DNA from: Stackebrandtia albiflava | GTDB taxonomy: Bacteria; Actinomycetota; Actinomycetes; Mycobacteriales; Micromonosporaceae | Direction of reading: 5' to 3' | DNA: 64,000 nucleotides | Assembly (NCBI RefSeq): GCF_007994225.1 | Contig: NZ_VLLL01000006.1 | Location: 1,178,001-1,242,000, forward strand | Shown: piece after piece, positions 1 through 64,000 of the stretch | Layout of the letters: the number at the start of each line of letters is the position of its first letter | Position numbering within the stretch: the stretch's first letter is position 1 | The notes under the pieces: generated by a model | Database searches by the model: none | Seen by the model: the letters and a program-made list of their open reading frames with translations, nothing else | Told to the model about the DNA's origin: nothing | Translations under genes and position numbers: made by a program

Positions 1-18
1 TGGGATGCGGAGGTCGGT

Positions 19-312
19 GTGAACCCGTTCGAGGACTCGGTGATCGAGGCGATCACCCGGCACATGAACCGCGACCACACGGCGGACACCCTGGTCATCT
101 GCCGGGGGGTCGGTGGCCACGACCGGGCGACCGCCGCCCGGATGGACACCTTCGACGCCACCGGGGCGGAGTTCACCACCACGGTGGACGGAGTGGCGAC
201 CCCGCTGCGCATCGCGTGGTCGAAGCCGTTGAGCACCCGGGCCGAGGTGCGCCCGGAGATCGTGCGGATGTACCACGAGTCACGTGCCAGGCTGGGGCTC
301 GCCGAAGCCTGA
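19..312 (+). CDS. DUF2470 domain protein
   Basis: A 97-residue protein that matches the stand-alone DUF2470 fold. That domain is known from the C-terminus of heme-degrading and pyridoxamine-oxidase-like (HugZ-type) proteins. The typical opening is visible: an acidic helix, then HMNRDHTADTLVICR (His/Asn/Asp/His near residues 15-20), where the family usually has H-x-N-x-D-H. The GTG start is chosen because GGAGG sits at 9-13, six bases upstream. There is no signal peptide or membrane segment, so it is cytosolic. The gene lies at the left edge, so its operon partners are unseen. The domain assignment is fairly secure; a link to heme or redox chemistry is only family-based inference. Confidence 0.75.
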   Translation: MNPFEDSVIEAITRHMNRDHTADTLVICRGVGGHDRATAARMDTFDATGAEFTTTVDGVATPLRIAWSKPLSTRAEVRPEIVRMYHESRARLGLAEA

Positions 313-436
313 ACGGGTGCCCGCCCCCGGCGTCCCGCGCTCCCGCGCGGTGCCCTTTACGCGCCGAAGTCGGGGAACGTCGACGGGTCATGGGCTGCGG
401 TGGGCCGGACGATCGTGGACGCGGAGCGGCCCCGGT

Positions 437-853
437 CTAGGCCCGCAGTCCGGCGGGCGGGCGGCGGCCCGGCAGCAGCGCGAGGGCGGCGAGCAGGATG
501 ACGGCCAGTGACAGGCCGGCCTGGGCCGCGACGGGCAGGCCGAACATCCCGCCGGTGCCGGAGTCGGCGGTGCCCTCGTCGTCCTGCGGGTCGCCCGGTG
601 AGGGCGCGGGCGAGGTCCCCGACGACGAGCCGCCACTGGGCGTGGCCGTCGGCGTGGGCTCGTACGGCGGGTTCGGGGAGCCGTCGTCGACCGTGTCGTC
701 CACCAGGATCATCGCCGGCGGACTCGTCTCCCCTGAAGACTCCACAATGGTGGGGAACGTGACGATCGCCAAGGCCAGTGCGGTCAGCGAGATGCGCGCC
801 ACGGCCCCACTTCGCGCGATTATCCGGCGTCGCGACCGAGGCGCGTGCAACAT
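437..853 (-). CDS. Small predicted surface protein with C-terminal membrane anchor
   Basis: About 138 residues, family not recognised. The N-terminus has a basic stretch (RSRRRIIARSG) followed by a hydrophobic segment, resembling a signal peptide. The middle is low-complexity Pro/Ser/Thr/Gly/Asp (about residues 45-95), as in wall-spanning linkers. Near the C-terminus is one hydrophobic helix (AGLSLAVILLAALALLPG) and then a short basic tail, a typical membrane anchor. The start at 853 is chosen because GAGGGGGAG lies about 10 bases upstream; starts further upstream (892, 913) are possible. There is no LPXTG motif. It is probably exposed on the outer face of the membrane, with unknown function. 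It is divergent from the small membrane protein at 982. Confidence 0.55.
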   Translation of the reverse strand: MLHAPRSRRRIIARSGAVARISLTALALAIVTFPTIVESSGETSPPAMILVDDTVDDGSPNPPYEPTPTATPSGGSSSGTSPAPSPGDPQDDEGTADSGTGGMFGLPVAAQAGLSLAVILLAALALLPGRRPPAGLRA

Positions 854-943
854 CGGCCGCGCGCTCCCCCTCACGCCATAGATGTTAGCCATCGACGTTC
901 GTCTTAGCGACAAGTATCACGATCCCGTCACGGTGAATCCTAC

Positions 944-973
944 TTCGACAAAAAGTAGAACATCTGGCATACT
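944..973 (+). promoter_or_regulatory. Candidate promoter of the gene at 982
   Basis: TTCGAC (944-949) and CATACT (968-973) are separated by 18 bases. The -10-like box ends 8 bases before the ATG at 982, and no Shine-Dalgarno lies in between. This suggests a leaderless or nearly leaderless transcript. It is a visual match only. Confidence 0.4.
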
Positions 974-981
974 GCTGGGCT

Positions 982-1335
982 ATGGAATTGATTCACCTGA
1001 TCCTGCGCTACCTCCACCTGATCGGATTCGGATTGCTCATCGGTGGCTGGCTCACCGCCTACCTGAGTCGGCGCCTGAAGGTGAACCCGGCGATGCTGTG
1101 GGGTGCGGTCGTCCAGGTGGTCACCGGGATCCTGTTGTCCGCGCCGCTCGACCGCGCCGAGGACGCCATGCCCGACGGCATGAAGCTCGGTGTCAAGGCA
1201 CTCCTGGCGATCCTCATCTTCGTCATGGTGTGGGTACCCCATTGGAAGAAGCGGGAATCCTCGTCCAAGGGGCACTTCCTGGCCATCGGCGGCCTGATCC
1301 TGGTCACCGCCGGGGTCGGCGTCTTCTGGACCTGA
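982..1335 (+). CDS. Small integral membrane protein, four predicted helices
   Basis: 117 residues with about four hydrophobic segments: roughly residues 5-25, 38-54, 68-86 and 100-117. There are short charged loops, including PLDRAEDAMPDGMK. The first helix carries His residues (LIHLILRYLHLIGFG), a feature of small CopD/DUF2269-like membrane proteins. That similarity is weak and I do not assign the family. The ATG follows a CATACT box directly and has no RBS, so translation is probably leaderless. It stands alone, divergent from the surface protein at 437-853 and upstream of the BMP lipoprotein genes. Location is the cytoplasmic membrane; the role is unknown. Confidence 0.7.
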   Translation: MELIHLILRYLHLIGFGLLIGGWLTAYLSRRLKVNPAMLWGAVVQVVTGILLSAPLDRAEDAMPDGMKLGVKALLAILIFVMVWVPHWKKRESSSKGHFLAIGGLILVTAGVGVFWT

Positions 1336-1437
1336 CGGACCTGACCGACATGACGGCACGCGGCGCCGGTCGCCCTCCCGCCCGGCGCCGCACGTCGTGG
1401 AATCCCCGGATCCGGCCACAATGGTCGACCGATGCGG

Positions 1438-1443
1438 TAGACC
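1438..1443 (+). promoter_or_regulatory. -10 box of leaderless BMP lipoprotein gene
   Basis: TAGACC lies six bases before the ATG at 1450, and the gap holds no Shine-Dalgarno sequence. The spacing fits a -10 box that starts transcription at the start codon. No convincing -35 was found. Confidence 0.4.
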
Positions 1444-1449
1444 TGAGAC

Positions 1450-2508
1450 ATGTCACGACGGGTCCGCACTGCCTTGACGTCCCTGGTGGCCCTGGGAGCG
1501 GTCACCCTCACCGCGTGCGGTGAGGCCCCCGACGAGTCCGGCTCCGACGGTGGTGACTTCCAGGCGTGCATGATCACCGACACCGGTGGCGTGGACGACC
1601 GCTCGTTCAACCAGTCGGTGTGGCAGGGCCTCAACGACGCCGCCGAGTCGAACGGCGACATCGAACCCTCATACCTCACCTCGGCCTCCGAGGCCGACTA
1701 CGAACCCAACCTGTCGCAGGCGGTGAGCAAGGGCTGTGAGGTCGTCGTCGCCGTCGGCGGCGTGATGACCGACGCCACCCGCGCCGCCGCCGAGGCCAAC
1801 CCCGACGTCTTCTTCGTCATGGTCGACGGGCTCATCGACCTCCCCAACGTGTACTCGGTGCAGTTCGACACCGCCCAACCGGCCTTCCTGGCCGGTTACC
1901 TGGCCGCCGGGACCAGCGAGACCGGGAAGGTCGCCACCTTCGGCGGCATGAAGATCCCGCCGGTGACGATCTTCATGGACGGTTTCGCCGAAGGCGTCGC
2001 CCACTACAACCGGGAGAAGGACGCCGACGTCCAGGTGCTGGGCTGGAACCCCGAGACCCAGGAGGGCAGCTTCGCCGACAGCTTCACCGACCAGTCGGCG
2101 GGCCGCAGCCTCACCCAGAACTTCCTGTCCCAGGACGCCGACGTGATCCTGCCCGTCGCGGGCAACGCGGCCCTGGGCGCGCCGTCCGCCGCCGAGGGGA
2201 CCGAGGGCGCCAAGGTCATCTGGGTCGACTTCGACGGCTGCGAGGCGGCCGAACAGTACTGCGCGCTCTTCCTCACCAGCGTCATGAAGAACATCCCGCC
2301 GGTCGTCGCCGACACGGTCACCGAGGCGCAGGCGGGGGAGAACCGCACCGGTTCCTTCATCGGCACCCTGGAGAACGACGGGGTCGGGCTCGCGCCGTAC
2401 CACGAACTCGAATCCGAGGTGCCCGCCGGACTCGCCGACGAGGTGTCCGCGCTGCGGGAACAGATCATCGATGGAACGATCACCGTCGATTCCCCGGCGT
2501 CACCGTGA
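1450..2508 (+). CDS. BMP-family nucleoside-binding lipoprotein (copy 1)
   Basis: 352 residues. A lipoprotein signal peptide ends in LTAC, with the lipidated cysteine at about residue 23. A Basic Membrane Protein (PF02608/Med) domain follows. The family marker ACMITDTGGVDDRSFN follows a short acidic linker, and later come ADYEPNLSQAV, VVVAVGG and FLAGYLAAG. BMP proteins capture nucleosides outside the membrane and deliver them to an ABC permease. The adjoining ATPase, two permeases, cytidine deaminase and thymidine phosphorylase support that role here. The next gene encodes a close paralogue, so this looks like a tandem duplication. Transcription appears leaderless. The ligand (purine versus pyrimidine nucleoside) cannot be read from sequence. 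Confidence 0.9.
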   Translation: MSRRVRTALTSLVALGAVTLTACGEAPDESGSDGGDFQACMITDTGGVDDRSFNQSVWQGLNDAAESNGDIEPSYLTSASEADYEPNLSQAVSKGCEVVVAVGGVMTDATRAAAEANPDVFFVMVDGLIDLPNVYSVQFDTAQPAFLAGYLAAGTSETGKVATFGGMKIPPVTIFMDGFAEGVAHYNREKDADVQVLGWNPETQEGSFADSFTDQSAGRSLTQNFLSQDADVILPVAGNAALGAPSAAEGTEGAKVIWVDFDGCEAAEQYCALFLTSVMKNIPPVVADTVTEAQAGENRTGSFIGTLENDGVGLAPYHELESEVPAGLADEVSALREQIIDGTITVDSPASP

Positions 2509-2703
2509 CGGCCTGCCCCGACCCGGTGAACCCGCTGGTTGTGACCCTGGTCGCGGTGCCGGGATCGTATGGGTGACGCGGGATTACGTCTTAGTAACAA
2601 CGCACTACAACTTGGCGACGACTCCTTCTCTTTCGGTGAATGCCGTACTAGTGTGCGTTCCCGATACGCCGCGAATCCGCGGTGCCCCGGGAAGGAGACA
2701 ATC

Positions 2704-3783
2704 TTGCGCACCGTGCGTGGGAAGAGAATGGCCGCCATCGGCGTGACCGGCGCCGTAGCGCTGTTCGTCGCGGCTTGTGGCGAGGCGCCCGACAGCGCCA
2801 ACGAAGGCGGCGACGCCGTCGCCAAGGACTTCAAGGCATGCATGGTCACCGACACCGGTGGTGTCGAGGACCGCTCGTTCAACGCCTCTGCCTGGCAGGG
2901 CATGAACGCCGCCGTGGAGGCCGAGCCGGCAGTGGAGGTCCACGTCAAGGAGTCCGGCAGTGAAGCCGACTACGAGACAAACCTCACCGGTTTCATCAAC
3001 GAGGGCTGCGACCTGATCGTGGCCGTCGGTGGCCTGATGGGTGAGGCGCTGACCACGGTCGCCGCCGACTACCCCGACCAGCGGTTCGCGATCGTCGACG
3101 CCTACCTGCCCGACTCCCCGAACGTGTTCTCCATGGAGTTCAACACCGCCCAGTCCTCCTTCTTGGCCGGTTACCTGGCCGCCGGACACAGCAAGACCGG
3201 GAAGGTCGCCACCTACGGCGGCCTCAAGATCCCGCCGGTGACCATCTTCATGGACGGCTTCGCCGAGGGCGTCGCCTACTACAACGAGACCAAGGACGCC
3301 GACGTCGAGGTCCTGGGCTGGAACCCCGAGACCCAGAACGGCTCCTTCGCCGACAGCTTCGAGGACTCCGGCAAGGGCAAGTCCCTGACCGAGAACTTCG
3401 TCTCGCAGGGCGCCGACATCATCTTCCCCGTCGCGGGCAAGACCGGCATGGGCACGCCCACCGTGACCCAGGGCGACGACGCCCTGGACAGCATCTGGGT
3501 CGACCTGGACGGCTGCGAGTCGGCCGCCGAGTACTGCGAGGAGTTCCTCACCACCTCGGAGAAGAACATCCCCGACGCGGTCTCCGAGGCCATCCTCGCC
3601 GCCCGTGACGGCGGCCCGACCGACGGCCACACCGTCGGCACCCTGGAGAACGGCGGCGTCTCGCTGTCCACGCTGCGCGAGGACATCGACCCCGAACTGG
3701 CCGCCGAGATCGAGACCGTCAAGGAGGCCATCATCTCCGGCGACATCGAGATCAAGTCCGAGGTTCAGCCGGTCGCCTCCTGA
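2704..3783 (+). CDS. BMP-family nucleoside-binding lipoprotein (copy 2)
   Basis: 359 residues from a TTG start at 2704, chosen because GGAAGGAG ends seven bases upstream and the signal peptide then begins at the right point. An in-frame start at 2569 would add an implausible leader. The lipobox is VAAC, with Cys at about residue 25. The mature part resembles copy 1 closely: CMVTDTGGVEDRSFN, KIPPVTIFMDGFAEGVAYYN, LGWNPETQ. It is the substrate-binding lipoprotein for the ABC system that follows. Three hairpins separate it from the ATPase gene, which would allow far more binding protein than transporter to be made. The two copies may differ in ligand or in expression. Confidence 0.9.
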   Translation: MRTVRGKRMAAIGVTGAVALFVAACGEAPDSANEGGDAVAKDFKACMVTDTGGVEDRSFNASAWQGMNAAVEAEPAVEVHVKESGSEADYETNLTGFINEGCDLIVAVGGLMGEALTTVAADYPDQRFAIVDAYLPDSPNVFSMEFNTAQSSFLAGYLAAGHSKTGKVATYGGLKIPPVTIFMDGFAEGVAYYNETKDADVEVLGWNPETQNGSFADSFEDSGKGKSLTENFVSQGADIIFPVAGKTGMGTPTVTQGDDALDSIWVDLDGCESAAEYCEEFLTTSEKNIPDAVSEAILAARDGGPTDGHTVGTLENGGVSLSTLREDIDPELAAEIETVKEAIISGDIEIKSEVQPVAS

Positions 3784-3810
3784 CCGGAGGGCCCGACGGC
3801 TTCACCCCGC

Positions 3811-3831
3811 CACCGCCGGACGCCGGCGGTG
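3811..3831 (+). terminator. Hairpin after the second BMP gene
   Basis: CACCGCCGG (3811-3819) pairs perfectly with CCGGCGGTG (3823-3831) around a three-base loop, 30 bases after the stop codon. There is no U-tract, as is usual for actinobacterial terminators. Confidence 0.55.
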
Positions 3832-3836
3832 CCTCC

Positions 3837-3870
3837 ACGGGACGTGTGCGGTGATCCGCCCACGTCCCGT
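3837..3870 (+). terminator. Strong terminator-like hairpin
   Basis: ACGGGACGTG (3837-3846) pairs with CACGTCCCGT (3861-3870), and GCGG (3848-3851) with CCGC (3856-3859), closing on a TGAT loop. The arm GGGACGTGTGCGG recurs in the terminator after the gene ending at 34129. It probably limits read-through from the lipoprotein genes into the transporter genes. Confidence 0.65.
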
Positions 3871-3963
3871 CCGGGAGGGTGAGAGCCTACGGTGGCGTGA
3901 CGGCGTGACCACCCGCTTCGGCGGTATCCACGCCCGGGACCTAGGCTCGCGGACAACGCATGA

Positions 3964-3994
3964 GCGGGTGGCCCCCGACCAGGGGGCCACCCGC
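3964..3994 (+). promoter_or_regulatory. 13-bp perfect hairpin upstream of the ABC ATPase gene
   Basis: GCGGGTGGCCCCC (3964-3976) and its exact complement (3982-3994) enclose a five-base loop. A TAGGCT box (-10-like) at about 3942-3947 would place this hairpin at the very 5' end of the ATPase mRNA. It could be a third terminator or a 5'-end stabiliser/attenuator; sequence alone cannot decide. Confidence 0.5.
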
Positions 3995-4032
3995 CGCGCG
4001 ATAGGCAACGACCGGCGCAAAGGAGCGCGACG

Positions 4033-5595
4033 CTGAGACTGCAACTGCGTGGTCTGACCAAGAGGTTCGGCAGCCTCGTGGCCAACGACCACATCGACCT
4101 CACCGTGGAACCCGGCGAGATCCACGCGCTGCTGGGGGAGAACGGCGCCGGTAAGTCCACTCTCATGAACATGCTCTACGGGCTCATCACGCCCGACGAG
4201 GGCGAGATCGTCATCGGGCGCCCCGACGCCGCCGACCCCGACGGGGAGCTCGTCGACACGGTCCACCGGTTCCAGTCCCCGGGCGACGCCCTCGACGCGG
4301 GGCTCGGAATGGTCCACCAGCACTTCATGCTCGTGCCGGTGTTCACCGTCGCCGAGAACGTCATCCTCGGCCGGGAGACCTCCAAGGGCCGCACCGGCCT
4401 GCTCGACCGCGACAGCGCGCGCGCCGCCGTCCGCGAGGTGTCGGAGCGGTACGGCCTGTGGGTCGACCCCGACGCCCTGGTCGAGGAACTGCCGGTCGGT
4501 GTGCAGCAGCGCGTCGAGATCATCAAGGCGCTGATCAGCGACTGCGAGCTGCTGATCCTCGACGAGCCGACCGCGGTGCTCACCCCGCAGGAGATCAACG
4601 AACTGCTCGACATCATGCGCCAACTGCGTGACGACGGCAAGTCGATCGTGTTCATCAGCCACAAGCTCAAAGAGGTCAAGGCGATCGCCGACCGGATCAC
4701 CGTGATCCGCCGCGGCAAGGTCGTCGGCGAGACCTCACCCACCGCCTCGGAGTCCGAGCTCGCCGCCATGATGGTCGGCCGCGACGTGCGGCTCACCGTG
4801 GAGAAGGAACCGGCGAGCCCCGACACACCGGTCCTGGAGATCAGCGACCTCACCGTCGCCGACGACCGCGGCACCCACGCCGTGGACGGGTTGTCGCTCA
4901 CCGTCCGCTCCGGCGAGATCGTCGGTGTGGCGGGCGTGCAGGGCAACGGCCAGACCGAACTGGCCGAGGCGATCATGGCGCTCGCCCCCACCATCGGCGG
5001 CACCATCCGCATCGCCGGTGACGACATGGCCCACGCCAAGACCCACGAGATCATCGAGGCGGGCGTCGGCTACATCCCCGAGGACCGCAGCCTCGACGGC
5101 CTGGTACGCGACTTCACCATCGCAGAGAACCTGATCCTCAACCGCTACAACCGGCCGCCCTACGCCAGGCGCGGCGTGTTGAACGCCGCCGAGATCCAGC
5201 GCCGCGCCGCCGACAACATCGAGACCTTCGACGTGCGCACGCAGTCCGCCGACCACACCGCCGCCAGCCTGTCCGGCGGCAACCAGCAGAAGGTCATCGT
5301 CGCGCGGGAGTTCTCCCGCCCGTTGAAGCTGCTGATCGCCGCGCAGCCCACCCGGGGCGTGGACGTGGGCGCCATGGAGTTCATCCACTCCCGCATCGTC
5401 GCCGAACGCGACTCCGGTGCGGGCGTGCTGGTCATCTCGTCCGAACTCGACGAGGTGCTCGCCCTGGCCGACCGGGTCGCCGTGATGTACGACGGCAAGA
5501 TCATCGCGGAGGTGTCACCCGACACGCCGCGCGACGAGATCGGTCTGCTGATGGCCGGGTCCACCGGCGACGACGAGGAGGCGGCTGGTGACTGA
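4033..5595 (+). CDS. Nucleoside ABC transporter ATP-binding protein (double ATPase)
   Basis: 520 residues with two tandem ABC cassettes, the architecture of ATPases that serve BMP lipoproteins. Cassette 1 has GENGAGKST (Walker A), LPVGVQQRVEI (signature) and LLILDEPTAVL (Walker B). Cassette 2 has the variant GVQGNGQTEL (Walker A), LSGGNQQKV and LLIAAQPTRGVDV, normal for this family. It powers nucleoside import from the cytoplasmic face. A GTG at 4078 would cut off the conserved first strand (LRGLTKRFGSLVAN). The upstream CTG at 4033 restores it and has AAAGGAG (4019-4025) seven bases before it, so a rare CTG start is preferred. It overlaps the first permease gene by eight bases. Confidence 0.9.
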   Translation: MRLQLRGLTKRFGSLVANDHIDLTVEPGEIHALLGENGAGKSTLMNMLYGLITPDEGEIVIGRPDAADPDGELVDTVHRFQSPGDALDAGLGMVHQHFMLVPVFTVAENVILGRETSKGRTGLLDRDSARAAVREVSERYGLWVDPDALVEELPVGVQQRVEIIKALISDCELLILDEPTAVLTPQEINELLDIMRQLRDDGKSIVFISHKLKEVKAIADRITVIRRGKVVGETSPTASESELAAMMVGRDVRLTVEKEPASPDTPVLEISDLTVADDRGTHAVDGLSLTVRSGEIVGVAGVQGNGQTELAEAIMALAPTIGGTIRIAGDDMAHAKTHEIIEAGVGYIPEDRSLDGLVRDFTIAENLILNRYNRPPYARRGVLNAAEIQRRAADNIETFDVRTQSADHTAASLSGGNQQKVIVAREFSRPLKLLIAAQPTRGVDVGAMEFIHSRIVAERDSGAGVLVISSELDEVLALADRVAVMYDGKIIAEVSPDTPRDEIGLLMAGSTGDDEEAAGD

Positions 5596-6937
5596 GCCGA
5601 AACCGGCCGAGAAGCCGGAGCCCGACGACACCGCACCGGTGACCCCGGCGCCCGAGACGGCGCCCGAACGGCCCGCCGAGGAACCCGCCGACCAGGAGCG
5701 CCGCCCCGGTTTCGGGAGCCTGTTCCTGCGGTACGTCACCACCGCCAACACGGTCATGGTGACGCTGTACTCGTTCCTGCTGGCCATGGTCATCGGCGCG
5801 GTGCTCATCATCGTGTCCGACCCCGCCGTACGCGGCACGTTCACGTACTTCTTCTCCCGGCCCACCGACGCGCTCAGCGCCTCCTGGACCGCGGTGTCGG
5901 ACGCCTACGCCGGACTGTTCGCCGGCGCGATCGTCAACTTCACGACCCTGGCGGAGTTCCAGGCCGGTGAGGCCACCATCGGGCGGCTCCTGTCGCCGAT
6001 CTCGGAGACGCTGACCTACGCCGCGCCGCTGATCCTGGCGGGTCTGGCTGTGGGACTGGCGTTCCAGGCCGGCCTGTTCAACATCGGCGCCCAGGGCCAG
6101 GTCATCATGGGCACCGTCGGCGCGGCCCTCATCGGGTTCGGCCTCCACCTGCCCGCCTACCTGCACCTGCCGCTCGCCCTGCTGGGCGGCGCGATCGCCG
6201 GTGGCCTGTTCGGGGCGATCCCCGGTGTCCTCAAGGCGTGGAGCGGCGCGCACGAGGTCATCACGTCCATCATGCTCAACTACGTCGCGTTGAGCGCCCT
6301 CGGCTGGATCATCACCAACGAGTTCGTGAAGGACCCCGACCCGAACAAGCAGTACGCGATCTCCAAGCCCGCCGACGAGTCGTCGTTGCTGCCGCGACTG
6401 GCCGGAATGCTCGGCATCGACGCGCCCGGGCTGCGCGCCAACCTCGGCATCATCGTCGCCATCGCGGCGGCCGCCCTGGTCGCGTGGCTGCTGGCCAAGT
6501 CGACGCTCGGTTTCCGGATGCGCGCGGTCGGCCTGAACGCGCACGCGTCCCGCACCGCGGGCATGTCGGTGCCCAACACGTACATCACCTCGATGGGCGG
6601 CGCGGGCGCGCTGGCGGGACTCGCGGGCGCCACCCTGGTGCTCGGTATCAGCCCCCACGCGTTGACGCACGGCGTCGCCGGCGAGGTCGGTTTCGACGGG
6701 ATCACCGTGGCGCTCCTCGGGCGCGCCAAACCGTGGGGCGTCGTCGCGGCCGGTCTGCTGTTCGGGGCGTTGCGCGCCGGCGCCAACACCATGCAGTCGA
6801 CGTTGCCGCTCGACATGGTGACCCTGCTGCAGGCGCTGATCGTCATCTTCATCGCCGCCCCGGCCCTGGTCAAGGCGATGCTGCATCTGAAGGTTCCGGC
6901 CGGCGGGCTGGCCACCACCACTGCGAAGGGCTGGTAG
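5588..6937 (+). CDS. Nucleoside ABC transporter permease 1
   Basis: 449 residues of the BPD_transp_2 permease family. An unusual acidic, Pro/Glu-rich cytoplasmic N-terminus of about 40 residues precedes about ten hydrophobic helices. Family landmarks include LAVGLAFQAGLFNIGAQGQ and the cytoplasmic EAA-like loop with GLNAHASRTAGM. The GTG start at 5588 lies inside the end of the ATPase gene (GTGACTGA), so the two are translationally coupled. It forms the membrane channel with permease 2. The start is certain in frame, but the extended N-terminus has no obvious function. Confidence 0.9.
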   Translation: MTEPKPAEKPEPDDTAPVTPAPETAPERPAEEPADQERRPGFGSLFLRYVTTANTVMVTLYSFLLAMVIGAVLIIVSDPAVRGTFTYFFSRPTDALSASWTAVSDAYAGLFAGAIVNFTTLAEFQAGEATIGRLLSPISETLTYAAPLILAGLAVGLAFQAGLFNIGAQGQVIMGTVGAALIGFGLHLPAYLHLPLALLGGAIAGGLFGAIPGVLKAWSGAHEVITSIMLNYVALSALGWIITNEFVKDPDPNKQYAISKPADESSLLPRLAGMLGIDAPGLRANLGIIVAIAAAALVAWLLAKSTLGFRMRAVGLNAHASRTAGMSVPNTYITSMGGAGALAGLAGATLVLGISPHALTHGVAGEVGFDGITVALLGRAKPWGVVAAGLLFGALRAGANTMQSTLPLDMVTLLQALIVIFIAAPALVKAMLHLKVPAGGLATTTAKGW

Positions 6938-6939
6938 CC

Positions 6940-8220
6940 ATGACGACGATCGACGTGGCGGAATCCGCCGAGTCCACCGCACTGCACGGATTCTGGACCC
7001 GTTCCCGCAAGGTCGGCACCGTGCTGGCCGTGCTGGGCATCGCGGTGTTCCTCATCGGCCTGACCATGACCGCCGGCGCCGAGGCGTCGGTCCGGTTCAA
7101 CCTGACGCTTCCCGAGGCGGCCGCGGCCTTCCCCGCCAAGCCCGTCGTACTCACCCTGGGCGCCGTGGCCGTGCTGCTGGGCGCGTTGCTGCTCACCGGC
7201 CGAGTCCACCTCCCCTTCGGGTTGACGGTCGGAGTCGCGGTGGCGGCCGTGGTGCTGGCACTGCTCATCTGGGCGATCGCCCGCCCCGGCAACACACTCC
7301 AGATCGACACGGTCCTCAAGGGGACCATGCTGCTGGCGCTGCCGTTGATCTTCGGGTCGTTGTCGGGTGTGCTGTGCGAACGCTCCGGAATCATCAACGT
7401 CGGCATCGAGGGCCAGTTCCTCGCCGGTGCCTTCACCGGCGCGTTGGCCGGGACCGTCACCGGCAGCCCGTGGGTGGGCATCCTGGCGGCGACGGTCGCC
7501 GGCGCGCTCGTGACGTTCGTCCTGGCGGCGCTCGCGATCAGGTACGTCGTCGACCAGGTGGTCCTGGGCGTCGTCCTCAACCTGCTGGTGCTGGGCCTGA
7601 CCGGCTTCCTGTTCGACAGGATCATGAAGGACAACGAGTCCGCGACGAACCTGGCGATGCGGGTACCGGAGTGGCAGATCCCGATCCTCAGCGACATCCC
7701 GGCGATCGGCCCGGCGCTGTTCGGGCAGAACGTGTTCGTCTACCTGGCGCTGGTCCTGGTCGCCCTGGTATACGTGATGCTGTTCCACACCCGGTGGGGC
7801 CTGCGCACCCGCGCCGTGGGTGAGCACCCCGTCGCCGCCGACACAGTCGGGATCAAGGTCAACTCGCTGCGGTTCCGCAACGTGCTGATCGCCGGACTCG
7901 TGTCGGGCCTCGGCGGCGCGTTCCTCACCATCGGCGAGGCGCTGCCGTTCAGCGAGAACATGACCGACGGCAAGGGCTTCATCGCGCTGGCCGTGCTCAT
8001 CGTGGGCCGCTGGAACCCGATCGGCGGCCTGCTCGGGGCGTTGCTGTTCGGCTTCGCGATGCAGATCGAACAGTTCCTCAGTTCGGTGCCCGGCGGGTCG
8101 CCGGTGCCCTCCGAGTTCCTGGCGATGCTGCCCTACCTGGTGACGATCGTGGCCGTCGCCGGACTGATCGGCCGGGTCCGGGCGCCCGCGGCCGACGGAA
8201 AGCCCTACACCAAGGCGTGA
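6940..8220 (+). CDS. Nucleoside ABC transporter permease 2
   Basis: 426 residues, second BPD_transp_2 permease. It begins at the ATG two bases after the stop of permease 1. An N-terminal region of about 120 residues carries three hydrophobic segments. The family core follows, with LIFGSLSGVLCERSGIINVG, IEGQFLAGAF and a cytoplasmic loop RTRAVGEHPVAADTVGI. It pairs with permease 1 as the heterodimeric channel. A 14-bp perfect hairpin separates it from the salvage genes downstream, so transporter and enzyme levels could be set separately. Confidence 0.9.
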   Translation: MTTIDVAESAESTALHGFWTRSRKVGTVLAVLGIAVFLIGLTMTAGAEASVRFNLTLPEAAAAFPAKPVVLTLGAVAVLLGALLLTGRVHLPFGLTVGVAVAAVVLALLIWAIARPGNTLQIDTVLKGTMLLALPLIFGSLSGVLCERSGIINVGIEGQFLAGAFTGALAGTVTGSPWVGILAATVAGALVTFVLAALAIRYVVDQVVLGVVLNLLVLGLTGFLFDRIMKDNESATNLAMRVPEWQIPILSDIPAIGPALFGQNVFVYLALVLVALVYVMLFHTRWGLRTRAVGEHPVAADTVGIKVNSLRFRNVLIAGLVSGLGGAFLTIGEALPFSENMTDGKGFIALAVLIVGRWNPIGGLLGALLFGFAMQIEQFLSSVPGGSPVPSEFLAMLPYLVTIVAVAGLIGRVRAPAADGKPYTKA

Positions 8221-8226
8221 CCGACG

Positions 8227-8257
8227 CCGTGCCACCGGTGACCCACCGGTGGCACGG
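8227..8257 (+). terminator. Perfect 14-bp hairpin between permease and cdd
   Basis: CCGTGCCACCGGTG (8227-8240) and its exact complement (8244-8257) flank a three-base loop, seven bases after the permease stop. It is probably an internal terminator/attenuator or an mRNA-stabilising element, because the cdd gene follows on the same strand 33 bases later without an obvious new promoter. Confidence 0.6.
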
Positions 8258-8289
8258 CCGTGTCCGGGGTTCACACGGGAGGAACAGAC

Positions 8290-8691
8290 ATGACGGGGAG
8301 ACTGGACGAGACGCAGTGGCGTGCCCTGCGGGAGGCCGCGGTCGAGGTGATGCGCCAGGCTTACGTGCCGTACTCGCGGTACCCGGTCGGGGCGGCGGCA
8401 CTGACCGACTCCGGCCGGATCGTCTCGGGGTGCAACGTCGAGAACGCCTCGTACGGGTTGACGCTGTGCGCGGAGTGCGGCCTGGTGTCGCGCCTGGCCG
8501 CGACCGGTGGCGGCAGGCTCGTCGCGATGGCCTGCGTGGACGGTGACGGGCGGCCGTTGACACCGTGCGGCCGCTGCCGCCAACTGCTGTTCGAACACGG
8601 CGGCCCCGACTGCCTCATCGACGCCGAACCCGAACCGGTGCCGCTGTCATACCTGCTGCCCGACGCCTTCGGCCCCGACCACCTGACCTGA
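8290..8691 (+). CDS. cdd: Cytidine deaminase
   Basis: 133 residues, the usual length of the small homotetrameric zinc cytidine deaminases. It converts cytidine or deoxycytidine to uridine or deoxyuridine in pyrimidine salvage. Visible markers are YSRYPVGAAA, CNVENASYGLTLCAE (catalytic zinc region; this family uses the CAE glutamate and Cys ligand) and PCGRCRQLL (the other two zinc cysteines). The ATG at 8290 has GGGAGGAAC upstream; an in-frame GTG at 8260 lacks support. Location between nucleoside permeases and thymidine phosphorylase fits intracellular processing of imported nucleosides. Confidence 0.93.
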   Translation: MTGRLDETQWRALREAAVEVMRQAYVPYSRYPVGAAALTDSGRIVSGCNVENASYGLTLCAECGLVSRLAATGGGRLVAMACVDGDGRPLTPCGRCRQLLFEHGGPDCLIDAEPEPVPLSYLLPDAFGPDHLT

Positions 8692-8775
8692 CCCCGGGGT
8701 CCACGACGTGACCGCCGTTCTCGACGGGGAGGAACGACGCCGGACATCGGCGCGACAACGAGAGGAACCAGCCAC

Positions 8776-10047
8776 GTGATCAACGCAGTAGACGTCATCC
8801 GCGCCAAGCGGGACGGCCGTGCCCTGACCACCGCGCAGATCGAGTGGGTGATCGCCGCCTACACCGACGGCACCGTCGCCGACGAACAGATGTCGGCGCT
8901 GGCCATGGCCATCCTCCTCAACGGTGCGGACGACCGCGAGATCGCCGACTGGACGAAGGCCATGATCGACTCCGGCGACCGGCTCGACCTGTCGCGCGTC
9001 GGCCGGCCCACCGTGGACAAACACTCCACCGGCGGCGTCGGGGACAAGATCACCCTCCCGCTCGCGCCGCTGGTGGCGTCGTTCGGGGTGGCGGTGCCGC
9101 AACTGTCCGGGCGGGGCCTGGGCCACACCGGCGGCACCCTCGACAAGTTGGAGACCATCCCCGGATTCCGCACCGCCCTGTCCAACGAGGAGTTCATCGA
9201 CCGGCTCGCCGACCCCGGCGCCGTGGTGTGCGCCGCCGGTGACCGCCTCGCCCCCGCCGACCGCAGGCTGTACGCGCTGCGCGACGTCACCGGCACCGTC
9301 GAGTCGATCCCGCTCATCGCGTCGTCCATCATGAGCAAGAAGATCGCCGAGGGCACCGACGCGCTGGTACTGGACGTGAAGGTCGGTTCCGGTGCCTTCA
9401 TGAAGGAGGTCGACGCCGCGCGGCGGCTCGCCGCCACGATGGTCAGGCTCGGCGAGGCCCACGGGGTCCGCTGCACGGCGTTGCTGACCGACATGTCCAC
9501 ACCGCTGGGCCGCACCGCCGGGAACGCGCTGGAGGTGACCGAGTCCGTGGAGGTGCTGGCGGGCGGCGGACCCGCCGACGTGGTCGCGTTGACCCTCGCA
9601 CTCGCCCGCGAGATGCTGGACCTCGCCGGCATGCCCGACGCCGACCCGGCGGCGGCACTGGCCGACGGCCGGGCGATGGACGCCTGGCGCGCGATGGTGA
9701 CGGCGCAGGGCGGCGACCCCGACGCGACCCTGCCGACCGCGCCCGAGACCGACGACGTGCTCGCCGAGACCGACGGCGTCGTGACCGCCATGGACGCCTA
9801 CGACGTCGGCGTAGCCGCGTGGCGGTTGGGCGCGGGCCGGGCCCGGCAGGGCGACCCGGTCTCGGCCGGTGCGGGCGTGGAGATCCTGGCCGCGGTGGGA
9901 GAGCCGGTCAAGGCCGGTCAGCCCGTACTGCGGCTGCACGCCGACGACCCCGGACGGTTCGAGGCCGCCAGGCAGGTGTTGGCCGGTGCGATCGAGATCG
10001 GCTCCGTGGCACCGGAACGACGTCTCGTCATCGACCGGATCGGCTGA
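8776..10047 (+). CDS. deoA: Thymidine phosphorylase
   Basis: 423 residues. It catalyses phosphorolysis of thymidine (and usually deoxyuridine) to the base and 2-deoxyribose-1-phosphate. The family signature SGRGLGHTGGTLDKLE is present around residue 115, preceded by KHSTGGVGDKITLPLAPL, the phosphate and pyrimidine site. A C-terminal PYNP domain is recognisable by GDPVSAGAGVEIL and GEPVKAGQPVLRL. GTG start with GAGAGGAA upstream. With cdd it forms a route in which imported cytidine and thymidine yield free bases and deoxyribose-phosphate. Pyrimidine-nucleoside phosphorylase of broader specificity is the alternative. Confidence 0.93.
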   Translation: MINAVDVIRAKRDGRALTTAQIEWVIAAYTDGTVADEQMSALAMAILLNGADDREIADWTKAMIDSGDRLDLSRVGRPTVDKHSTGGVGDKITLPLAPLVASFGVAVPQLSGRGLGHTGGTLDKLETIPGFRTALSNEEFIDRLADPGAVVCAAGDRLAPADRRLYALRDVTGTVESIPLIASSIMSKKIAEGTDALVLDVKVGSGAFMKEVDAARRLAATMVRLGEAHGVRCTALLTDMSTPLGRTAGNALEVTESVEVLAGGGPADVVALTLALAREMLDLAGMPDADPAAALADGRAMDAWRAMVTAQGGDPDATLPTAPETDDVLAETDGVVTAMDAYDVGVAAWRLGAGRARQGDPVSAGAGVEILAAVGEPVKAGQPVLRLHADDPGRFEAARQVLAGAIEIGSVAPERRLVIDRIG

Positions 10048-10111
10048 AGTCCCGGTCCATAATCCGGCCATTACCACCCGGTCGGCGGCTGGTTTTTCGC
10101 TGTGACGGCAA

Positions 10112-10141
10112 TTACCTTGAACGCGGGGTGAGGGGTAGAGT
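10112..10141 (+). promoter_or_regulatory. Candidate promoter upstream of the DUF4272 gene
   Basis: TTACCT (10112-10117) and TAGAGT (10136-10141) are separated by 18 bases in the 286-base gap after deoA. The CTTAAG palindrome follows. About 190 bases of 5' leader would precede the GTG at 10334. I found no riboswitch motif in that leader. Confidence 0.4.
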
Positions 10142-10333
10142 GCATTTTAAGAGCCCTTAAGTCAGTGCTGTCGGCCTGAGAGGAACGACGGCGGTCGGCG
10201 GCGTCCCTCGTCGTCCCAGACGGGCAAGCCCGGCCCGGGACGTCACGCCGTTCGCGACCCGCCGACGCCTCCTCCACAGTCGACGACGGTGACAGCGGTG
10301 CTCAAGCCACGCAACCGATAGGCGAGGCCGCCA

Positions 10334-11008
10334 GTGACGCCACTACTGTTCGACCCCCGGCAGATCCGCGCACGCACCTGCGACGACCTCGCACAACTGG
10401 GACTGCCGGTCCGCCCCGACTACCTTCCGTCGATCTTCGGCTCGGACGACTCGGTGACGATGCGGTCCCAGCGCGACATCGAGGCGCGCGCCGTCATCCT
10501 GAACATCGTGCAGGCCCGGGTGTTCGACATGCCGCCGCAGATGGCGATGCGGTGGCTGCTCGACGCGCGGGTCCTGGAGGAGCTGACCCGCGACGAGTGG
10601 CAGTTCATCGCCACCGGCAACGGCGACTCCCGGCGCTACTCCGAGCAACTGGAGTCGCTGTACACGCTGGCGTGGATTCTCGGCCTGGTGTCGCATCTGG
10701 ACCCGTCCCAGTACTGCACCGACGGCCTGCCGTCCCTCATGCCCGATCTGCGCACCGGTGAACCGATGTCGGCGTGGCGCGGCCGCGCCCGGCCCGACGT
10801 GCGCGACGCCCGCGAGGTCGCCGAGATGCTCGACCTCTACTCCTGTCTGGACTGGCTGTTCACCGACGCGCAGCGCCGCGGCGGCCACGTCAACTCACCG
10901 GTGGACCCGTCGCTGGTGTGGCATCGCAGGTGGGCGCTCGAATGGGGCCTCGTCCTCACCGGCCGGGGCAGGCCCGGCCCCACCCCGTGGGACCGCGTGC
11001 AGCTCTAG
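10334..11008 (+). CDS. DUF4272 domain protein
   Basis: 224 residues resembling DUF4272, a family of unknown function often found near surface or competition genes. Recognisable family features are the helix RSQRDIEARAVILNIV (about residues 39-54), the EELTRDEWQFI segment and the SLYTLAWILGLV helix. There is no signal peptide and no membrane segment, so it is cytosolic. It sits between deoA and add but has its own candidate promoter, and no enzymatic motif links it to nucleosides. The GTG start is supported by GAGG about nine bases upstream. Confidence 0.7.
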   Translation: MTPLLFDPRQIRARTCDDLAQLGLPVRPDYLPSIFGSDDSVTMRSQRDIEARAVILNIVQARVFDMPPQMAMRWLLDARVLEELTRDEWQFIATGNGDSRRYSEQLESLYTLAWILGLVSHLDPSQYCTDGLPSLMPDLRTGEPMSAWRGRARPDVRDAREVAEMLDLYSCLDWLFTDAQRRGGHVNSPVDPSLVWHRRWALEWGLVLTGRGRPGPTPWDRVQL

Positions 11009-11062
11009 AACGACCGCCGTCCGGCCCCGGATCACCACAAGCGATGCCGATATCACCGGGCG

Positions 11063-11068
11063 TATCCT
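11063..11068 (+). promoter_or_regulatory. -10 box of leaderless add gene
   Basis: TATCCT ends six bases before the ATG at 11075 and no Shine-Dalgarno lies between them. This places the transcription start on the start codon. Confidence 0.45.
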
Positions 11069-11074
11069 TTCCGG

Positions 11075-12157
11075 ATGACCTTGTCCATAGAAGAGATCCG
11101 GCAGGCTCCCAAGGCCCTGCTGCACGACCACCTCGACGGTGGACTACGACCGGCGACCGTGGTGGAGCTGGCCGACGCGATCGGCCACCCGCTGCCGACC
11201 ACGGACGTCTCCGGCCTGGGCGACTGGTTCCACGCCGCCGCCGACTCCGGTTCCCTGGAGCGATACCTGGAGACCTTCTCCCACACGGTCGCGGTCATGC
11301 AGACCGAGGAGAACCTCCGCCGGGTCGCCCGGGAGTGCGCCGAGGACCTGGCCGACGACGGTGTCGTGTACGCCGAGGTCCGGTTCGCGCCGGAACTGCA
11401 CACCGAGGGCGGACTGGGGCTCGACGCCGTGGTCGAGGCGGTGCTGGCCGGGTTCGCCGAAGGCGCCCGCACGGCCGCCGAGAACGGCCGCCCCATCCGG
11501 ATCGGGGCGCTGCTGACCGCGATGCGGCACGCCGCCCGTTCCATGGAGATCGCCGAACTGGCGGTGCGATACCGCGACACCGGCGTCGTCGGATTCGACA
11601 TCGCCGGCGCCGAGGCCGGCTTCCCACCCACCCGCCACCTCGACGCCTTCGAGTACCTGCAGCGGGAGAACGCCCGGTTCACCATCCACGCCGGTGAGGC
11701 GTTCGGCCTGCCGTCGATCTGGCAGGCCATCCAGTGGTGCGGCGCGCACCGGCTCGGTCACGGGGTGCGGATCGTCGACGACGTCACCACCGGCGCCGAC
11801 GGCGAACCGGTGCTGGGACGGCTCGCCGCCTACGTCCGGGACACCCGGCTGCCGTTGGAGCTGTGCCCCTCGTCGAACCTGCAGACAGGTGCCGCGGCGT
11901 CGATATCGGAGCACCCGATCGGGCTGCTCGCGAAGCTGAGGTTCCGGGTCACCGTCAACACCGACAACCGGTTGATGAGTGCTACGAGCGTGTCCCGCGA
12001 GATGGCGTTGCTGTCGGAGGCGTTCGGGTTCGGGTGGCCGGAACTGCGTTGGCTGACGGTCAACGCGATGAAGAGCGCGTTCATCGACTTCGACGAACGC
12101 CTCGCGCTCATCGACGACGTCGTCAAACCCGCCTACGCCAAACTCATCGCCGGCTGA
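11075..12157 (+). CDS. add: Adenosine deaminase
   Basis: 360 residues of the metal-dependent amidohydrolase superfamily. It deaminates adenosine/deoxyadenosine to inosine/deoxyinosine. Zinc and catalytic motifs are in order: HDHLDGG (about residues 14-20, first zinc histidines; the family has H-x-H-L-D-G), TIHAGEAFG (zinc His and catalytic Glu), HRLGHGVRI (His), and VTVNTDNRL (final Asp ligand; most adenosine deaminases have TDDP here). The role completes nucleoside salvage encoded upstream. Translation appears leaderless. It is convergent with the MHYT gene across two hairpins. The N instead of D after the metal-binding Asp is a common variant in actinobacterial Add. Confidence 0.92.
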
Positions 12158-12170
12158 CACCGGACGTGGA

Positions 12171-12205
12171 GCGGGCCGGACCCCGGGGGAGGAGGTCCGG
12201 CCCGC
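12171..12205. terminator. Bidirectional terminator, 12-bp perfect stem
   Basis: GCGGGCCGGACC (12171-12182) pairs with GGTCCGGCCCGC (12194-12205) across an 11-base loop. It lies between the convergent add and MHYT genes. Confidence 0.7.
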
Positions 12206-12209
12206 GGTG

Positions 12210-12235
12210 GCCGTGCCCGGTGCGTCGGGCACGGC
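12210..12235. terminator. Second hairpin of the add/MHYT terminator
   Basis: GCCGTGCCCG (12210-12219) pairs perfectly with CGGGCACGGC (12226-12235) across a six-base loop, immediately before the stop of the MHYT gene. Confidence 0.6.
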
Positions 12236-12238
12236 GGG

Positions 12239-13249
12239 TCACCAGGGTGTCTCGTCGGCGTCCTGCCGTTCCCAGTCGCCGGCTTCCCGAGGCCGTGGCG
12301 GCGTGAACGGCCTCGGCCGTTCCCGCAGCCGCATCGCGGCGCTCAGGGTGGGCCGGCGGCCGGGATTGCCGGGCGCGTCCGGTTCGGGTTGCGCCACGTC
12401 GGCCGCCGACCAGAAGGCCGGTTCGGCGGGCGCGGCGGCCACGGGTTCGGCGTGACGTGGTGTCCGGTGCGTACCGGTCTCGGACCGGCTCGCCCGGCGC
12501 GTCACGGCCGCGACCGCGTCCTCGGCGTCGTCCTTCCCGCCGAGGACACCCACGATCAACGTCACCAGGACGACGGTGGCCAGCAGCAGGATGGGGACCA
12601 TCAGGATCAGCGGATCGACGCCCGGGACCCGGTCGAGGCCCCGGTTGACGATCTCGACCGAGACGGCACCCATGCCCGTGTAGTGCATGCCGCAGACCGC
12701 GGCGGCCATGATGAGCGACGCCGCCGCCAGCGAGCCGCGGCCCGCGACCCAGGTCGTGAAGAACAGGGCGACGGTCGCGGCGACCAGTGCGATGGCCACC
12801 GAGGCGGCCACCCACAGCGGGTCGTAGTGGATCGTGCCGGAGATGTTCACCGCGGCCATGCCCGTGTAGTGCATCGCCACGACCCCCATCCCGGTGAGCG
12901 GGCCGCCGACCAGCACCTTGCCGACCGTGGGCCTGCCGAGGCCGACCACGAAGAGGCCGAAGGCCACCGAGATGATCGATATGACCAGGCTCAGCGCGGT
13001 GATCGACAGGTCGTACCGGACGTCGCCGCCGGTGACGCTGAAGCCGATCATGGCGATGAAGTGCATCATCCAGATGCCCGTGCCGCCGATGGCCAGCGAA
13101 CCGAGGAACAGCCAGCGCACCCGGGCCCGGCCGGCCGGTTGCCGGCGGGCCAGCATCATGCACGTCAGGCCGAGGTAGGAGCCCGCGAGGGCGAATCCGA
13201 AGCCCATGAGCGGGTTGACCCACCCGTAGGCGAAGTGTGCGTGTGTCAC
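12239..13249 (-). CDS. MHYT-domain membrane sensor protein
   Basis: 336 residues with seven predicted helices and the conserved MHYT signature repeated: WMMHFIAMIGF, VAMHYTGMAAVNI and CGMHYTGMGAVSVEI. The MHYT domain is a proposed sensor for O2, CO or NO through a protein-bound copper ion held by the Met and His residues. Here the output domain usual in other bacteria (GGDEF/EAL or kinase) is missing. In its place is a roughly 90-residue charged, Pro/Ala-rich cytoplasmic tail, common in actinobacterial stand-alone MHYT proteins. It is divergent from the conservon across an 800-base gap. The signal it relays, if any, is unknown. Confidence 0.88.
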   Translation of the reverse strand: MTHAHFAYGWVNPLMGFGFALAGSYLGLTCMMLARRQPAGRARVRWLFLGSLAIGGTGIWMMHFIAMIGFSVTGGDVRYDLSITALSLVISIISVAFGLFVVGLGRPTVGKVLVGGPLTGMGVVAMHYTGMAAVNISGTIHYDPLWVAASVAIALVAATVALFFTTWVAGRGSLAAASLIMAAAVCGMHYTGMGAVSVEIVNRGLDRVPGVDPLILMVPILLLATVVLVTLIVGVLGGKDDAEDAVAAVTRRASRSETGTHRTPRHAEPVAAAPAEPAFWSAADVAQPEPDAPGNPGRRPTLSAAMRLRERPRPFTPPRPREAGDWERQDADETPW

Positions 13250-14045
13250 GTGTCCGGGCCCCCAAAGGAGTGTCGGTCGTTGTGATGTCGCCGGGTCACG
13301 GCCGCGGCGTGTGACGCCGCGCGCCGGGACTTCGGCGACCTGTGTCGTTTACCTTCGTTACTTTGCCGTGATGCGGCTGGACAGTGTCGCACAGCGAGTA
13401 CGTCTCCGTCCGTGCTGAATGAGCCGGAATATCGTCGCATACGCCGAATGTCCGTATTAAATTCCCCGAAAATGTCCTTAATCGGCGGCAATCGTCACAG
13501 CATCGGACACATTGGCCGAAAGCGGGGTGATATGCCAGGTGACCATGTCGGTAAAGCGTTATGGACACGCCTGGCCGTCACTCTTTCGAATGATTTCGTG
13601 ACGGTGTGTGGCCGTAAAACGGACGGTGCGGCCGGGGCGGAGAAAGGCCGCATCCGGTGCCGCATACACTTTCGGAGGCGGCGTCGTTCGATCTTCACCG
13701 GATCCGCGCCGTATGATGTGACCGATAAGCGCGACACCCCCGCGACCAGCACCCCTCTGGAGCACCACCACGGCGATCACCGGTCGGTTCACCGCTCGTG
13801 ACGGCCCTGTCGGGCCGTCGGCCGGAACGCCGGTCAAGGTGTGCGGTCGAGTCGACACACAATAGTCAGCAGTTCGATATGTCCGAATTGCCGCCCGTAG
13901 GAAGCCCTCGATTTGCCCTGCACTTCCATTTCCACGCCGCGCATGGTGAAATCGCGAGGGCTCTTGCGAGATGCGGCTGCCCGAGATATGCATGGCGTCG
14001 GAACCTCAGACGACCAGAAATGAAACCCCAGGAGGGTTCGAAACG
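13250..14045. other. Long AT-richer intergenic region between MHYT gene and conservon
   Basis: About 800 bases without a convincing gene. Reading frames here have arginine-rich, non-protein-like translations and poor third-position GC. Base composition drops near 13420-13500 and 13860-13990. A TATGAT box (13712-13717) and several A+T patches suggest promoters for the two divergent flanking genes, but no -35/-10 pair is convincing. A small RNA cannot be excluded. Confidence 0.4.
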
Positions 14046-17000
14046 GTGAGCAAGCGCAGCACGACGGAGGCGACCGTCGCCCCGCCGCGGCGCAAGTTCG
14101 GCCTGCCCAGGCTGGCCGATATGCGCATTCGCTCCAAACTGGGGCTCATTCTGCTCCTTCCGATCACGGTGTTGGCCGGTATGGCGGGCATCCGGCTGTA
14201 CGAGTCCAGCAACCAGGCGTTGACCTCCGGTGACGCCGCCGCGCTCGTGGAGTTCAACGCGCTCGCCAACGAGTTGCTGTACGGACTGCAGTCCGAGCGC
14301 GCCGAGGCGGCCATCCAGATCAACAAGGACAACGTCGACCTGGAGGCGGAGGCCGAGGCGATCGCCCGCTTCGAGGGCGCCGTCGGCACCTCCGACGGCC
14401 TGATCGAGGACTACCGCGCCGGTCGTGCGGACCTGCCCGAGGAGAGCCCCGAGTTCCGCCAGACGCTGGACGACATCGAACAGACCCTCGCCGGGCTGTC
14501 CGCGGTCCGGACGAAGGTGATGGACGGAGAGGCCAAGAACGGCGACCTCAGCGAGTACGGCGCCCTCATCGCGTGGCTGCAGTACATCAACGACTACACC
14601 GTGGACGTCAGCACCGACCTGGACCTGACCCGCGACCTGCGCGTCAGTGGTCTGGTCACCGAGGCCAACGAGAACTCCGAGCGCGCCCGCCTGATCGCGT
14701 ACCGGATGCCCGCGGGCGAGCCGGTCGGCCCGCGCAACTACACCGAACTGCTCCAGTTGCTGATGGCACGCGAGCAGGCGCTGAAGGACCTGGCCGAGAC
14801 CAGCACCCCCGAGCAGAACCAGGCGTTGAACAACGCCGAGACCGGCCTGGGGTCCAGCACGAGCCGCAACGCCAACACCTTCGAGACCTTCATCCTCAAC
14901 GGCACCCCCGAGACCGTGCCGCAGTTCAGCCACGCCGACCTGACCGCCGCCTACGACGACCGCCGCGCCGCGAGCCACGCGTTCGTCGCCGCCATCGAGG
15001 ACGAGGCCGTCATGCTCGCTGCGTCGGTCCGTGACGCGGTCGTGCAGCGGGTGCTCATCGAGATGGCCCTGGTGCTGATCACCCTGGTGCTGGCGGTGCT
15101 GCTGGCGCTGGTCATCGCCCGGTCCATGGCGCTGAGCCTCCGGCAGTTGCGTGAGGGCGCCCTGGAGGTGGCCCACGTGAGCCTGCCCCAGGCGGTCCAG
15201 GCGATGCGGGACTCGGACGGCCTCGGCCAGCGCACGCCCGAGGAGATCATCGCCGAACTCGACGACCCGCTGCAGATGGACAACCGCGACGAGGTCGGCA
15301 CCGTGGCCGGTGCCTTCAACCTGGTCCACCGGGAGGCCGTCCGCACCGCCGCCGAACAGGCGACCCTACAGGCGTCGGTGTCGCAGATGTACGTCAACCT
15401 CGCCCGCCGGAGCCAGAACCTGGTCGACCGCCTGATCGGTCACCTCGACCGGTTGGAGCGCGGCGAGGAGGACCCGGACCGGCTGGCCGAACTGTTCCAG
15501 CTCGACCACCTCGCGACCCGGATGCGCCGCAACGACGAGAACCTGCTGGTGCTCGCCGGCGCCGACTCCACCCGCGTGGAGCGCAACTCCGCCCAGATCG
15601 GTGACGTGCTCCGCGCCGCCCAGTCAGAGGTGGAGCAGTACACGCGGATCGAGTTCGGCACGGTACTGGCCGATTCCGAGGTCGAGGCCGCCGCGGTCAA
15701 CGACATCGTGCACCTCATCGCCGAGTTGCTGGACAACGCCACCGCGTTCTCCCCGCCGGACACGGCCGTCATCGCCGAGGCGCGCCAGGTCGGGGCCGAG
15801 ATCCTGGTCCGGATCACCGACCGGGGCATCGGCATGTCGCCGAGCCAGCTCGACGACCTCAACGCCCAGTTGGCCGACATGCCGTCCGTGGGCATCTCCG
15901 CGTCACGGATGATGGGTCTGGTCGTGGTCGGGCGGCTGTCGCACCGCCACAACCTGAAGGTCACCCTGCAGGAGGCACCCGGACGCGGCACTGTCGCCGA
16001 GGTCGTGTTGACACCGCAGGTGCTCACCGGCGGCGTCGGCGGCCGCATGTTGAACGCCGCGCCCGCACCGGCCGCCGAACTGCCGCCGTACGGCGGGTTC
16101 GCGGCGGCCGGCCCGGCCGACTCCTCCCGCAGCCTGTTCGAACCGCTCGACCTGCCTGACACCCCGCAGGTCAAGCCGTTCAGCCCGGACTCCTACCCGA
16201 CTCAGCCGCCCAACGGCGCCGGAGAACTGCCGCGCCGTGACCGTGACCCGGCCCCGTCCATGGCGGGCTCCTCCGGTGTCTCGTTCGTTCCGGGTGACAC
16301 GTCGGACGCCGGCGGCCTGCCGCGCCGCAAGATCATGGAGGTCACCGGCGAGATCGTCGCCGAGGGTGCCGCCGATTCCGGAGCCGTGGCCCTGCCGATG
16401 ATCCGGTTGGACGCGGCGCCGCTGCCGGGGCCGGCCCCGGAGATCCCGTCACCGCGCGGTGGCGACGGGCCGCCGTCCTGGCCGACCGGCGCCAACGGCG
16501 CCCGCACCGCCGATCCGGTGGCGCAGGCGGCGGCCAGGTTCCCGGCCATGGACGAGACGATGGAGTTGCCGATCTTCCGCGAGGTCGAGTCGGCGTGGTT
16601 CAAGACGAGTACACCACCGCCGCGTCCGGCATCGGCGGACACCGAGTCCGTCGGTTACGGTGGACTCGGCGACAGCATTGGAACGGGGACGCCGGAGTCG
16701 TTCCCGGGCAACGAATCGGGGCTCGTCGAGGATTCATCGGCCACCTCCGGTCCGGAACCCGCCGCCGGCGGGTCGGACTCGGGTGGTTGGCGTCCTCCGC
16801 CGGACCCGGGGGCGGGGCTGCCTCGGAGGCAGATCGGCACTCCACCGGAGATGCCGGACGTCCCCGAGTTCGACCCGGTCGTCAACCGGCCGGAACCGTC
16901 CTATGACGAGAACCGGTGGCGGACGGCCGCCGACCAGGGTTGGCGGATCGCCGCCGAGCTGACCGAGCTCGCACCGGAGGAGTCGACCAGCGCGGGGCTT

Positions 17001-17201
17001 CCCAAGCGGCGGCCGATGGAGCGCCTGGTGCCGGGTTCGGTGGACAACGGCCCAGAGCCGATGGCCAAGCCGACGCGGCGCGATCCCGAGAACGTACGCG
17101 GACTGTTGGCCGCATACCACCGGGGTGTACAGCGTGGACGAGGCAACGACACTTCGATGACGAGCAACCTGAGGAACAGGTCTGACAAGGAGCGCAACTG
17201 A
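14046..17201 (+). CDS. cvnA: Conservon sensor histidine kinase-like protein (CvnA type)
   Basis: 1051 residues. Order: basic N-terminus; TM1 (about residues 31-50, [17 protein letters not shown]); an extracellular nitrate/nitrite-sensing-like NIT domain (about 55-330); TM2 (about 337-358); HAMP-like linker; helical region with [16 protein letters not shown]; HATPase_c (about 550-665; N-box [17 protein letters not shown]-box [11 protein letters not shown]); and a disordered tail of about 380 residues with repeated LPRR/LPKR motifs. GTG 14046 is chosen because AGGAGGG (14030-14036) precedes it; ATG 13971 lacks an RBS. CvnA proteins lack a clear phospho-accepting His-box and act with CvnB-D as a membrane-bound, G-protein-like switch. 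It overlaps cvnB by one base. Confidence 0.9.
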
Positions 17202-17617
17202 TGACGACGCAGACGGGCGTGCAGGATCTCGGCTGGCTGCTGGCCGGATTTGCCGAACGTGTGCCAGGAGTGGCGCACGCGGTGGCGGTGTCGGCCGACG
17301 GTCTGTTGATGGCCGCGTCCCGCAACCTGCCCCGGGACCGGGCCGATCAACTGGCGGCGGTGGCCTCGGGCATGGTGAGCCTGACTCAGGGCGCGTCCCG
17401 CTGCTTCGAGGGCGGCGCGGTGCTCCAGACGGTGGTGGAGATGGACAACGGATTCCTGTTCCTGATGTCCATCAGCGACGGTTCATCGTTCGCGGTGCTG
17501 GCGTCGCGCACCTGTGACGTCGGCCAGGTGGGTTACGAGATGGCCCTGTTGGTCGACCGGGTGGGTGCGGCGTTGACGCCAGAGGTCCGCGGCGCCTCCG
17601 GCGGAGGGGGTGCGTGA
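17201..17617 (+). CDS. cvnB: Roadblock/LC7 protein (CvnB type)
   Basis: 138 residues, a single roadblock/LC7 (MglB-like) domain. Typical segments are [27 protein letters not shown] and [22 protein letters not shown]. In conservons this protein is thought to modulate the nucleotide state of the small GTPase encoded by cvnD. The ATG shares one base with the cvnA stop (TGATG) and follows AAGGAG, so the two are translationally coupled. A gap of about 137 bases with an AT-rich stretch and a TGGCA-N5-TGCCA inverted repeat (17697-17711) separates it from cvnC. Confidence 0.92.
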
Positions 17618-17754
17618 ATCGCCCCGGCGCGGTAGAGTCCTTGACGGCTCGCGCGTGGCCGAACGACAACGGAATAACTAGGAATTCAGACATATGTGGC
17701 AATTAATGCCAGTTACCTCGTCGTCCTGGACGGATGACAGCGTTGGGAGTAGCG

Positions 17755-18132
17755 ATGGTTCTCGATCGTGATGATTCGATCGGCGTGGGCGCCCTGGTAC
17801 GTCCATATGCGGTTACACGCGGTCGTACCCGGCCCCGGCTGGATATCGCCATGGAAGCGTTGGTAGAAACGACCGCGAGAGGTCGTTCCGGTGGATTCCT
17901 TGCCGGACAAGAACAACAAACGATCGCCGGGATGTGTGGTGTGGGTTTGCAGTCGATGGCGGAGATAGCCGCCCGAATGCAGATGCCGCTTGGAGTCGCG
18001 CGGGTGCTGGTGGCCGACATGGCCGCCGACGGCCTGCTGGCTGTGCACGAACCGGCGGGTATTTCCGACGGTGACGATGTGGTCGGCACCGAACTGCTCG
18101 AAAGAGTGCTCAGTGGACTTCGGAGGCTTTGA
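17755..18132 (+). CDS. cvnC: DUF742 protein (CvnC type)
   Basis: About 125 residues, DUF742. The conserved opening LVRPYAVTRGRTRP is present, followed by a winged-helix-like C-terminal half (IAARMQMPLGVARVLVADMAADGLL). It is the third conservon component, of unknown biochemical role and possibly an adaptor. ATG 17755 has GGGAG five bases upstream; ATG 17734 would add seven residues and has a weaker RBS. Its stop codon lies two bases before the cvnD start. Confidence 0.88.
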   Translation: MVLDRDDSIGVGALVRPYAVTRGRTRPRLDIAMEALVETTARGRSGGFLAGQEQQTIAGMCGVGLQSMAEIAARMQMPLGVARVLVADMAADGLLAVHEPAGISDGDDVVGTELLERVLSGLRRL

Positions 18133-18134
18133 AC

Positions 18135-18728
18135 GTGGCTGACCGCCCTACAAACGGACGGGTAACCTCGGCGAAGATCGTCATCGCCGGTGGGTTTGGC
18201 GTAGGTAAGACCACATTGGTGGGTTCGGTTTCGGAGATCACTCCGTTGACGACCGAGGCCATCATGGCCTCCGCGTCGGAGGGGGTGGACAACAACGACC
18301 TCGTCACGCAGAAGACCACCACCACCGTCGCCATGGACTTCGGCCGCATCACCATCGACAACGACCTGATCCTGTACCTGTTCGGTACGCCCGGACAGAC
18401 CCGTTTCTGGTTCATGTGGGACGAACTGGTCCGCGGCGCGATCGGCGCCGTCGTCATCGTGGACACCCGGCGGCTGGCCGACTCCTTCGCCGCGATCGAC
18501 TTCTTCGAGCACCGTCGCCTGCCCTACCTGGTCGCCGTCAACCAGTTCGACGGTAAGCAGTTCCACGACATCGAAGACGTCCGCGAAGCCCTCGCCGTCG
18601 CCCCCCAGACCCCGATCGTGCCCTGCGACGCCCGCCAGCGGGAGTCCACGAAGGCCGTGTTGATCAACCTGGTCGAGTACGTGCTGTCCATGCACCGCTC
18701 CCGGACCGCCGGAGCCGGCGTCCAGTAG
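18135..18728 (+). CDS. cvnD: Ras-like small GTPase (CvnD type)
   Basis: 197 residues of the MglA/CvnD GTP-binding family. G1 is GGFGVGKTT (about residues 18-26). The DFGRI region with DLILYLFGTPGQTRFW forms G3, with GTPGQ in place of DTPG/DTAGQ as usual for CvnD. NQFD (N-x-x-D variant of NKxD) forms G4. It switches between GTP and GDP forms and interacts with the CvnA-C complex at the membrane. GTG 18135 is preferred because CGGAGG lies eight bases upstream; a TTG at 18129 would overlap cvnC. This completes a four-gene conservon; the P450 often found in fifth place is absent here. Confidence 0.92.
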   Translation: MADRPTNGRVTSAKIVIAGGFGVGKTTLVGSVSEITPLTTEAIMASASEGVDNNDLVTQKTTTTVAMDFGRITIDNDLILYLFGTPGQTRFWFMWDELVRGAIGAVVIVDTRRLADSFAAIDFFEHRRLPYLVAVNQFDGKQFHDIEDVREALAVAPQTPIVPCDARQRESTKAVLINLVEYVLSMHRSRTAGAGVQ

Positions 18729-18870
18729 CCCCGCCGCGGAGGACCGCAGTACCGACGACAGACGTGACCCGACCACCGACCCCACGGTGGTCCGGGTGCC
18801 GAGGACCAGCGCCACACCAGGGCCGCTGGTCCTCGGCGTATCACCGCCGGCCGGATCCCGGGAGGGCCGT

Positions 18871-19848
18871 ATGACCGCCGAATCGCCCGTCGCCCCCGAC
18901 GGCTCACCCGTCGAGGTCTATCTCCACCTGTCCGCCGAACCGGAGTTCACGCCGCTGTTGAGCCGGTTGACGCCACCGGGAAGCGTGCTCGACCTCGGCT
19001 GTGGAGTCGGACGGCTCGCCAACCCGTTGGCCGCCAGGGGTTTCGACGTGACCGGCGTGGACGATTCCTCGGACATGCTCGCCCGTCTGGACGCGCGGGT
19101 GAACCCGGTCCTCGCGGAACTGGGATCGCTGCGCCTGTCGGCGACCTTCGACCACGTCGTGTTGGCGAGCCACTTCGTCAACGAGGCCGACGCGGTGCAG
19201 CGCAACACGTTCCTCACGGCCGCGAGCCGGCATCTCGCCGCCGACGGCCGCGTGTACATAGGACATTATGACGTGGGGCGGATGCGTGGGATCGAGGCCG
19301 CCGACGGTGTCAGCGGTGAGGTGAACACCTCATTCCTGGTGCTGGACCGCGACGGCGACCGGTTCCGGGGACGTGTCGAGTACCGGCTCGGCGGCCGGAC
19401 GTGGCGCCAGGAGTTCGACGCCGAACTGCTCGACGAGACCGCGATGGACCGGGTCCTCGCCGAAGCCGGGCTCGTCGCCGTGGAACGCTGGAGCCCCACC
19501 TGGACCGTCGCCGCCCGCGCCTTAGAGGCGAGCCGTCAGAGGCCGCGTCCCCGGCGGTGCAGCAGGCTCAGTACGGTCGGCACCCTGACCAGCCCCAGCG
19601 CCGCAGCGGCGCCGATGACCGCCCGCGGCTCCTTCCACTGGGAACGGGTCGCCCGGCCCGCCCACCGCAACGCCGCCCGGCGGTCACCCACCGCAGCGTG
19701 CCAACAGGACAACTGGCCGTACACCCGTGCCGCGCCCACCGGTGACCCGTGCAGTTCGGGGTGGCGGTCCAGCATCCACCGCAACGACGAGATCTTGGTG
19801 TCGTACCGGGTCTCGAAGTGCGAACCACCCCAGTGGATCTTGGCGTAG
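18871..19848 (+). CDS. SAM-dependent methyltransferase, apparently extended by a frameshift
   Basis: Class I methyltransferase with the SAM-binding motif VLDLGCGVGRLANPLAARG (about residues 40-58) and the acidic VTGVDDSSDML that follows. ATG 18871 has GGGAGGG nearby. As written, the frame runs 325 residues. The last 104 or so are antisense to the downstream glycosyltransferase gene and read as Arg/Ser-rich nonsense. Skipping a single base near 19515-19522 would bring the TAG at 19523-19525 into frame. That gives a normal end (WTVAARA) at about 218 residues. A one-base sequencing error or a real frameshift is therefore likely. The substrate is unknown; it begins the polysaccharide-related region. 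Confidence 0.75.
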   Translation: MTAESPVAPDGSPVEVYLHLSAEPEFTPLLSRLTPPGSVLDLGCGVGRLANPLAARGFDVTGVDDSSDMLARLDARVNPVLAELGSLRLSATFDHVVLASHFVNEADAVQRNTFLTAASRHLAADGRVYIGHYDVGRMRGIEAADGVSGEVNTSFLVLDRDGDRFRGRVEYRLGGRTWRQEFDAELLDETAMDRVLAEAGLVAVERWSPTWTVAARALEASRQRPRPRRCSRLSTVGTLTSPSAAAAPMTARGSFHWERVARPAHRNAARRSPTAACQQDNWPYTRAAPTGDPCSSGWRSSIHRNDEILVSYRVSKCEPPQWILA

Positions 19849-20441
19849 GGGGAGTCGACGTGGACGATCGGTCGGCGCCGTGCCGCCCGCAGCAGCAGGT
19901 CCCAGTCCTCGTTCTGGCTGCCCGGCGCGTCCTCGGCGACCATCCCGAGCCCGCCCAGCAGGGCATCGCGTCGCAACAGGAACGTCGAGGAGTGCAGCAT
20001 CATCATCCGGGACCGCAACAGGTCCGACTGCCGGACCCGGGTCTTGCCCGCCAACCGCGGTGTCGTCCTGCCCCGGTAGGCGACGCTGATCGCACAGGTG
20101 GTCATCTCGGTACCCGGTTCCATCGCGGCGACCTGCGCGGTGAGCTTGCCGGGCAACCACACGTCGTCGTCGTCGCAGAAGGCAACCAGATCCGTGTCCA
20201 CGGCGTCGATCCCGGTGTTGCGGGCACCGGCCAGGCCGGGGGTGCGCCGGTTCTTCGAGACCCGGACCGGCCGGTCGCCGTCGCACTCCAGTGAGGTGTC
20301 CGGCTTCGCCCGGTCGAACACCACGATCACCGACATCCGGCCCGGATAGCGCTGCGCGAGCACCGAGTCCAGTGCGGCTCGCATCAGGTCGGGACGGTCG
20401 TGCGTGGGTATCACCACGCCGATCGACGGCCAGTCGGTCAT
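19536..20441 (-). CDS. Family 2 glycosyltransferase
   Basis: 301 residues with a GT-A fold. It opens with IGVVIPTHDRPDLMRAALDSVL, and the nucleotide-sugar/metal motif is VAFCDDDDVWLPGK (DxD within DDDD). QNEDWDLLLRAARR supplies the usual acceptor-side E/D. There is no transmembrane helix, so it is cytosolic or membrane-associated. It transfers a sugar from a nucleotide donor onto a lipid-linked or glycan acceptor; donor and acceptor are not predictable. ATG 20441 is preferred over 20453 because GGAG lies six bases upstream. The gene precedes an unlinked-looking 300-base antisense overlap with the methyltransferase frame (see 18871). It probably contributes to the surface polysaccharide built by the 24.7-32.2 kb operon. 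Confidence 0.88.
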   Translation of the reverse strand: MTDWPSIGVVIPTHDRPDLMRAALDSVLAQRYPGRMSVIVVFDRAKPDTSLECDGDRPVRVSKNRRTPGLAGARNTGIDAVDTDLVAFCDDDDVWLPGKLTAQVAAMEPGTEMTTCAISVAYRGRTTPRLAGKTRVRQSDLLRSRMMMLHSSTFLLRRDALLGGLGMVAEDAPGSQNEDWDLLLRAARRRPIVHVDSPYAKIHWGGSHFETRYDTKISSLRWMLDRHPELHGSPVGAARVYGQLSCWHAAVGDRRAALRWAGRATRSQWKEPRAVIGAAAALGLVRVPTVLSLLHRRGRGL

Positions 20442-20586
20442 CGTGCGCTCCATATCGTTCGTGCGGACGTCGTCTGTCGCGGCCGTCGCCGGGACGCCTC
20501 GGCGGGCCGTACCGGGGCCGGAGCCGGGTGACTCGGGCCGGATGGTGGGAGGCCGCGTGCGGGAGGACGCCCCGCACGCGCCGGCG

Positions 20587-21651
20587 TCACTCCGATCGGT
20601 AGGCGGTGTGCGGATTGGCCACGCACCGCGACGGCAGCACCTCCTCGGAACCGGCGTCGCCGGACTGCCGTGGGAACGCCGAGTCCCGGCGGACGTCCGA
20701 ACCCGGTTCCCGGTCGAGGTATCCGTAGCGGCCCAGCAGCGGCCGGGTGATCGCCTCCACGAGCCGCCGGTGGGAGGCCGGAAGCGCGGTCGTCCACGCG
20801 TCGTCGTGGCGTAGCGGGATACGCCCCACCGTGAACCGCATCGGGTTCCCGGCGGCGGAGTGACTGGGCCCCAGATCCGCGTAGTCGTCGCCGATGTAGC
20901 GCAGCTGCGCGGGCGTCACGGGTATCTCCGCCCACTCCGCCAGCCGCGCCACGACGCCGCGCGGATCCGACATGAGCCGTTCGTACCTGACCCGCCGCAC
21001 CGGTACGCCCCTCCGCCGCAGCAGGCCGAACGCGGCGTTCTGGGCGTTCCACAGCAGGGCCGCGCGGGTGGGTGAGTAGCGGGTCATCTGGTCGCGGCTG
21101 CCGGACTCCGGGCGGGTCACCTCCTTGGTCCACGAGTAGGCGACGCCGCGCGAGTCGCGGACCACGTGGAGGACCCGCAGGTCGATGTCCGGGCACCACC
21201 GCAGGACGTACGCCAGCGACGCGTGCTTGGAGGAGTCGATGATGACGCGCGCCCGGGCGTCGGCGGCGGCGGCCGTGTAGATCCGCCGGTAGTAGTCGGC
21301 GTACTCGGTGACGAGTGAGTGTTGCTGCGGTTTGAGCTGCCTGGCGGCGAGCGCCGGGATGTGCCGGGTGCGGTCCACCGTGGCCTTGAGCCGGCAGACC
21401 CGGTCGAGGTCGAGCCGGTCCCAACCGCCGAAGGCGGTGCGCCCGATCCGCTGCCAGAACTCACACGCCGAGAACGACGCGCCGCACGCGCAGCACTCGT
21501 CGTCGCGGACGTCCCGCTCCCACAGGTGCGCCACCTCACCGAGTGGCCAGGCCCCCGGTAGCTGGCCGAGCAGTCGTTCCAGCAGTGTGGTCCCGCTGCG
21601 GCCCAGCCCTCCGATGAAGAGCACCTTGGTACGTTCTCTCGCCACTGTCAT
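20587..21651 (-). CDS. Sulfotransferase family protein
   Basis: 354 residues. The PAPS 5'-phosphosulfate loop is VLFIGGLGRSGTTLLERLL (about residues 8-26). The 3'-phosphate motif is LHVVRDSRGVAYSW. A Cys-rich insertion (DDECCACGASFSACEFW, about residues 48-64) looks like a small zinc knuckle, seen in some bacterial sulfotransferases. It would transfer sulfate from PAPS to a hydroxyl of a glycan or small molecule. ATG 21651 is chosen because the preceding 39 codons show no protein-like composition. Located between GT2 and WecG-type glycosyltransferases, so a polysaccharide acceptor is likely but not shown. Confidence 0.85.
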   Translation of the reverse strand: MTVARERTKVLFIGGLGRSGTTLLERLLGQLPGAWPLGEVAHLWERDVRDDECCACGASFSACEFWQRIGRTAFGGWDRLDLDRVCRLKATVDRTRHIPALAARQLKPQQHSLVTEYADYYRRIYTAAAADARARVIIDSSKHASLAYVLRWCPDIDLRVLHVVRDSRGVAYSWTKEVTRPESGSRDQMTRYSPTRAALLWNAQNAAFGLLRRRGVPVRRVRYERLMSDPRGVVARLAEWAEIPVTPAQLRYIGDDYADLGPSHSAAGNPMRFTVGRIPLRHDDAWTTALPASHRRLVEAITRPLLGRYGYLDREPGSDVRRDSAFPRQSGDAGSEEVLPSRCVANPHTAYRSE

Positions 21652-21822
21652 CTCGATCTTCGCCCCCGGTCGAATTCCGTCACTGTGTATAACGGCGGCG
21701 GGTACCCGATAGGACACGCCCACCGGACCGATGATTTCACCGCGGCCGCAGGTGACACGGCTTTTCACGGCGGTGTCGGGATCGGTTGGCCCGAAATCAC
21801 TCCGTCACGGTGTTCCGGCGGC

Positions 21823-21828
21823 TAGCGT
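21823..21828 (+). promoter_or_regulatory. -10 box upstream of WecG/TagA-family gene
   Basis: TAGCGT ends eight bases before the GTG at 21837, with no Shine-Dalgarno in between. This is consistent with leaderless translation. Confidence 0.35.
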
Positions 21829-21836
21829 CATGCGGC

Positions 21837-22664
21837 GTGAGTGATACGACTACCCGAAGTGGCCACACCCTCACCAGGGTCGTGGTGGGCGGGCTGGCCT
21901 TCGACGCGGTGACCCAGGCGGAGGTCGTCGACCGGGTGCGCGCCGAGCTGCGCCGAGGTCGGGGCGGCCGGATCGTCACCCCCAACGTGGACATCCTGCG
22001 GCAGACCCGTAGGTCCCCCGAGTCGCGAGACCACGTGACGGCGGGCGACCTGGTGGTGGCGGACGGGGCTCCGCTGGTGTGGGCGTCGCGGCTGGCCGGT
22101 TCGGCACTGCCGGAGCGGGTCGCGGGTTCGGACCTGATCTGGAGCCTGAGCCGGGCGGCGGCCGAGGACGGCCGCCGGGTGTTCCTGTTGGGGGGTGCGC
22201 CCGGTGGAGACCGCGCCACGGCGGCGAGGGCGGCGGACCGGTTGATCGCGACGCTTCCCGGCCTGCACGTGGTGGGTGCGTGCAGCCCGCCCATGGGTTT
22301 CGACGCCGATCCGGCGGTTCTGCGGTCGCTGGTCGACGACATGGTGTCGGCGCGACCGGACGTGGTGTTCGTGGGCCTGGGATTCCCCAAGCAGGAGCGG
22401 GTGATCGCGCGGTTGGCGGGCGCGTTGCCGAGGGCGTGGTTCCTGGGTTGCGGTGCGGCCGTCGACTTCGTGGCGGGCAACCGGCGCCGGGCACCCCGTT
22501 GGATGCAGCGTGGTGGCCTGGAGTGGCTGCACCGGTTGGCGGCGGAACCGCGCCGGATGTTCACCCGGTACATGGTGCACGACGCGCCGGTGGCGGCGGG
22601 TCTGTTGCTCAGTAGCGGGATGCACGGGTTGCGCCGGGGCGGGCGTCCTGCCACGAGAGATTGA
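21837..22664 (+). CDS. WecG/TagA/CpsF family glycosyltransferase
   Basis: 275 residues of GT26. Family motifs: IVTPNVDILRQTRRSPE (about residues 41-57), VVADGAPLVWASRL, ERVAGSDLIW, VFLLGGAPG and VFVGLGFPKQERVI. GT26 enzymes (WecG, TagA) add N-acetylmannosamine(-uronate) or a related sugar as the second sugar of an undecaprenyl-linked acceptor at the inner face of the membrane. This is probably an early step of the polysaccharide encoded nearby. The GTG start lies after a TAGCGT box. The initiating sugar-phosphate transferase is not in the window. Confidence 0.9.
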   Translation: MSDTTTRSGHTLTRVVVGGLAFDAVTQAEVVDRVRAELRRGRGGRIVTPNVDILRQTRRSPESRDHVTAGDLVVADGAPLVWASRLAGSALPERVAGSDLIWSLSRAAAEDGRRVFLLGGAPGGDRATAARAADRLIATLPGLHVVGACSPPMGFDADPAVLRSLVDDMVSARPDVVFVGLGFPKQERVIARLAGALPRAWFLGCGAAVDFVAGNRRRAPRWMQRGGLEWLHRLAAEPRRMFTRYMVHDAPVAAGLLLSSGMHGLRRGGRPATRD

Positions 22665-22689
22665 CACATGTCCATTGATTAAGTAACCT
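22661..22689 (+). promoter_or_regulatory. Near-consensus promoter of the chitinase gene
   Basis: TTGACA (22661-22666), a 17-base spacer and TAACCT (22684-22689): the best vegetative-type promoter in the window. The -35 overlaps the stop codon of the preceding glycosyltransferase gene. The leader to ATG 22738 would be about 43 bases. Confidence 0.7.
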
Positions 22690-22737
22690 TCTCATGGCAA
22701 CTGAAAGACTTCTTAACGATTGTTTGGAAGTAACGTC

Positions 22738-24657
22738 ATGCGAAGACTCATCCGTGCCCTCCTCATCATCGGAACCGTGCTGGTGACGGCACTCGGCCTC
22801 ACCACCACCGCCCACGCCCAGACCGGACTCACCGCCGAGTTCCGTCCCGGCCCCGACTGGGGCACCGGCTACGCCGCCGACTACGTCATCACCAACGACT
22901 CCGCCGCCACGGTCTCCGGCTGGACCCTGGCCTTCACCCTGCCCGACGGCCACCGTGTCAGCGCACTGTGGAACGCCTCCTACACCGTCTCCGGACAACG
23001 CGTCACCGTCACCAACACCAGTTGGAACGGCGATATCGCACCCGGCGGCTCGCTCACCATCGGCTTCAACGTCGCCTACTCCGGGACCAACTCCCCACCC
23101 GTCGACTGCCGGATAAACGACGGCGACTGCACCGGTGGACAGGGACCCGGCGACGACACCGAACCCCCGAGCGCACCCGGAACGCCCACCGTCACCGGCA
23201 CCACCGCCCGCACCGTCTCACTCCAGTGGACCGCCGCCACCGACAACGTCGGCGTCACCGGATACCAGGTCCACGTGAACGGGCAGGCCGCCACCGAGAC
23301 CTCCGGCACCACCGCCACCCTCACCGGACTCACACCCGACACGTCCTACCAGGTCACGGTGCGGGCCGTCGACGCGGCCGGGAACCTCTCCCCGTTCAGC
23401 GCCGCCGCCACCGCCCGGACCGGCCCCGACTCCGGTGAACCCGGCGGCGAATACCGCAAGGTCGGCTACTTCACCCAGTGGGGCATCTACGGCCGTAACT
23501 ACCTGGTCAAGGACATGGTCATCACCGGCGCCGCCGCCGACCTCACCCACATCAACTACGCCTTCGGCAACGTCAACCAGCAGGGCCGCTGCTTCATGGC
23601 CAACCAGACCGGCGTCGGCGACGCCTGGGCCGACTACCAGCGCCGGTTCACCGCCGCCGAGTCCGTCGACGGCGTCGGCGACGTGTACAACCAACCGCTG
23701 GCCGGCAACTTCAACCAGCTCAAGGAACTCAAGGAGCTCTACCCCGACCTGAAGATCATGATGTCGCTGGGCGGCTGGACCTGGTCGAAGTACTTCTCCG
23801 ACGCCGCGCTCCCACAGAACCGGCAGGCGTTCGTCGCCAGCTGCATCGACCTGTTCATCAAGGGCAACCTGCCGTGCATCGGAGGCGAACCGCAGTGCGG
23901 TACCGGTGTCGCGGCGGGCGTCTTCGACGGCATCGACCTCGACTGGGAGTGGCCCGGCAGCGAAGGCAACACCGGCAACGTCATCCGCCCCGAGGACAAA
24001 CAGAACTTCACCGCCCTGGTACAGGAGTTCCGAACCCAACTCGACGCACTGAGCCGACAGACCGGAGACACCTACGAACTGTCCGCCTTCCTGCCCGCCG
24101 ACCCCGCCAAGATCGACGCCGGAATCGAGGTCGCCGAGGTCATGGCCGACTTCGACTTCGTCACCGTCCAGGGCTACGACCTGTACGGCGCGTGGGGCAA
24201 CACCACCAACCACCAGGCGCAGATCTACTCGCCGCCGGACGACCCGTCACCCACCGGCTGGAGCGGCGACCAGGCGATCGGCACCTACCTCGCCCAGGGC
24301 GCACCCGCCGACAAACTCGTACTCGGCGTACCCGCCTACGGCCGCGGCTGGGCCGGAGTACCCAGCACCAACAACGGCCTCTACCAGACCGCGACCGGAC
24401 CTGCACCCGGAACCTGGGAGAACGGCATCGAGGACTACGACGTCCTCAAGAACCGCCCCGGAACCCGGTACACCGACGCCGAGGCGATGGCCGTCTGGTT
24501 GTACGTCAACGGCCAGTTCTGGTCCTACGACGACGAGGCCACCATCCTCCAGAAGATGGACTACGTCAAGGCCAACGGCCTCGGCGGCGCCATGATCTGG
24601 TCACTCGACGGCGACGACGGCACACTGACCGGGGCCATGGCCACCGGACTCGCCTGA
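22738..24657 (+). CDS. Secreted GH18 chitinase with CBM2 and FnIII domains
   Basis: 639 residues. Signal peptide (about 1-28, ending THAHAQ-like TTTAHA). CBM2-type cellulose/chitin-binding domain (about 30-127; W-rich, ends CRINDGDC). Fibronectin III (about 143-230). GH18 catalytic barrel (about 240-639). The catalytic motif DxxDxDxE is Asp397-Asp400-Asp402-Glu404 in FDGIDLDWEW, with Glu404 the acid/base. Substrate-assisted hydrolysis of chitin oligomers outside the cell is expected. ATG 22738 follows GGAAG; the in-frame start at 22720 would add residues before the signal peptide. Domain order matches Streptomyces family 18 chitinases. The gene seems a self-contained unit inside the polysaccharide region. 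Confidence 0.95.
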   Translation: MRRLIRALLIIGTVLVTALGLTTTAHAQTGLTAEFRPGPDWGTGYAADYVITNDSAATVSGWTLAFTLPDGHRVSALWNASYTVSGQRVTVTNTSWNGDIAPGGSLTIGFNVAYSGTNSPPVDCRINDGDCTGGQGPGDDTEPPSAPGTPTVTGTTARTVSLQWTAATDNVGVTGYQVHVNGQAATETSGTTATLTGLTPDTSYQVTVRAVDAAGNLSPFSAAATARTGPDSGEPGGEYRKVGYFTQWGIYGRNYLVKDMVITGAAADLTHINYAFGNVNQQGRCFMANQTGVGDAWADYQRRFTAAESVDGVGDVYNQPLAGNFNQLKELKELYPDLKIMMSLGGWTWSKYFSDAALPQNRQAFVASCIDLFIKGNLPCIGGEPQCGTGVAAGVFDGIDLDWEWPGSEGNTGNVIRPEDKQNFTALVQEFRTQLDALSRQTGDTYELSAFLPADPAKIDAGIEVAEVMADFDFVTVQGYDLYGAWGNTTNHQAQIYSPPDDPSPTGWSGDQAIGTYLAQGAPADKLVLGVPAYGRGWAGVPSTNNGLYQTATGPAPGTWENGIEDYDVLKNRPGTRYTDAEAMAVWLYVNGQFWSYDDEATILQKMDYVKANGLGGAMIWSLDGDDGTLTGAMATGLA

Positions 24658-24672
24658 TCCCCGCCACCACGT

Positions 24673-24709
24673 GCGTGGGCGGGTGCCGCACGGAGGCGCC
24701 CGCCCACGC
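24673..24709. terminator. Bidirectional terminator between chitinase and methyltransferase genes
   Basis: GCGTGGGCGGGTGCC (24673-24687) pairs with GGCGCCCGCCCACGC (24695-24709), one mismatch in 15, seven-base loop. It serves two convergent genes. Confidence 0.7.
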
Positions 24710-24712
24710 CGC

Positions 24713-25471
24713 TCAACGCCTGCGCCGCGCCACGTACAACACGTCCGACGCCGCCGCCGCGCTCCACCGCCGCCGCGACGCCAGATCGTCCAGCGGCGGC
24801 GCCAGCCACGACAACGGGGCACGACTGTAGAAACCCTGCGTCAGCATCGTGAAGCCCTGCCGGGCGACCAGCTCGAAACCGTGCCGGGCGAACAGTTCCA
24901 TGACGTCGGCGTGACTCAACTCCGCGAACCACCGTTTGGAGTCCGGCCGCCCGAACACCGCCTTCAGATGCCGGATCGACCCCGCGTTGCCGTGGTTCTC
25001 GCACACCAGTAGTCCGGCGTCGGCGTCGGGCAGCATCCCGGCGGCGAAGTCCATCGCCCGGTCCCGCACCGACGGGCTCGCGTTGAGCAGCAACCGGAAC
25101 ACCGTCACCAGCGCCGGGCGCCGGTCGTCCACCGGCAGCTCCCCGGTCGCGCCGACCAGGTGCAACCGCGCGGGAGTACGCAACTCCGCCGCCTTGGCGA
25201 GCATCGCCTCGGAGGTGTCGTAGCCGTGGGCCTCGGCCACCATCCCCGCCAGCATGCGGATCGCGCGACCCGTGCCGCACGCGAAGTCGTGCTGCACCGG
25301 CGGCTCAGGGAACGCCTCGGACACGAACCCCCGCAACCACTGCCGCTGCCGCTCCGACACCCGGGACGAGAACGTGCCCGTCGCGTAGGTCTCCTCGGAG
25401 TACTTCGCGACCGCCCCCGGATCCTTGAACACGTCGGTGTAATCGGCCCGCATCTCTTCACTCACTTCCAT
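24713..25471 (-). CDS. SAM-dependent methyltransferase at the end of the polysaccharide operon
   Basis: 252 residues, class I methyltransferase. The SAM motif is degenerate but recognisable: HDFACGTGRAIRMLAG (about residues 61-76), with YDTSEAML as the acidic second strand. Motifs later in the fold (VTVFRLLLNASP, LLVCENHGN) match Methyltransf_11/25. Last gene of the minus-strand operon 32191-24713; a start at 25471 leaves about 30 bases after the flippase stop. It might O-methylate a glycan residue or its lipid carrier, a guess from context only. The ATG at 25453 is an alternative start. Confidence 0.8.
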   Translation of the reverse strand: MEVSEEMRADYTDVFKDPGAVAKYSEETYATGTFSSRVSERQRQWLRGFVSEAFPEPPVQHDFACGTGRAIRMLAGMVAEAHGYDTSEAMLAKAAELRTPARLHLVGATGELPVDDRRPALVTVFRLLLNASPSVRDRAMDFAAGMLPDADAGLLVCENHGNAGSIRHLKAVFGRPDSKRWFAELSHADVMELFARHGFELVARQGFTMLTQGFYSRAPLSWLAPPLDDLASRRRWSAAAASDVLYVARRRR

Positions 25472-25500
25472 ATCGGAGGGTTCCGGGTGGTCACGACGCC

Positions 25501-27033
25501 TCACGCCCCCGCATCGCCGTCACCCCTCGGTCGGACAAGACGACGCCGCGACACCAGCGCCGTGGCCGCCGTGGCCACCGCCGACACCGCGAGCGTCTCC
25601 GGCAGCGCGGTCGGGCCCCACCACGCCAGCGACACCGCCGGAACCGCGCCGAACCAGAACGCCGCGACCGCCGCCGCGAGCCCGGTACCGGTGCCGAACG
25701 GATGCAGCCGGTGCCCGGCCGCGAGCTGTACCAGCGGCACCACGTTGTTCAGCGCCAACGACACCGCCCACGCCACGGCCGCGCCCACCACGCCGTGAGC
25801 CGGGATCAGCCACAGGTTCAACACGACGTTCACCGCCAGCGCGGTGACCACGTTGTACAGTTGCCACCGCCCCCGGCCCGCCATCACCAGGACACTGTCG
25901 ACGACACCGCAGCCGGTCGCCACCAGCATCCCGGCCACCAGCAGCCACACGACCGCGACACCCTGCCAGGACACGTACTCGGCACCGAACACCGACAGGT
26001 ACCACGGCGCCGACCACCCCACGGCCAACAACAGCGGCCAGCAGACCAGGACGATCCAGCCCGTGGTCACCTGATACAGCGTCCGGGCGGTGGCCAGGTC
26101 ACCACCGGACATGCTCGTGGCCAGCCGGGGCTGCACCGCACTGCCCACCGCCCCCGACACCAGTTGCGCCACCGTCACGAAGCGGGTCGCCACGGTGTAC
26201 AACGCCGCCTCCGAGAAGCCCAGCATCGCCGCGACCAACAGGATGTCGATCCGTTGCAGCAGGAGATGCGCGGTACCCGCCACCGCCCGCGGCGAGGTGT
26301 ACCGCCAGAACGCCGCCGGTGTGACCGGCGCCGACACCGGCCCCGGCGCGACGGTCCGCCGCGACCGGTCACGACGCAGCCCACGCCACCACCATCCCGC
26401 CGCCACCGCCGCAGGGACGTAGGGCAGCGCCCACGCCAGGGCCACGCCCAGCGGACCCGTCTCCAGCCACCACACCGTGACCGCCAACAGCACCAACTGG
26501 GCGAGGGTGCGGCCCAACTTGTCGACAACGACCGTCGCGCGCATCCGCTGGAAACCGCGGGTCGCGGCCAGCAGCAACTCCATCGCCACCGCCGCCGGGA
26601 CGAACACCGCCAGCGCCCGCAGCACCGCCGTGTACTCCGGCCCGCCGCCCGCCTTCCAACCCGACAGCACCGGCGCGGCCGTGAACGCCACCACCGCCGT
26701 CACCGTCGAGGCCACCGCCACCGGGACCACCGCCGACCGCAACACCGTGTCCAGCCCGGCGGGGTCACCGGTACGGCACCTGGCGATCCAGTAGACCAGG
26801 CCGGTGGGGGTGCCCAGCCGCGCGAACGCGACCGCCACCAGGAACGCCGCGGTGGCCGCGAAGAACTGCCCGGCGCCGGTGGCACCCAGCCCGGCCGCCG
26901 CCAGCCAGGTGATCGCCAACCCCCCGCCACCGGCGACGGCGGCCCCCAACAGGTTGAGCAGGCCGCCCCGCGCCGTGCCGCGCAACGCCCGGTCCCGGGC
27001 GGCACGCGCGGTACGGGCGGCGGTGGCGGTCAC
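25501..27033 (-). CDS. Polysaccharide flippase (Wzx/MATE-like)
   Basis: About 510 residues with 12-14 hydrophobic helices, polysaccharide biosynthesis (MOP superfamily) type. The N-terminal helix follows GLLNLLGAAVAGGGGLAITW; SPRAVAGTAHLLLQRIDILLV is the usual mid-protein region. It would flip lipid-linked oligosaccharide units to the outer face of the membrane. GTG 27033 is favoured because it overlaps the upstream sulfotransferase stop by four bases (GTGA), the coupling seen throughout this operon. ATG 27063 is the alternative and would add ten residues. Confidence 0.85.
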   Translation of the reverse strand: MTATAARTARAARDRALRGTARGGLLNLLGAAVAGGGGLAITWLAAAGLGATGAGQFFAATAAFLVAVAFARLGTPTGLVYWIARCRTGDPAGLDTVLRSAVVPVAVASTVTAVVAFTAAPVLSGWKAGGGPEYTAVLRALAVFVPAAVAMELLLAATRGFQRMRATVVVDKLGRTLAQLVLLAVTVWWLETGPLGVALAWALPYVPAAVAAGWWWRGLRRDRSRRTVAPGPVSAPVTPAAFWRYTSPRAVAGTAHLLLQRIDILLVAAMLGFSEAALYTVATRFVTVAQLVSGAVGSAVQPRLATSMSGGDLATARTLYQVTTGWIVLVCWPLLLAVGWSAPWYLSVFGAEYVSWQGVAVVWLLVAGMLVATGCGVVDSVLVMAGRGRWQLYNVVTALAVNVVLNLWLIPAHGVVGAAVAWAVSLALNNVVPLVQLAAGHRLHPFGTGTGLAAAVAAFWFGAVPAVSLAWWGPTALPETLAVSAVATAATALVSRRRLVRPRGDGDAGA

Positions 27034-27905
27034 GTCCGCCACGAAGGCGGCCCTCCCAGCCATTCGGCCAGCCGTGCGTCGTGGGGAGCGAACTCGCGCC
27101 GCAACCTGTCGTCCACCGCCTTGTTCGACGGCGCCGTGCGCGGCCGCGCGTTGTGCCTGGCGAACACCGGGTCGCCCAGCCACGGCAACCCCAGGAAGCG
27201 CAACACCCGGTCGTACACCGGTTCCGGGTCGGCGAAGAACTCGCCGCTGTCGACGACGAGGATCCGTTCCCGGGCGATAACCCGTGCGATGCGGTCGAGA
27301 TGGTCGGCGTACCGGCCGCGCAGCGTGTACGCGTGATGCTGGTGGCTGAAGCTGTAATGGTGCGGATCGCGTTGCAACCGGTCGACCTCGCCGGCGAGTC
27401 GTTCCTCCTCCGCCGCCAGCGCCGCCTCGAAACTCGTCAGTTCCTCGAACCCCCGTGCCACCTCGTGGGCGTACTGGGAACGGGCCCGCTCCACCGGGTC
27501 GCGGACCAGCACGATCAGCCTCACACCCGGCAGGTCACGGGCGAAGCGTTCGGCGGCCAGCGGGTGGTACAGGTAGTACGGGCTGGACTCGAACGCCTGC
27601 GCGGCCAGGCCGGTGTGCTCGCTGATGCGCACCGCCGCCGCCCGGGTCGGGAAGTGGGCGCGATACCAGGTGATCCCGTTGTGGTAGCCGGTGTCGAAGT
27701 AGTGGATCCCCTTGTGCAGTATCGGTTTCATGATCGCCGGATGCGTGGACAGTGCCCGGTAAAGCGACGTCGTCCCGCACCGCTGCCCGCCGCACAGCAG
27801 GAAACCGGGGAGCAGCCTGCCCTGCGCGGTCATCCTCCCGTACGTGCGGGTACCCGAGTGGATGATCCGCTTCACCGGGGCGGGAACCCGTTCGGCCAGT
27901 TTCAC
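27030..27905 (-). CDS. Sulfotransferase of the polysaccharide operon
   Basis: 291 residues. 5'-PAPS loop: LLCGGQRCGTTSLYRAL (about residues 36-52). 3'-phosphate motif: LIVLVRDPVERARSQY. The family resembles heparan-sulfate/NodH-type sulfotransferases (Sulfotransfer_1/3). It would place sulfate on a sugar hydroxyl or amino group, on the cytoplasmic side before export, since no membrane segment is present. The GTG start overlaps the upstream APH-like stop by four bases and has AGGAGG nine bases upstream. It is the second sulfotransferase in 7 kb, embedded between genes for a flippase and a polymerase. Confidence 0.88.
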   Translation of the reverse strand: MKLAERVPAPVKRIIHSGTRTYGRMTAQGRLLPGFLLCGGQRCGTTSLYRALSTHPAIMKPILHKGIHYFDTGYHNGITWYRAHFPTRAAAVRISEHTGLAAQAFESSPYYLYHPLAAERFARDLPGVRLIVLVRDPVERARSQYAHEVARGFEELTSFEAALAAEEERLAGEVDRLQRDPHHYSFSHQHHAYTLRGRYADHLDRIARVIARERILVVDSGEFFADPEPVYDRVLRFLGLPWLGDPVFARHNARPRTAPSNKAVDDRLRREFAPHDARLAEWLGGPPSWRT

Positions 27906-29125
27906 AGCACAACGCCTCCTTCGGCCGCGACGTGACGCAGCAGCGTGGGCAGCAGCCAGCGGCCCAGCGCGCCGAGCGCCGCCCCCGCCTCTGCCTGCCG
28001 ATCGGTCAGGTAACGCACCGCCAGGTCCACCAGGTACAGCAGGGCGCTGACCCGGGCGGCGGCCTCCTCGACGTCGAAGTGCCGCAACAGGTGCGGCGCC
28101 TCGGCCAGTACGGCGGCGACCGCCGTCGCCGGATCGCCCCCGGCGGTGACCATGTCGCGTTGCAGCCGGTAGTGCAACGCGTCGAATCCCATCGGGACGT
28201 CCTCGGTGAACCGTTCCAGGTCCCACAGCAGGATCTCGTCGGGGAACACCGCCATGTTCCAGGGCGTCCAGTCGCCGTGCCAGCTCCCGAACGCCAGTTC
28301 CCGGTCGGCGTGCCGCGACAGGAGCCGGGACCCGGCGTCCAGGAGTGCGGTGGCGTCGGAGTCGGTGCGCGCGGTCAGCGCGTCGAGCCGGGAACGCAAC
28401 CGCTCGTGGTACCGACTGGCGCCCAGTGTGGAGCGCCGCACGCCGCGGCACTCGGCGAACTCCCGCATCGCGGCGGCGAGCCGGTCCCTCCCCGGTGGGG
28501 TCGGGCGCCGCCAACCCGGCAACGCCTCCTGCACCAGGACGGTGTTGTCGCGCCACGTCCCCGCGTGCAGGACGGCGGGCACCCGCACCCGCCGCAGATC
28601 CGCGCGCGCCAGTTCCCGCAACGCCGCCGTCTCCGCGCCGACCAGCCGGCGGGTCAGCCCGTTGACGCCCAGCTTCGCGAAACCGACGGTGGTGGCCTCG
28701 CAGTTGAGGAGCTGAAGTACCGGCTTACGGTTCGCCCGGGCCGGACCGATGTGGATGCACAGGTGGACGTCGGTGCCCAGCGCCGCCCGCAGGTACCCGT
28801 TGACGTCGCCGCAACCCGGCCCGGCGGCCACCGTGAGCCGGTCGGGCAGCAGCAGCCGGTCCACCCCGGTGACGATCGCCGACACCGCGGCGTCGCGTTT
28901 CCAGCGGGCCGACCGGCTGGCCGGCCGCGCGTAGTGCCGCAGCGCCGTCGCCGCCAGCCGCCGCGACGCCGAGGGCACCAGCACCCGGGGGCGGCGGATG
29001 TCGGGTACCGCGATGTACTCGATGGGAGTGCCGCCGGAACGGGCCGGGTACAGCGCCGTCAGCACCTCGGCGAGGTACGCGGCCCGCCGCCGTTCGTCGT
29101 CGTCGGTGGAGATCCGTTCGCTCAT
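27902..29125 (-). CDS. APH-fold phosphotransferase-like protein
   Basis: 407 residues. The C-terminal half is an aminoglycoside-phosphotransferase/choline-kinase fold: catalytic loop FGSWHGDWTPWNMA (His-Gly-Asp, about residues 268-281) and metal site LLWDLERF (D-x-E/D variant of IDW). The N-terminal 150 residues are less conserved and may bind the substrate. Position between polymerase and sulfotransferase genes, with four-base overlaps on both sides, argues for a small-molecule or sugar kinase acting in polysaccharide assembly rather than for antibiotic resistance. ATG 29125 has GGAGGGGAAGG upstream. Confidence 0.8.
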   Translation of the reverse strand: MSERISTDDDERRRAAYLAEVLTALYPARSGGTPIEYIAVPDIRRPRVLVPSASRRLAATALRHYARPASRSARWKRDAAVSAIVTGVDRLLLPDRLTVAAGPGCGDVNGYLRAALGTDVHLCIHIGPARANRKPVLQLLNCEATTVGFAKLGVNGLTRRLVGAETAALRELARADLRRVRVPAVLHAGTWRDNTVLVQEALPGWRRPTPPGRDRLAAAMREFAECRGVRRSTLGASRYHERLRSRLDALTARTDSDATALLDAGSRLLSRHADRELAFGSWHGDWTPWNMAVFPDEILLWDLERFTEDVPMGFDALHYRLQRDMVTAGGDPATAVAAVLAEAPHLLRHFDVEEAAARVSALLYLVDLAVRYLTDRQAEAGAALGALGRWLLPTLLRHVAAEGGVVL

Positions 29126-30510
29126 CGTGCCTTCCCCTCCATGGCGCGATCCCGGACGTTCCGCCACATCAACGCGTAGACCAGCATCGTGATGACCAGC
29201 GGTGCCACCAGTGCGTTGTAGTAGAACATCGATGTCAGTGACAGGACCATCACTACCGATCCAACGATCCCGACGGCGGTGTGGTCGCGGCGGAACCGCC
29301 ACAGAACGGTGGCGAAGAAACCGAGATAGGCCACCGTTCCCGCGATCCCGTGGGCGAACAGCACCTGCCACAGTTGCCCGTTGCCGCCGAGGGTGCGCCC
29401 GCCGCAGCGCGGGCACTCCGGGGTCGGGCCGACCGCGATGGACTCACCGGAACCGATCGTCTTGCGGGTGGAACCGAATCCCAGGACCGGTGACTCGCCG
29501 ACCGCCTCCACCGCCTCCGCGGTGGCGAAGCCCCGGCCGTCGTCGGAGTGCCCGTTGTCGAGCCGGGCCCGCACCACCTCGCCCAGCGGTGTCGTGACGA
29601 TCACGCCGACCGCGAGGACGCCCGCCAGCGCCAGTACACCGATCGTCCACAACTGACCGATCACCGCGAGCCGGATCGCGACGACGACCGCGCCCACCGC
29701 CAGGTTGAACCACAGGCCCCGGTTCATCGACTGGATCACCGGGACGATCGCGACCGCCAGCAGCGCCACCGCCGCGATCCGCCACCGCCACCGCACCGGG
29801 AAGCAGAACGCCGCGACCACGACCCAGCCGACGCAGACGGCCAGGACGTTGCCCCACGTGTTGGTGTAACCCCACGGCGCGGCCGGACGGGGCGTCTCGT
29901 ATCCGAGGAAGTCCATGACCTGCGCCGCCTGCGGGTGTACGAGGGACTGCACGAAGCCGTCCCGCGCGACCTTGGGCGGCAACAGGGCCTCCACCGGCGA
30001 GGTGAACTCCAGGTGCCCGGCGAAGGTGCCGAGCAGGCCGCCCGCGACGGTGACCACGGCGAGCCAGCACAACAGGTTGACCATCCGCCGGCGTGGGAAC
30101 TCCCGCTCGGACAGGTTGACGGCGTACAACGCGATGACGGTGACGCATCCGTAGCCGGTCGCGCGGTACAGCGCCCCCGGCAACCGGCCCCACCAGCCCT
30201 CGGCGACGGTTCCGGCCGGGTCGACGTCCAGGGCCGACAGGCTCAACAGGACCAACAGGCAGAACACCAGCCAGACCGCGAAGCCCGGTGGCACCTCGAC
30301 GTGCCGCCGCCGCCACAGCGACACCGCCATGGGGATGGCGACGATCGGGAAGATCAACGCCCCCAGGCCCAGCGCCCACCACACCGGATAGAACACGATC
30401 AGCCAGGTCAGCAGACTGCCCGGCCCGGTCAGCAGCGTGGCCGCCGACCCCGCCGGGGCACCGCCCGGCACCGGGCGCATTCCCGGTCGCGGGGCGAGGT
30501 CAGTGGTCAT
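29122..30510 (-). CDS. O-antigen ligase/polymerase-like membrane protein (Wzy/WaaL)
   Basis: 462 residues with about 11-12 helices and a large periplasmic-side loop near residues 300-385, the topology of Wzy/O-antigen ligase proteins. The loop contains DDGRGFATAEAVEAVGESPVLG followed by a small CPRC-x-GC-like cysteine pair (ECPRCGGRTLG). The usual C-terminal ligase segment (GNGQLWQVLFAHGIAGTV) comes next. It joins repeat units or attaches the chain outside the membrane. It overlaps the Wzz-like gene by 11 bases and the APH-like gene by four. The cysteine pair in the external loop is unusual for the family. Confidence 0.82.
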   Translation of the reverse strand: MTTDLAPRPGMRPVPGGAPAGSAATLLTGPGSLLTWLIVFYPVWWALGLGALIFPIVAIPMAVSLWRRRHVEVPPGFAVWLVFCLLVLLSLSALDVDPAGTVAEGWWGRLPGALYRATGYGCVTVIALYAVNLSEREFPRRRMVNLLCWLAVVTVAGGLLGTFAGHLEFTSPVEALLPPKVARDGFVQSLVHPQAAQVMDFLGYETPRPAAPWGYTNTWGNVLAVCVGWVVVAAFCFPVRWRWRIAAVALLAVAIVPVIQSMNRGLWFNLAVGAVVVAIRLAVIGQLWTIGVLALAGVLAVGVIVTTPLGEVVRARLDNGHSDDGRGFATAEAVEAVGESPVLGFGSTRKTIGSGESIAVGPTPECPRCGGRTLGGNGQLWQVLFAHGIAGTVAYLGFFATVLWRFRRDHTAVGIVGSVVMVLSLTSMFYYNALVAPLVITMLVYALMWRNVRDRAMEGKAR

Positions 30511-32191
30511 CGGCCGTGCCGGAACCGGCCGGGGCGCCCTGCGCGTCGACGACGGGCATCGTCTCCGTCGGGGTGTCGTCCGGCGACGGCATCACGTCAC
30601 GCGGCCGGGGCCGTGGCGCCGGCCGCCGCGCGCCCTGCCGCCGGGACTGGTCCTCGTGCCGGGGCACCGTCAACGGGGCCTCGGTGGGCACACTCGAACG
30701 CGGCAGTACCACCGCGCCCAGCAGCGGGACACCGATCCGGTGCACGGCCTGGACCGCGTCGAGCACCTCGTCGACCCGGTCACGTCCACACTCGACGGCG
30801 AGGATCACGGCGTCGGCGGGACCCGCCATGAACTGGGCGTCCGCCGAGATCGACAGGGGAGCGGCGTCCACCACGACCCAGTCGGCCCGGTCCTTCAGGC
30901 GCGCGTACACCTCGCTCACCATGTCCCCGGTGGGACCGGTGGCCGTCGCGCAGCCGCCGGGGCCGATCACGTGCAGGAGCGGTTGGCGCGCCGCCGGATG
31001 CAGCGCCGCCGTCAACCGCGCCCGGTCGGCGAACACGTCGGACAGGCCCGGCACCGCGGGCACGCCGAGTTGCGAGGGCAGCGTGACGGGCCCGCCCGGG
31101 TGACTCGCCACCGCCACCACCGGATCACCGGCCCTGGCAAGGGCCGCCGCCAGGTTCGCCGACACCACGCTGGACGCGGAGCCCGGTGCGACCCCGGCGA
31201 CGACGATGACCCGTGTCGTGTCGCCCATCGCCGCGGCCACCTCGTGGCGCAGCTTCCCGAACACCCGCCCGACCGGGCCGAAGGCGCCGAAGACGTCGGT
31301 CGGCTTGATCCTGAGCCGGCCCGGGAGCGTGGTCAACACCTCGACGTCGCAGCGGCGGGTGACGTCGCCCGGGTGCCATATCCGGACCGCGAACCGCATC
31401 CGGACCGCCATGACCAGCAGCGCCGCCAACAGCCCGATCGTCGCGCCGCCCGCCATGTTGACGAGGCGGTGCGGGGACGCCGCGGTGGACGGCACGTCTG
31501 CCTCGCTGATGATCTTCCCCGAGCCGACCGACTCCGCGGCGGTGCGCAACCGGCTGTTGCGGGCGGTCAGGTCGGCGATCTCGTTGTCGAGGATGTCGCG
31601 GTCGTTCTTCAGGGCCGCGTACCGGGAACTCGTGGGCTTGAGCTCGTCCATGGCGGCGCTGAGTTCGTCGCGCTGACCGCGTAGCTCGGTGAGCTCCGTG
31701 GCGGTGGCTCCGGCCTGTTCGGACAGACGGGTGTACGCCGACGTGGCGCGGTGTTCGAGGTACGCCGTCGCGAACGCCTGGGCACCGGCCCGGGCGGCAC
31801 GCGGTTCGGACGCGACGAAGGTGATGTCGAGGATCGACGTGTTGGGCGGCACGGTGACCCTCACCTGGCGGGAGAGCTCGGCCGGCTCGGCGGCGCCCTC
31901 GCCCAGCCGGGTCGCGGCCAGCACCGCGACCTCGGTGGACTTGACCAGTTGCGCCTCGGTGTCCAGGTTGATCTCACCCCTGGTGCGGCCCTGCGCCAGG
32001 GAGCCCTCCTCCGCGCCGGTCGGTTGCACCAGTACCGAGGTCACGGCCTCGTACTTCTTGGGCGCCAGCGCCGAATAGCCGGCCCCGCACGCGAGCCCGA
32101 CGACGGTGGCGCCGATCAGCAGCCACCGGTGACGTTTGAGGACGTCGACGTAGTCGCCGAGCGTGCGGCCGGGAACAGGGGCGGCAGTCAA
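30500..32191 (-). CDS. Wzz/BY-kinase-like chain-length protein with degenerate kinase motifs
   Basis: About 563 residues. Wzz domain: DVLKRHRWLLIGATVVGLACG (TM1, about 14-34), an external coiled-coil region (about 60-240) and TM2 (LVNMAGGATIGLLAALLVMAV, about 245-265). A cytoplasmic P-loop domain follows (about 300-520). Its Walker A region reads AGVAPGSASSVVSANLA (near residue 330), lacking the invariant Lys. The A' motif reads VVAVASHPGG and lacks the Asp pair. Walker B is WVVVDAAPL. No Tyr-rich tail exists. It likely controls chain length or export without kinase activity. The TTG at 32191 after AAAGG is the most natural start; ATG 32281 is possible. First gene of the operon. Confidence 0.85.
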   Translation of the reverse strand: MTAAPVPGRTLGDYVDVLKRHRWLLIGATVVGLACGAGYSALAPKKYEAVTSVLVQPTGAEEGSLAQGRTRGEINLDTEAQLVKSTEVAVLAATRLGEGAAEPAELSRQVRVTVPPNTSILDITFVASEPRAARAGAQAFATAYLEHRATSAYTRLSEQAGATATELTELRGQRDELSAAMDELKPTSSRYAALKNDRDILDNEIADLTARNSRLRTAAESVGSGKIISEADVPSTAASPHRLVNMAGGATIGLLAALLVMAVRMRFAVRIWHPGDVTRRCDVEVLTTLPGRLRIKPTDVFGAFGPVGRVFGKLRHEVAAAMGDTTRVIVVAGVAPGSASSVVSANLAAALARAGDPVVAVASHPGGPVTLPSQLGVPAVPGLSDVFADRARLTAALHPAARQPLLHVIGPGGCATATGPTGDMVSEVYARLKDRADWVVVDAAPLSISADAQFMAGPADAVILAVECGRDRVDEVLDAVQAVHRIGVPLLGAVVLPRSSVPTEAPLTVPRHEDQSRRQGARRPAPRPRPRDVMPSPDDTPTETMPVVDAQGAPAGSGTADDH

Positions 32192-32323
32192 CGAACCCGT
32201 GGCCTTTCGTGAGGAGATGGCGAGCGAGGGCGTCGAAGGACCAACGACCTCCCACCGGCACGGACACGGCCGGATCGGCATATTGTGTCCGAACATTCAC
32301 CCAAGGTCACCTATTTGGTCGGC

Positions 32324-32409
32324 GTGTCGGCTTGCCGACACTTGTCTGCGCCGTGTGTGCCCCGCGGGCATCCGAATGCGACGAATATCGACACTTTCGG
32401 GGTGTCGGC
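32324..32409. promoter_or_regulatory. Four GTGTCGGC half-sites in two inverted repeats
   Basis: GTGTCGGC (32324-32331) faces GCCGACAC (32334-32341). CGACAC (32389-32394) faces GTGTCGGC (32402-32409). They sit in the divergent gap between the polysaccharide operon and the GH26-like gene and look like a pair of operators for a dimeric regulator. No regulator gene lies next to them. Confidence 0.5.
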
Positions 32410-32476
32410 GTCACGAAGCCGCATATCAATGGGGTAATAGACGCAGCGAATCCGGCAACCGGCGCAGGGGGCGGCC

Positions 32477-34129
32477 ATGGTGAGGATCGGACGGAGACGG
32501 CGCATCGCCATCGGAGCGGGCGCGGCGGCAGTCGTGCTGGCGGTGGTCACGGCCGGCTACGGGCTCGGCCTGTTCGGCGACGGCTTCGTCGCCGAGGCCG
32601 ACGAGAACGGCGCCCCGGCACGCGGCGACGCCTACACCGTGAGCGGGAGACCCGAGGCGAACACCGGTGAGGCCACCGAACTGCACGTCGGCGTGTCGGA
32701 GGCGGGCGTCTCGGTCACGTACCTGCGGTTCGCGGTCGCCGACGCCGGTGTGCCCACGGCGGCCCGGCTGCGACTGGAACTCGTGGAACCCGCCGGGCAC
32801 GGCCTGCTGGAGGTCACGCAGGTTGATTCGGGGTGGACGGAGACGGCGATCAACCTGCTGGAGGCGCCGCCCTTCGGCAAGGTCCTCGACACCCGCCGGG
32901 TGTCGCCGGAGACCACCACCGTCGCCTTCGACGTCACCGAGGCGGTCGTGCCCGGCCGCACGGTGGCGTTCGCGGTGACGACACCCGCCACCGGGGAGTT
33001 GTGGCGGCTGCACTCCAGGGAGGCCGACACCGGTGTCCCCCGGCTGCAACTCGAACTGCCGCCGCAGGGTGCCAGGTCCCCGGTGCCGCAGCCGTCGTCG
33101 ACCACGCAGCCGACCGTCCGGCCGACCGTGCCGCCGGACGGGTTCGACGCCGAGTCCCGCGCCACCGACCAGCAGGCCGCGGCCGGCTGCGTCACCGACG
33201 CGCTGCTCGTCCCCACCTGTGGATCCCTGCTGGGCGTCGCCCCCGGCGCGCACTCCCGGGAGGACAAGACCAAGGCGTTGCTGCGGTTCGAGGCCGACAC
33301 CGGCCGCCACCAGCACATCTACCACGGGTACCACCGTGGACGCGGCGAGGTGTTCCCGACCGCCGCCGAGATCGCCCTGGCGAGCGACCCGGAGCACCCC
33401 CGGGTGCTGTTCCTGAACTGGAAACCGGCAGGCGCGAGCTGGGCCGAGATCGCGGCGGGCGACCCCGCGACCGACGAGTACCTCGACGAGCTCGCCGCGC
33501 ACATCGCCGAGAACTTCGACCGTCCGATGTTCTTCACGGTCCATCACGAGCCGGAGGACGACGTGCGCGACCGCGAGGGCTCCGGATACACCGCCGACGA
33601 CTACGCCGCGATGTACCGCCACGTCGTCGAGCGACTGCGCGCCGGAGGGGCCGACCGGCTCGTCACCGTCATGGTCTACATGGCGTACCTGAAGTGGACG
33701 GACATGCCGTGGCACTCGCGGTTGTATCCGGGCGACGACGTGGTCGACTGGGTCGGTTGGGACACCTACGGGTACAGCGACCCCGGCCACGGACACGGCG
33801 ACTTCGCCGAACTGGTGAACCGGGTCTCCGACGCCGATCCCGACTGGCCAGGCTTCTACAACTGGGCCGCCACGACGTACCCCGACAAGCCGCTGATGAT
33901 CGCGGAGTGGGGGGTCTGGTACTCCGAGGACAACCCGCTGCACCAGGCCGCCGTGTTCGAGGACGCGATAGCCCAGATGTCGCACTTTCCGAGATTGAAG
34001 GCGATGGTGTACTTCGAGTCGGAGAACGCCGAGGGCCGGGACTCCCGGGTCGACGTGGAGCCGGAGGGCCTCGACTCCTACCGCAGGTTCGTCGGATCCA
34101 AACACTTCGCGGTGGACCTGCGCTGGTGA
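32477..34129 (+). CDS. Membrane-anchored GH26-like glycoside hydrolase
   Basis: 550 residues. An Arg-rich N-terminus and one hydrophobic helix (about 9-34) act as signal anchor. A beta-rich DNRLRE-like module (about 50-195) precedes a Pro/Thr linker (200-222). The catalytic TIM barrel (about 235-550) resembles GH26 beta-mannanase and similar clan A enzymes. Glu358 in VHHEPE is the likely acid/base and Glu477 in IAEWGVW the likely nucleophile. It is divergent from the polysaccharide operon across shared operator-like repeats. It may therefore trim or release that polymer, in the way PslG- or PelA-type hydrolases accompany their operons. ATG 32477; the RBS (GGGGGCGG) is acceptable. Confidence 0.78.
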   Translation: MVRIGRRRRIAIGAGAAAVVLAVVTAGYGLGLFGDGFVAEADENGAPARGDAYTVSGRPEANTGEATELHVGVSEAGVSVTYLRFAVADAGVPTAARLRLELVEPAGHGLLEVTQVDSGWTETAINLLEAPPFGKVLDTRRVSPETTTVAFDVTEAVVPGRTVAFAVTTPATGELWRLHSREADTGVPRLQLELPPQGARSPVPQPSSTTQPTVRPTVPPDGFDAESRATDQQAAAGCVTDALLVPTCGSLLGVAPGAHSREDKTKALLRFEADTGRHQHIYHGYHRGRGEVFPTAAEIALASDPEHPRVLFLNWKPAGASWAEIAAGDPATDEYLDELAAHIAENFDRPMFFTVHHEPEDDVRDREGSGYTADDYAAMYRHVVERLRAGGADRLVTVMVYMAYLKWTDMPWHSRLYPGDDVVDWVGWDTYGYSDPGHGHGDFAELVNRVSDADPDWPGFYNWAATTYPDKPLMIAEWGVWYSEDNPLHQAAVFEDAIAQMSHFPRLKAMVYFESENAEGRDSRVDVEPEGLDSYRRFVGSKHFAVDLRW

Positions 34130-34141
34130 CGGGCCTCGCGC

Positions 34142-34172
34142 CGGGACGTGTGCGGCGTCCGCACACGTCCCG
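34142..34172. terminator. Perfect 14-bp terminator hairpin
   Basis: CGGGACGTGTGCGG (34142-34155) and its exact complement (34159-34172) enclose a three-base loop, between the convergent GH26-like and thiolase genes. The same arm sequence occurs at 3838-3851. Confidence 0.75.
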
Positions 34173-34191
34173 ATCGTCGACGGCGGGGCCT

Positions 34192-35436
34192 CTATAGCCG
34201 TTCGATCACCATCGCCATGCCCTGGCCGCCACCGACGCACATGGTCTCCAGCCCGTAACGGCCTCCGGTGCGCTGCAGGCCGTGCAGCAGCGTCCCGGTG
34301 ATGCGCGCGCCGGTCATCCCGAACGGGTGACCGACGGCGATCGCGCCACCGTGGACGTTCAACTTCTCCAAGGGCACACCCAGGTCCCGGTAGGACGGGA
34401 TCACCTGGGCCGCGAACGCCTCGTTGATCTCCACCAGGTCCATGTCGTCGACGGTGAGTCCCGCCCGGGCCAGCGCCTGCCGCGACGCCTCCACGGGGCC
34501 GATGCCCATGATCTCCGGGGACATCGCCGTCACGCCGGTCGACACGATCCTGGCCAGTGGCGTGATGCCCAGTTCGGCGGCCCTGGTGTCGCTCATGACG
34601 ACGACGGCGGCGGCACCGTCGTTCAACGGGCAGCAGTTCCCGGCCGTCACCAGGCCGTTGGGCCGGAACACCGGCTTGAGGCCCGCGACGCCCTCCATCG
34701 TGACACCGGGCCGGGGGCCGTCGTCGGCGGAGACGACGGAACCGTCCGGCAGGGTGACCGGCGTGATCTCCTCGGCCCAGAAGCCGTCCGCGACGGCCTT
34801 CTCCGCGAGGTTCTGCGACCGCACCCCGAACTCGTCCATCTCCTCGCGCGTGACACCGCGCGCCCGCGCCAGGTTCTCGGCGGTCTGGCCCATCGCCAGG
34901 TAGATGTCGGGTAGTCCGCCGGCCTCGCGGGGGTCGGTCCACTCGGTGGCGCCCTCGGTGGCCTGCCGCGCGGTGCGGTGGTGCGCGTCGGCGAACACCG
35001 GGTTCTGCCAGCCGCCGCCGACCGCCTCCTGCGCCTCCGCGGGGAGGGCGTCGGAGTTGCCGCGCGAGTACCGCGACACGGTCTCCACTCCCGCCGATAT
35101 GAAGACGTCGCCCTCGCCGGCCTTGATGGCGTGGAACGCCATGCGCGTGGTCTGCAGCGACGAGGCGCAGTACCGGGTGAGGGTGGCCGCGGGGAGGTGG
35201 TCGTAACCGAGCATCACGGCCACGACCCGCGCCATGTTGAACCCGGCCTCGCCGCCCGGCAGGCCGCATCCCAGATACAGGTCGTCGATGAGGGCCGGAT
35301 CCAGGTCGGGCACCTTGTCGAGGGCGGCGCGTACGGCGGTGGCCGCCAGGTCGTCGGGCCGCATGTCCTTCAACGAGCCCTTGACGGCCCGTCCTATCGG
35401 AGTGCGGGCGGTGGCCACGATCACGGCTTCAGTCAT
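34192..35436 (-). CDS. Acetyl-CoA C-acyltransferase (thiolase)
   Basis: 414 residues, degradative thiolase. Nucleophile Cys in TRYCASSLQTTR (about residue 93), GGAIAVGHPFGMTGAR with the catalytic His (near 360) and CVGGGQGMAM with the second active-site Cys (about 400). It cleaves 3-ketoacyl-CoA with CoA. The HPFGMTGAR motif places it with the FadA/FadA5-like group active on fatty-acid or sterol side chains. It overlaps the upstream monooxygenase gene by four bases (ATGA), so the pair is coupled, a combination more suggestive of a catabolic or tailoring pathway than of the fatty-acid core. Confidence 0.92.
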   Translation of the reverse strand: MTEAVIVATARTPIGRAVKGSLKDMRPDDLAATAVRAALDKVPDLDPALIDDLYLGCGLPGGEAGFNMARVVAVMLGYDHLPAATLTRYCASSLQTTRMAFHAIKAGEGDVFISAGVETVSRYSRGNSDALPAEAQEAVGGGWQNPVFADAHHRTARQATEGATEWTDPREAGGLPDIYLAMGQTAENLARARGVTREEMDEFGVRSQNLAEKAVADGFWAEEITPVTLPDGSVVSADDGPRPGVTMEGVAGLKPVFRPNGLVTAGNCCPLNDGAAAVVVMSDTRAAELGITPLARIVSTGVTAMSPEIMGIGPVEASRQALARAGLTVDDMDLVEINEAFAAQVIPSYRDLGVPLEKLNVHGGAIAVGHPFGMTGARITGTLLHGLQRTGGRYGLETMCVGGGQGMAMVIERL

Positions 35437-36641
35437 GCCGCCGACTCTACCGGTGGGTAACCCGACGGTGCGTGGTACCGGCGGCCCCGGCCGGGGCGAG
35501 TGGCGACGCCGGCCGGGGCACGCACCGTTCGGTAGTCCTTCACGTCGATGCCGTTCACGGCGGCGGCCATCAGCTCGGGAACGGGGGAGTTGTCGGGGTT
35601 GCGCTCCACCGCGAGCCGCTGGTTCAGCCGGACGTACTCGCGCATCTCGGTCTCGTAGGCGCGCAGTCCCGCCGGGTCGCCCGCCGCGGCGGCCAGTTCA
35701 CCGGCCGGCACGTACCCGCCCACCAGGGCGAGGCTGGTGCCCTGCCCGGTCAACGGCGAACCGCAGTAGGCGGCGTCACCGACCAGGCCGACCCGTCCGG
35801 TGCTCCACGCGGGCATGTGGATCTGCGCCATCGTGTCGAAGTAGAAGTCGGGTGCCTCGGCGGCCAGTTCCAGCAGCCGGGGGACCTCCCAGCCGATGCC
35901 GGCGAAGCCCGCGGCCAGCAGGCGCCGTTGCAGTGCGACGTCGCGGTGGTCGTATTCGAGGTCCTCGTCCTTGAATCCGATGATGGCGCGGGCCCCGCCG
36001 GGCCTGCGGGTGGTGTAGACCATCGCGGTGGTGTCGCCGAGGTGTTGCATCACCTGCCAGCGGTCCAGTCCCAGGTAGTTCGGAATGCTGAAGATGCCGA
36101 TGTGGGCGTGCAGGGAGCGGATGTAGTCGGATTCGGGGCCGAACGCGATCCGCCGGGTGTGGGAGTGGAGCCCGTCGGCGCCGACGACGATGTCGAAGTC
36201 CCGCCGCAGTCCCGATTCGAAGGTGACGTGGGTACGCGAACCGGTCTGCGTGATGGCGGCGATCGAGTCGGCGAAGCGGAACTCGATCCCGTCGTCGAGT
36301 GTGCCGTGGATGATCTCGTTCAGGTCGTCGCGGAACAGTTCGAGGTCCTCGCCGTCGAGGCGTCCGCCGGAGAAGGTCTCCTCGGTGGTGCTCATCAGTT
36401 CGCGGCCGTCGGCGTCCACCACGGTCATGCCGCGGAATCCGGTGACGTGTTGCCTGATCTGCTCCAGGATGCCCATCCGTTCCACCACTGTCAGGGCGAC
36501 GCCGCGGATGTCGATCGCCTGGCCGCCGGACCGCAGGCCGGGTGCCTTCTCGACGACGGTGACGGTGAAGCCGTGGCGGCGGAGCCAGTGGGCGGTGGTG
36601 AGTCCTGCGATGCTCGCGCCGGAGACGAGTACGTGTGTCAT
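35433..36641 (-). CDS. FAD-dependent monooxygenase
   Basis: 402 residues of the class A flavoprotein monooxygenase group (PHBH/TetX-like). GSGxxG variant VLVSGASIAGLTTAHWLRRHG (residues 4-24), DG-type motif VVGADGLHSHTRR (about residues 157-169) and GLVGDAAYCGSPLTGQGTSLA (GD motif). It would hydroxylate an aromatic or polyketide-like substrate using NAD(P)H and O2. Closest general type is TetX/RebC-like anhydrotetracycline or rifampicin-modifying enzymes, so drug inactivation is possible. Divergent from the GntR-TetR regulator at 36843, with operator-like palindromes between them, suggesting inducible expression with the thiolase. Confidence 0.9.
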   Translation of the reverse strand: MTHVLVSGASIAGLTTAHWLRRHGFTVTVVEKAPGLRSGGQAIDIRGVALTVVERMGILEQIRQHVTGFRGMTVVDADGRELMSTTEETFSGGRLDGEDLELFRDDLNEIIHGTLDDGIEFRFADSIAAITQTGSRTHVTFESGLRRDFDIVVGADGLHSHTRRIAFGPESDYIRSLHAHIGIFSIPNYLGLDRWQVMQHLGDTTAMVYTTRRPGGARAIIGFKDEDLEYDHRDVALQRRLLAAGFAGIGWEVPRLLELAAEAPDFYFDTMAQIHMPAWSTGRVGLVGDAAYCGSPLTGQGTSLALVGGYVPAGELAAAAGDPAGLRAYETEMREYVRLNQRLAVERNPDNSPVPELMAAAVNGIDVKDYRTVRAPAGVATRPGRGRRYHAPSGYPPVESAA

Positions 36642-36743
36642 GGGTTCCCTTCCAGGTACGCCGTACGGAGCCTGTCGTCCGTGGTGGCGTCGTCGTCTGT
36701 CGTGTACACGCTACGGCGGTGAATAAGCTGGGTATCGGCATCC

Positions 36744-36757
36744 CTGCACTAGTACAG
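36744..36757. promoter_or_regulatory. Operator-like palindrome, site 1
   Basis: CTGCACTAGTACAG, a 14-bp near-palindrome with one mismatched pair. Site 2 (36821-36834) is its exact reverse complement, 77 bases away. It lies about 100 bases upstream of the monooxygenase start. Likely binding site of the adjacent GntR-TetR regulator. Confidence 0.6.
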
Positions 36758-36820
36758 ACGAGAGGGTTTCCGGGGCGACTTGCTGCGAAATCCGCCGTGG
36801 CGCTACGCTCTCCGCATCAT

Positions 36821-36834
36821 CTGTACTAGTGCAG
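36821..36834. promoter_or_regulatory. Operator-like palindrome, site 2
   Basis: CTGTACTAGTGCAG, the reverse complement of site 1, ends eight bases before the regulator's ATG and lies just downstream of a TTGCTG-18-TACGCT promoter candidate (36780-36809). Binding here would repress the regulator gene itself. Confidence 0.6.
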
Positions 36835-36842
36835 GAGTCGGC

Positions 36843-37772
36843 ATGGAGCCACCGCCGTACCGGCGCATCGCCGCCGAGATCGCCCGCCGGGTCGCCGAGG
36901 GCGAGCTACGACCCGGCGACCGCGTCCCGTCCGTCCGGCGGATCGCCACCGAGTGGGGCGTCGCCATGGCGACCGCGACCCGGGTACTGCAGGCGTTGCG
37001 CGACGACGGGGTCGTCCGCACGGTCCCCCGGGTCGGTACCGTCGTCGCCGAACCCGCGCGGCGGCGCAGTGTGACACCCCGCCCGGCTCCGCCACCGAGG
37101 GACACGTCCGACCGGGACCGCGTCGTGCGGGCCGCCGTGGACATCGCCGACTCGGAGGGATGGGAGGCAGTGTCGATGCGCACGTTGGCGGCCCACCTCG
37201 GAATGGCCACCATGTCGCTGTACCGGCACGTCGGTAACAAGGACGACCTGCTGCTCCAGATGATCGACCACTGCTTCGCCGACTTCGCCGCACCCGTGCC
37301 GCCGCCCCGGGACTGGCGGGCGGGGCTGGTCGCGGCGGCACACCGGCTGTGGGGACTGTTCCGGGACCACCCGTGGCTGGCCTCGGTCGTGACGCTGAGC
37401 CGCGTGCAGTCGGTGCCGAACCTGTTCGGCTACACCGAGCAGGTCATGCGGGCACTCCATGAGACCACACTGGACTCCGACACCAAGCTGCTGGTCCACC
37501 TGACCGTCTACGGCTACGTCAGCGGACTCGCCGGAAGCCGGGAGGCCGAGGCCCGGGCCGAGGACGTCACGGGAGTCGACGGCGACGAGTGGATGGCAGT
37601 GCAGGAGCCCGCGATGGAGGCGCTGCTGACGTCCGGCCGGTTCCCCTGCTTCACGGAGGTCGTCGGCGGACTCGACGGCGGCTACGACCACGACCTGGAC
37701 CGGATGTTCTCACTCGGCCTGGAGTCGATGCTCGACGGGATGGCCGCCCGGCTGCCCGGACTCCACCGCTGA
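36843..37772 (+). CDS. GntR-TetR fusion transcriptional regulator
   Basis: 309 residues. An N-terminal GntR winged helix (about 1-70: YRRIAAEIARRVAEGELRPG and DRVPSVRRIATEWGVAMAT) is joined by a Pro-rich linker to a TetR domain. The TetR helix-turn-helix (about 100-150) reads SMRTLAAHLGMATMSLYRHV, and a TetR_C_1-type ligand-binding region (about 165-300) follows. Such double-DNA-binding fusions occur in actinomycetes. It is divergent from the monooxygenase-thiolase operon, and two identical inverted sites lie in the gap, so local repression relieved by a small ligand is the natural model. The ATG start is close behind operator site 2. Confidence 0.88.
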   Translation: MEPPPYRRIAAEIARRVAEGELRPGDRVPSVRRIATEWGVAMATATRVLQALRDDGVVRTVPRVGTVVAEPARRRSVTPRPAPPPRDTSDRDRVVRAAVDIADSEGWEAVSMRTLAAHLGMATMSLYRHVGNKDDLLLQMIDHCFADFAAPVPPPRDWRAGLVAAAHRLWGLFRDHPWLASVVTLSRVQSVPNLFGYTEQVMRALHETTLDSDTKLLVHLTVYGYVSGLAGSREAEARAEDVTGVDGDEWMAVQEPAMEALLTSGRFPCFTEVVGGLDGGYDHDLDRMFSLGLESMLDGMAARLPGLHR

Positions 37773-37796
37773 CGCACATCCGGCCCGACCGCCGCT

Positions 37797-37873
37797 CGCG
37801 ACGAACGAGGCCCGAGAAGCCAGCGAGACCGCGTCGGACCCGCTGTTCTGTCGCGCGACGAACGAGGCCCGAG
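37797..37873. repeat. 20-bp perfect direct repeat, two copies
   Basis: CGCGACGAACGAGGCCCGAG occurs at 37797-37816 and again at 37854-37873, start-to-start 57 bases. Both lie in the gap between the regulator gene and the cystathionine beta-synthase gene. The second copy ends ten bases before the CBS -10 box, so it spans the expected -35 position. It may be an activator site or a member of a dispersed intergenic repeat family. Confidence 0.65.
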
Positions 37874-37882
37874 GACAGCCTC

Positions 37883-37888
37883 TAAGCT
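37883..37888 (+). promoter_or_regulatory. -10 box of leaderless CBS gene
   Basis: TAAGCT ends six bases before the GTG at 37895. No Shine-Dalgarno is present. Confidence 0.45.
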
Positions 37889-37894
37889 CATACG

Positions 37895-39259
37895 GTGCGT
37901 TACTCCAACACAGTCATTGACCTGATCGGCGACACCCCACTGGTGAAGCTGAACAAGGTCACCGAGGGCATCGACGCCCTCGTCCTGGCCAAGGTCGAAT
38001 ACGTCAATCCCGGTGGCAGCGTGAAGGACCGCATCGCCACCCGGATGATCGAAGACGCCGAGGCGGCCGGTCTGCTCAGACCCGGCGGCACCATCGTCGA
38101 GCCCACCAGCGGCAACACCGGTGTCGGCCTGGCGATGGTCGCGCAGCAGAAGGGATACGACTGCGTCTTCGTCTGCCCCGACAAGGTCTCCGAGGACAAG
38201 CAGAACGTGCTGCGGGCGTACGGCGCCCGGGTCGAGGTCTGCCCGACCGCGGTCGCGCCCGAGGACCCCCGCTCGTACTACAGCGTCTCGGACCGGCTGG
38301 TCAAGGAGATCCCCGGAGCCTGGAAGCCCGACCAGTACTCCAACCCCGCCAACCCGCGTTCCCACTACGAGACCACCGGTCCGGAACTGTGGGACCAGAC
38401 CGAGGGGCGGATCACCCACTTCGTCGCCGGCGTCGGCACCGGCGGGACGATCTCCGGCACCGGCCGGTACCTGAAGGACCAGGGCGACGTCAAGGTCATC
38501 GGCGCCGACCCGGAGGGCTCGGTGTACTCCGGCGGCACCGGCCGGCCCTACCTGGTCGAGGGCGTCGGTGAGGACTTCTGGCCCGCCAACTACGACCGCG
38601 ACATCTGCGACCGGATCATCGAGGTGACCGACGCGGACTCCTTCGCCATGACCCGCCGCCTCGCCCGCGAGGAGGGGCTGCTGGTCGGCGGCTCCTGCGG
38701 CATGGCGGTCGTCGCGGCACTGGAGGTCGCGCGGGAGGCCGGACCCGACGACGTCGTCGTGGTGCTCCTGCCCGACGGCGGCCGAGGCTACCTGTCGAAG
38801 ATCTTCAACGACGGCTGGCTCACCGAGTACGGCTTCATGACCGCCGGGAACGTGGACACCACGGTCTCGGACGTGCTGGCGGGCAAGAGCAGCAGCCTGC
38901 CCGAGCTGGTCCACGTCCACCCCAACGACACCGTCCGGGACGCCATCGGCATCCTGCGCGAGTACGGGGTGTCCCAGATGCCGGTCCTGAAGGCCGAACC
39001 GCCCGTGGTGACGGGGGAGATCGCCGGGGCCGTCGCCGAACGGGACCTGTTGGACGCGTTGTTCTCCGGCGCGGCGGCGCTCCACGACCCGGTCGAGCGG
39101 CACATCGGCGCGGCGTTGCCGATGATCGGCGGCGGTGAGCCGGTCGGGCGTGCCGTCGACCTGCTGGCGAAGGACGACGCGGCGGTGGTGCTGGTGGACG
39201 GCAAGCCGCGCGGCATCGTCACCCGCCAGGACCTGCTGACCTACCTGCAGGGCCGCTGA
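37895..39259 (+). CDS. cbs: Cystathionine beta-synthase
   Basis: 454 residues. A PLP fold-type II domain (1 to about 320) has the PLP lysine in NPGGSVKDRIA (about residue 44), SGNTGVGLAM (Asn loop), the phosphate loop GVGTGGTISGTG and GGSCGMAV. Two CBS domains follow (about 330-454). It condenses serine and homocysteine to cystathionine, the first step of reverse transsulfuration. The C-terminal CBS pair distinguishes it from CysK/CysM and may bind an adenosyl ligand. Length matches mycobacterial Cbs. With the CGS/CGL gene at 55113 it makes a transsulfuration route possible. Appears to be leaderless. Confidence 0.93.
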   Translation: MRYSNTVIDLIGDTPLVKLNKVTEGIDALVLAKVEYVNPGGSVKDRIATRMIEDAEAAGLLRPGGTIVEPTSGNTGVGLAMVAQQKGYDCVFVCPDKVSEDKQNVLRAYGARVEVCPTAVAPEDPRSYYSVSDRLVKEIPGAWKPDQYSNPANPRSHYETTGPELWDQTEGRITHFVAGVGTGGTISGTGRYLKDQGDVKVIGADPEGSVYSGGTGRPYLVEGVGEDFWPANYDRDICDRIIEVTDADSFAMTRRLAREEGLLVGGSCGMAVVAALEVAREAGPDDVVVVLLPDGGRGYLSKIFNDGWLTEYGFMTAGNVDTTVSDVLAGKSSSLPELVHVHPNDTVRDAIGILREYGVSQMPVLKAEPPVVTGEIAGAVAERDLLDALFSGAAALHDPVERHIGAALPMIGGGEPVGRAVDLLAKDDAAVVLVDGKPRGIVTRQDLLTYLQGR

Positions 39260-39287
39260 CCCGCCGTCCTCGGCCGGTCGCACCCGC

Positions 39288-39333
39288 GTGACGGCTCGGC
39301 GGCCCGGTCTCGGCCGGGCCGCCCTGCCGTCAC
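39288..39333. terminator. Bidirectional terminator after CBS
   Basis: GTGACGGC (39288-39295) pairs with GCCGTCAC (39326-39333), and inside it GGCGGCCCGG pairs with CCGGGCCGCC. It covers the stop codon of the convergent minus-strand gene. Confidence 0.7.
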
Positions 39334-39917
39334 AGACGGTCGAGCCAGTCACCTTCACCGAAGGCGCGCAGGGCCGCGACGCCGGTCGCGATCGCGGCCT
39401 TGTCCCGCACCGCGACCGCCCGGTACAGCGCGAAGTACGCGGCGGTCGTCTCACCGTCGGTCCCGGCCGGCTTCCCGGACGGCGCGGGCACGACCTGGGA
39501 CGGTTCGTACGTGGTGCCGCGCCGGAACCGGGATCGCCGCACGCCGCAGAGCAGGATCGCCTTGCGCAGCAGCAGTCGCGCCTCCTCGTGCCGGCCCGCG
39601 ACGGCCGCGGCGCGTGCCAGCACGGCCACGGCCGTGGGCATCTGGTGGCAGCTCTTCGGACTGTCCAGCCACAGTTGACCGATCCGTTCACGGTCGGCGG
39701 GATCGTCGGGCAGTTCGGCCAACTCCCGCCACAGCTCGACGTGACGCCACAGGCCCGCCCGCAGCGAGTCCTCCAGCACCGCCGCGGCGGCGTCCCGGCC
39801 GCCGTCCCGTAGGGCGGTGCGGGCCAGTTCGAGCCTGGCCTCGGCGAGTCGCCGCCGGGGTTCGCCCGGTTCCGGAAGCGGAATCAGGCTGGTGTCGGTC
39901 ATCTGGTAGCCGGTCAT
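39330..39917 (-). CDS. TPR-like helical protein of unknown function
   Basis: 195 residues, no close family recognised. The sequence is helical and Ala/Leu/Arg-rich with tetratricopeptide-like pairs (RLAEARLELARTALRDGGRDAA..., VLARAAAVAGRHEEARLLLRKAI). A variable Pro/Gly/Thr linker (about residues 135-153) and one more helix pair follow. There is no signal peptide or membrane segment. Strong RBS (GGAGGGCGGAG) before ATG 39917; ATG 39902 is an alternative. The ATG overlaps the stop of the small upstream peptide gene (ATGA), so both are probably co-translated. Function unknown; a protein-interaction role is a guess from the fold. Confidence 0.6.
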   Translation of the reverse strand: MTGYQMTDTSLIPLPEPGEPRRRLAEARLELARTALRDGGRDAAAAVLEDSLRAGLWRHVELWRELAELPDDPADRERIGQLWLDSPKSCHQMPTAVAVLARAAAVAGRHEEARLLLRKAILLCGVRRSRFRRGTTYEPSQVVPAPSGKPAGTDGETTAAYFALYRAVAVRDKAAIATGVAALRAFGEGDWLDRL

Positions 39918-40093
39918 TCTCCGCCCTCCCGTGGTTGCGCGGTGAGATCGATTCGATGTGGAAGGCCCGGCCGGGGGGTTCCGGTCGTCGGGTCGATGGG
40001 CGCGGAACCGCCGTGAACGGGCTGGTCGTACCGGACGGGCGATGGCACGACCGCGTGGCCGGGTGCCGGCGGCCGGGCTCTACGGTACGGCAT
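39914..40093 (-). CDS. Small Pro-rich peptide gene upstream of TPR-like gene
   Basis: 59 residues, Pro/Arg-rich, starting MPYRRARPPAPGHAV and ending in LTAQPREGGE. GAGGA lies five bases before ATG 40093, and the stop overlaps the downstream ATG by four bases. Both support real translation. Third-position GC is lower than in neighbours, roughly 70%, and there is no Cys, signal peptide or known family. It may be a leader peptide that couples translation of the TPR-like gene, or a spurious frame. Confidence 0.35.
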   Translation of the reverse strand: MPYRRARPPAPGHAVVPSPVRYDQPVHGGSAPIDPTTGTPRPGLPHRIDLTAQPREGGE

Positions 40094-40117
40094 ATCGTCC
40101 TCAATGGGTTGAACCAT

Positions 40118-40309
40118 CCGGCGCCCGGTGGCCCGGTCGGGGGCTTCTGCATTACAGACAGGTTCGGGACGCCGGGAGGTAATCGTCCGAACCGGTGGTG
40201 TATCCCGGCTGAACAGTCGTTGACCGGTCGGGTGCCGCCCGCCGTGGGCACGCGGGAATCCGCGTTCATCGATGTATCGGGAATCGCCGGGCCGCCCGCC
40301 GGCCGCCCG
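40118..40309. other. Gap without a recognised gene
   Basis: About 190 bases between the peptide and kinase genes. It is lower in GC around 40150-40200 and presumably holds the promoter of the peptide-TPR pair, but no convincing -35/-10 pair or hairpin was found. Confidence 0.3.
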
Positions 40310-40843
40310 TCACGGGTGGACGACCGCCTCGGCCAACCGGGAGGACAACGCCGCCGCGGTCTGTTGCGCCGTCTCCCCGGTGGAGTCCCACCACAACCCC
40401 CACCGTGGTGTCTCCTCGCGCAACGCCGACATCAGCAGTTCCGGCGTGATCCGGTCGGTGTACCCGGTCTTGTCGCGGGCCGTCTCTCGCGCGACCACGG
40501 TGGCGTGGTCCGGGTCGAGCACGATGAGGTGGACCGGGCCGGCGGCCATCTCCAGCACGTCCGGCAGGGTTGCGCCGAAGATGTTGTCGGTGAAGACCGC
40601 GTCGAAACCCGCGTCCCGGTACACCCGCGCCACCGCCAGGCTCCCCCGGTACCGCAGGTACAACTGCTCGGTCGCGCCGGGCGGCGGTGGGACGTCGTAG
40701 GGAATCTCCCCCGAGACCACGAAACGGTGCACCGCGTCGCCGTCGACGTGTACCGCCCGGGGAAGCAGCCCCGCCAGCGCACGCCCCACCGTCGTCTTGC
40801 CCGCCGCCTGTACGCCCGTGATGATGATCAACCGTCCGGTCAC
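40310..40843 (-). CDS. Small P-loop kinase (AAA_33 / CPT-like)
   Basis: 177 residues. Walker A is ITGVQAAGKTTVGRAL (residues 7-22). HVDGDAVHRFVVSG is the usual acceptor loop. The lid region (DKTGYTDRITPELLMSAL) contains RD/Arg residues. Belongs to the group of small nucleoside/antibiotic kinases that includes chloramphenicol 3-O-phosphotransferase and zeta toxin-like enzymes. ATP-dependent phosphorylation of a small molecule is probable, with target unknown. No antitoxin gene is adjacent, which argues against a zeta-type toxin. Upstream of it, on the same strand, is the NmrA-type reductase. Confidence 0.8.
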   Translation of the reverse strand: MTGRLIIITGVQAAGKTTVGRALAGLLPRAVHVDGDAVHRFVVSGEIPYDVPPPPGATEQLYLRYRGSLAVARVYRDAGFDAVFTDNIFGATLPDVLEMAAGPVHLIVLDPDHATVVARETARDKTGYTDRITPELLMSALREETPRWGLWWDSTGETAQQTAAALSSRLAEAVVHP

Positions 40844-40883
40844 CGCTAGACCATACGAGAACGGTGACCGGACGGGCCAACCG

Positions 40884-41705
40884 TTATCCGGTGAACGCCG
40901 CGGCGTGACGCGCCGCCCAGTCGGCGAACCGGTTCGCGGGCCGCCCCGTCACCCGCGCGACCGTGGGGGACACCGTGTACGCCTCCGGTGGCGGATCGGC
41001 GTGCCAACCCACCACGAACTCGGCGTTCTCGCGGTCCACGCCCTCGTCCAGCAACCGTCGCAGCGCCTGTCCCCGGTCGAGTTCGACGAATCGGATCGGC
41101 CGACCGACCGCCTCACTCAGGATCCGCACCCTGTCGGGGACGGTCAACGGCTCCGGACCGGTCATCGTGTACCGCCTGCCGTGGTGCCCCGGTTCGGTCA
41201 GCGCCTTCGCCGCGACGGCCGCGATGTCGGCCTCGTCGATCACCGCGCTGCGCACCTCGGGGAACGCCTCACGTACCGTGCCGTCCCGCCGGACCGAATC
41301 CGCCCAGGTCAACGCGTTCGACATGAACTCCTGCGGTTGCAGCATCGTCCACTCCATACCGGACGCCTCCACCGCGGCCTCGACGCCGCCGGAGAAGCCG
41401 CTCCACAGCACCGTCACACGCTCCACCCCGGAACGCTCCGCGAGCGCCGCGATCTCGGGGCCGGTCCGCAGGGGAGTGCCCTCCTCGCCCGAGAGCGTGA
41501 TCAGGTGCAGCGCGGTCACGCCGTCGAACGCGGCGGCCAGGCCGTCCGGCCGGGTCAGGTCGCCGCCGACCACCTCCACCCCCTCGGGTGGCACCGCGCG
41601 GGACGGGTCGCGGGTGAGTGCCCGAACCCGTCGCCCCTCGGCGGCCAGCCGTGCCACCAGTTCCCGCCCCACGTTGCCGGTCGCCCCGGCCACCAGAATC
41701 GTCAT
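40884..41705 (-). CDS. NmrA-family NAD(P)-binding oxidoreductase
   Basis: 273 residues of the atypical SDR group. Rossmann motif ILVAGATGNVGRELVARLA (residues 3-21). GGDLTRPDGLAAAFDGV is the typical NmrA continuation, and YTMTGPEPLTVPDRVRILSEAVG is a family hallmark. The catalytic YxxxK is absent, as in NmrA proteins, so it may be a redox sensor or a quinone/NADPH-linked reductase (QOR2-like). ATG 41705 has GGAGG upstream. Divergent from the ABM monooxygenase gene at 41853. Confidence 0.88.
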   Translation of the reverse strand: MTILVAGATGNVGRELVARLAAEGRRVRALTRDPSRAVPPEGVEVVGGDLTRPDGLAAAFDGVTALHLITLSGEEGTPLRTGPEIAALAERSGVERVTVLWSGFSGGVEAAVEASGMEWTMLQPQEFMSNALTWADSVRRDGTVREAFPEVRSAVIDEADIAAVAAKALTEPGHHGRRYTMTGPEPLTVPDRVRILSEAVGRPIRFVELDRGQALRRLLDEGVDRENAEFVVGWHADPPPEAYTVSPTVARVTGRPANRFADWAARHAAAFTG

Positions 41706-41852
41706 CTCGACCTCCGAATCTCGTCCCGGCGTCCGCCGGTGACTCCACCATGCGGGCGGGGGGTTCCGGTCGGGTTCCGGTCCGGCACCCGGATCCGGCC
41801 CACCGCGCCCGGCGTGTGGCAGGCTGAGGTCACCATCGTGGAAGGGCATCCG

Positions 41853-42179
41853 ATGATCTTCATCGTCGTCAAGTTCACCGTCCGCCCGGAGTTCCGGGAC
41901 CAGTGGCTGGACCGGCTGTCCGGCTTCACCGAGGCGACCCGCCGGGAGCCGGGCAACCTGTGGTTCGAGTGGTCTCGCAGCGTCGACGACCCGGACAGGT
42001 TCGTGCTCCTGGAGGCGTTCCACGAGGACGCGGCGGCGGCGCACGTCGAATCCGACCACTTCGCCGAGGCGATGCGGATCATGCCGACGATGCTGGCCGA
42101 GACGCCCGACATCGTGAACGTGACGACACCCGGCGAGGGCTGGTCGAAGATGGCGGAGTTGACGGTGACGCCCGGTTAG
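41853..42179 (+). CDS. ABM-family (antibiotic biosynthesis monooxygenase-like) protein
   Basis: 108 residues, one ABM (dimeric alpha-beta barrel) domain: MIFIVVKFTVRPEFRDQWLDRLSGFTEATRREPG, then FEWSRSVDDPDRFVLLEAF, the classic Glu/Phe pattern (about residues 35-60). Members oxidise quinones or polyketides or act as small quinol monooxygenases (YgiN). Start ATG 41853 after GGAAGG. Divergent from NmrA, which often partners with YgiN-like proteins in quinone metabolism, so a shared redox role is plausible. The flanking EamA gene starts 72 bases later. Confidence 0.88.
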   Translation: MIFIVVKFTVRPEFRDQWLDRLSGFTEATRREPGNLWFEWSRSVDDPDRFVLLEAFHEDAAAAHVESDHFAEAMRIMPTMLAETPDIVNVTTPGEGWSKMAELTVTPG

Positions 42180-42251
42180 CGGCGGCCGGTGGGCGTGACA
42201 CCCGGCGGGAACGGGTAGGCACAGGCATCCCGACGACGAGACGGAGGTGCC

Positions 42252-43082
42252 ATGGCCGTCGGACTGGCGTTGGCCTCGGCGGCCGTGTACGGGCTCGTCG
42301 ACTTCTTCTCGGGCGTGCTGTCGCGGCGGGCGAGCCCCGCGTTCATCGCGGTCGTCGGTCAGGGCGGCGCCTTCGCGGTGGGGTGCCTCGTCGCGCTGCT
42401 CCTACCGGCCACCGAGGTGGGATGGCCCGACCTGGCCTGGGGTGTCGCGTCCGGGATCGGATCCGGCTTCGGGATGCTGTTCCTGATGCGCGGGACCCGC
42501 CGGGGCGCGGTGAGTGTGGTGGTCGCGTTGAGCGCCGTCGGCGGAATCACGCTTCCGGTGCTGGCCGGTGTCCTGCTGCTGGGTGACCGTCCCTCGATCA
42601 CCGCGTGGCTGGGCATCCTCGCCGCCCTGCCGGCACTGTGGCTGGTGTCCCGGACCGGCGACGACCCCGCCGGCGCGGCCGGCGTCCCCGACGCACTCGT
42701 CGCGGCGGCCGCCTTCGCCCTGCAGTACTTCGCGTTGGCGCAGGCCGACGCCGCCGCCGGCCTGTGGCCGGTGGTGGTGGGAAGACTGGCGGCCGCGGTG
42801 GCACTGACCCCGACCCTGCGTTCCGTCCGCGCCGACGGCGGTGCCGACCGCGTGACCGCACTGTGGGCGGTCCTGGTGGGCGTGGGAGCGGCCGTCGGAC
42901 TGGCCCTGTACATGGTGGCGAGCCAGGTGGGCATGCTGTCGATCGTGGTGGTGCTCGCGTCGCTGTACCCGGTGCTTCCGGTGCTTTTGGGCGTGGTGGT
43001 CCTGCGGGAGCGGCTGCGCTGGCCGCAACGGCTGGGCCTGGTGGCGGCCCTCGCCGCGACGGTGTTGCTCGGCCTCGGGTGA
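42252..43082 (+). CDS. EamA (DMT) family transporter
   Basis: 276 residues with ten predicted helices in two EamA repeats. The first repeat has SAAVYGLVDFFSGVLSRRASP and the second has LQYFALAQADAAAGLWPVVV and PVLLGVVVLRERLRW (the conserved E-R-L-R-W-Q end). Drug/metabolite transporter exporting small molecules by proton exchange; substrate unknown. RBS GGAGGTGCC directly before ATG. It faces the P450 gene with only seven bases between stop codons and no obvious hairpin. Confidence 0.88.
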   Translation: MAVGLALASAAVYGLVDFFSGVLSRRASPAFIAVVGQGGAFAVGCLVALLLPATEVGWPDLAWGVASGIGSGFGMLFLMRGTRRGAVSVVVALSAVGGITLPVLAGVLLLGDRPSITAWLGILAALPALWLVSRTGDDPAGAAGVPDALVAAAAFALQYFALAQADAAAGLWPVVVGRLAAAVALTPTLRSVRADGGADRVTALWAVLVGVGAAVGLALYMVASQVGMLSIVVVLASLYPVLPVLLGVVVLRERLRWPQRLGLVAALAATVLLGLG

Positions 43083-43089
43083 CTGCCGG

Positions 43090-44376
43090 TCAGCCGAGCC
43101 GGGCCGGCGGCCGGATCCGGCGGCGGTCGCCCGGCGCCGGCAGGTGGAGCCGTCGTCCCGGCGCACCGGCACGGCCGAGGTCCCTGCGGTCGAACTCCAC
43201 CGGCAAGGCGGTGAGGCCCCGCAGTACGAAGTTCTCCCGGTACGTGACCGGACCCGCCAGCCGCCCGCCCATGCGCGCCAGCGCGGTGAAGGCGATCCTG
43301 CCCTCCATCCTGGCCAGCGCGGCACCGACGCAGAAGTGCGGCCCGTAACCGAAACCCAGTGTCGGGCGGGCGGCTCGCCGGATGTCGAGCCGGTGCGGTT
43401 CCGGGACGCGCCTCGGATCGTGGTTGGCGGCGGCGATCATCACCGTCACCGGTTCCCCCGCCGGTGCGATCAGGTCACCGACGACGGTGTCACGCTGCGG
43501 AACCCGGAACGCGACCTGCGCGGGACCGTCGAAACGCAACAACTCCTCGACGGCGTTGCCGACGACGTCGGGTCGTTCGGTCAGCAGCCGCAACTGGCCG
43601 GGGTGCCGCAACAACGCGAGGTAGCCGTTGCCGATCAGGTTGGCGACGGTCTCGTGACCGGCGCTCATGATCAACGTGCACAGGCCGGGGAGCCTCGCCA
43701 CCGGCAGCTCCGGGTCGGCGGCCAGCGCCGATATGAGGTCGTCGGCGGGTCGTCGCCGCCGGAACCTCGCGAGTTCCCGGAAGTACGCGAACGCGGACTC
43801 CCGGGCGTCGTCGCGCGCGTCGCGTTGCGTGGGCGTCAACAGGACGTCGGGGTCCAGGCCGCGTGCCAGCGCCTCGGTCCAGCCGCGCAGCATCGCGTGG
43901 TCACCCTCGGGCAGGCCGAGCAGTTCACCGATCACGGCCAGCGGCAACCTGAACGCGAACTCCGACATGAGTTCCACCCTGCCGTGCAGCGGCGCCAGCA
44001 GATCGGTGACGTGATGGCGTACCCGCGCCTCCAGTCTGGCGACCACGCGGGGTGTGAACGCGCCGGTCACGACACGGCGAAGCCGGTCGTGCTGCGGCGG
44101 ATTCATGAACAGGAACGACAGCGCGGGCGTGTGCCTGACGAGGCGGCGCACGTCGGTGGTCAACTGCCGCATCCCACCGGTGTGCACGTGCGGGTCGCGA
44201 AGCAGCGCCGCCGACTCCTCGTAACCCACGGTGTACAGCCATCCGCCCGGAGCCCGGCCGACCGGCCCCTTCTCGTGCAGCCGCCGGTAATGCGGGTAGG
44301 GGTCGCGGACGAACCCCGGATCGAACGGGTCGAACGGCAGGCTCTCCCGGTACCCCGGCTCGCAGGTGACGGTCAT
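43090..44376 (-). CDS. Cytochrome P450
   Basis: 428 residues, soluble bacterial P450. I-helix LIMSAGHETVANLI with the (A/G)-G-x-(D/E)-T proton-relay motif, ExxR in VEELLR, and heme-binding FGYGPHFCVGAALARME with the Cys ligand (about residue 355). Hydroxylation or oxidative coupling of a small molecule, probably with a ferredoxin encoded elsewhere. It begins four bases inside the end of the SDR gene (ATGA), so the two are coupled. A basic C-terminal extension of about 30 residues follows the usual end. The neighbours suggest a tailoring function in a biosynthetic locus, unproven. Confidence 0.93.
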   Translation of the reverse strand: MTVTCEPGYRESLPFDPFDPGFVRDPYPHYRRLHEKGPVGRAPGGWLYTVGYEESAALLRDPHVHTGGMRQLTTDVRRLVRHTPALSFLFMNPPQHDRLRRVVTGAFTPRVVARLEARVRHHVTDLLAPLHGRVELMSEFAFRLPLAVIGELLGLPEGDHAMLRGWTEALARGLDPDVLLTPTQRDARDDARESAFAYFRELARFRRRRPADDLISALAADPELPVARLPGLCTLIMSAGHETVANLIGNGYLALLRHPGQLRLLTERPDVVGNAVEELLRFDGPAQVAFRVPQRDTVVGDLIAPAGEPVTVMIAAANHDPRRVPEPHRLDIRRAARPTLGFGYGPHFCVGAALARMEGRIAFTALARMGGRLAGPVTYRENFVLRGLTALPVEFDRRDLGRAGAPGRRLHLPAPGDRRRIRPPARLG

Positions 44377-45422
44377 GCCGGGGTCTCCGCGGGCCGGCGG
44401 CGGTGTGACCGCAGGGCGTAGTCGACGTCCTTCCGCAGGAACCGGCGCAGTGCCCCGGCGTCCGGTGCGGCGGGCGTGCCGGGGACGGTGCCCAGCGAGG
44501 TGGGGAACGGCGTGTCACTCAACGGGAGCGCGCCGGCGAACATGTTGCCCAGCCCCCGCCGGGTGCGGGCGTCCAGCGAGTCCCACCCCGGGTAGTCCCG
44601 CGCGTCGGTGCCGAACGGGTCGAGGAACCGCGGCGTGGTGAACCGGCCGCCGGAGGCGGTGACGGAGGCGCCGATCTCGGCGACGACCTCCGCCGCGGTC
44701 AGTGCGGCCGGTCCGGCGGTCGCCCAGTACTCGGTCGGGACGCGTTCTCCCGCCGCCGCCGCCGACACCAACCCCGTCAACGCCGCCGCCAGGACGTCTC
44801 GCGGGATCATGTCGACCCGGTGATCGGGCCGCAGGAACACCGCGGGGAGGTCGCCGGTGGCGATCATCCGCAGTACGAGGTGCGCGTTCTGGGTGGCGGG
44901 CATGTCACCTTCGACGGTGTCGGCCATGACCGCCGAGGGACGCACCACACAGTACGGTCGCCCGCACCGGCGGACGACCTCCTCGGCGGCGGCCTTGGAC
45001 GCCAGGTAGACCGACGGTCGCGCGTCACCGGCGGGGACCGCCGGTTCCCGCGCGGCGGCGGCCTCCCGGTCTCGGACGTAGGCCGACGACACGTACACCA
45101 GGGGACACCCGGCGGCCTCGGCCAGCGCCGTCAGCTCGGCGGTGCCGCCGACGTTGACCGCCGTCAACTCCGGCTCCGGTGCCGTGTAGCGGACGTCGCC
45201 GGCGGCGTGCAGGACGACGTCGGCGCGTGCGGCGAGCCGGTCGCGGACGGCCTCGGTCAGGCCGAGCCCGGTGACGGACAGGTCGATGGGGATCTGTTCG
45301 CAGTCGGCGTCGAGGACTCGCCTGCCGCGCAGCGCGATCACCTCGAACCGCGTGGCCAGCAGCCGGTACAGGGCCGATCCGACGACACCGGACAAGCCGG
45401 TGACCACAATGGTGGGACGCAT
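44373..45422 (-). CDS. NAD-binding SDR/thioester reductase-like oxidoreductase
   Basis: 349 residues, extended SDR (NAD_binding_4/male-sterility-type). TIVVTGLSGVVGSALYRLLA is the nucleotide motif at the start. VVLHAAGDVRY, LVYVSSAYVRD and YLASKAAAEE with the catalytic Tyr-x3-Lys (about residues 169-173, Y-L-A-S-K) follow. Such proteins reduce thioesters or acyl-CoA to aldehydes/alcohols, or act as epimerases. Its place immediately before a P450 suggests modification of a fatty acyl or polyketide intermediate. ATG 45422 is chosen because upstream residues lack SDR similarity. Confidence 0.85.
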   Translation of the reverse strand: MRPTIVVTGLSGVVGSALYRLLATRFEVIALRGRRVLDADCEQIPIDLSVTGLGLTEAVRDRLAARADVVLHAAGDVRYTAPEPELTAVNVGGTAELTALAEAAGCPLVYVSSAYVRDREAAAAREPAVPAGDARPSVYLASKAAAEEVVRRCGRPYCVVRPSAVMADTVEGDMPATQNAHLVLRMIATGDLPAVFLRPDHRVDMIPRDVLAAALTGLVSAAAAGERVPTEYWATAGPAALTAAEVVAEIGASVTASGGRFTTPRFLDPFGTDARDYPGWDSLDARTRRGLGNMFAGALPLSDTPFPTSLGTVPGTPAAPDAGALRRFLRKDVDYALRSHRRRPAETPA

Positions 45423-45458
45423 TCGGTGGATCCTCGTGTTCTTCGCGGACGGGCGGGG

Positions 45459-45502
45459 CCGGGCGGCCCCTCCCCGGTGCGACCCGGGGCGGGGCGGCCC
45501 GG
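45459..45502 (-). terminator. Large hairpin between EF-hand and SDR genes
   Basis: CCGGGCGGCCCCTCCCCGG (45459-45477) pairs with CCGGGGCGGGGCGGCCCGG (45484-45502), about 17 of 19 pairs, six-base loop. It lies directly after the EF-hand gene in its direction of transcription and would insulate the SDR-P450 pair. Confidence 0.7.
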
Positions 45503-45508
45503 AGCGGA

Positions 45509-46066
45509 TCACGCCGCGACGGACTCCCAGGCGCGCCCGAAGAGGAAGTTGCCGGGGGCGTCGGGGTCGGTTCCGGTGTAGTACTGGGAGATCGCCTCAC
45601 GCAGCTCGTCGGTGGTGATGTGGCCGTCGCGGTCGGTGTCGAGCAGCCGGAAGCTCTCCTCGGCCTCGTCCCGGCGGACGCCGAACGCGTCGCCGGAGCC
45701 GATGAACTCCTCGCGTGAGATCCGGTCGTCGCCGTCGGTGTCGATCAACCGGACGCTGGCCTCCGCCATGGCCCGGAAACCGTCCTCCAGCTTCGCCGGG
45801 TTGGCGATGGCGGCCCGCATGCCCCGGATGTACTCCTCGGCGGTGATCCGACCGTCGGCGTCGGTGTCGCACTCGGAGGAGACGGCCTCCCAGAACCGGA
45901 TCAGGCCGTCACGGTACGCGCGGGCCTGCGGAGCGTCGGCGGGGACGCCGAACCTGGCGGGAAGCCGCTCGGCGAGCCGGTCGATGTCGCTGCGTTCCAC
46001 GGCGCCGTTGCGGTCGGCGTCCAGGTGCGAGAAGCAGACGGCGAACTTGCGATCGAGCAGGTCCAT
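45509..46066 (-). CDS. Calerythrin-like EF-hand protein
   Basis: 185 residues with four EF-hand loops: LDADRNGAVERSD (about 15-27), DTDADGRITAEE (about 67-78), DTDGDDRISREE (about 113-124) and DTDRDGHITTDE (about 144-155). This four-loop layout is that of the actinobacterial calcium-binding proteins calerythrin and CabC. Each loop keeps Asp at 1 and 3, Gly or Asp at 6, and the acidic residue at 12. Cytosolic Ca2+ buffer or sensor; in streptomycetes related proteins affect spore germination and aerial growth. It sits next to a SapB-type locus, where calcium-linked development would make sense, but linkage is only suggestive. Confidence 0.92.
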   Translation of the reverse strand: MDLLDRKFAVCFSHLDADRNGAVERSDIDRLAERLPARFGVPADAPQARAYRDGLIRFWEAVSSECDTDADGRITAEEYIRGMRAAIANPAKLEDGFRAMAEASVRLIDTDGDDRISREEFIGSGDAFGVRRDEAEESFRLLDTDRDGHITTDELREAISQYYTGTDPDAPGNFLFGRAWESVAA

Positions 46067-46324
46067 GATGATTACCCCCGTGTGTCAGGATGTGGTTACA
46101 CGGCAACTATGCCCCAATTCGTCCGGATTCTGCGGAGACGCGCGGGAAATCCTCACGGGAACCGCGACCGTGCCGATGTCCGATCGAGGACGCGGCAAGG
46201 CAGCCGTGAGGACCGGGTGCGCCACAGTCAGACATCGCCGTGCGCACGGAGTCCGTGACGGTACGACAGTGCCCCGTCCTCGGACGGACCCGTGCGGGAT
46301 GTCCGAGACGTAAGGGGTAACGAC

Positions 46325-47050
46325 ATGGCCGACCTCGCCTGTGACGGCGTGCCGCACGCGCGCCGCGTGGTCCTACACGGCCACCCGGTGTTCGTCGCCG
46401 GGCTCGACTGGCTCCTGCGGCACGACGACGCGGTGTCGGTCACCGCCACCAGCACCACCACGGCGGAACTGGCCGCGCTACTGGCCACGCACCGCCCCGA
46501 CGCGGTCGTCGCCGACTACGACCGCCCCGGCGGCCCCGCGCTGGACATGTTGCGTACCTGCCGGAACCGCCCCGCCGGGGTCCGGATCCTGCTGATGTCG
46601 GCGCACGCCGATCCCGGCGTCCTCATGACCGCCATCCGGCACGGCGCGGACGGGTACCTCCTCAAGAACGCCGAACCGGCGGAGATCCTGTCGGCGGTCC
46701 GTTCCACCGCGTGCGGCTCCACGGTGTTCTGCTCCGGCGCGATGGCGGTCATCTCGGCCGGCCTGCTCGCGGCGGCGCGGCCGGTCGTGTTCCCGCTGCT
46801 CACCGAACGGGAACACGAGGTCCTGGAACTACTCGCCGTCGGTCTCGACAACCGCGACATCGCGCGCAGGCTGCGGGTGGCCGCCAAGACCGTCCGCAAC
46901 CACGTGTCCAACATCCTCGGCAAGCTCCAGGTCGCCGACCGGGCGCAGGCGATCGTGCGGGCACACCAGCAGGGCATCGGTGTACCCGCCCGCGACGAGC
47001 TCAGTCCTCCCCGGATGTGGCCGGTCGCACATCCAAACCGGGCAGCATGA
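46325..47050 (+). CDS. NarL/LuxR-type response regulator with atypical receiver
   Basis: 241 residues. The receiver (about 12-130) is degenerate: where typical proteins have LADDHP, this has VVLHGHPVFVAGLDWLL, so the acidic metal-binding pair is lost, although the phospho-acceptor-like Asp in VVADYDRPGG and the YLLKNA Lys remain. The DNA-binding LuxR domain (about 170-230) is normal: LTEREHEVLELLAVGLDNRDIARRL, AAKTVRNHVSNILGKL. Regulators of SapB-type (ram/amf) loci are likewise atypical orphans, so this is a candidate activator of the adjacent lanthipeptide operon. ATG 46325 follows AAGGGG. Its last 50 bases overlap the convergent MFS gene. Confidence 0.85.
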   Translation: MADLACDGVPHARRVVLHGHPVFVAGLDWLLRHDDAVSVTATSTTTAELAALLATHRPDAVVADYDRPGGPALDMLRTCRNRPAGVRILLMSAHADPGVLMTAIRHGADGYLLKNAEPAEILSAVRSTACGSTVFCSGAMAVISAGLLAAARPVVFPLLTEREHEVLELLAVGLDNRDIARRLRVAAKTVRNHVSNILGKLQVADRAQAIVRAHQQGIGVPARDELSPPRMWPVAHPNRAA

Positions 47051-48236
47051 GCGCGCACAACGCCACGACGCCGAAACCCACCGCCAGGATCCACTGCACG
47101 ACCGTCGGGGCGTACGCCGCCAGCAGGAAGCCGGCCAGCAGCGGCGCCAGCGGTTGCAGCGCGCTGCCGACGAACGCCGAGGAACTGGACGCCCTGCCCA
47201 GCACGTCACCCGGCACCAGCAGCAGCGTCGCCGCCGCCAGGGCCGCCCGCACCACCGGACCGAGCAGCATCACCACCGCCAAGGTCGCCGCGAACAGGAG
47301 TTCACTGCCCGAGACCGCCGCGGCGGCCAGGCAACCGCCCCGCACCAACGCGGTGGCGACCAGCAGCGCCCGCAGGCCGATCCGGCGTTGCAGGTACGGC
47401 GAGATCAGCGAACCGATGAGACCGGCGCCGGCGGCGGCGCTCATCGCGACACCGAGGACGACGCTCTCGTCGGCCTTGCCGATGATCAACGTGTACATCA
47501 ACGCCGACACGGCCACGTTCGTCACCGTCGAGTACACCGTCCTGGCGCGGAGGAACCTGTTGCGCCACAGTTCCCTCCAGCCCTCACCCACGTCGGGCAG
47601 CAACCGGCGCACGCTGGGCCGCCTCGACGGACGCAGCGGTGTGCGCAGCCGCCCGACGAACCACATCGAGAACAGGTACGACAGCGAGTCGACGGCGAAC
47701 GGCACGACCCGGCCGGCCGCGTACAGCACACCGCCCACCGAGGGACCGATCACCGAGACCGCGAAGCCGCGTGCCTGGGTGAGGCTGACCGCCTCCGGGA
47801 TCTGGTCGCGCGGCACGATCTGGCGCACCGCCTGGCTGTGCGAGGCGTTGAACACCACCATCAGGGCTCCACTGACGACGGTCAGCACGAACAGCATCCA
47901 CACCGAGGCGGCACCCAGCAGCAGACAGACCGTGACGGCGCCGAACAGCACCGCCCGGATCCCGTCGCACCACAGCATCACCGCCCGCCGGTCGCACATG
48001 TCGGCCAGGTAGCCGCCGGGCAACTGGGCCAGCCACATCGCGACGAACCCGACCGATCCCAGCAGGCCGGCCACCACCTCCGACCCGGTCAACGCCACCG
48101 CCAACAGCGGCACCGCCAGGGTCGTGAGCGACCCGCCGAAGTCCGACGCCGCCTGGCCCAGCCACAGCGACCGGAAGTCCCGGTTGCCGCCCAGCGTCGC
48201 CAGCCGCGAACCGGTCCGCGCCGACGTCGTCGTCAT
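47001..48236 (-). CDS. MFS exporter coupled to the lanthipeptide synthetase
   Basis: 411 residues, 12 predicted helices, MFS_3 (enterobactin-exporter/tetracycline-efflux-like). Typical signatures: RDFRSLWLGQAASDFGGSLTTLAVPLLA, GYLADMCDRRAVML (A-motif-like loop between helices 2 and 3) and ALVRGGCLAAAAV. Its ATG overlaps the lanKC stop by four bases (ATGA), so it belongs to the lanA-lanKC operon. It may export the modified peptide or provide immunity; class III loci usually use ABC exporters, so an MFS is less common. Its 3' end overlaps the luxR-type gene on the other strand. Confidence 0.88.
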   Translation of the reverse strand: MTTTSARTGSRLATLGGNRDFRSLWLGQAASDFGGSLTTLAVPLLAVALTGSEVVAGLLGSVGFVAMWLAQLPGGYLADMCDRRAVMLWCDGIRAVLFGAVTVCLLLGAASVWMLFVLTVVSGALMVVFNASHSQAVRQIVPRDQIPEAVSLTQARGFAVSVIGPSVGGVLYAAGRVVPFAVDSLSYLFSMWFVGRLRTPLRPSRRPSVRRLLPDVGEGWRELWRNRFLRARTVYSTVTNVAVSALMYTLIIGKADESVVLGVAMSAAAGAGLIGSLISPYLQRRIGLRALLVATALVRGGCLAAAAVSGSELLFAATLAVVMLLGPVVRAALAAATLLLVPGDVLGRASSSSAFVGSALQPLAPLLAGFLLAAYAPTVVQWILAVGFGVVALCALMLPGLDVRPATSGED

Positions 48237-50998
48237 GACACGTCCCCCGATCCGGGAAGCAGGTCGTCGAGGACGAGGTTGAACCCGGTCCGGGTGCCGG
48301 GGCCGGTCTTGAGCAGCCGGTCGAGGAACAGGCCGACACCGGCGGATCCGGTGGCGAAGTCGGCGGACTCCCGCAGCCCCTGCTCACCGGGGAAGACCAC
48401 GCCCTCGGGTGCGTCGACGCGGAACAGCAGCACGCCCTCGGCGGTGCGCCACGCCTCGGCCAGGACGTCGGGGCGGCCGGTCAGCTCCGCGACGTCGATC
48501 AACACGTCGCCCATGCCCGCCAGTCCGTGGAACAGTTGCGGCATCACCGCGTACTTGCGGGACACGTCGGGCAGCAGCCGGTCGATCCACCCGTCCAGGA
48601 CTCGGTCCTCCGGGGACACCGCCGCGTACCGGGCCACCGCCGCCAGGACGCCGGCGGTACCGGCGTCCCAGTAGCTGCGGACCGTCGGCACGCCGTCGGG
48701 GTCGGCGTCGGCGCGGAACGCGGTCATGAAGTCGTTGTGCCGCACCGCCTGCGCCAACTCGAAGTCCAGCGCCGCCCGTCCCAGGTCGAGGACGTCGGCG
48801 CGGCCGGTCGCGAGGTGGTGGTACAGCAGGAAGGACGCCACACCGCTGCCACCGTGGCCGTAGCCCACCGGCAGGTGCGGTTCGCCGTCCGGTCCGACGG
48901 TGGACCAGTGGGCACCACGGTCGTCGATCACCGCCCGGTCGGCGAGGTGCGCGGCGATGCCGTCCGCCGTCTCCAGGAACTCCGGGTCCGTGGTGGCCCG
49001 CCACAGCCGCAACGCCGCCATGCCGATCCCGGCCGCGCCGTGCAGGACACCGTGTCCCTCCCGCGCCAACGGGTGGTCGGCTGCCCGGCGCAGCAACCGC
49101 CCCGCGTACTCGGTGTACCCCAGTTCCGCGAGCACCCAGGCGATCCCCGCCTGACCGAAGTAGAGCCCCGGTGGGCAGGTGCGGTCGTCGATCTCGGGCC
49201 GGACCAGCCACGACAGGAACCTGCCGGGAACCTCACCGGTGACCCGGTGCAACGCGAGCAGGCCGCCCGCCGCGCCGTGCGCCACATTGAACGGATTGGT
49301 CTCGAACACGCCGACGTCGCCGGGGAACAACCGGTCGGTGCGTTCGGGCGTCGCCGTGGCGCGCAGGTAGTCGACGACACCGGACACCGCCTCGGCGGTG
49401 TCGCGGCGGACCCGTTCCGCCCGTTCACCGACCATCACCTCGTGGGCGGGCCTCGACAGCGGGATCACCGCCGGCCACGCCGTCACCGCGCCGACCGGGA
49501 GTTCCGCGAGCCGCTTCCCCACCACACCGGCGTCGGGATCGACCGGGGTGGTGTGGTCGGTCAGTTCGGCGACCAGGGAACGCAACTCCGCCGGCAACCC
49601 CAGGTCGGCCGACAACGAGTCCAGGAACCGCCCGATCGCGTCCGGCCGGTAACCGAGGAAGCCGTTGGCCAGCACGATCGCGCCGAACATCATGGCGCCC
49701 ACCGAGTAGTAGTCGTCGGCGGGTGCCGCCACGCCGCTGCGGATGAACCGGGGGCTGGACACCCCCTTGGTGTACATCTGGAGCGGCGGGTCGACGCCCT
49801 TCTCGACCGCGGCCTCCAGGTCGATGATGACGAGCCGCCCGGTGTCCTCGTCGACGAGCAGGTTCGTCCAGGACAGGTCGCCCAGCACGACGTCGCGGCG
49901 GTGGGCCTCGCCGATGGCGGCGACCAGTTCACCGAACAGGTCGCGCATCCGCCCCCAGTACCCGGCCATCCGCTCGGGCGTCAACTCCAGTGTGTACACC
50001 GGATTGTCGCTGATGGACAGTGTGCTCATCTGTGGTCCGGTGACGGCCTCCTCCGCCAGGAACGAGTGCTCCCACTCACGGAACAACGCGACCGGCCGGA
50101 CGAACCGGCCCGAGTCGGCCAGCGCCGTCAACAACCGGTGCTCCTTGGCGAGGATGTCCACATAGTCCTGATTCCCGGTCGCGGCGTACGAGCCGATGTG
50201 CGGTCGCACCTCCTTCAGGATCACCGGCCGGCCGGTGTGCAGGTCGGTCGCCCGGTACACGCCGCCGCGGTTGGAGAACTGCAGGGCCTCGGTCACCTCG
50301 AACCGGCCGCCCAACGGCTCGTCGGTGTCGTCGGCGGCCTCGTCGTCGTGGGCGGGCAACCCGAAGGGATCGACGTCTATCCACTCGGGAGCCGTCCAGT
50401 AGGGCGCCCGGACGTCGGTCAGCAGAGTCCCGTCGGGCGCGGTGATCACCATGTCGACCGCGCCGTCGTCACGGACCCTCGGCTTGCCGACGAAACCGCC
50501 GTAGCGGTAGAACACCGAACGGGAGTCGGGCACCCGGCGGTCGGAGAGGATGTACGGTCCCTCGAACCCGGCCAGCGCCTCCCGCAGACCGGACGCCACG
50601 CGGTGGAACACCGTCTCGTCCCGGGGATAGACGGTGATGAACTTGCCACTGGAGCCGCGCGGCCACAGTTTGCCGCCCGACATCATCACCGACTTGGGAT
50701 CGATGAGGAACTTGAAGTGGACGCCCGCGTCCCGCAGCACCGGCAGCGCCGCGCGCAGCACGGCGACACTCTCCTCGGCCCGCGTCGAGACGTGCAGCTT
50801 CCATCCCTGCGCGGTCATCTTCGGGCCGTCCGGCCAGTCGGCCACGAACCACAGGCCCTGCCGCCGCAGCGGTCTTCCCGGCGGCATGAGTTCCCGGTAG
50901 ACCAGGATGTGGTCCGGTTCCGGGGTGTAGCGGTTCAACGGCTCGAACCAGCGGGGGTGCTGCTGGCAGTAGATGTAGAACGTCTCCCAGGCGTACAT
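48233..50998 (-). CDS. lanKC: Class III lanthipeptide synthetase (LanKC)
   Basis: 921 residues in three domains. The N-terminal lyase-like part (about 1-205) removes the phosphate; it starts MYAWETFYIYCQQHPRWFEP. A Ser/Thr kinase (about 215-480) follows: FSNRGGVYRATD, ILKEVRP with the Lys, DLSWTNLLVDE with catalytic Asp/Asn and VIIDLEAA as metal motif. A LanC-like cyclase (about 530-921) lacks the zinc cysteines: SYWDAGTAG and PQLFHGLAG stand where zinc enzymes have WCYG and CHG. It phosphorylates and eliminates Ser/Thr of LanA and forms lanthionine/labionin. ATG 50998 follows GGAAAGGG. The precursor gene lies 121 bases upstream. Confidence 0.95.
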   Translation of the reverse strand: MYAWETFYIYCQQHPRWFEPLNRYTPEPDHILVYRELMPPGRPLRRQGLWFVADWPDGPKMTAQGWKLHVSTRAEESVAVLRAALPVLRDAGVHFKFLIDPKSVMMSGGKLWPRGSSGKFITVYPRDETVFHRVASGLREALAGFEGPYILSDRRVPDSRSVFYRYGGFVGKPRVRDDGAVDMVITAPDGTLLTDVRAPYWTAPEWIDVDPFGLPAHDDEAADDTDEPLGGRFEVTEALQFSNRGGVYRATDLHTGRPVILKEVRPHIGSYAATGNQDYVDILAKEHRLLTALADSGRFVRPVALFREWEHSFLAEEAVTGPQMSTLSISDNPVYTLELTPERMAGYWGRMRDLFGELVAAIGEAHRRDVVLGDLSWTNLLVDEDTGRLVIIDLEAAVEKGVDPPLQMYTKGVSSPRFIRSGVAAPADDYYSVGAMMFGAIVLANGFLGYRPDAIGRFLDSLSADLGLPAELRSLVAELTDHTTPVDPDAGVVGKRLAELPVGAVTAWPAVIPLSRPAHEVMVGERAERVRRDTAEAVSGVVDYLRATATPERTDRLFPGDVGVFETNPFNVAHGAAGGLLALHRVTGEVPGRFLSWLVRPEIDDRTCPPGLYFGQAGIAWVLAELGYTEYAGRLLRRAADHPLAREGHGVLHGAAGIGMAALRLWRATTDPEFLETADGIAAHLADRAVIDDRGAHWSTVGPDGEPHLPVGYGHGGSGVASFLLYHHLATGRADVLDLGRAALDFELAQAVRHNDFMTAFRADADPDGVPTVRSYWDAGTAGVLAAVARYAAVSPEDRVLDGWIDRLLPDVSRKYAVMPQLFHGLAGMGDVLIDVAELTGRPDVLAEAWRTAEGVLLFRVDAPEGVVFPGEQGLRESADFATGSAGVGLFLDRLLKTGPGTRTGFNLVLDDLLPGSGDVS

Positions 50999-51085
50999 GA
51001 CGGCCCTTTCCGCGGTGTCCGTCGGCGGCCGTCGACCGGTCGCCGTGCTGTAGTGGTCGGAACCGTCCACATGCCGCAGGGGAGA

Positions 51086-51111
51086 CGCCGGCCCCCGGAT
51101 GGAGGCCGGCG
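51086..51111 (-). terminator. Attenuator hairpin between lanA and lanKC
   Basis: CGCCGGCC (51086-51093) pairs with GGCCGGCG (51104-51111) around a ten-base loop, just downstream of the lanA stop. Partial termination here would make much more precursor than synthetase mRNA, the usual arrangement of lanthipeptide operons. Confidence 0.6.
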
Positions 51112-51118
51112 CACACGG

Positions 51119-51229
51119 CTACTCGATCTCGCTGTTGCAGCTGTGGGAGTCGCAGGAGCCGGAGCTGATGGCGACGACGCTGGGCGTGGTCGCCGAGGCC
51201 AGCTTCTGGAGCTTCAGGATCTTCGACAT
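51119..51229 (-). CDS. lanA: Class III lanthipeptide precursor peptide (LanA)
   Basis: 36 residues, too short for most gene callers. The leader starts MSKILKLQKLASATTPSVV; ILKLQ (residues 4-8) matches the hydrophobic class III leader motif (I/L-L-x-L-Q) bound by LanKC. The presumed core contains Ser22, Ser23, Ser25, Cys26, Ser28, Ser30, Cys31 and Ser33, then Glu-Ile-Glu at the end. It holds a tandem S-x-S-C-(D/N) unit (23-27 and 28-32), and SxxSxxC (25-31) fits a labionin. AGGAGG (51235-51240) precedes ATG 51229 by five bases. The synthetase gene follows on the same strand. Cleavage site, ring pattern and activity are unknown. Confidence 0.85.
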   Translation of the reverse strand: MSKILKLQKLASATTPSVVAISSGSCDSHSCNSEIE

Positions 51230-51406
51230 GATGTCCTCCTCTCGGTGCTCGTGGGCGGACGGTCCGGTGTGACCGGACCGGGTCGGTAAACCGACGTTGC
51301 GGGCGGTTCCGGAACCGATACTGGCCGTCCCGGTGTCCCGGGCGCATGGGCCGGTGAACCCGGCGGCCCGGGTTTCCCGCCCGGGCCGCAGGATGCGCGG
51401 GCCTCA

Positions 51407-51412
51407 TACGAT
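51407..51412 (+). promoter_or_regulatory. -10 box of leaderless PH-domain gene
   Basis: TACGAT ends six bases before the GTG at 51419, and there is no Shine-Dalgarno. Confidence 0.4.
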
Positions 51413-51418
51413 GTGGAG

Positions 51419-51793
51419 GTGATCGACTTCGCCAACGGATCGTTGTTCAAGCTGTCCGCCGCCAACCCGAAGGACCTGGCGCCCGCCGTCGCGCCACTGC
51501 TGATCGAGCACGAGCGCATCGTCGCGTGCTTCAAGTCGGTGCGGGACTTCGTGGTGTTCACCGACAAGCGGCTCATCGCCTGCAACGTGCAGGGGATGAC
51601 CGGCAGGAAACGCGACTACTCGTCACTGCCGTACCGCAAGGTGCAGGCGTTCTCCGTGGAGACCGCCGGGCACTTCGACATGGACGCCGAACTGGAGCTG
51701 TACTTCAGCGGCCTGGGCAAGGTCAGGTTCGAGTTCAAGGGCGCGGTCGACATCCGCCCGCTGGCCCAACTCATCGCCCACTACGCACTCTGA
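51419..51793 (+). CDS. Bacterial PH-domain protein
   Basis: 124 residues consisting of one bPH_1-type pleckstrin-homology-like domain (PF08000). Marker segments: IEHERIVACFKSVRDFVVFTDKRLIACNVQGMTGRK and YSSLPYRKVQAFSVETAGHFDMDAELELY. The family forms ring-like oligomers in crystals and has no catalytic residue; function unknown. GTG 51419 is favoured over the in-frame GTG 51413 because TACGAT lies six bases before it. It is divergent from lanA, with about 190 bases between the starts, where the lan promoter must also lie. Confidence 0.88.
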   Translation: MIDFANGSLFKLSAANPKDLAPAVAPLLIEHERIVACFKSVRDFVVFTDKRLIACNVQGMTGRKRDYSSLPYRKVQAFSVETAGHFDMDAELELYFSGLGKVRFEFKGAVDIRPLAQLIAHYAL

Positions 51794-51900
51794 CCCCCAC
51801 CCCACCGCCGCCCCGGGCCCGGCCGTCATTCGCGCTACGGTGGAAGTGGAAGCATGCTGCCCGGTCTTCCTCCCCCCGGTGGTGAGAAGTGGAGCGAGGC

Positions 51901-52728
51901 ATGTGGAAATCGCTGCTCGGTTGGGTGTCGAGGCGCAAACCGGGCTTCTGGATCGCCATGGGTGTCGGGGTCTTCGTCTTCATCGTGGTGGCCAACACTC
52001 CACCCACCGAGGATTCCCCGGCTCCGGGCTTCTGGGACGGAGCCGCCGCGGCACTGTTGTTCGGTGGAACGACGATGCTCATCGTGGTGGGGTGCCGCAG
52101 AGTCACGTCCTTCGTGCGGGGACGAGGGGGCGATGTCGACGGTGGCGAACCGAAGGCGATCGTCGCGGGAGAGAAGCCGCCCGACAGCCCGGCTGAGTCG
52201 ATGCCCAAGCCGGTATCGGCCGCGCGGGTTCCCGGTGTTCTCGAGGAGGACGACGATGACGACCGGCTCCACCCGTGGGTGTCGGAGCCGGCGGAGAGGC
52301 TTCTGGCTCACGGACACGGTCAAGACGCGGTGCTGGCCGCCGCCCGCTCCATAAACGCTCACGACCAGGAGAAGTTGCGCAGATTCGACAAATCGGACCG
52401 CAATCTGTTGGAGGAGGCGTTCGCGGAGACCGAACCGAAAGCGGGTTCGCCGCGACTTCGATTCCCCGGTGATCCGCAAACGGTCAGTTGGAGAAATCGG
52501 ATGACCGGAGTCAGGAGCCTGGTGGCGGCCAGCTTCGCGGGATTGCGCAACGTATCGGCTCACGATCACGATCTCGACTGGGACCAGGAGACCGCCGGTC
52601 AGTACCTGGCCATGTTGAGTGTGCTCGCCCGTTGGATCGAGGAGTGCGAGGTGCACAGGGTCACGCTGGTGCGTGAGTCCAGCGACCAGGCGTCCATCCT
52701 CCCGGCGACCAAACGACCAGGTTCATAG
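51901..52728 (+). CDS. Membrane-anchored HEPN/Ymh-like (TIGR02391) protein
   Basis: 275 residues. Two N-terminal hydrophobic helices (about 14-33 and 45-63) anchor it. A charged linker of about 55 residues leads to a C-terminal TIGR02391/Ymh-like helical domain (about 120-262) that starts LHPWVSEPAERLLAHGHGQDAVLAAARSI. It ends with the conserved RNVSAHDHD: an R-x4-H motif like that of HEPN ribonucleases. Ymh-domain proteins are found in abortive-infection and phage-defence loci. The ATG at 51901 follows GGAGCGAGGC. Lower GC3 than neighbours suggests recent transfer. A VapBC pair lies just downstream on the opposite strand, and a repeat begins at its stop codon. Confidence 0.72.
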   Translation: MWKSLLGWVSRRKPGFWIAMGVGVFVFIVVANTPPTEDSPAPGFWDGAAAALLFGGTTMLIVVGCRRVTSFVRGRGGDVDGGEPKAIVAGEKPPDSPAESMPKPVSAARVPGVLEEDDDDDRLHPWVSEPAERLLAHGHGQDAVLAAARSINAHDQEKLRRFDKSDRNLLEEAFAETEPKAGSPRLRFPGDPQTVSWRNRMTGVRSLVAASFAGLRNVSAHDHDLDWDQETAGQYLAMLSVLARWIEECEVHRVTLVRESSDQASILPATKRPGS

Positions 52729-52765
52729 CGACCAGACGTCCACGGAGTGAGCGACCAGACGTCCA
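52681..52765. repeat. Three 16-bp repeats at the 3' end of the HEPN-like gene
   Basis: AGCGACCAGGCGTCCA (52681-52696), AGCGACCAGACGTCCA (52727-52742) and AGCGACCAGACGTCCA (52750-52765). The last two are identical and 23 bases apart; a weaker relative lies near 52704. The second copy overlaps the stop codon. They could be leftover duplications from sequence slippage or protein-binding sites. Confidence 0.6.
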
Positions 52766-52908
52766 AGCCCTGGTAGGGGCCTGGCGAAATGACATTCCGG
52801 TCGCTCACCCCATATGGTGGCCTTCCCGGAAATCCGTGGAGTGGCGACCGGCCGGGAGACATACCGTTACCGGGCCGATCCGGCCTTCGGATACACCGCA
52901 GACACGGG

Positions 52909-53328
52909 TCACACGGTTCCCGGCGGTACCACCCATTCGGTCTTCTGGCCGGTGACCGCGGCGATGGTGTCGAAGTCCTTGTCGTAGTGCAGCAGGATGA
53001 GTCCCTCCTGCATCGCCACCACGGAGAGCAGTAGGTCGACCATTGACGCTGCTCGATGCCGACCGTGCTCGGCCAGCCCGCGTCGGATTCGGAGCGCCGC
53101 CTCCCAGGGATCGTCTCCCATCGACGCCCATGGGAACGCGGGAAGGAGGACCTCCCGTATCCGGTCGTAGTCCTGAAGGTTCTTGGCCGAGTACAACAGT
53201 TCGTATTCCGTTGCCGCGCATACCGATACGAGGCCACGGGTGATCAATGGTTCGAGCCGTTCACGGACCGGTTCCAGATGTAGCCGTGCCAACGCGCTCT
53301 TGTCGGCCAGGTACCGGGTCACGCCCAC
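52909..53328 (-). CDS. vapC: PIN-domain toxin (VapC)
   Basis: 139 residues, PIN domain. Acidic active-site residues in order: Asp in YLADKSALA (about residue 9), Glu in ATEYELLYSA (about 43), Asp in SMVDLLLSVVA (about 97) and Asp in HYDKDFDTIA (about 115). VapC toxins cleave tRNA or rRNA when free of antitoxin. Its start overlaps the end of vapB by ten bases, the standard order (antitoxin first). Function in stabilising the region or stopping growth is inferred. The target RNA cannot be predicted. Confidence 0.9.
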   Translation of the reverse strand: MGVTRYLADKSALARLHLEPVRERLEPLITRGLVSVCAATEYELLYSAKNLQDYDRIREVLLPAFPWASMGDDPWEAALRIRRGLAEHGRHRAASMVDLLLSVVAMQEGLILLHYDKDFDTIAAVTGQKTEWVVPPGTV

Positions 53329-53525
53329 ATCTTTCGCTCTACCTCAGGATCCGTGAGTTCAGAGAACGCCCCGCTCGCGGCGATCTCCACGAACTCCTTG
53401 CGGGCGGACTCGGCGACGACTCGCCGCAGAGCCACGTCGATCGTCTCCTTGATGGTCGACGTTCCGAGGATCTCCTGAACCTTTGCGAGTCTGCCCGGGT
53501 CGAGATCGACTGTCGTCTTGGCCAT
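53319..53525 (-). CDS. vapB: VapB-family antitoxin
   Basis: 68 residues. N-terminal ribbon-helix-helix type: MAKTTVDLDPGRLAKVQEILGTS, then TIKETIDVALRRVVAESARK, and an acidic C-terminal tail (ELTDPEVERKMW) that probably wraps the toxin. Autoregulates the vapBC operon as antitoxin-toxin complex. RBS GGAGG seven bases before ATG. AT-richer sequence upstream (53530-53580) likely contains promoter and operator, but no clear palindrome was found. Confidence 0.9.
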   Translation of the reverse strand: MAKTTVDLDPGRLAKVQEILGTSTIKETIDVALRRVVAESARKEFVEIAASGAFSELTDPEVERKMWA

Positions 53526-53778
53526 GAAAACCTCCGCTTTGTGCGACTACCCGCAAGTATTTCCGGGATCTGCGATTCCGTATGGCGGGAGTCGGCGGAG
53601 GAGTATGTCTTCCGCGTGGTCGAACATGCGGCGGGCCTCTAACGCGAAGGCGGGGAGGTGACACCATGCCCCCCGGGGCCGACGGCGATGCACGGGAGCC
53701 GGCAGACTCGCAAATCCGTAGCGGTAGCCCTCGGCCGCAGGCGATGTCGTGTGGGGCGGCCGGGAATCGGGGGTGCGG
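53526..53778. other. Gap without a recognised gene
   Basis: About 250 bases between vapB and msrA. Only the first 60 are AT-rich and likely regulatory for vapBC. Frames on either strand do not yield a family match or an RBS; one minus-strand stretch near 53550-53650 looks faintly protein-like (DHAEDILLRRLPPYG) and could be a gene remnant. Confidence 0.3.
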
Positions 53779-54396
53779 TCAGCGGGGTGGGGCGATGTCC
53801 CGTTGGGCGGGGAGTTCGTCCTGCCGCAGGATCCCCACGGGGCAGGTGAGGCCGTTGGGGCCGTGGTTGCAGTAGCCGCCCGGGTTGTGGTGCAGGTACT
53901 GCTGGTGCTCGTCCTCGGCGTAGTGGAACGGTCCCGCGTCGACGATCTGCGTGGTGATCGGCCCGTACCCGGCCGCCGCCACCACCGGCGCGAAGGCGTC
54001 ACGTGAGGCCACCGCCTCGGTCCGCTGCGCGGGGGTGGTGGTCAGGATGATCGAGCGGTACTGGCTTCCGACGTCGTTGCCCTGCCGGTCGCCCTGCGTC
54101 GGGTCGTGGTTCTCCCAGAACGTCTTGAGCAGCTGCCCGTAGCCGATCGCGGCCGGGTCGTAGACGACCTGGACGACCTCCGCGTGGCCGGTGGTGCCGG
54201 TGCAGACCCGGCGGTAGGTGGGCGCGGGATCGGTGCCGCCCGCGTAACCCGCGGCCGTGGAGTACACCCCCGGCAGCCGCCAGAACAGCCGTTCGGCGCC
54301 CCAGAAACACCCCATGCCGAACAGTGCCCGTTCGAGGCCCTGCGGCCACGGGCCGTGCAGCGGGGTTCCCAGTACCGGATGCGTCGTGACGGTCAT
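53779..54396 (-). CDS. msrA: Peptide methionine sulfoxide reductase A
   Basis: 205 residues. The GCFWG motif (catalytic Cys about residue 30) is present in [13 protein letters not shown], with [18 protein letters not shown], and a second Cys pair in [16 protein letters not shown] (resolving cysteines near residues 176 and 186). It reduces methionine-S-sulfoxide in proteins using thioredoxin and repairs oxidative damage. Length fits the actinobacterial MsrA group. ATG 54396 is taken as start; the preceding sequence is too GC-rich to show a clear RBS. It stands alone between the vapBC pair and an Asp-rich gene on the same strand. Confidence 0.95.
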
Positions 54397-54460
54397 GCCC
54401 CGATTATGACGCGAACCCCGGCCACCGGCGAGTGAGTCCGCGTGAGACCGCGGGCACGGG

Positions 54461-54488
54461 AACGGGCGGACCCGAAGGTCCGCCCGTT
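54461..54488 (-). terminator. Terminator downstream of the Asp-rich repeat gene
   Basis: AACGGGCGGACC (54461-54472) and its exact complement (54477-54488) close on a CGAA tetraloop. Confidence 0.7.
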
Positions 54489-54581
54489 GCCGGGAACGAT
54501 GCCCAGCGTTCCCGGCGAGGTCGCCCCGGCCGACCGGGTCAGGCCGTCGCGGCAGACCCGGTGGCGGTGCTCACCCCGGAA

Positions 54582-54923
54582 TCAAGCATTCGCGTACGGG
54601 TCGTCCGCCACGCCGTCGCCGTCCATGTCGGTGACGGTGGTGTCGATGACGCCGTCGTAGTCCACATCGGCTTCCCAGGTGTCGGTGACGCCGTCCCCGT
54701 TGGCGTCGTACGCCTGGACGTCGGCGGTGCCGTCGCCGTCGGTGTCCACGTACATCTCCTCGACGACGCCGTCCCCGTTGCCGTCGATAAACTCCGCGTC
54801 GCCGTCACCGTCGGAGTCCAGGTCCACGACCCAGTTGTCCTCCATGCCGTCGCCGTCGGTGTCGGAACCGTAGACGGTGTCGAGGTCGCCGTCACCGTCG
54901 AAGTCCTCGGTCCATTCGCTCAT
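54582..54923 (-). CDS. Asp-rich calcium-binding repeat protein
   Basis: 113 residues made almost entirely of about eight repeats of 13 residues with the pattern D-x-D-G-D-G-x-x-D: for example DTDGDGMED, DANGDGVTD, DMDGDGVAD. Each is an EF-hand-like/thrombospondin-3-like calcium loop. There is no signal peptide or membrane helix, so it is either cytosolic or exported by another route. The charge is extremely negative. ATG 54923 has AGAGGA seven bases upstream. Possible calcium store, adhesin module or structural protein; no catalytic motif. The repetition also makes it prone to alignment and assembly errors. Confidence 0.75.
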   Translation of the reverse strand: MSEWTEDFDGDGDLDTVYGSDTDGDGMEDNWVVDLDSDGDGDAEFIDGNGDGVVEEMYVDTDGDGTADVQAYDANGDGVTDTWEADVDYDGVIDTTVTDMDGDGVADDPYANA

Positions 54924-55099
54924 TGTGGATTCCTCTTCCCGGAGGTGAAAGTCTGTCTCGTTCTGACGGATACGACGATACGAGGTCGTCCACGCCGCTT
55001 GAATCACGGATTCGTGCCACCGTCCACCGGTCCACCAGCGGTCACCGACACGCCACGTCGGGTGCGTGCCACCGGCCCGGCCCCGCACGTGGTGTCGGT

Positions 55100-55105
55100 T
55101 AGCGT
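55100..55105 (+). promoter_or_regulatory. -10 box of leaderless metB gene
   Basis: TAGCGT ends seven bases before the ATG at 55113, and there is no Shine-Dalgarno. The same hexamer precedes the GTG at 21837. Confidence 0.4.
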
Positions 55106-55112
55106 AGTGGGC

Positions 55113-56264
55113 ATGACAGCTGATTCCCAGGGCTTCTCGACCCGGGCCATCCACGCCGGGCAGCCCGCCGACCCCACCACGGGTGCCGTGGTCACCCCGA
55201 TCTACGCGACGTCCACCTACCTCCAGGACGGCGTGGGACGGATGCGGGGCGGTTACGAGTACTCGCGCACCAAGAACCCGACCCGTCGGGCGTTGGAGGA
55301 ATGCCTTGCCGCACTTGAGGAGGGGCGTCACGGGTTCGCGTTCGCCTCCGGCCTCGCGGCCGAGGACACGCTGTTGCGCGCCGTGTGCGCCCCCGGCGAC
55401 CACGTCGTCATCCCCGACGACGCCTACGGCGGCACCTTCCGGTTGTTCGACAAGGTCGCGTCCCGGTGGGGACTGGACTACACCCCGGCGAAGATCTCCG
55501 ACGTCGCGGCGGTGCGCGCCGCCGTCACGCCCCGCACCAGGATCGTCTGGGTCGAGACCCCCACCAACCCTCTGCTGGGAATCGCCGACATCGCGGCGCT
55601 GGCGCAGTTGGCGCACGACGCCGGCGCACTCCTGGTGGTGGACAACACCTTCGCCTCCCCGTACCTCCAGCAGCCGTTGGTGCTGGGCGCCGACGTCGTG
55701 GTCCACTCCACCACCAAGTACCTCGGCGGTCACTCCGATGTGGTCGGTGGTGCCCTCGTCGTCGACGACGACTCGCTCGCCGATGAACTCGCGTTCCACT
55801 CCAACTCCATGGGTGCCATCAGCGGCCCCTTCGACGCCTGGCTGACCCTGCGCGGCGCCAAGACCCTCGCCGTCCGCATGGAACGCCACTGCGACAACGC
55901 CGAACGCATCGTCGAATGGCTCGGCGGCCGTGACGAGATCTCACACATCCTCTACCCGGGACTGGAGACCCACTCCGGCCACGAGGTCGCCGCCAAGCAG
56001 ATGCGCCGGTTCGGCGGCATGGTCAGCTTCCGGATGCGCGCCGGCGAGGAGGCGGCGGTCGCGGTGTGCGACCGCGCCGAACTGTTCACACTCGGCGAAT
56101 CCCTGGGCGGCGTGGAATCGCTCATCGAACACCCCGGCCGGATGACCCACGCCTCCGCGGCCGGTTCGCCGCTGGAGGTCCCCGGAGACCTCGTCAGGCT
56201 GTCGGTCGGCATCGAGGACGTCGAGGACCTGATCGCCGACCTCGCCCGGGCCTTCGGCGGGTGA
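55113..56264 (+). CDS. metB: Cystathionine gamma-synthase / gamma-lyase
   Basis: 383 residues, PLP fold type I, Cys/Met metabolism family. Visible motifs: YEYSRTKNPTRRALEECLAALE (about residues 47-68), FASGLAAEDTLL, and the PLP-lysine motif VVVHSTTKYLGGHSDVVGG (Lys about 204). It converts O-acyl-homoserine plus cysteine to cystathionine, or splits cystathionine; sequence alone does not decide. Partner of CBS (37895). ATG 55113 is chosen as the family start; the frame upstream lacks any similarity. Translation appears leaderless. Stop at 56264 is four bases before the next gene. Confidence 0.9.
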   Translation: MTADSQGFSTRAIHAGQPADPTTGAVVTPIYATSTYLQDGVGRMRGGYEYSRTKNPTRRALEECLAALEEGRHGFAFASGLAAEDTLLRAVCAPGDHVVIPDDAYGGTFRLFDKVASRWGLDYTPAKISDVAAVRAAVTPRTRIVWVETPTNPLLGIADIAALAQLAHDAGALLVVDNTFASPYLQQPLVLGADVVVHSTTKYLGGHSDVVGGALVVDDDSLADELAFHSNSMGAISGPFDAWLTLRGAKTLAVRMERHCDNAERIVEWLGGRDEISHILYPGLETHSGHEVAAKQMRRFGGMVSFRMRAGEEAAVAVCDRAELFTLGESLGGVESLIEHPGRMTHASAAGSPLEVPGDLVRLSVGIEDVEDLIADLARAFGG

Positions 56265-56268
56265 CACG

Positions 56269-57666
56269 TTGAGCTGGCCCGGCGCCACCGCCCGCCAGAT
56301 CGCCAGGGCGGTGCGACGCGGCGACGCCACGGCGACCACCGTCGTCGCCGAGCACATCGCCGACCTGACCGCCGACCCGGCCGACGCGACCGCGTTCGGC
56401 GCGACCCGGGAGGCGACCGCCCTGGCGGAGGCGGCCATCGTCGACGAACTGCCCGACCTGGCGAGCCTCCCGCTCGCGGGCGTGCCCGTCGCGGTGTGCG
56501 AACGGTTCGCCGTCACCGGCGGCCGGGCCCGGCTGGGTTCGGCCGCCACGACACTGCCGGTCGCCGCGGACGACGAGGAACTGGTACGCAGGCTCCGGGG
56601 CGCCGGGGCCGTCATCGTCGGCACCACCCGCAGCAGCGAGCTCGGCCTGTGGCCGACCACCGACGACGGCGGAGTGGTACCGGTCAACCCGTGGCGGTCC
56701 GACCGCGGCGTCGGGGGGCCGTCGGGAGGCGCCGGTCTGGCGGTCGCCTCCGGCGCGGTACCGCTGGCGATCGGCCAGGACGGTCCCGGCATGGCCGGCG
56801 GGGTGCGTACCGTCGCCGCGGCGTGCGGCGTGGTCGGGTTCAGCCCCGAACACGACCCCACCCTGCACGACGACGACGTGACCCGTTGGCTGGCCGGGAC
56901 GCCGGGCCTGTTGGCCACCACGGTGTCCGACGTCGCCGAGGCGTACGCGGTATTGACCCGTTCGGCGGCGCCCGAGATCGGCGACCCGCCCCGGCTGCGC
57001 ATCGCCGCCAGCGACCGGCCGTTGATCCCGCCGGTCCCCGGACTCCGCGGGCCGCTCGCCACACCCGACGACGAGACCCGCACCCGGCTGCTGGAGGTGG
57101 TCCGCACCCTCACCGACGCCGGGCACGACACCCACCGGGCGACTCCGGGGCTCGGCCCGCGCGCGGCCACCGCCTCCTTCTCGGCGTGGGCCGCCGCGGC
57201 GCACCTGCGTGCCCGCCGGTTCGACCGGGACCGCCTGCAGCGCCGCACCCGGCGGCTCGCCGCCATCGGTGAACGGTCGGTCCAGGGCCACTGGTACGGC
57301 GGGCTGCTGGGCGACGGCGTCCGCACCCGCGAACACGCCCTGGAGTGGTTCGCGTCCGGAGGTTTCGACGTCCTGGTGACACCGGCGCTGCCGGGTCCGC
57401 CGCCGGCCGCGGCGGGCTGGTCCGCGCGGGGATTCCGCGACAACCTGCGCTCCGGCGCCAGGACCGCCGCGTACACCGCGCCGTGGGGCCTCATCGGCCT
57501 GCCCGCCGTCGTGGTGCCGGTCGGTGTCCGCGACGACGGCCTGCCCGCGGTGGTGCAACTCGTCGGCAGGCCCGGCCACGTCTCCCTGCTGTTCGACGTG
57601 GCGGCGCAGGTGGTGGAGCGGATGAAACCGCGCCGCTACCCGCCGGTCGCCGGACGGGTCGCCTGA
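56269..57666 (+). CDS. Amidase-signature pseudoenzyme
   Basis: 465 residues with the overall amidase-signature fold: LPLAGVPVAVCERFAVTGG, GGPSGGAGLAVASGAVPLAIGQDG, GGVRTVAAACGVVGFSP, and the C-terminal LPAVVVPVG. In active enzymes these contain Lys, cis-Ser and nucleophile Ser. Here the three positions are Cys77, Pro151 and Val179, so the Ser-cisSer-Lys triad is gone. It cannot hydrolyse amides by the known mechanism. Possible role: binding partner, regulator or GatA-like scaffold. Start is a TTG four bases after metB, so it is expressed with that gene. The sequence is otherwise intact, so it is a maintained protein, not a decaying gene. Confidence 0.82.
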   Translation: MSWPGATARQIARAVRRGDATATTVVAEHIADLTADPADATAFGATREATALAEAAIVDELPDLASLPLAGVPVAVCERFAVTGGRARLGSAATTLPVAADDEELVRRLRGAGAVIVGTTRSSELGLWPTTDDGGVVPVNPWRSDRGVGGPSGGAGLAVASGAVPLAIGQDGPGMAGGVRTVAAACGVVGFSPEHDPTLHDDDVTRWLAGTPGLLATTVSDVAEAYAVLTRSAAPEIGDPPRLRIAASDRPLIPPVPGLRGPLATPDDETRTRLLEVVRTLTDAGHDTHRATPGLGPRAATASFSAWAAAAHLRARRFDRDRLQRRTRRLAAIGERSVQGHWYGGLLGDGVRTREHALEWFASGGFDVLVTPALPGPPPAAAGWSARGFRDNLRSGARTAAYTAPWGLIGLPAVVVPVGVRDDGLPAVVQLVGRPGHVSLLFDVAAQVVERMKPRRYPPVAGRVA

Positions 57667-57767
57667 CCCGCGCACGCCGTCCGGGCGCACCGCCGTGTCG
57701 GCCGTCACGTGGCTACCTTGGTGACACCGGTACACCCGCCGGCGGGTCACTCAGGAAGGCGGACGTC

Positions 57768-59114
57768 GTGGCGCAGTCGAAGATGGAACGCGCGGTGCGC
57801 AGAGCACAGGCCGAGGGACGTATCCCGGCGGTCGCGGTGGCGGTACACCGCGCCGACCGGCCGCTGTGGACGTTCCAGGTCGGTACCGCCGGTGACGGGC
57901 CGGAACTGGACGCCGACACCCGTTTCCGCTACGGGTCGGTCACCAAGACCTTCACCGCCGTGCTGGTCCTGCAGTGCCGCGACGCCGGGCTCCTGGAACT
58001 GGACGACCCGATCGGCAGGCACCTGGCGCTGCCGCGCCACGGCGAGCACACCGTGCGGGACCTGCTCGCGCACCGTTCCGGTCTGCAACGGGAACCCCAC
58101 GGCGACGTCTGGGACCTCCACACCGGACCGGACACCGAACGGCTGCTGGCCGACCTCGCCAAGGCGGAGCGGGTCCTTCCGCCACAGCGGCGCTTTCACT
58201 ACTCCAACCTCGGCTTCGCGCTGCTGGGCCACCTCGCCGCCGCCAAACGCGGCGGCGAGTGGGGCGAGGTCCTCCGGGAGTACGTGCTGGACCCGCTGGG
58301 CCTGTCCGGCACGTCGTGCGAACCGGGTCCGCGCGCCGCGACCGGTTACCTCGTGTCGGCCTACTCCGACCACGCCAGGCCCGAACCCGCGACCGACTGC
58401 GGAGGCATCGCCCCCGCCGCGCAATTGTGGGGCACCGCCTCCGACGTGGCCAGGTGGGCGGCCTTCCTCGCCGACCCGGCGGCCGTCGACCCGGCCGGTG
58501 AGGTCCTGTCGGCGGACACGATGGCCGAGGCGCGGCACCCGCACACCGTCCGCGACGAGTCGGTGTGGGCCGGCGGTTTCGGGCTCGGCCTGATGCTGGA
58601 ACCGCAACCCGAGCGGGTCGTGCACGTCGGGCACTACGGGGCCATGTTCGGTTTCCTGGCCGCCGCGTTCGGGCGCACCGGACCCGACCAGCCCGCCGGT
58701 TTCGGCGCGGCGGTGCTCGGTTCCTCCGGCACCGGCGTCGAGGTCAACACACTGGTCCACGAACTGCTGCGGCTGAGCGCCACGGACGACCCCGCCGACA
58801 TCCCGGTGTGGACGCCGGGGGAGGCACCGCCCGCCGACGTCGCGCCGCTGCTGGGCCGGTGGTGGTCGGAGGGCTTCGGTTTCACGTTCAGCTGGCGGGA
58901 CGGTGCGCTCCAGGCGCGCGGCGACGGGGCACCGCGCCACGCACCCCCGTCGGTGTTCGCCAGGGTCGGAGAGGACCGGTTCACCACGGTGTCGGGCCGG
59001 GAGGCCGGTGAGACGCTGGAACTCCTCCGGGACGGCGACGGCCGGGTCACGGCCATGCGGTGGGCCACCTACCCGGTGACCCGGGGACAGGAGACACCAC
59101 TGCTCGGCGACTGA
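57768..59114 (+). CDS. Beta-lactamase-fold serine hydrolase
   Basis: 448 residues, class C beta-lactamase/DD-peptidase-like family (PF00144). Motifs: YGSVTKTF with Ser57 and Lys60 (S-x-x-K), HYSNLGFALLG (Y-x-N) and HVGHYG (H-x-G in place of K-T-G). A C-terminal beta-rich domain of about 100 residues (DUF3471-like) follows. There is no signal peptide, so it is probably intracellular: an esterase or D-amino-acid peptidase is more likely than a secreted beta-lactamase. GTG 57768 has AGGAAGG upstream; start is clear. A stand-alone gene. Confidence 0.88.
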   Translation: MAQSKMERAVRRAQAEGRIPAVAVAVHRADRPLWTFQVGTAGDGPELDADTRFRYGSVTKTFTAVLVLQCRDAGLLELDDPIGRHLALPRHGEHTVRDLLAHRSGLQREPHGDVWDLHTGPDTERLLADLAKAERVLPPQRRFHYSNLGFALLGHLAAAKRGGEWGEVLREYVLDPLGLSGTSCEPGPRAATGYLVSAYSDHARPEPATDCGGIAPAAQLWGTASDVARWAAFLADPAAVDPAGEVLSADTMAEARHPHTVRDESVWAGGFGLGLMLEPQPERVVHVGHYGAMFGFLAAAFGRTGPDQPAGFGAAVLGSSGTGVEVNTLVHELLRLSATDDPADIPVWTPGEAPPADVAPLLGRWWSEGFGFTFSWRDGALQARGDGAPRHAPPSVFARVGEDRFTTVSGREAGETLELLRDGDGRVTAMRWATYPVTRGQETPLLGD

Positions 59115-59165
59115 CCGCCATTCCCGCCCTGAGGCCCACACCCGACCGGACACATCGGTGCGGAA

Positions 59166-59185
59166 CGGGCGCGAAAACGCGCCCG
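59166..59185 (+). terminator. Terminator after the serine hydrolase gene
   Basis: CGGGCGCG (59166-59173), AAAA loop, CGCGCCCG (59178-59185): perfect 8-bp stem 50 bases beyond the stop. Confidence 0.65.
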
Positions 59186-59282
59186 CGGCCACCCGAGGCG
59201 CGGAATGTGGGGGTGGTGTCGCGGGGCGTGACGTGCCCGGCCGCCCCGTCACCACGGCTCGGATAAGGCAGAATCGGCAACC

Positions 59283-60614
59283 GTGGGTCAATCGATGCGG
59301 CACCCGGCACGGGTCGTCCCCATGGTGTTCCTGGGGGCGGTGCTGGTGGGTACCGCCCTGTTGCTGCTGCCGATAGCCCGGCAGGGCGACGCCGAGGCGC
59401 CCGTGGTCACCGCGTTGTTCACCGCCACCTCGGCCGTGTGCATCACGGGCCTGGCGGTGGTCGACACCGCCGGTTACTGGTCCTGGTTCGGCGAGGGCGT
59501 CATCGCAAGCCTGATCCAGCTCGGCGGCTTCGGCATCATGACGATGGCGTCGCTGCTGGGACTGGTCGTGGCGGGCCGCCTGGGGTTGCGGGAACGGCTC
59601 GTCGCGCAGGCCGAGAACAAGACGCTCGGCCTCGGTGACGTCCGGCAGGTCATGATCCGGGTGGCGGTCATGTCGATCAGCGTCGAGTTGATCCTGGCGA
59701 TCATCCTGTTCGCACGGTTCCGGTTCGCCTACGACTACGAATTCGGGGAGGCGGTCTGGCACGGGGTGTTCCACTCGGTGTCGGCCTTCAACAACGCCGG
59801 TTTCGCGTTGTACCCCGACAGCCTGGAGGGCTTCGTCACCGACCCGATCGTGATGCTTCCCATCGCGTTGGCCGTCATCATCGGCGGCATCGGTTCACCG
59901 GTGATCCTGGAACTGTCGCGGCGGATGCGGCACCCGTCGCGCTGGTCGGTCCACACCAAGCTCACGATCCTGGGCACGGCGATCCTGCTGCCGCTCGGTT
60001 TCGTCGCCTACCTCGTGTTCGAGTGGAACAACCCCGCCACGATGGGGCCGCTGGGCTTCGGGGACAAGTTGTCGGCCGCGTTCTTCTCCAGCGTCATGCC
60101 GCGCAGCGCCGGGTACAACGCGATACCGATGGGCGAGGTCCAGCCCGAGACCCAGATGATCACGATGGCGTTGATGTTCATCGGCGGCGGCTCGGCCAGT
60201 ACCGCGGGCGGCATCAAGGTCACCACGTTCATCCTGTTGGCGTTCGTGATCTGGGCGGAGATCCGGGGGGAACCCGACGTGTCGGTGTTCGGCCGGACCA
60301 TCCCCCACGCCGTGCAGCGGCAGGCGTTGACGATCGCGCTGCTGGGCGTGGCGGCGGTCGCCTCCGGGACGGTGGTCCTGGAACTGACCACGGAGTTCCC
60401 GATGAACGACGTGATGTTCGAGACCGTGTCGGCGTTCGGTCCCGTCGGGTTGTCCACCGGCATCACGCCGGATCTGCCGCCGGTCAGCCAACTCGTGCTG
60501 GTGGTCCTGATGTTCACCGGCCGGGTCGGCACGGTCGCGGTCGGCACGGCGTTGGCGCTGCGCAGCCGTCGCCGCCGGTTCTCCTACCCCGAGGACCGGC
60601 CGATCGTCGGGTGA
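59283..60614 (+). CDS. trkH: TrkH/KtrB-type potassium uptake membrane protein
   Basis: 443 residues, ten or so helices. The four K+-channel-like P-loop motifs appear in order: ATSAVCITGLAVVDT (residues about 48-62), HSVSAFNNAGFALYP, SVMPRSAGYNAIPMG and TVSAFGPVGLSTGIT. Mediates K+ (or Na+/K+) uptake, gated by the TrkA-type subunit encoded next. GTG 59283 has no Shine-Dalgarno; a CAGAAT box ends eight bases upstream, suggesting leaderless translation. The length fits the KtrB subgroup rather than the longer TrkH. The next gene starts 76 bases after the stop. Confidence 0.93.
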   Translation: MGQSMRHPARVVPMVFLGAVLVGTALLLLPIARQGDAEAPVVTALFTATSAVCITGLAVVDTAGYWSWFGEGVIASLIQLGGFGIMTMASLLGLVVAGRLGLRERLVAQAENKTLGLGDVRQVMIRVAVMSISVELILAIILFARFRFAYDYEFGEAVWHGVFHSVSAFNNAGFALYPDSLEGFVTDPIVMLPIALAVIIGGIGSPVILELSRRMRHPSRWSVHTKLTILGTAILLPLGFVAYLVFEWNNPATMGPLGFGDKLSAAFFSSVMPRSAGYNAIPMGEVQPETQMITMALMFIGGGSASTAGGIKVTTFILLAFVIWAEIRGEPDVSVFGRTIPHAVQRQALTIALLGVAAVASGTVVLELTTEFPMNDVMFETVSAFGPVGLSTGITPDLPPVSQLVLVVLMFTGRVGTVAVGTALALRSRRRRFSYPEDRPIVG

Positions 60615-60690
60615 CCACGGCAGAACACGATCTCCCGCCGCCCCGCGACGTGTGGCGTCGGCCGAGCCCTAGAGAACTGGAGTGGAGACA

Positions 60691-61365
60691 GTGAACAGAC
60701 GTAGGCGCTCGTTCGCCAGCGACAGTGTCGCGGTGATCGGGCTGGGACGGTTCGGCGGCGCGGTCGCCGAGTCGCTGGTGCGGTTGGGTCACGAGGTCCT
60801 GGCGATCGACGAACGTGCCGAGGTCGTGCAGCGTTGGGCCGACACCCTCACCCACGTGGTGCAGGCCGACTCCACCGACACCACGGTGCTGGACCAGCTC
60901 GGCATCGGCGAGTTCCACCGGGTCGTGGTCGCGATCGGCACCGACATCGAGGCCAGCGTCCTGACGGTCCTGGCGGTGGAGGAGGCGGGGGTGCCCGAGA
61001 TATGGGCCAAGGCGATCACCTCCAAGCACGGCCGCATCCTGCACCGGGTCGGCGCGCACCACGTGGTGTACCCGGAGGCGGCGATGGGGGAGCGGGTGGC
61101 GCATCTGGTCACCGGCAAGATGATCGACTTCATGGAGTTCGACGACGGTTTCGCCATCGTCAAGACCCGGGCACCCGTTGAGGCGATAGGAAAAACCCTT
61201 GCGGAGGCTGGCCTACGGACCCGCTATGGCGTTACAGTCGTCGGCGTCAAACGGCCCGAGGAGGATTTCACCTACGCCCGTCCGGAAACCCTTGTGGAGG
61301 CCGGGGATCTGCTGATCGTATCCGGGCCGACACTGAAGGTGGAGGCATTCGCCGCCATAACGTGA
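60691..61365 (+). CDS. trkA: TrkA/KtrA-type regulatory subunit
   Basis: 224 residues: RCK-N domain (about 10-130; SDSVAVIGLGRFGGAVAESLVRLGHEVLAIDE is the NAD(P)/ATP-binding start, with GxGxxG) and RCK-C domain (about 145-220; APVEAIGKTLAEAGLRTRYGVTVVGVKR). The ring of subunits binds ATP, ADP or NAD(H) and opens or closes the TrkH-type channel. RCK-C proteins may also bind c-di-AMP. GTG 60691 with GGAG nearby; start GTG 60682 would add three residues. The arrangement membrane subunit, then cytosolic subunit, is the standard Ktr operon. Confidence 0.93.
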   Translation: MNRRRRSFASDSVAVIGLGRFGGAVAESLVRLGHEVLAIDERAEVVQRWADTLTHVVQADSTDTTVLDQLGIGEFHRVVVAIGTDIEASVLTVLAVEEAGVPEIWAKAITSKHGRILHRVGAHHVVYPEAAMGERVAHLVTGKMIDFMEFDDGFAIVKTRAPVEAIGKTLAEAGLRTRYGVTVVGVKRPEEDFTYARPETLVEAGDLLIVSGPTLKVEAFAAIT

Positions 61366-61475
61366 TCGCGCACGGTTGACGCGCGGTCACGTAGCGACAA
61401 AGATGACACCCGGGCTTGGCGAGACCCACCCCGACACGTCAGGATGTCTCGACGAGCCGTCATGCTATGCGCATC

Positions 61476-61509
61476 GGTTCACCGCTCACGGTGTAGAACA
61501 TCGTGAACC
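61476..61509. promoter_or_regulatory. Inverted repeat upstream of the second conservon kinase
   Basis: GGTTCAC (61476-61482) and GTGAACC (61503-61509) are perfect inverted 7-mers 20 bases apart, 30 bases before the ATG at 61539. Could be an operator or the stem of a leader hairpin. Confidence 0.45.
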
Positions 61510-61538
61510 ATTTAAGTATGTGAAAGGCCCACTCCATC

Positions 61539-64000
61539 ATGGCAAATGGCGAGGCCCCCCAGCGCCGCAGCTCATCGGTGCGCCTGCGGCTCATGCTGCC
61601 AATCGTCGCCGCGATCGCCGGAGTCCTCACCCTGGGGGTCATCCAGGTCAGCTCCGCGCTCGCCGCCGACACCGACGCGGGACACGCCCGCGTGCTCGCC
61701 AACCTGTCCAACGCCACGGCGAAGATCCTTCACGTCGGCCAGGACGAGGTAGCCGAGGCGACCTACAGCCACGAGAGCGACGGCCGCGAATACCACGGCC
61801 GCTACGGCGACCAGCTCGCCCGCACCAACGAGTTCGTCGACGTCTTCAACGACGCCGCCGACCAGGCGCGCGAAGCCGTCCCCGCGCTCGACGCGGTCCT
61901 CACGACCGCCGCCTCCGCCCTCGACCGGCTCCCCCAGGCCCGAGAACTACTCGACCCCTACGCGAAGTCCTCCAAGGTGTCACTGGAGGACCCCGCCGTC
62001 ACCCAGGCACTCCAGATCTACCGGGACATCGCCTACCGGATCCTCGACGTCGCCGACGAGATCCACACCCACATCGCCGACCAGAACCTCGCCAACCAGG
62101 CACGGTCCGTCGCCGCCCTCGCCGGCGCGAAACAGGCCGCCGCCGACCAGCGGTTCCTGGTGCGCAACATCCTGTCCACCCTCGAGGACACCGGCGACGA
62201 CATCCCGACCAGCCGGGTCGCCGAACTCGCGGAGTTCCAGGGCGTCGAGAAGCAACGCCTCGGCGAGTTCTACCGTTCCGCCACCGCCCGGGCCAAGGGC
62301 TTCTACGCGACCATCGTCGTCGGCCCCTCCCTCGACCAGTCGGCCCTGATCGTCAACCAACTCCTCAACGAACGCGCCGTCGAGTACAGCGCCCGCGACT
62401 GGGACTACTCGCAGGCCTACCGGATCAACAAGCTCCACGAGGTCGAGACGGCCATCACCGAAGACCTCGAGAACTCCGCGATCGACCTCAAGAACGCCTC
62501 GCAGCAGGACGCCATCGTCACCGGTGCCGCCGTCCTGCTCATCACCGTCCTGTCCGGTGGTGCCGCCGTCATCATGGCGGTCCGGATCAGCCGCCGACTG
62601 CGGTCGCTGCGCCGTGAGGCACTGGTCGCCGCCGAGGACACCCTCCCGACCGCCGTGGCCGCGATGACCGACGCCCGAAGCGAACGACAGGTCAACGACG
62701 CCGTCGCCGAGGCCGAGGAGGCCGCCCCCACCGAACAGTCCGGACCCAACGACGAGGTCGGCGCGGTGTCCCAGGCGTTCACCGTCGTCCACAAGCAGGC
62801 ACTGCGGCTCGCCGCCGACCAGGCCATGCTGCGCCTCGACGTCGCGGCCATGATGATCGCCCTCGCCCGCCGAGGCCAGAGCCTCGTACAACGACAGCTG
62901 TACATGCTCGACGAGTTCGCCGGAGTCGAACGCGACCCCGAGAGCATCTCGCGCATGAACCAGCTCAACCACCTCGCCTCCCGCATGCGGCGGAACGAGG
63001 AGAACCTGCTGCTGCTCGCCGGCGGAGACCCCGGCCGACGCCACAACACCGCGACCTCGGTCGCCAAGGCGGTCAGCGAGGCCGCGGCCGAGATCGAGGA
63101 CTCCGACCGCGTCGTCGTGGTGGACGCCGCCGAGGCGCCCGTCGTCGCCAACGTCGTCGGCGACGTCGTCCACCTCCTCGCGGAGCTGCTGGAGAACGCC
63201 GCGGTGTTCTCGCCGCCCAGCACCAAGGTCCGGGTCGCGACCCGGCACACCGTCCACGAGATCGTCATCAGCATCGCCGACGAGGGCATCGGCCTGCCAC
63301 CAGAACAGGTCGACGAGATCAACGCCCGGCTCGCCGAGCCGTCGGCACTGACCTCCTCGCTCGCCGGGACGATGGGTCTCCTCGTGGTGGCCCGGCTCGC
63401 CGCACGGCACAACATCGACGTGCAGCTCCACTCGACCCCCGGAAAGGGCACGCTCGCGGTCGTCAGGCTCCCCGAGACCCTGATCGCCAAGGAGGCCCTG
63501 CCGCCGGCGCGGGTACCCGGCTCCTCGTTCGCCGGAGCCGACCGCACCCGCCACGGCGCCGACACCGGCCGAGGCGGCCCGTTGGCGTTGACCGCCGAAC
63601 CCTCCGCCCCCCGGACCGGAACCGGCGAACGCCCCGGCGCGCAACCGATGGGCGCGATCGTCCCCCACCAGCGGCAGGCGTACCAGCCGACCCGGTCGGC
63701 GCCCGCCCGCCCACAGTCCTCTTACAGCTCCGGCTGGTTCATGCCCGCCACCGGCTCCGGCGACTTCCCGTCGCAACCGCCCGGCTCGCTGAGCTGGCGG
63801 CAGGGTGCCGGCGACGTCGCGTACGACCGCACCCGCAAGGCGATCGCGGAGGCCGAGGCCGCCGCGGCGGCGGCGACCAGGCCCATGAGCGCACCGCCGT
63901 CGGCACCCCCGCCGCCGGTCGCGCCCGTCCGGACCGCCCCGGCTCCCGTGGCCTCGCAGGAGAACGGCACCGGCGCACTGCCCCGCCGCAGTCCGGGCGC
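61539..64000 (+). CDS. Second conservon sensor kinase-like protein (CvnA type), 3' end missing
   Basis: At least 820 residues; the frame runs off the window. Arrangement equals the first conservon kinase: basic N-terminus, TM1 (about 17-40, LMLPIVAAIAGVLTLGVIQV), extracellular helical domain (about 45-325; the NIT-like sensor), TM2 (about 327-350), HAMP-like region (about 355-440), the helix with LNHLASRMRRNEENLLLL, and HATPase_c (about 540-640; N-box HLLAELLENAAVFSPPST, G-box DEGIGLPPEQ). A disordered Pro-rich tail with LPRRSPG close to the window edge follows. ATG 61539 has AAAGG 12 bases upstream. The remaining conservon genes are expected just beyond 64000. Sensor domain differs from copy 1, so a different stimulus is likely. 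Confidence 0.88.
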   Translation, partial: MANGEAPQRRSSSVRLRLMLPIVAAIAGVLTLGVIQVSSALAADTDAGHARVLANLSNATAKILHVGQDEVAEATYSHESDGREYHGRYGDQLARTNEFVDVFNDAADQAREAVPALDAVLTTAASALDRLPQARELLDPYAKSSKVSLEDPAVTQALQIYRDIAYRILDVADEIHTHIADQNLANQARSVAALAGAKQAAADQRFLVRNILSTLEDTGDDIPTSRVAELAEFQGVEKQRLGEFYRSATARAKGFYATIVVGPSLDQSALIVNQLLNERAVEYSARDWDYSQAYRINKLHEVETAITEDLENSAIDLKNASQQDAIVTGAAVLLITVLSGGAAVIMAVRISRRLRSLRREALVAAEDTLPTAVAAMTDARSERQVNDAVAEAEEAAPTEQSGPNDEVGAVSQAFTVVHKQALRLAADQAMLRLDVAAMMIALARRGQSLVQRQLYMLDEFAGVERDPESISRMNQLNHLASRMRRNEENLLLLAGGDPGRRHNTATSVAKAVSEAAAEIEDSDRVVVVDAAEAPVVANVVGDVVHLLAELLENAAVFSPPSTKVRVATRHTVHEIVISIADEGIGLPPEQVDEINARLAEPSALTSSLAGTMGLLVVARLAARHNIDVQLHSTPGKGTLAVVRLPETLIAKEALPPARVPGSSFAGADRTRHGADTGRGGPLALTAEPSAPRTGTGERPGAQPMGAIVPHQRQAYQPTRSAPARPQSSYSSGWFMPATGSGDFPSQPPGSLSWRQGAGDVAYDRTRKAIAEAEAAAAAATRPMSAPPSAPPPPVAPVRTAPAPVASQENGTGALPRRSPG

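Follow-up and report, generated by a model that had tools for sequence, protein, structure and literature searches.

A conserved yet rare cassette, almost certainly of the class III lanthipeptide type, in Stackebrandtia albiflava

The window (the whole 64,000-nucleotide stretch of DNA analysed) carries a compact cassette in the order lanA–lanKC–MFS, with all three genes on the minus strand and a regulator gene convergent to them. The features of the locus are listed here with their evidence in brackets.

51119–51229, minus strand: lanA, a 36-residue class III lanthipeptide precursor (NF038160, alignment, leave-one-out HMM)
51235–51240, minus strand: AGGAGG ribosome-binding site, 5 nt upstream of the lanA ATG (sequence)
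51206–51217, minus strand: leader motif L-x-L-Q, residues 5–8 (both L and the Q identical in all six precursors)
51137–51166, minus strand: core from S22 to C31, S-x-x-S-C-[DE]-S-x-S-C (kept in six of six precursors)
48233–50998, minus strand: lanKC, 921 residues, with RamC_N, kinase-like and LanC-like cyclase domains (profile models, alignment)
47001–48236, minus strand: MFS protein, likely exporter (relative 3′ of lanKC in five of five close cassettes)
46292–47050, plus strand: LuxR/NarL-type response regulator with a pseudo-receiver, convergent (in four of five close cassettes)
51413–51793, plus strand: PH-domain gene (PF08000), divergent neighbour outside the cluster (Pfam match)

The minus-strand frame at 51119–51229 reads MSKILKLQKLASATTPSVVAISSGSCDSHSCNSEIE. 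As the preliminary description had claimed, it encodes 36 residues behind a perfect AGGAGG, with the leader sequence ILKLQ and with two cysteines and six serines in its core; these lie within residues 22–33. The gene had been placed between the PH-domain and LanKC genes, which is correct in position, but the PH-domain gene is on the plus strand and diverges from it; that gene has no relative at E 1e-8 among frames of at least 80 aa in four other close loci. The cluster interval of 48233–51229 leaves out both the exporter and the convergent regulator, and the claim of a complete small cluster comes close, except that no protease is found among the cassette genes and the conserved regulator had been overlooked. 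The lanKC start is assigned to ATG 50998 from the sequence and an alignment of relatives; the open-reading-frame list begins the gene at GTG 51070, and the reference in most LanKC searches began at 51001, which adds one codon. The MFS start codon overlaps the lanKC stop codon (ATGA, 48236). Frames 52599–53237 and 54582–55889 matched no Pfam family.

Several observations show that LanA is not a chance reading frame. Its product scores 34 bits against the NCBIfam precursor model NF038160 (lanthi_III_c; curated cut-off 27), and this is the sole match to the model in the 5.55-Mb genome. Furthermore, an HMM built by leave-one-out from the five other precursors found LanA in the six-frame window at E 5.5e-15, where the next-best segment reached E 2.4. 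Among 1117 window frames of 25–80 aa, with each ATG or GTG start counted apart, a single one has L-x-L-Q within its first 16 residues, and the same frame has the core motif.

LanA matched NF038160 only (E 0.01). Neither the SapB/AmfS model NF033212 nor the III_b precursor model gave a match in the genome, and no control genome matched them either. The precursors described by NF038160 resemble LanA in length and leader, but the model also admits other core types, such as SCTSSRDNCC in genome G042 (32.4 bits) and SSSYSFICC in G081 (38.4 bits); G186, with the core SCSSSQNQCC, falls under the cut-off at 24.3 bits. Among the close relatives introduced below, both copies from G014 and the precursor from G090 reach the cut-off of 27, and those from G004 (23.0 bits) and G066 (17.7 bits) miss it. 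The earlier view that the product is not predictable from known members is overstated, since the precursor already passes an NCBI subfamily model. The model name was not found in the papers searched, so no characterised product could be linked to it. Likewise, neither core strings (CDSHSC, CESQSC, ISSGSC) nor leader strings (KILKLQ, KILNLQ, KILDLQ, VLKLQEL) were found in the running text of the papers searched, as distinct from their figures and supplements.

The synthetase is the only LanKC match in the genome. It scores 717 bits against NF038151 (cut-off 575) and 564 bits against the class IV LanL model, below that model's cut-off of 650. PF25816 (RamC_N) and PF05147 (LANC_like) are over their cut-offs, and the kinase model PF00069 falls just short (30.7 against 31.7 bits). 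The motifs VILKE, GDLSWTN, IDLE and QGWK supply kinase and lyase signatures, and the protein is similar to solved LanKCs over the lyase–kinase and cyclase parts. With both the precursor and LanKC models passed and the cassette conserved, the proposed identification as a class III cluster holds, and we regard it as almost certain.

A profile of six precursors detected the precursor in five of 354 genomes of the bacterial family, the window's own included. At E 1e-100, ten of these 354 genomes had a LanKC match; the ones at 50% identity or above are those five again, and the remaining five lie at 35–38%. All five genomes share the lanA–lanKC–MFS order. Identity to the window is 60% for LanKC and 63% for MFS in G004, 59% and 65% in G066 (Candidatus Stackebrandtia excrementipullorum), 56% and 57% in G014, and 49% and 46% in G090. 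G014 has two lanA copies. A tandem lanA pair with near-identical cores lies at L014 7871–8136 on the minus strand; its members have G or D between the last two serines and differ in their tails.

In wider samples, the precursor profile matched two genomes among 397 sampled from the order, and these two belong to the window's genus; NF038160 matched two of 396 sampled from the phylum, with only the window's own over the cut-off. Such searches score only a subset of the candidates in each genome and may overlook members: one NF038160 search returned nothing for G066, which the profile did find. From so few matches, the lanthipeptide family looks rare. The cassette is genuine and conserved yet rare, and it belongs to a known kind of system.

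It might instead be silent or decayed, with nothing made. No promoter or terminator consensus was found between 50950 and 51500, a result of small weight where the organism is a G+C-rich actinobacterium. Decay is countered by the intact reading frames, a cassette conserved across LanKC identities from 60 to 49%, and synonymous codon changes at seven of 11 invariant precursor residues (start codon excluded). We consider it very unlikely.

Alignment of the six precursors shows M1, K3, L5, L7, Q8, A20, S22, S25, C26, S28, S30 and C31 to be invariant, and the conserved core unit is S-x-x-S-C-[DE]-S-x-S-C. The tandem S-x-S-C-(D/N) of the preliminary description is present in the window but peculiar to this strain: the other five precursors have one S-x-S-C each. 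As residue 23 is W, I or V in these five, the tandem is not a family feature and was rejected as a signature. The acidic Glu-Ile-Glu tail is similarly present in the window and absent or different elsewhere; after C31 the other precursors have nothing (two), one Asn (one) or a different tail (two).

The class III motif is given as S-(X)2-S-(X)2-5-C in PMC8960859, and the labionin motif definition in PMC11251773, where T694 is described as a two-Cys type III peptide, bars Cys from the spacers. Which definition is used decides the fate of the claim that the core is unlike S-x-x-S-x(3-5)-C: with free spacers S22-SG-S25-CDSHS-C31 fits the pattern and the claim fails, and with Cys barred it stands. 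The loose S-x2-S-x(2-5)-C pattern occurs twice in each of the six close precursors, and a labionin motif lacking internal Cys occurs in none of them. Among six diverged precursors, G046 has three Cys-free motifs, G081 has one, and G123, G326, G186 and G042 have none; a missing Cys-free motif is therefore not special to the close clade, as four of six diverged precursors also go without.

When each Cys is paired with the closest preceding Ser that is three or more residues away, all six precursors give Ser28–Cys31 and the five relatives also give Ser22–Cys26. For Cys26 of the window, Ser23 lies nearer and Ser22 is the conserved partner; in this strain Ser23 could stand in for Ser22. Because this spacing is conserved, the likeliest pattern is probably two neighbouring lanthionine rings, Ser22–Cys26 and Ser28–Cys31, a proposal drawn from Ser/Cys spacing alone. 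Ser25 and Ser30 would then stay as dehydroalanine (Dha) or unmodified. The diverged precursor of G123, whose LanKC is 38% identical to the window's, keeps S22, S25, C26, S30 and C31 and has Ala at the position of Ser28, so the Ser28–Cys31 ring is not general beyond the close clade. Taken whole, the interpretation of the product as a class III lanthipeptide bearing two adjacent lanthionine rings is somewhat favoured.

A product with labionin is possible, if doubtful. It would be formed from Ser25/Ser28/Cys31 or Ser22/Ser25/Cys31, leaving Cys26 for a second thioether or a disulfide. Both options (S-x2-S-x2-C and S-x2-S-x5-C) fit loosely in all six close precursors, labionin is common with LanKC enzymes, and paenithopeptins are reported in PMC8960859 to hold labionin inside a larger disulfide-bridged ring. 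Both options also enclose Cys26, which the definition in PMC11251773 does not permit in a spacer, and the Ala in G123 replaces a serine that labionin formation might use. The LanKC residue discussed next, a His at the ThurKC position of the proposed general-base Asp, likewise argues against labionin.

The zinc ligands Cys284, Cys330 and His331 of NisC correspond to Ser726, Phe770 and Asp771 of ThurKC (PMC10604976). In the window LanKC these positions are Asp778, Phe823 and His824 by sequence alignment to ThurKC, a type of comparison in which the cyclase similarities appear unclearly according to PMC10604976. Relative to the Cys/Cys/His ligands, both cysteines are replaced and the histidine is kept, which sets the enzyme apart from class IV LanL. 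The Asp/Phe/His combination is invariant in the five close LanKCs. In ThurKC, mutating Phe770 or Asp771 to alanine retained dehydration and abolished cyclisation, and the Asp was proposed as general base (PMC10604976). Since these alanine variants lose cyclisation, the change from Asp to His lies at a working position.

Among more distant synthetases, G046 has Glu, Tyr and Asp at the zinc site and a precursor with three clean labionin motifs. The residues are Ser, Ala and Thr in G123, and Glu, Ala and Phe in both G326 and G186; the precursors of these three also lack a clean motif, which speaks against a simple rule linking the site to the labionin motif.

A further alternative is a differently crosslinked peptide, for example through His29 as in noursin. 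According to PMC10206099, one subgroup of LanKC enzymes links histidine to butyrine and yields a product that binds copper. This noursin-type LanKC-Hbt system shares with the window a LanKC and a short core with His and Cys, His29 sitting between both cysteines. The window core differs in having no Thr partner, and conserved Thr is absent from the family core. His29 is replaced by G, D or Q in three of the five other precursors, so that neither His nor Thr shows the conservation such a link calls for. We therefore judge this alternative exceedingly unlikely, and metal binding via His29 was rejected as the His is not conserved.

For the favoured two-ring product, a pathway can be proposed whose enzymatic steps are established for the family. 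The ribosome would make LanA, and LanKC would bind the L-x-L-Q leader. The kinase domain would phosphorylate core serines and the N-terminal lyase domain would convert them to dehydroalanine, to which the LanC-like domain, lacking the two Cys zinc ligands, would add Cys26 and Cys31. The leader may be trimmed by a peptidase encoded elsewhere, perhaps M1/AplP-like, AplP being what we take to be a member of the M1 peptidase superfamily. Three M1 peptidase matches were found in the genome and none to S9_N, presumably the FlaP type. Protease genes are missing from most characterised class III clusters (PMC8960859). The MFS protein would then export the product.

The regulator gene at 46292–47050 was found by all-against-all comparison of the five loci and encodes a receiver domain (PF00072) with a LuxR-type helix-turn-helix (PF00196). 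It probably starts at ATG 46325, and at their 3′ ends the regulator and MFS genes overlap by 50 nt. Equivalent positions in G066 (43% identity), G004 (41%) and G014 (40%) hold relatives; a search of the 16 kb surrounding the G090 cassette detected none (E 1e-3). All four regulators have other residues in place of the receiver's acidic pair (HG, NG, NG and TG; His-Gly in the window), and three other regulators from the same search, L011 at 15130, L013 and L015, keep it.

These four regulators match the definition of pseudo-receivers in PMC12632262. That review lists RamR as one of the atypical regulators whose dimerisation needs no phosphorylation, and it notes that JadR1 and RedZ bind end products of their own pathways. 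RamR lies beside ramCSAB and activates the SapB operon (PMC5650626). The conserved place and the lost acidic pair together suggest phosphorylation-independent control; by analogy with RamR and SapB, the convergent LuxR-type protein probably controls the operon in this manner.

A hairpin between lanA and lanKC was considered as a conserved attenuator and rejected: measured against 200 mononucleotide shuffles, it is not strong in the window (z −1.0) or G014 (z −1.2), and strong in G004, G066 and G090 (z −3.9, −3.2 and −5.5). Beyond the regulator, a P450 gene (43090–44376), a thioester-reductase-like SDR gene (44373–45512) and an EF-hand gene (45509–46066) are tightly packed on the minus strand, perhaps as an operon of their own. 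As candidate tailoring genes they were rejected: no relatives were found at E 1e-4 in 13–16 kb stretches of seven other LanKC loci, including four close cassettes, and stretches of this length would miss relatives encoded further away.

The window cluster shares a LanKC, a small precursor of the L-x-L-Q type and an adjacent regulator with the SapB/AmfS (ram/amf) systems. It differs in having an MFS protein in place of RamA/RamB, which are ABC transporters, and in its short, hydrophilic core. As a system it is ordinary; its core sequence and cyclase zinc-site residues are slightly unusual.

The wider significance lies in a pairing seen in this clade: the core has no clean labionin motif, and the cyclase is altered at a proposed catalytic position. 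PMC10604976 names the determinants of labionin formation by class III synthetases as an open question. Such pairing makes the lanthionine/labionin question testable with a single enzyme, its 36-aa substrate and point variants. A more speculative and rather doubtful reading is of a small class III clade that makes no labionin, in which cyclases with invariant Asp/Phe/His (Ser/Phe/Asp in ThurKC) close two tight lanthionine rings, S-x3-C and S-x2-C, separated by an acidic residue, and in which the pseudo-receiver regulator may sense the product. The S-x3-C and S-x2-C rings would resemble nisin rings A and B in size. Otherwise, the cassette represents one further unexplored peptide product from rare actinobacteria.

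Other precursors accompany the more distant synthetases. A second type from the same bacterial family, with the core SC[ST]SS-x(3)-CC, occurs at L015 8292 (minus strand), L016 7859 (plus) and L030 1266 (plus), adjoining LanKCs 35–37% identical to the window's. At L029 1025 (plus), a diverged precursor with the core FSSRSCVAISCHK keeps S-x-x-S-C-x(3)-S-C, and its LanKC neighbour is 38% identical.
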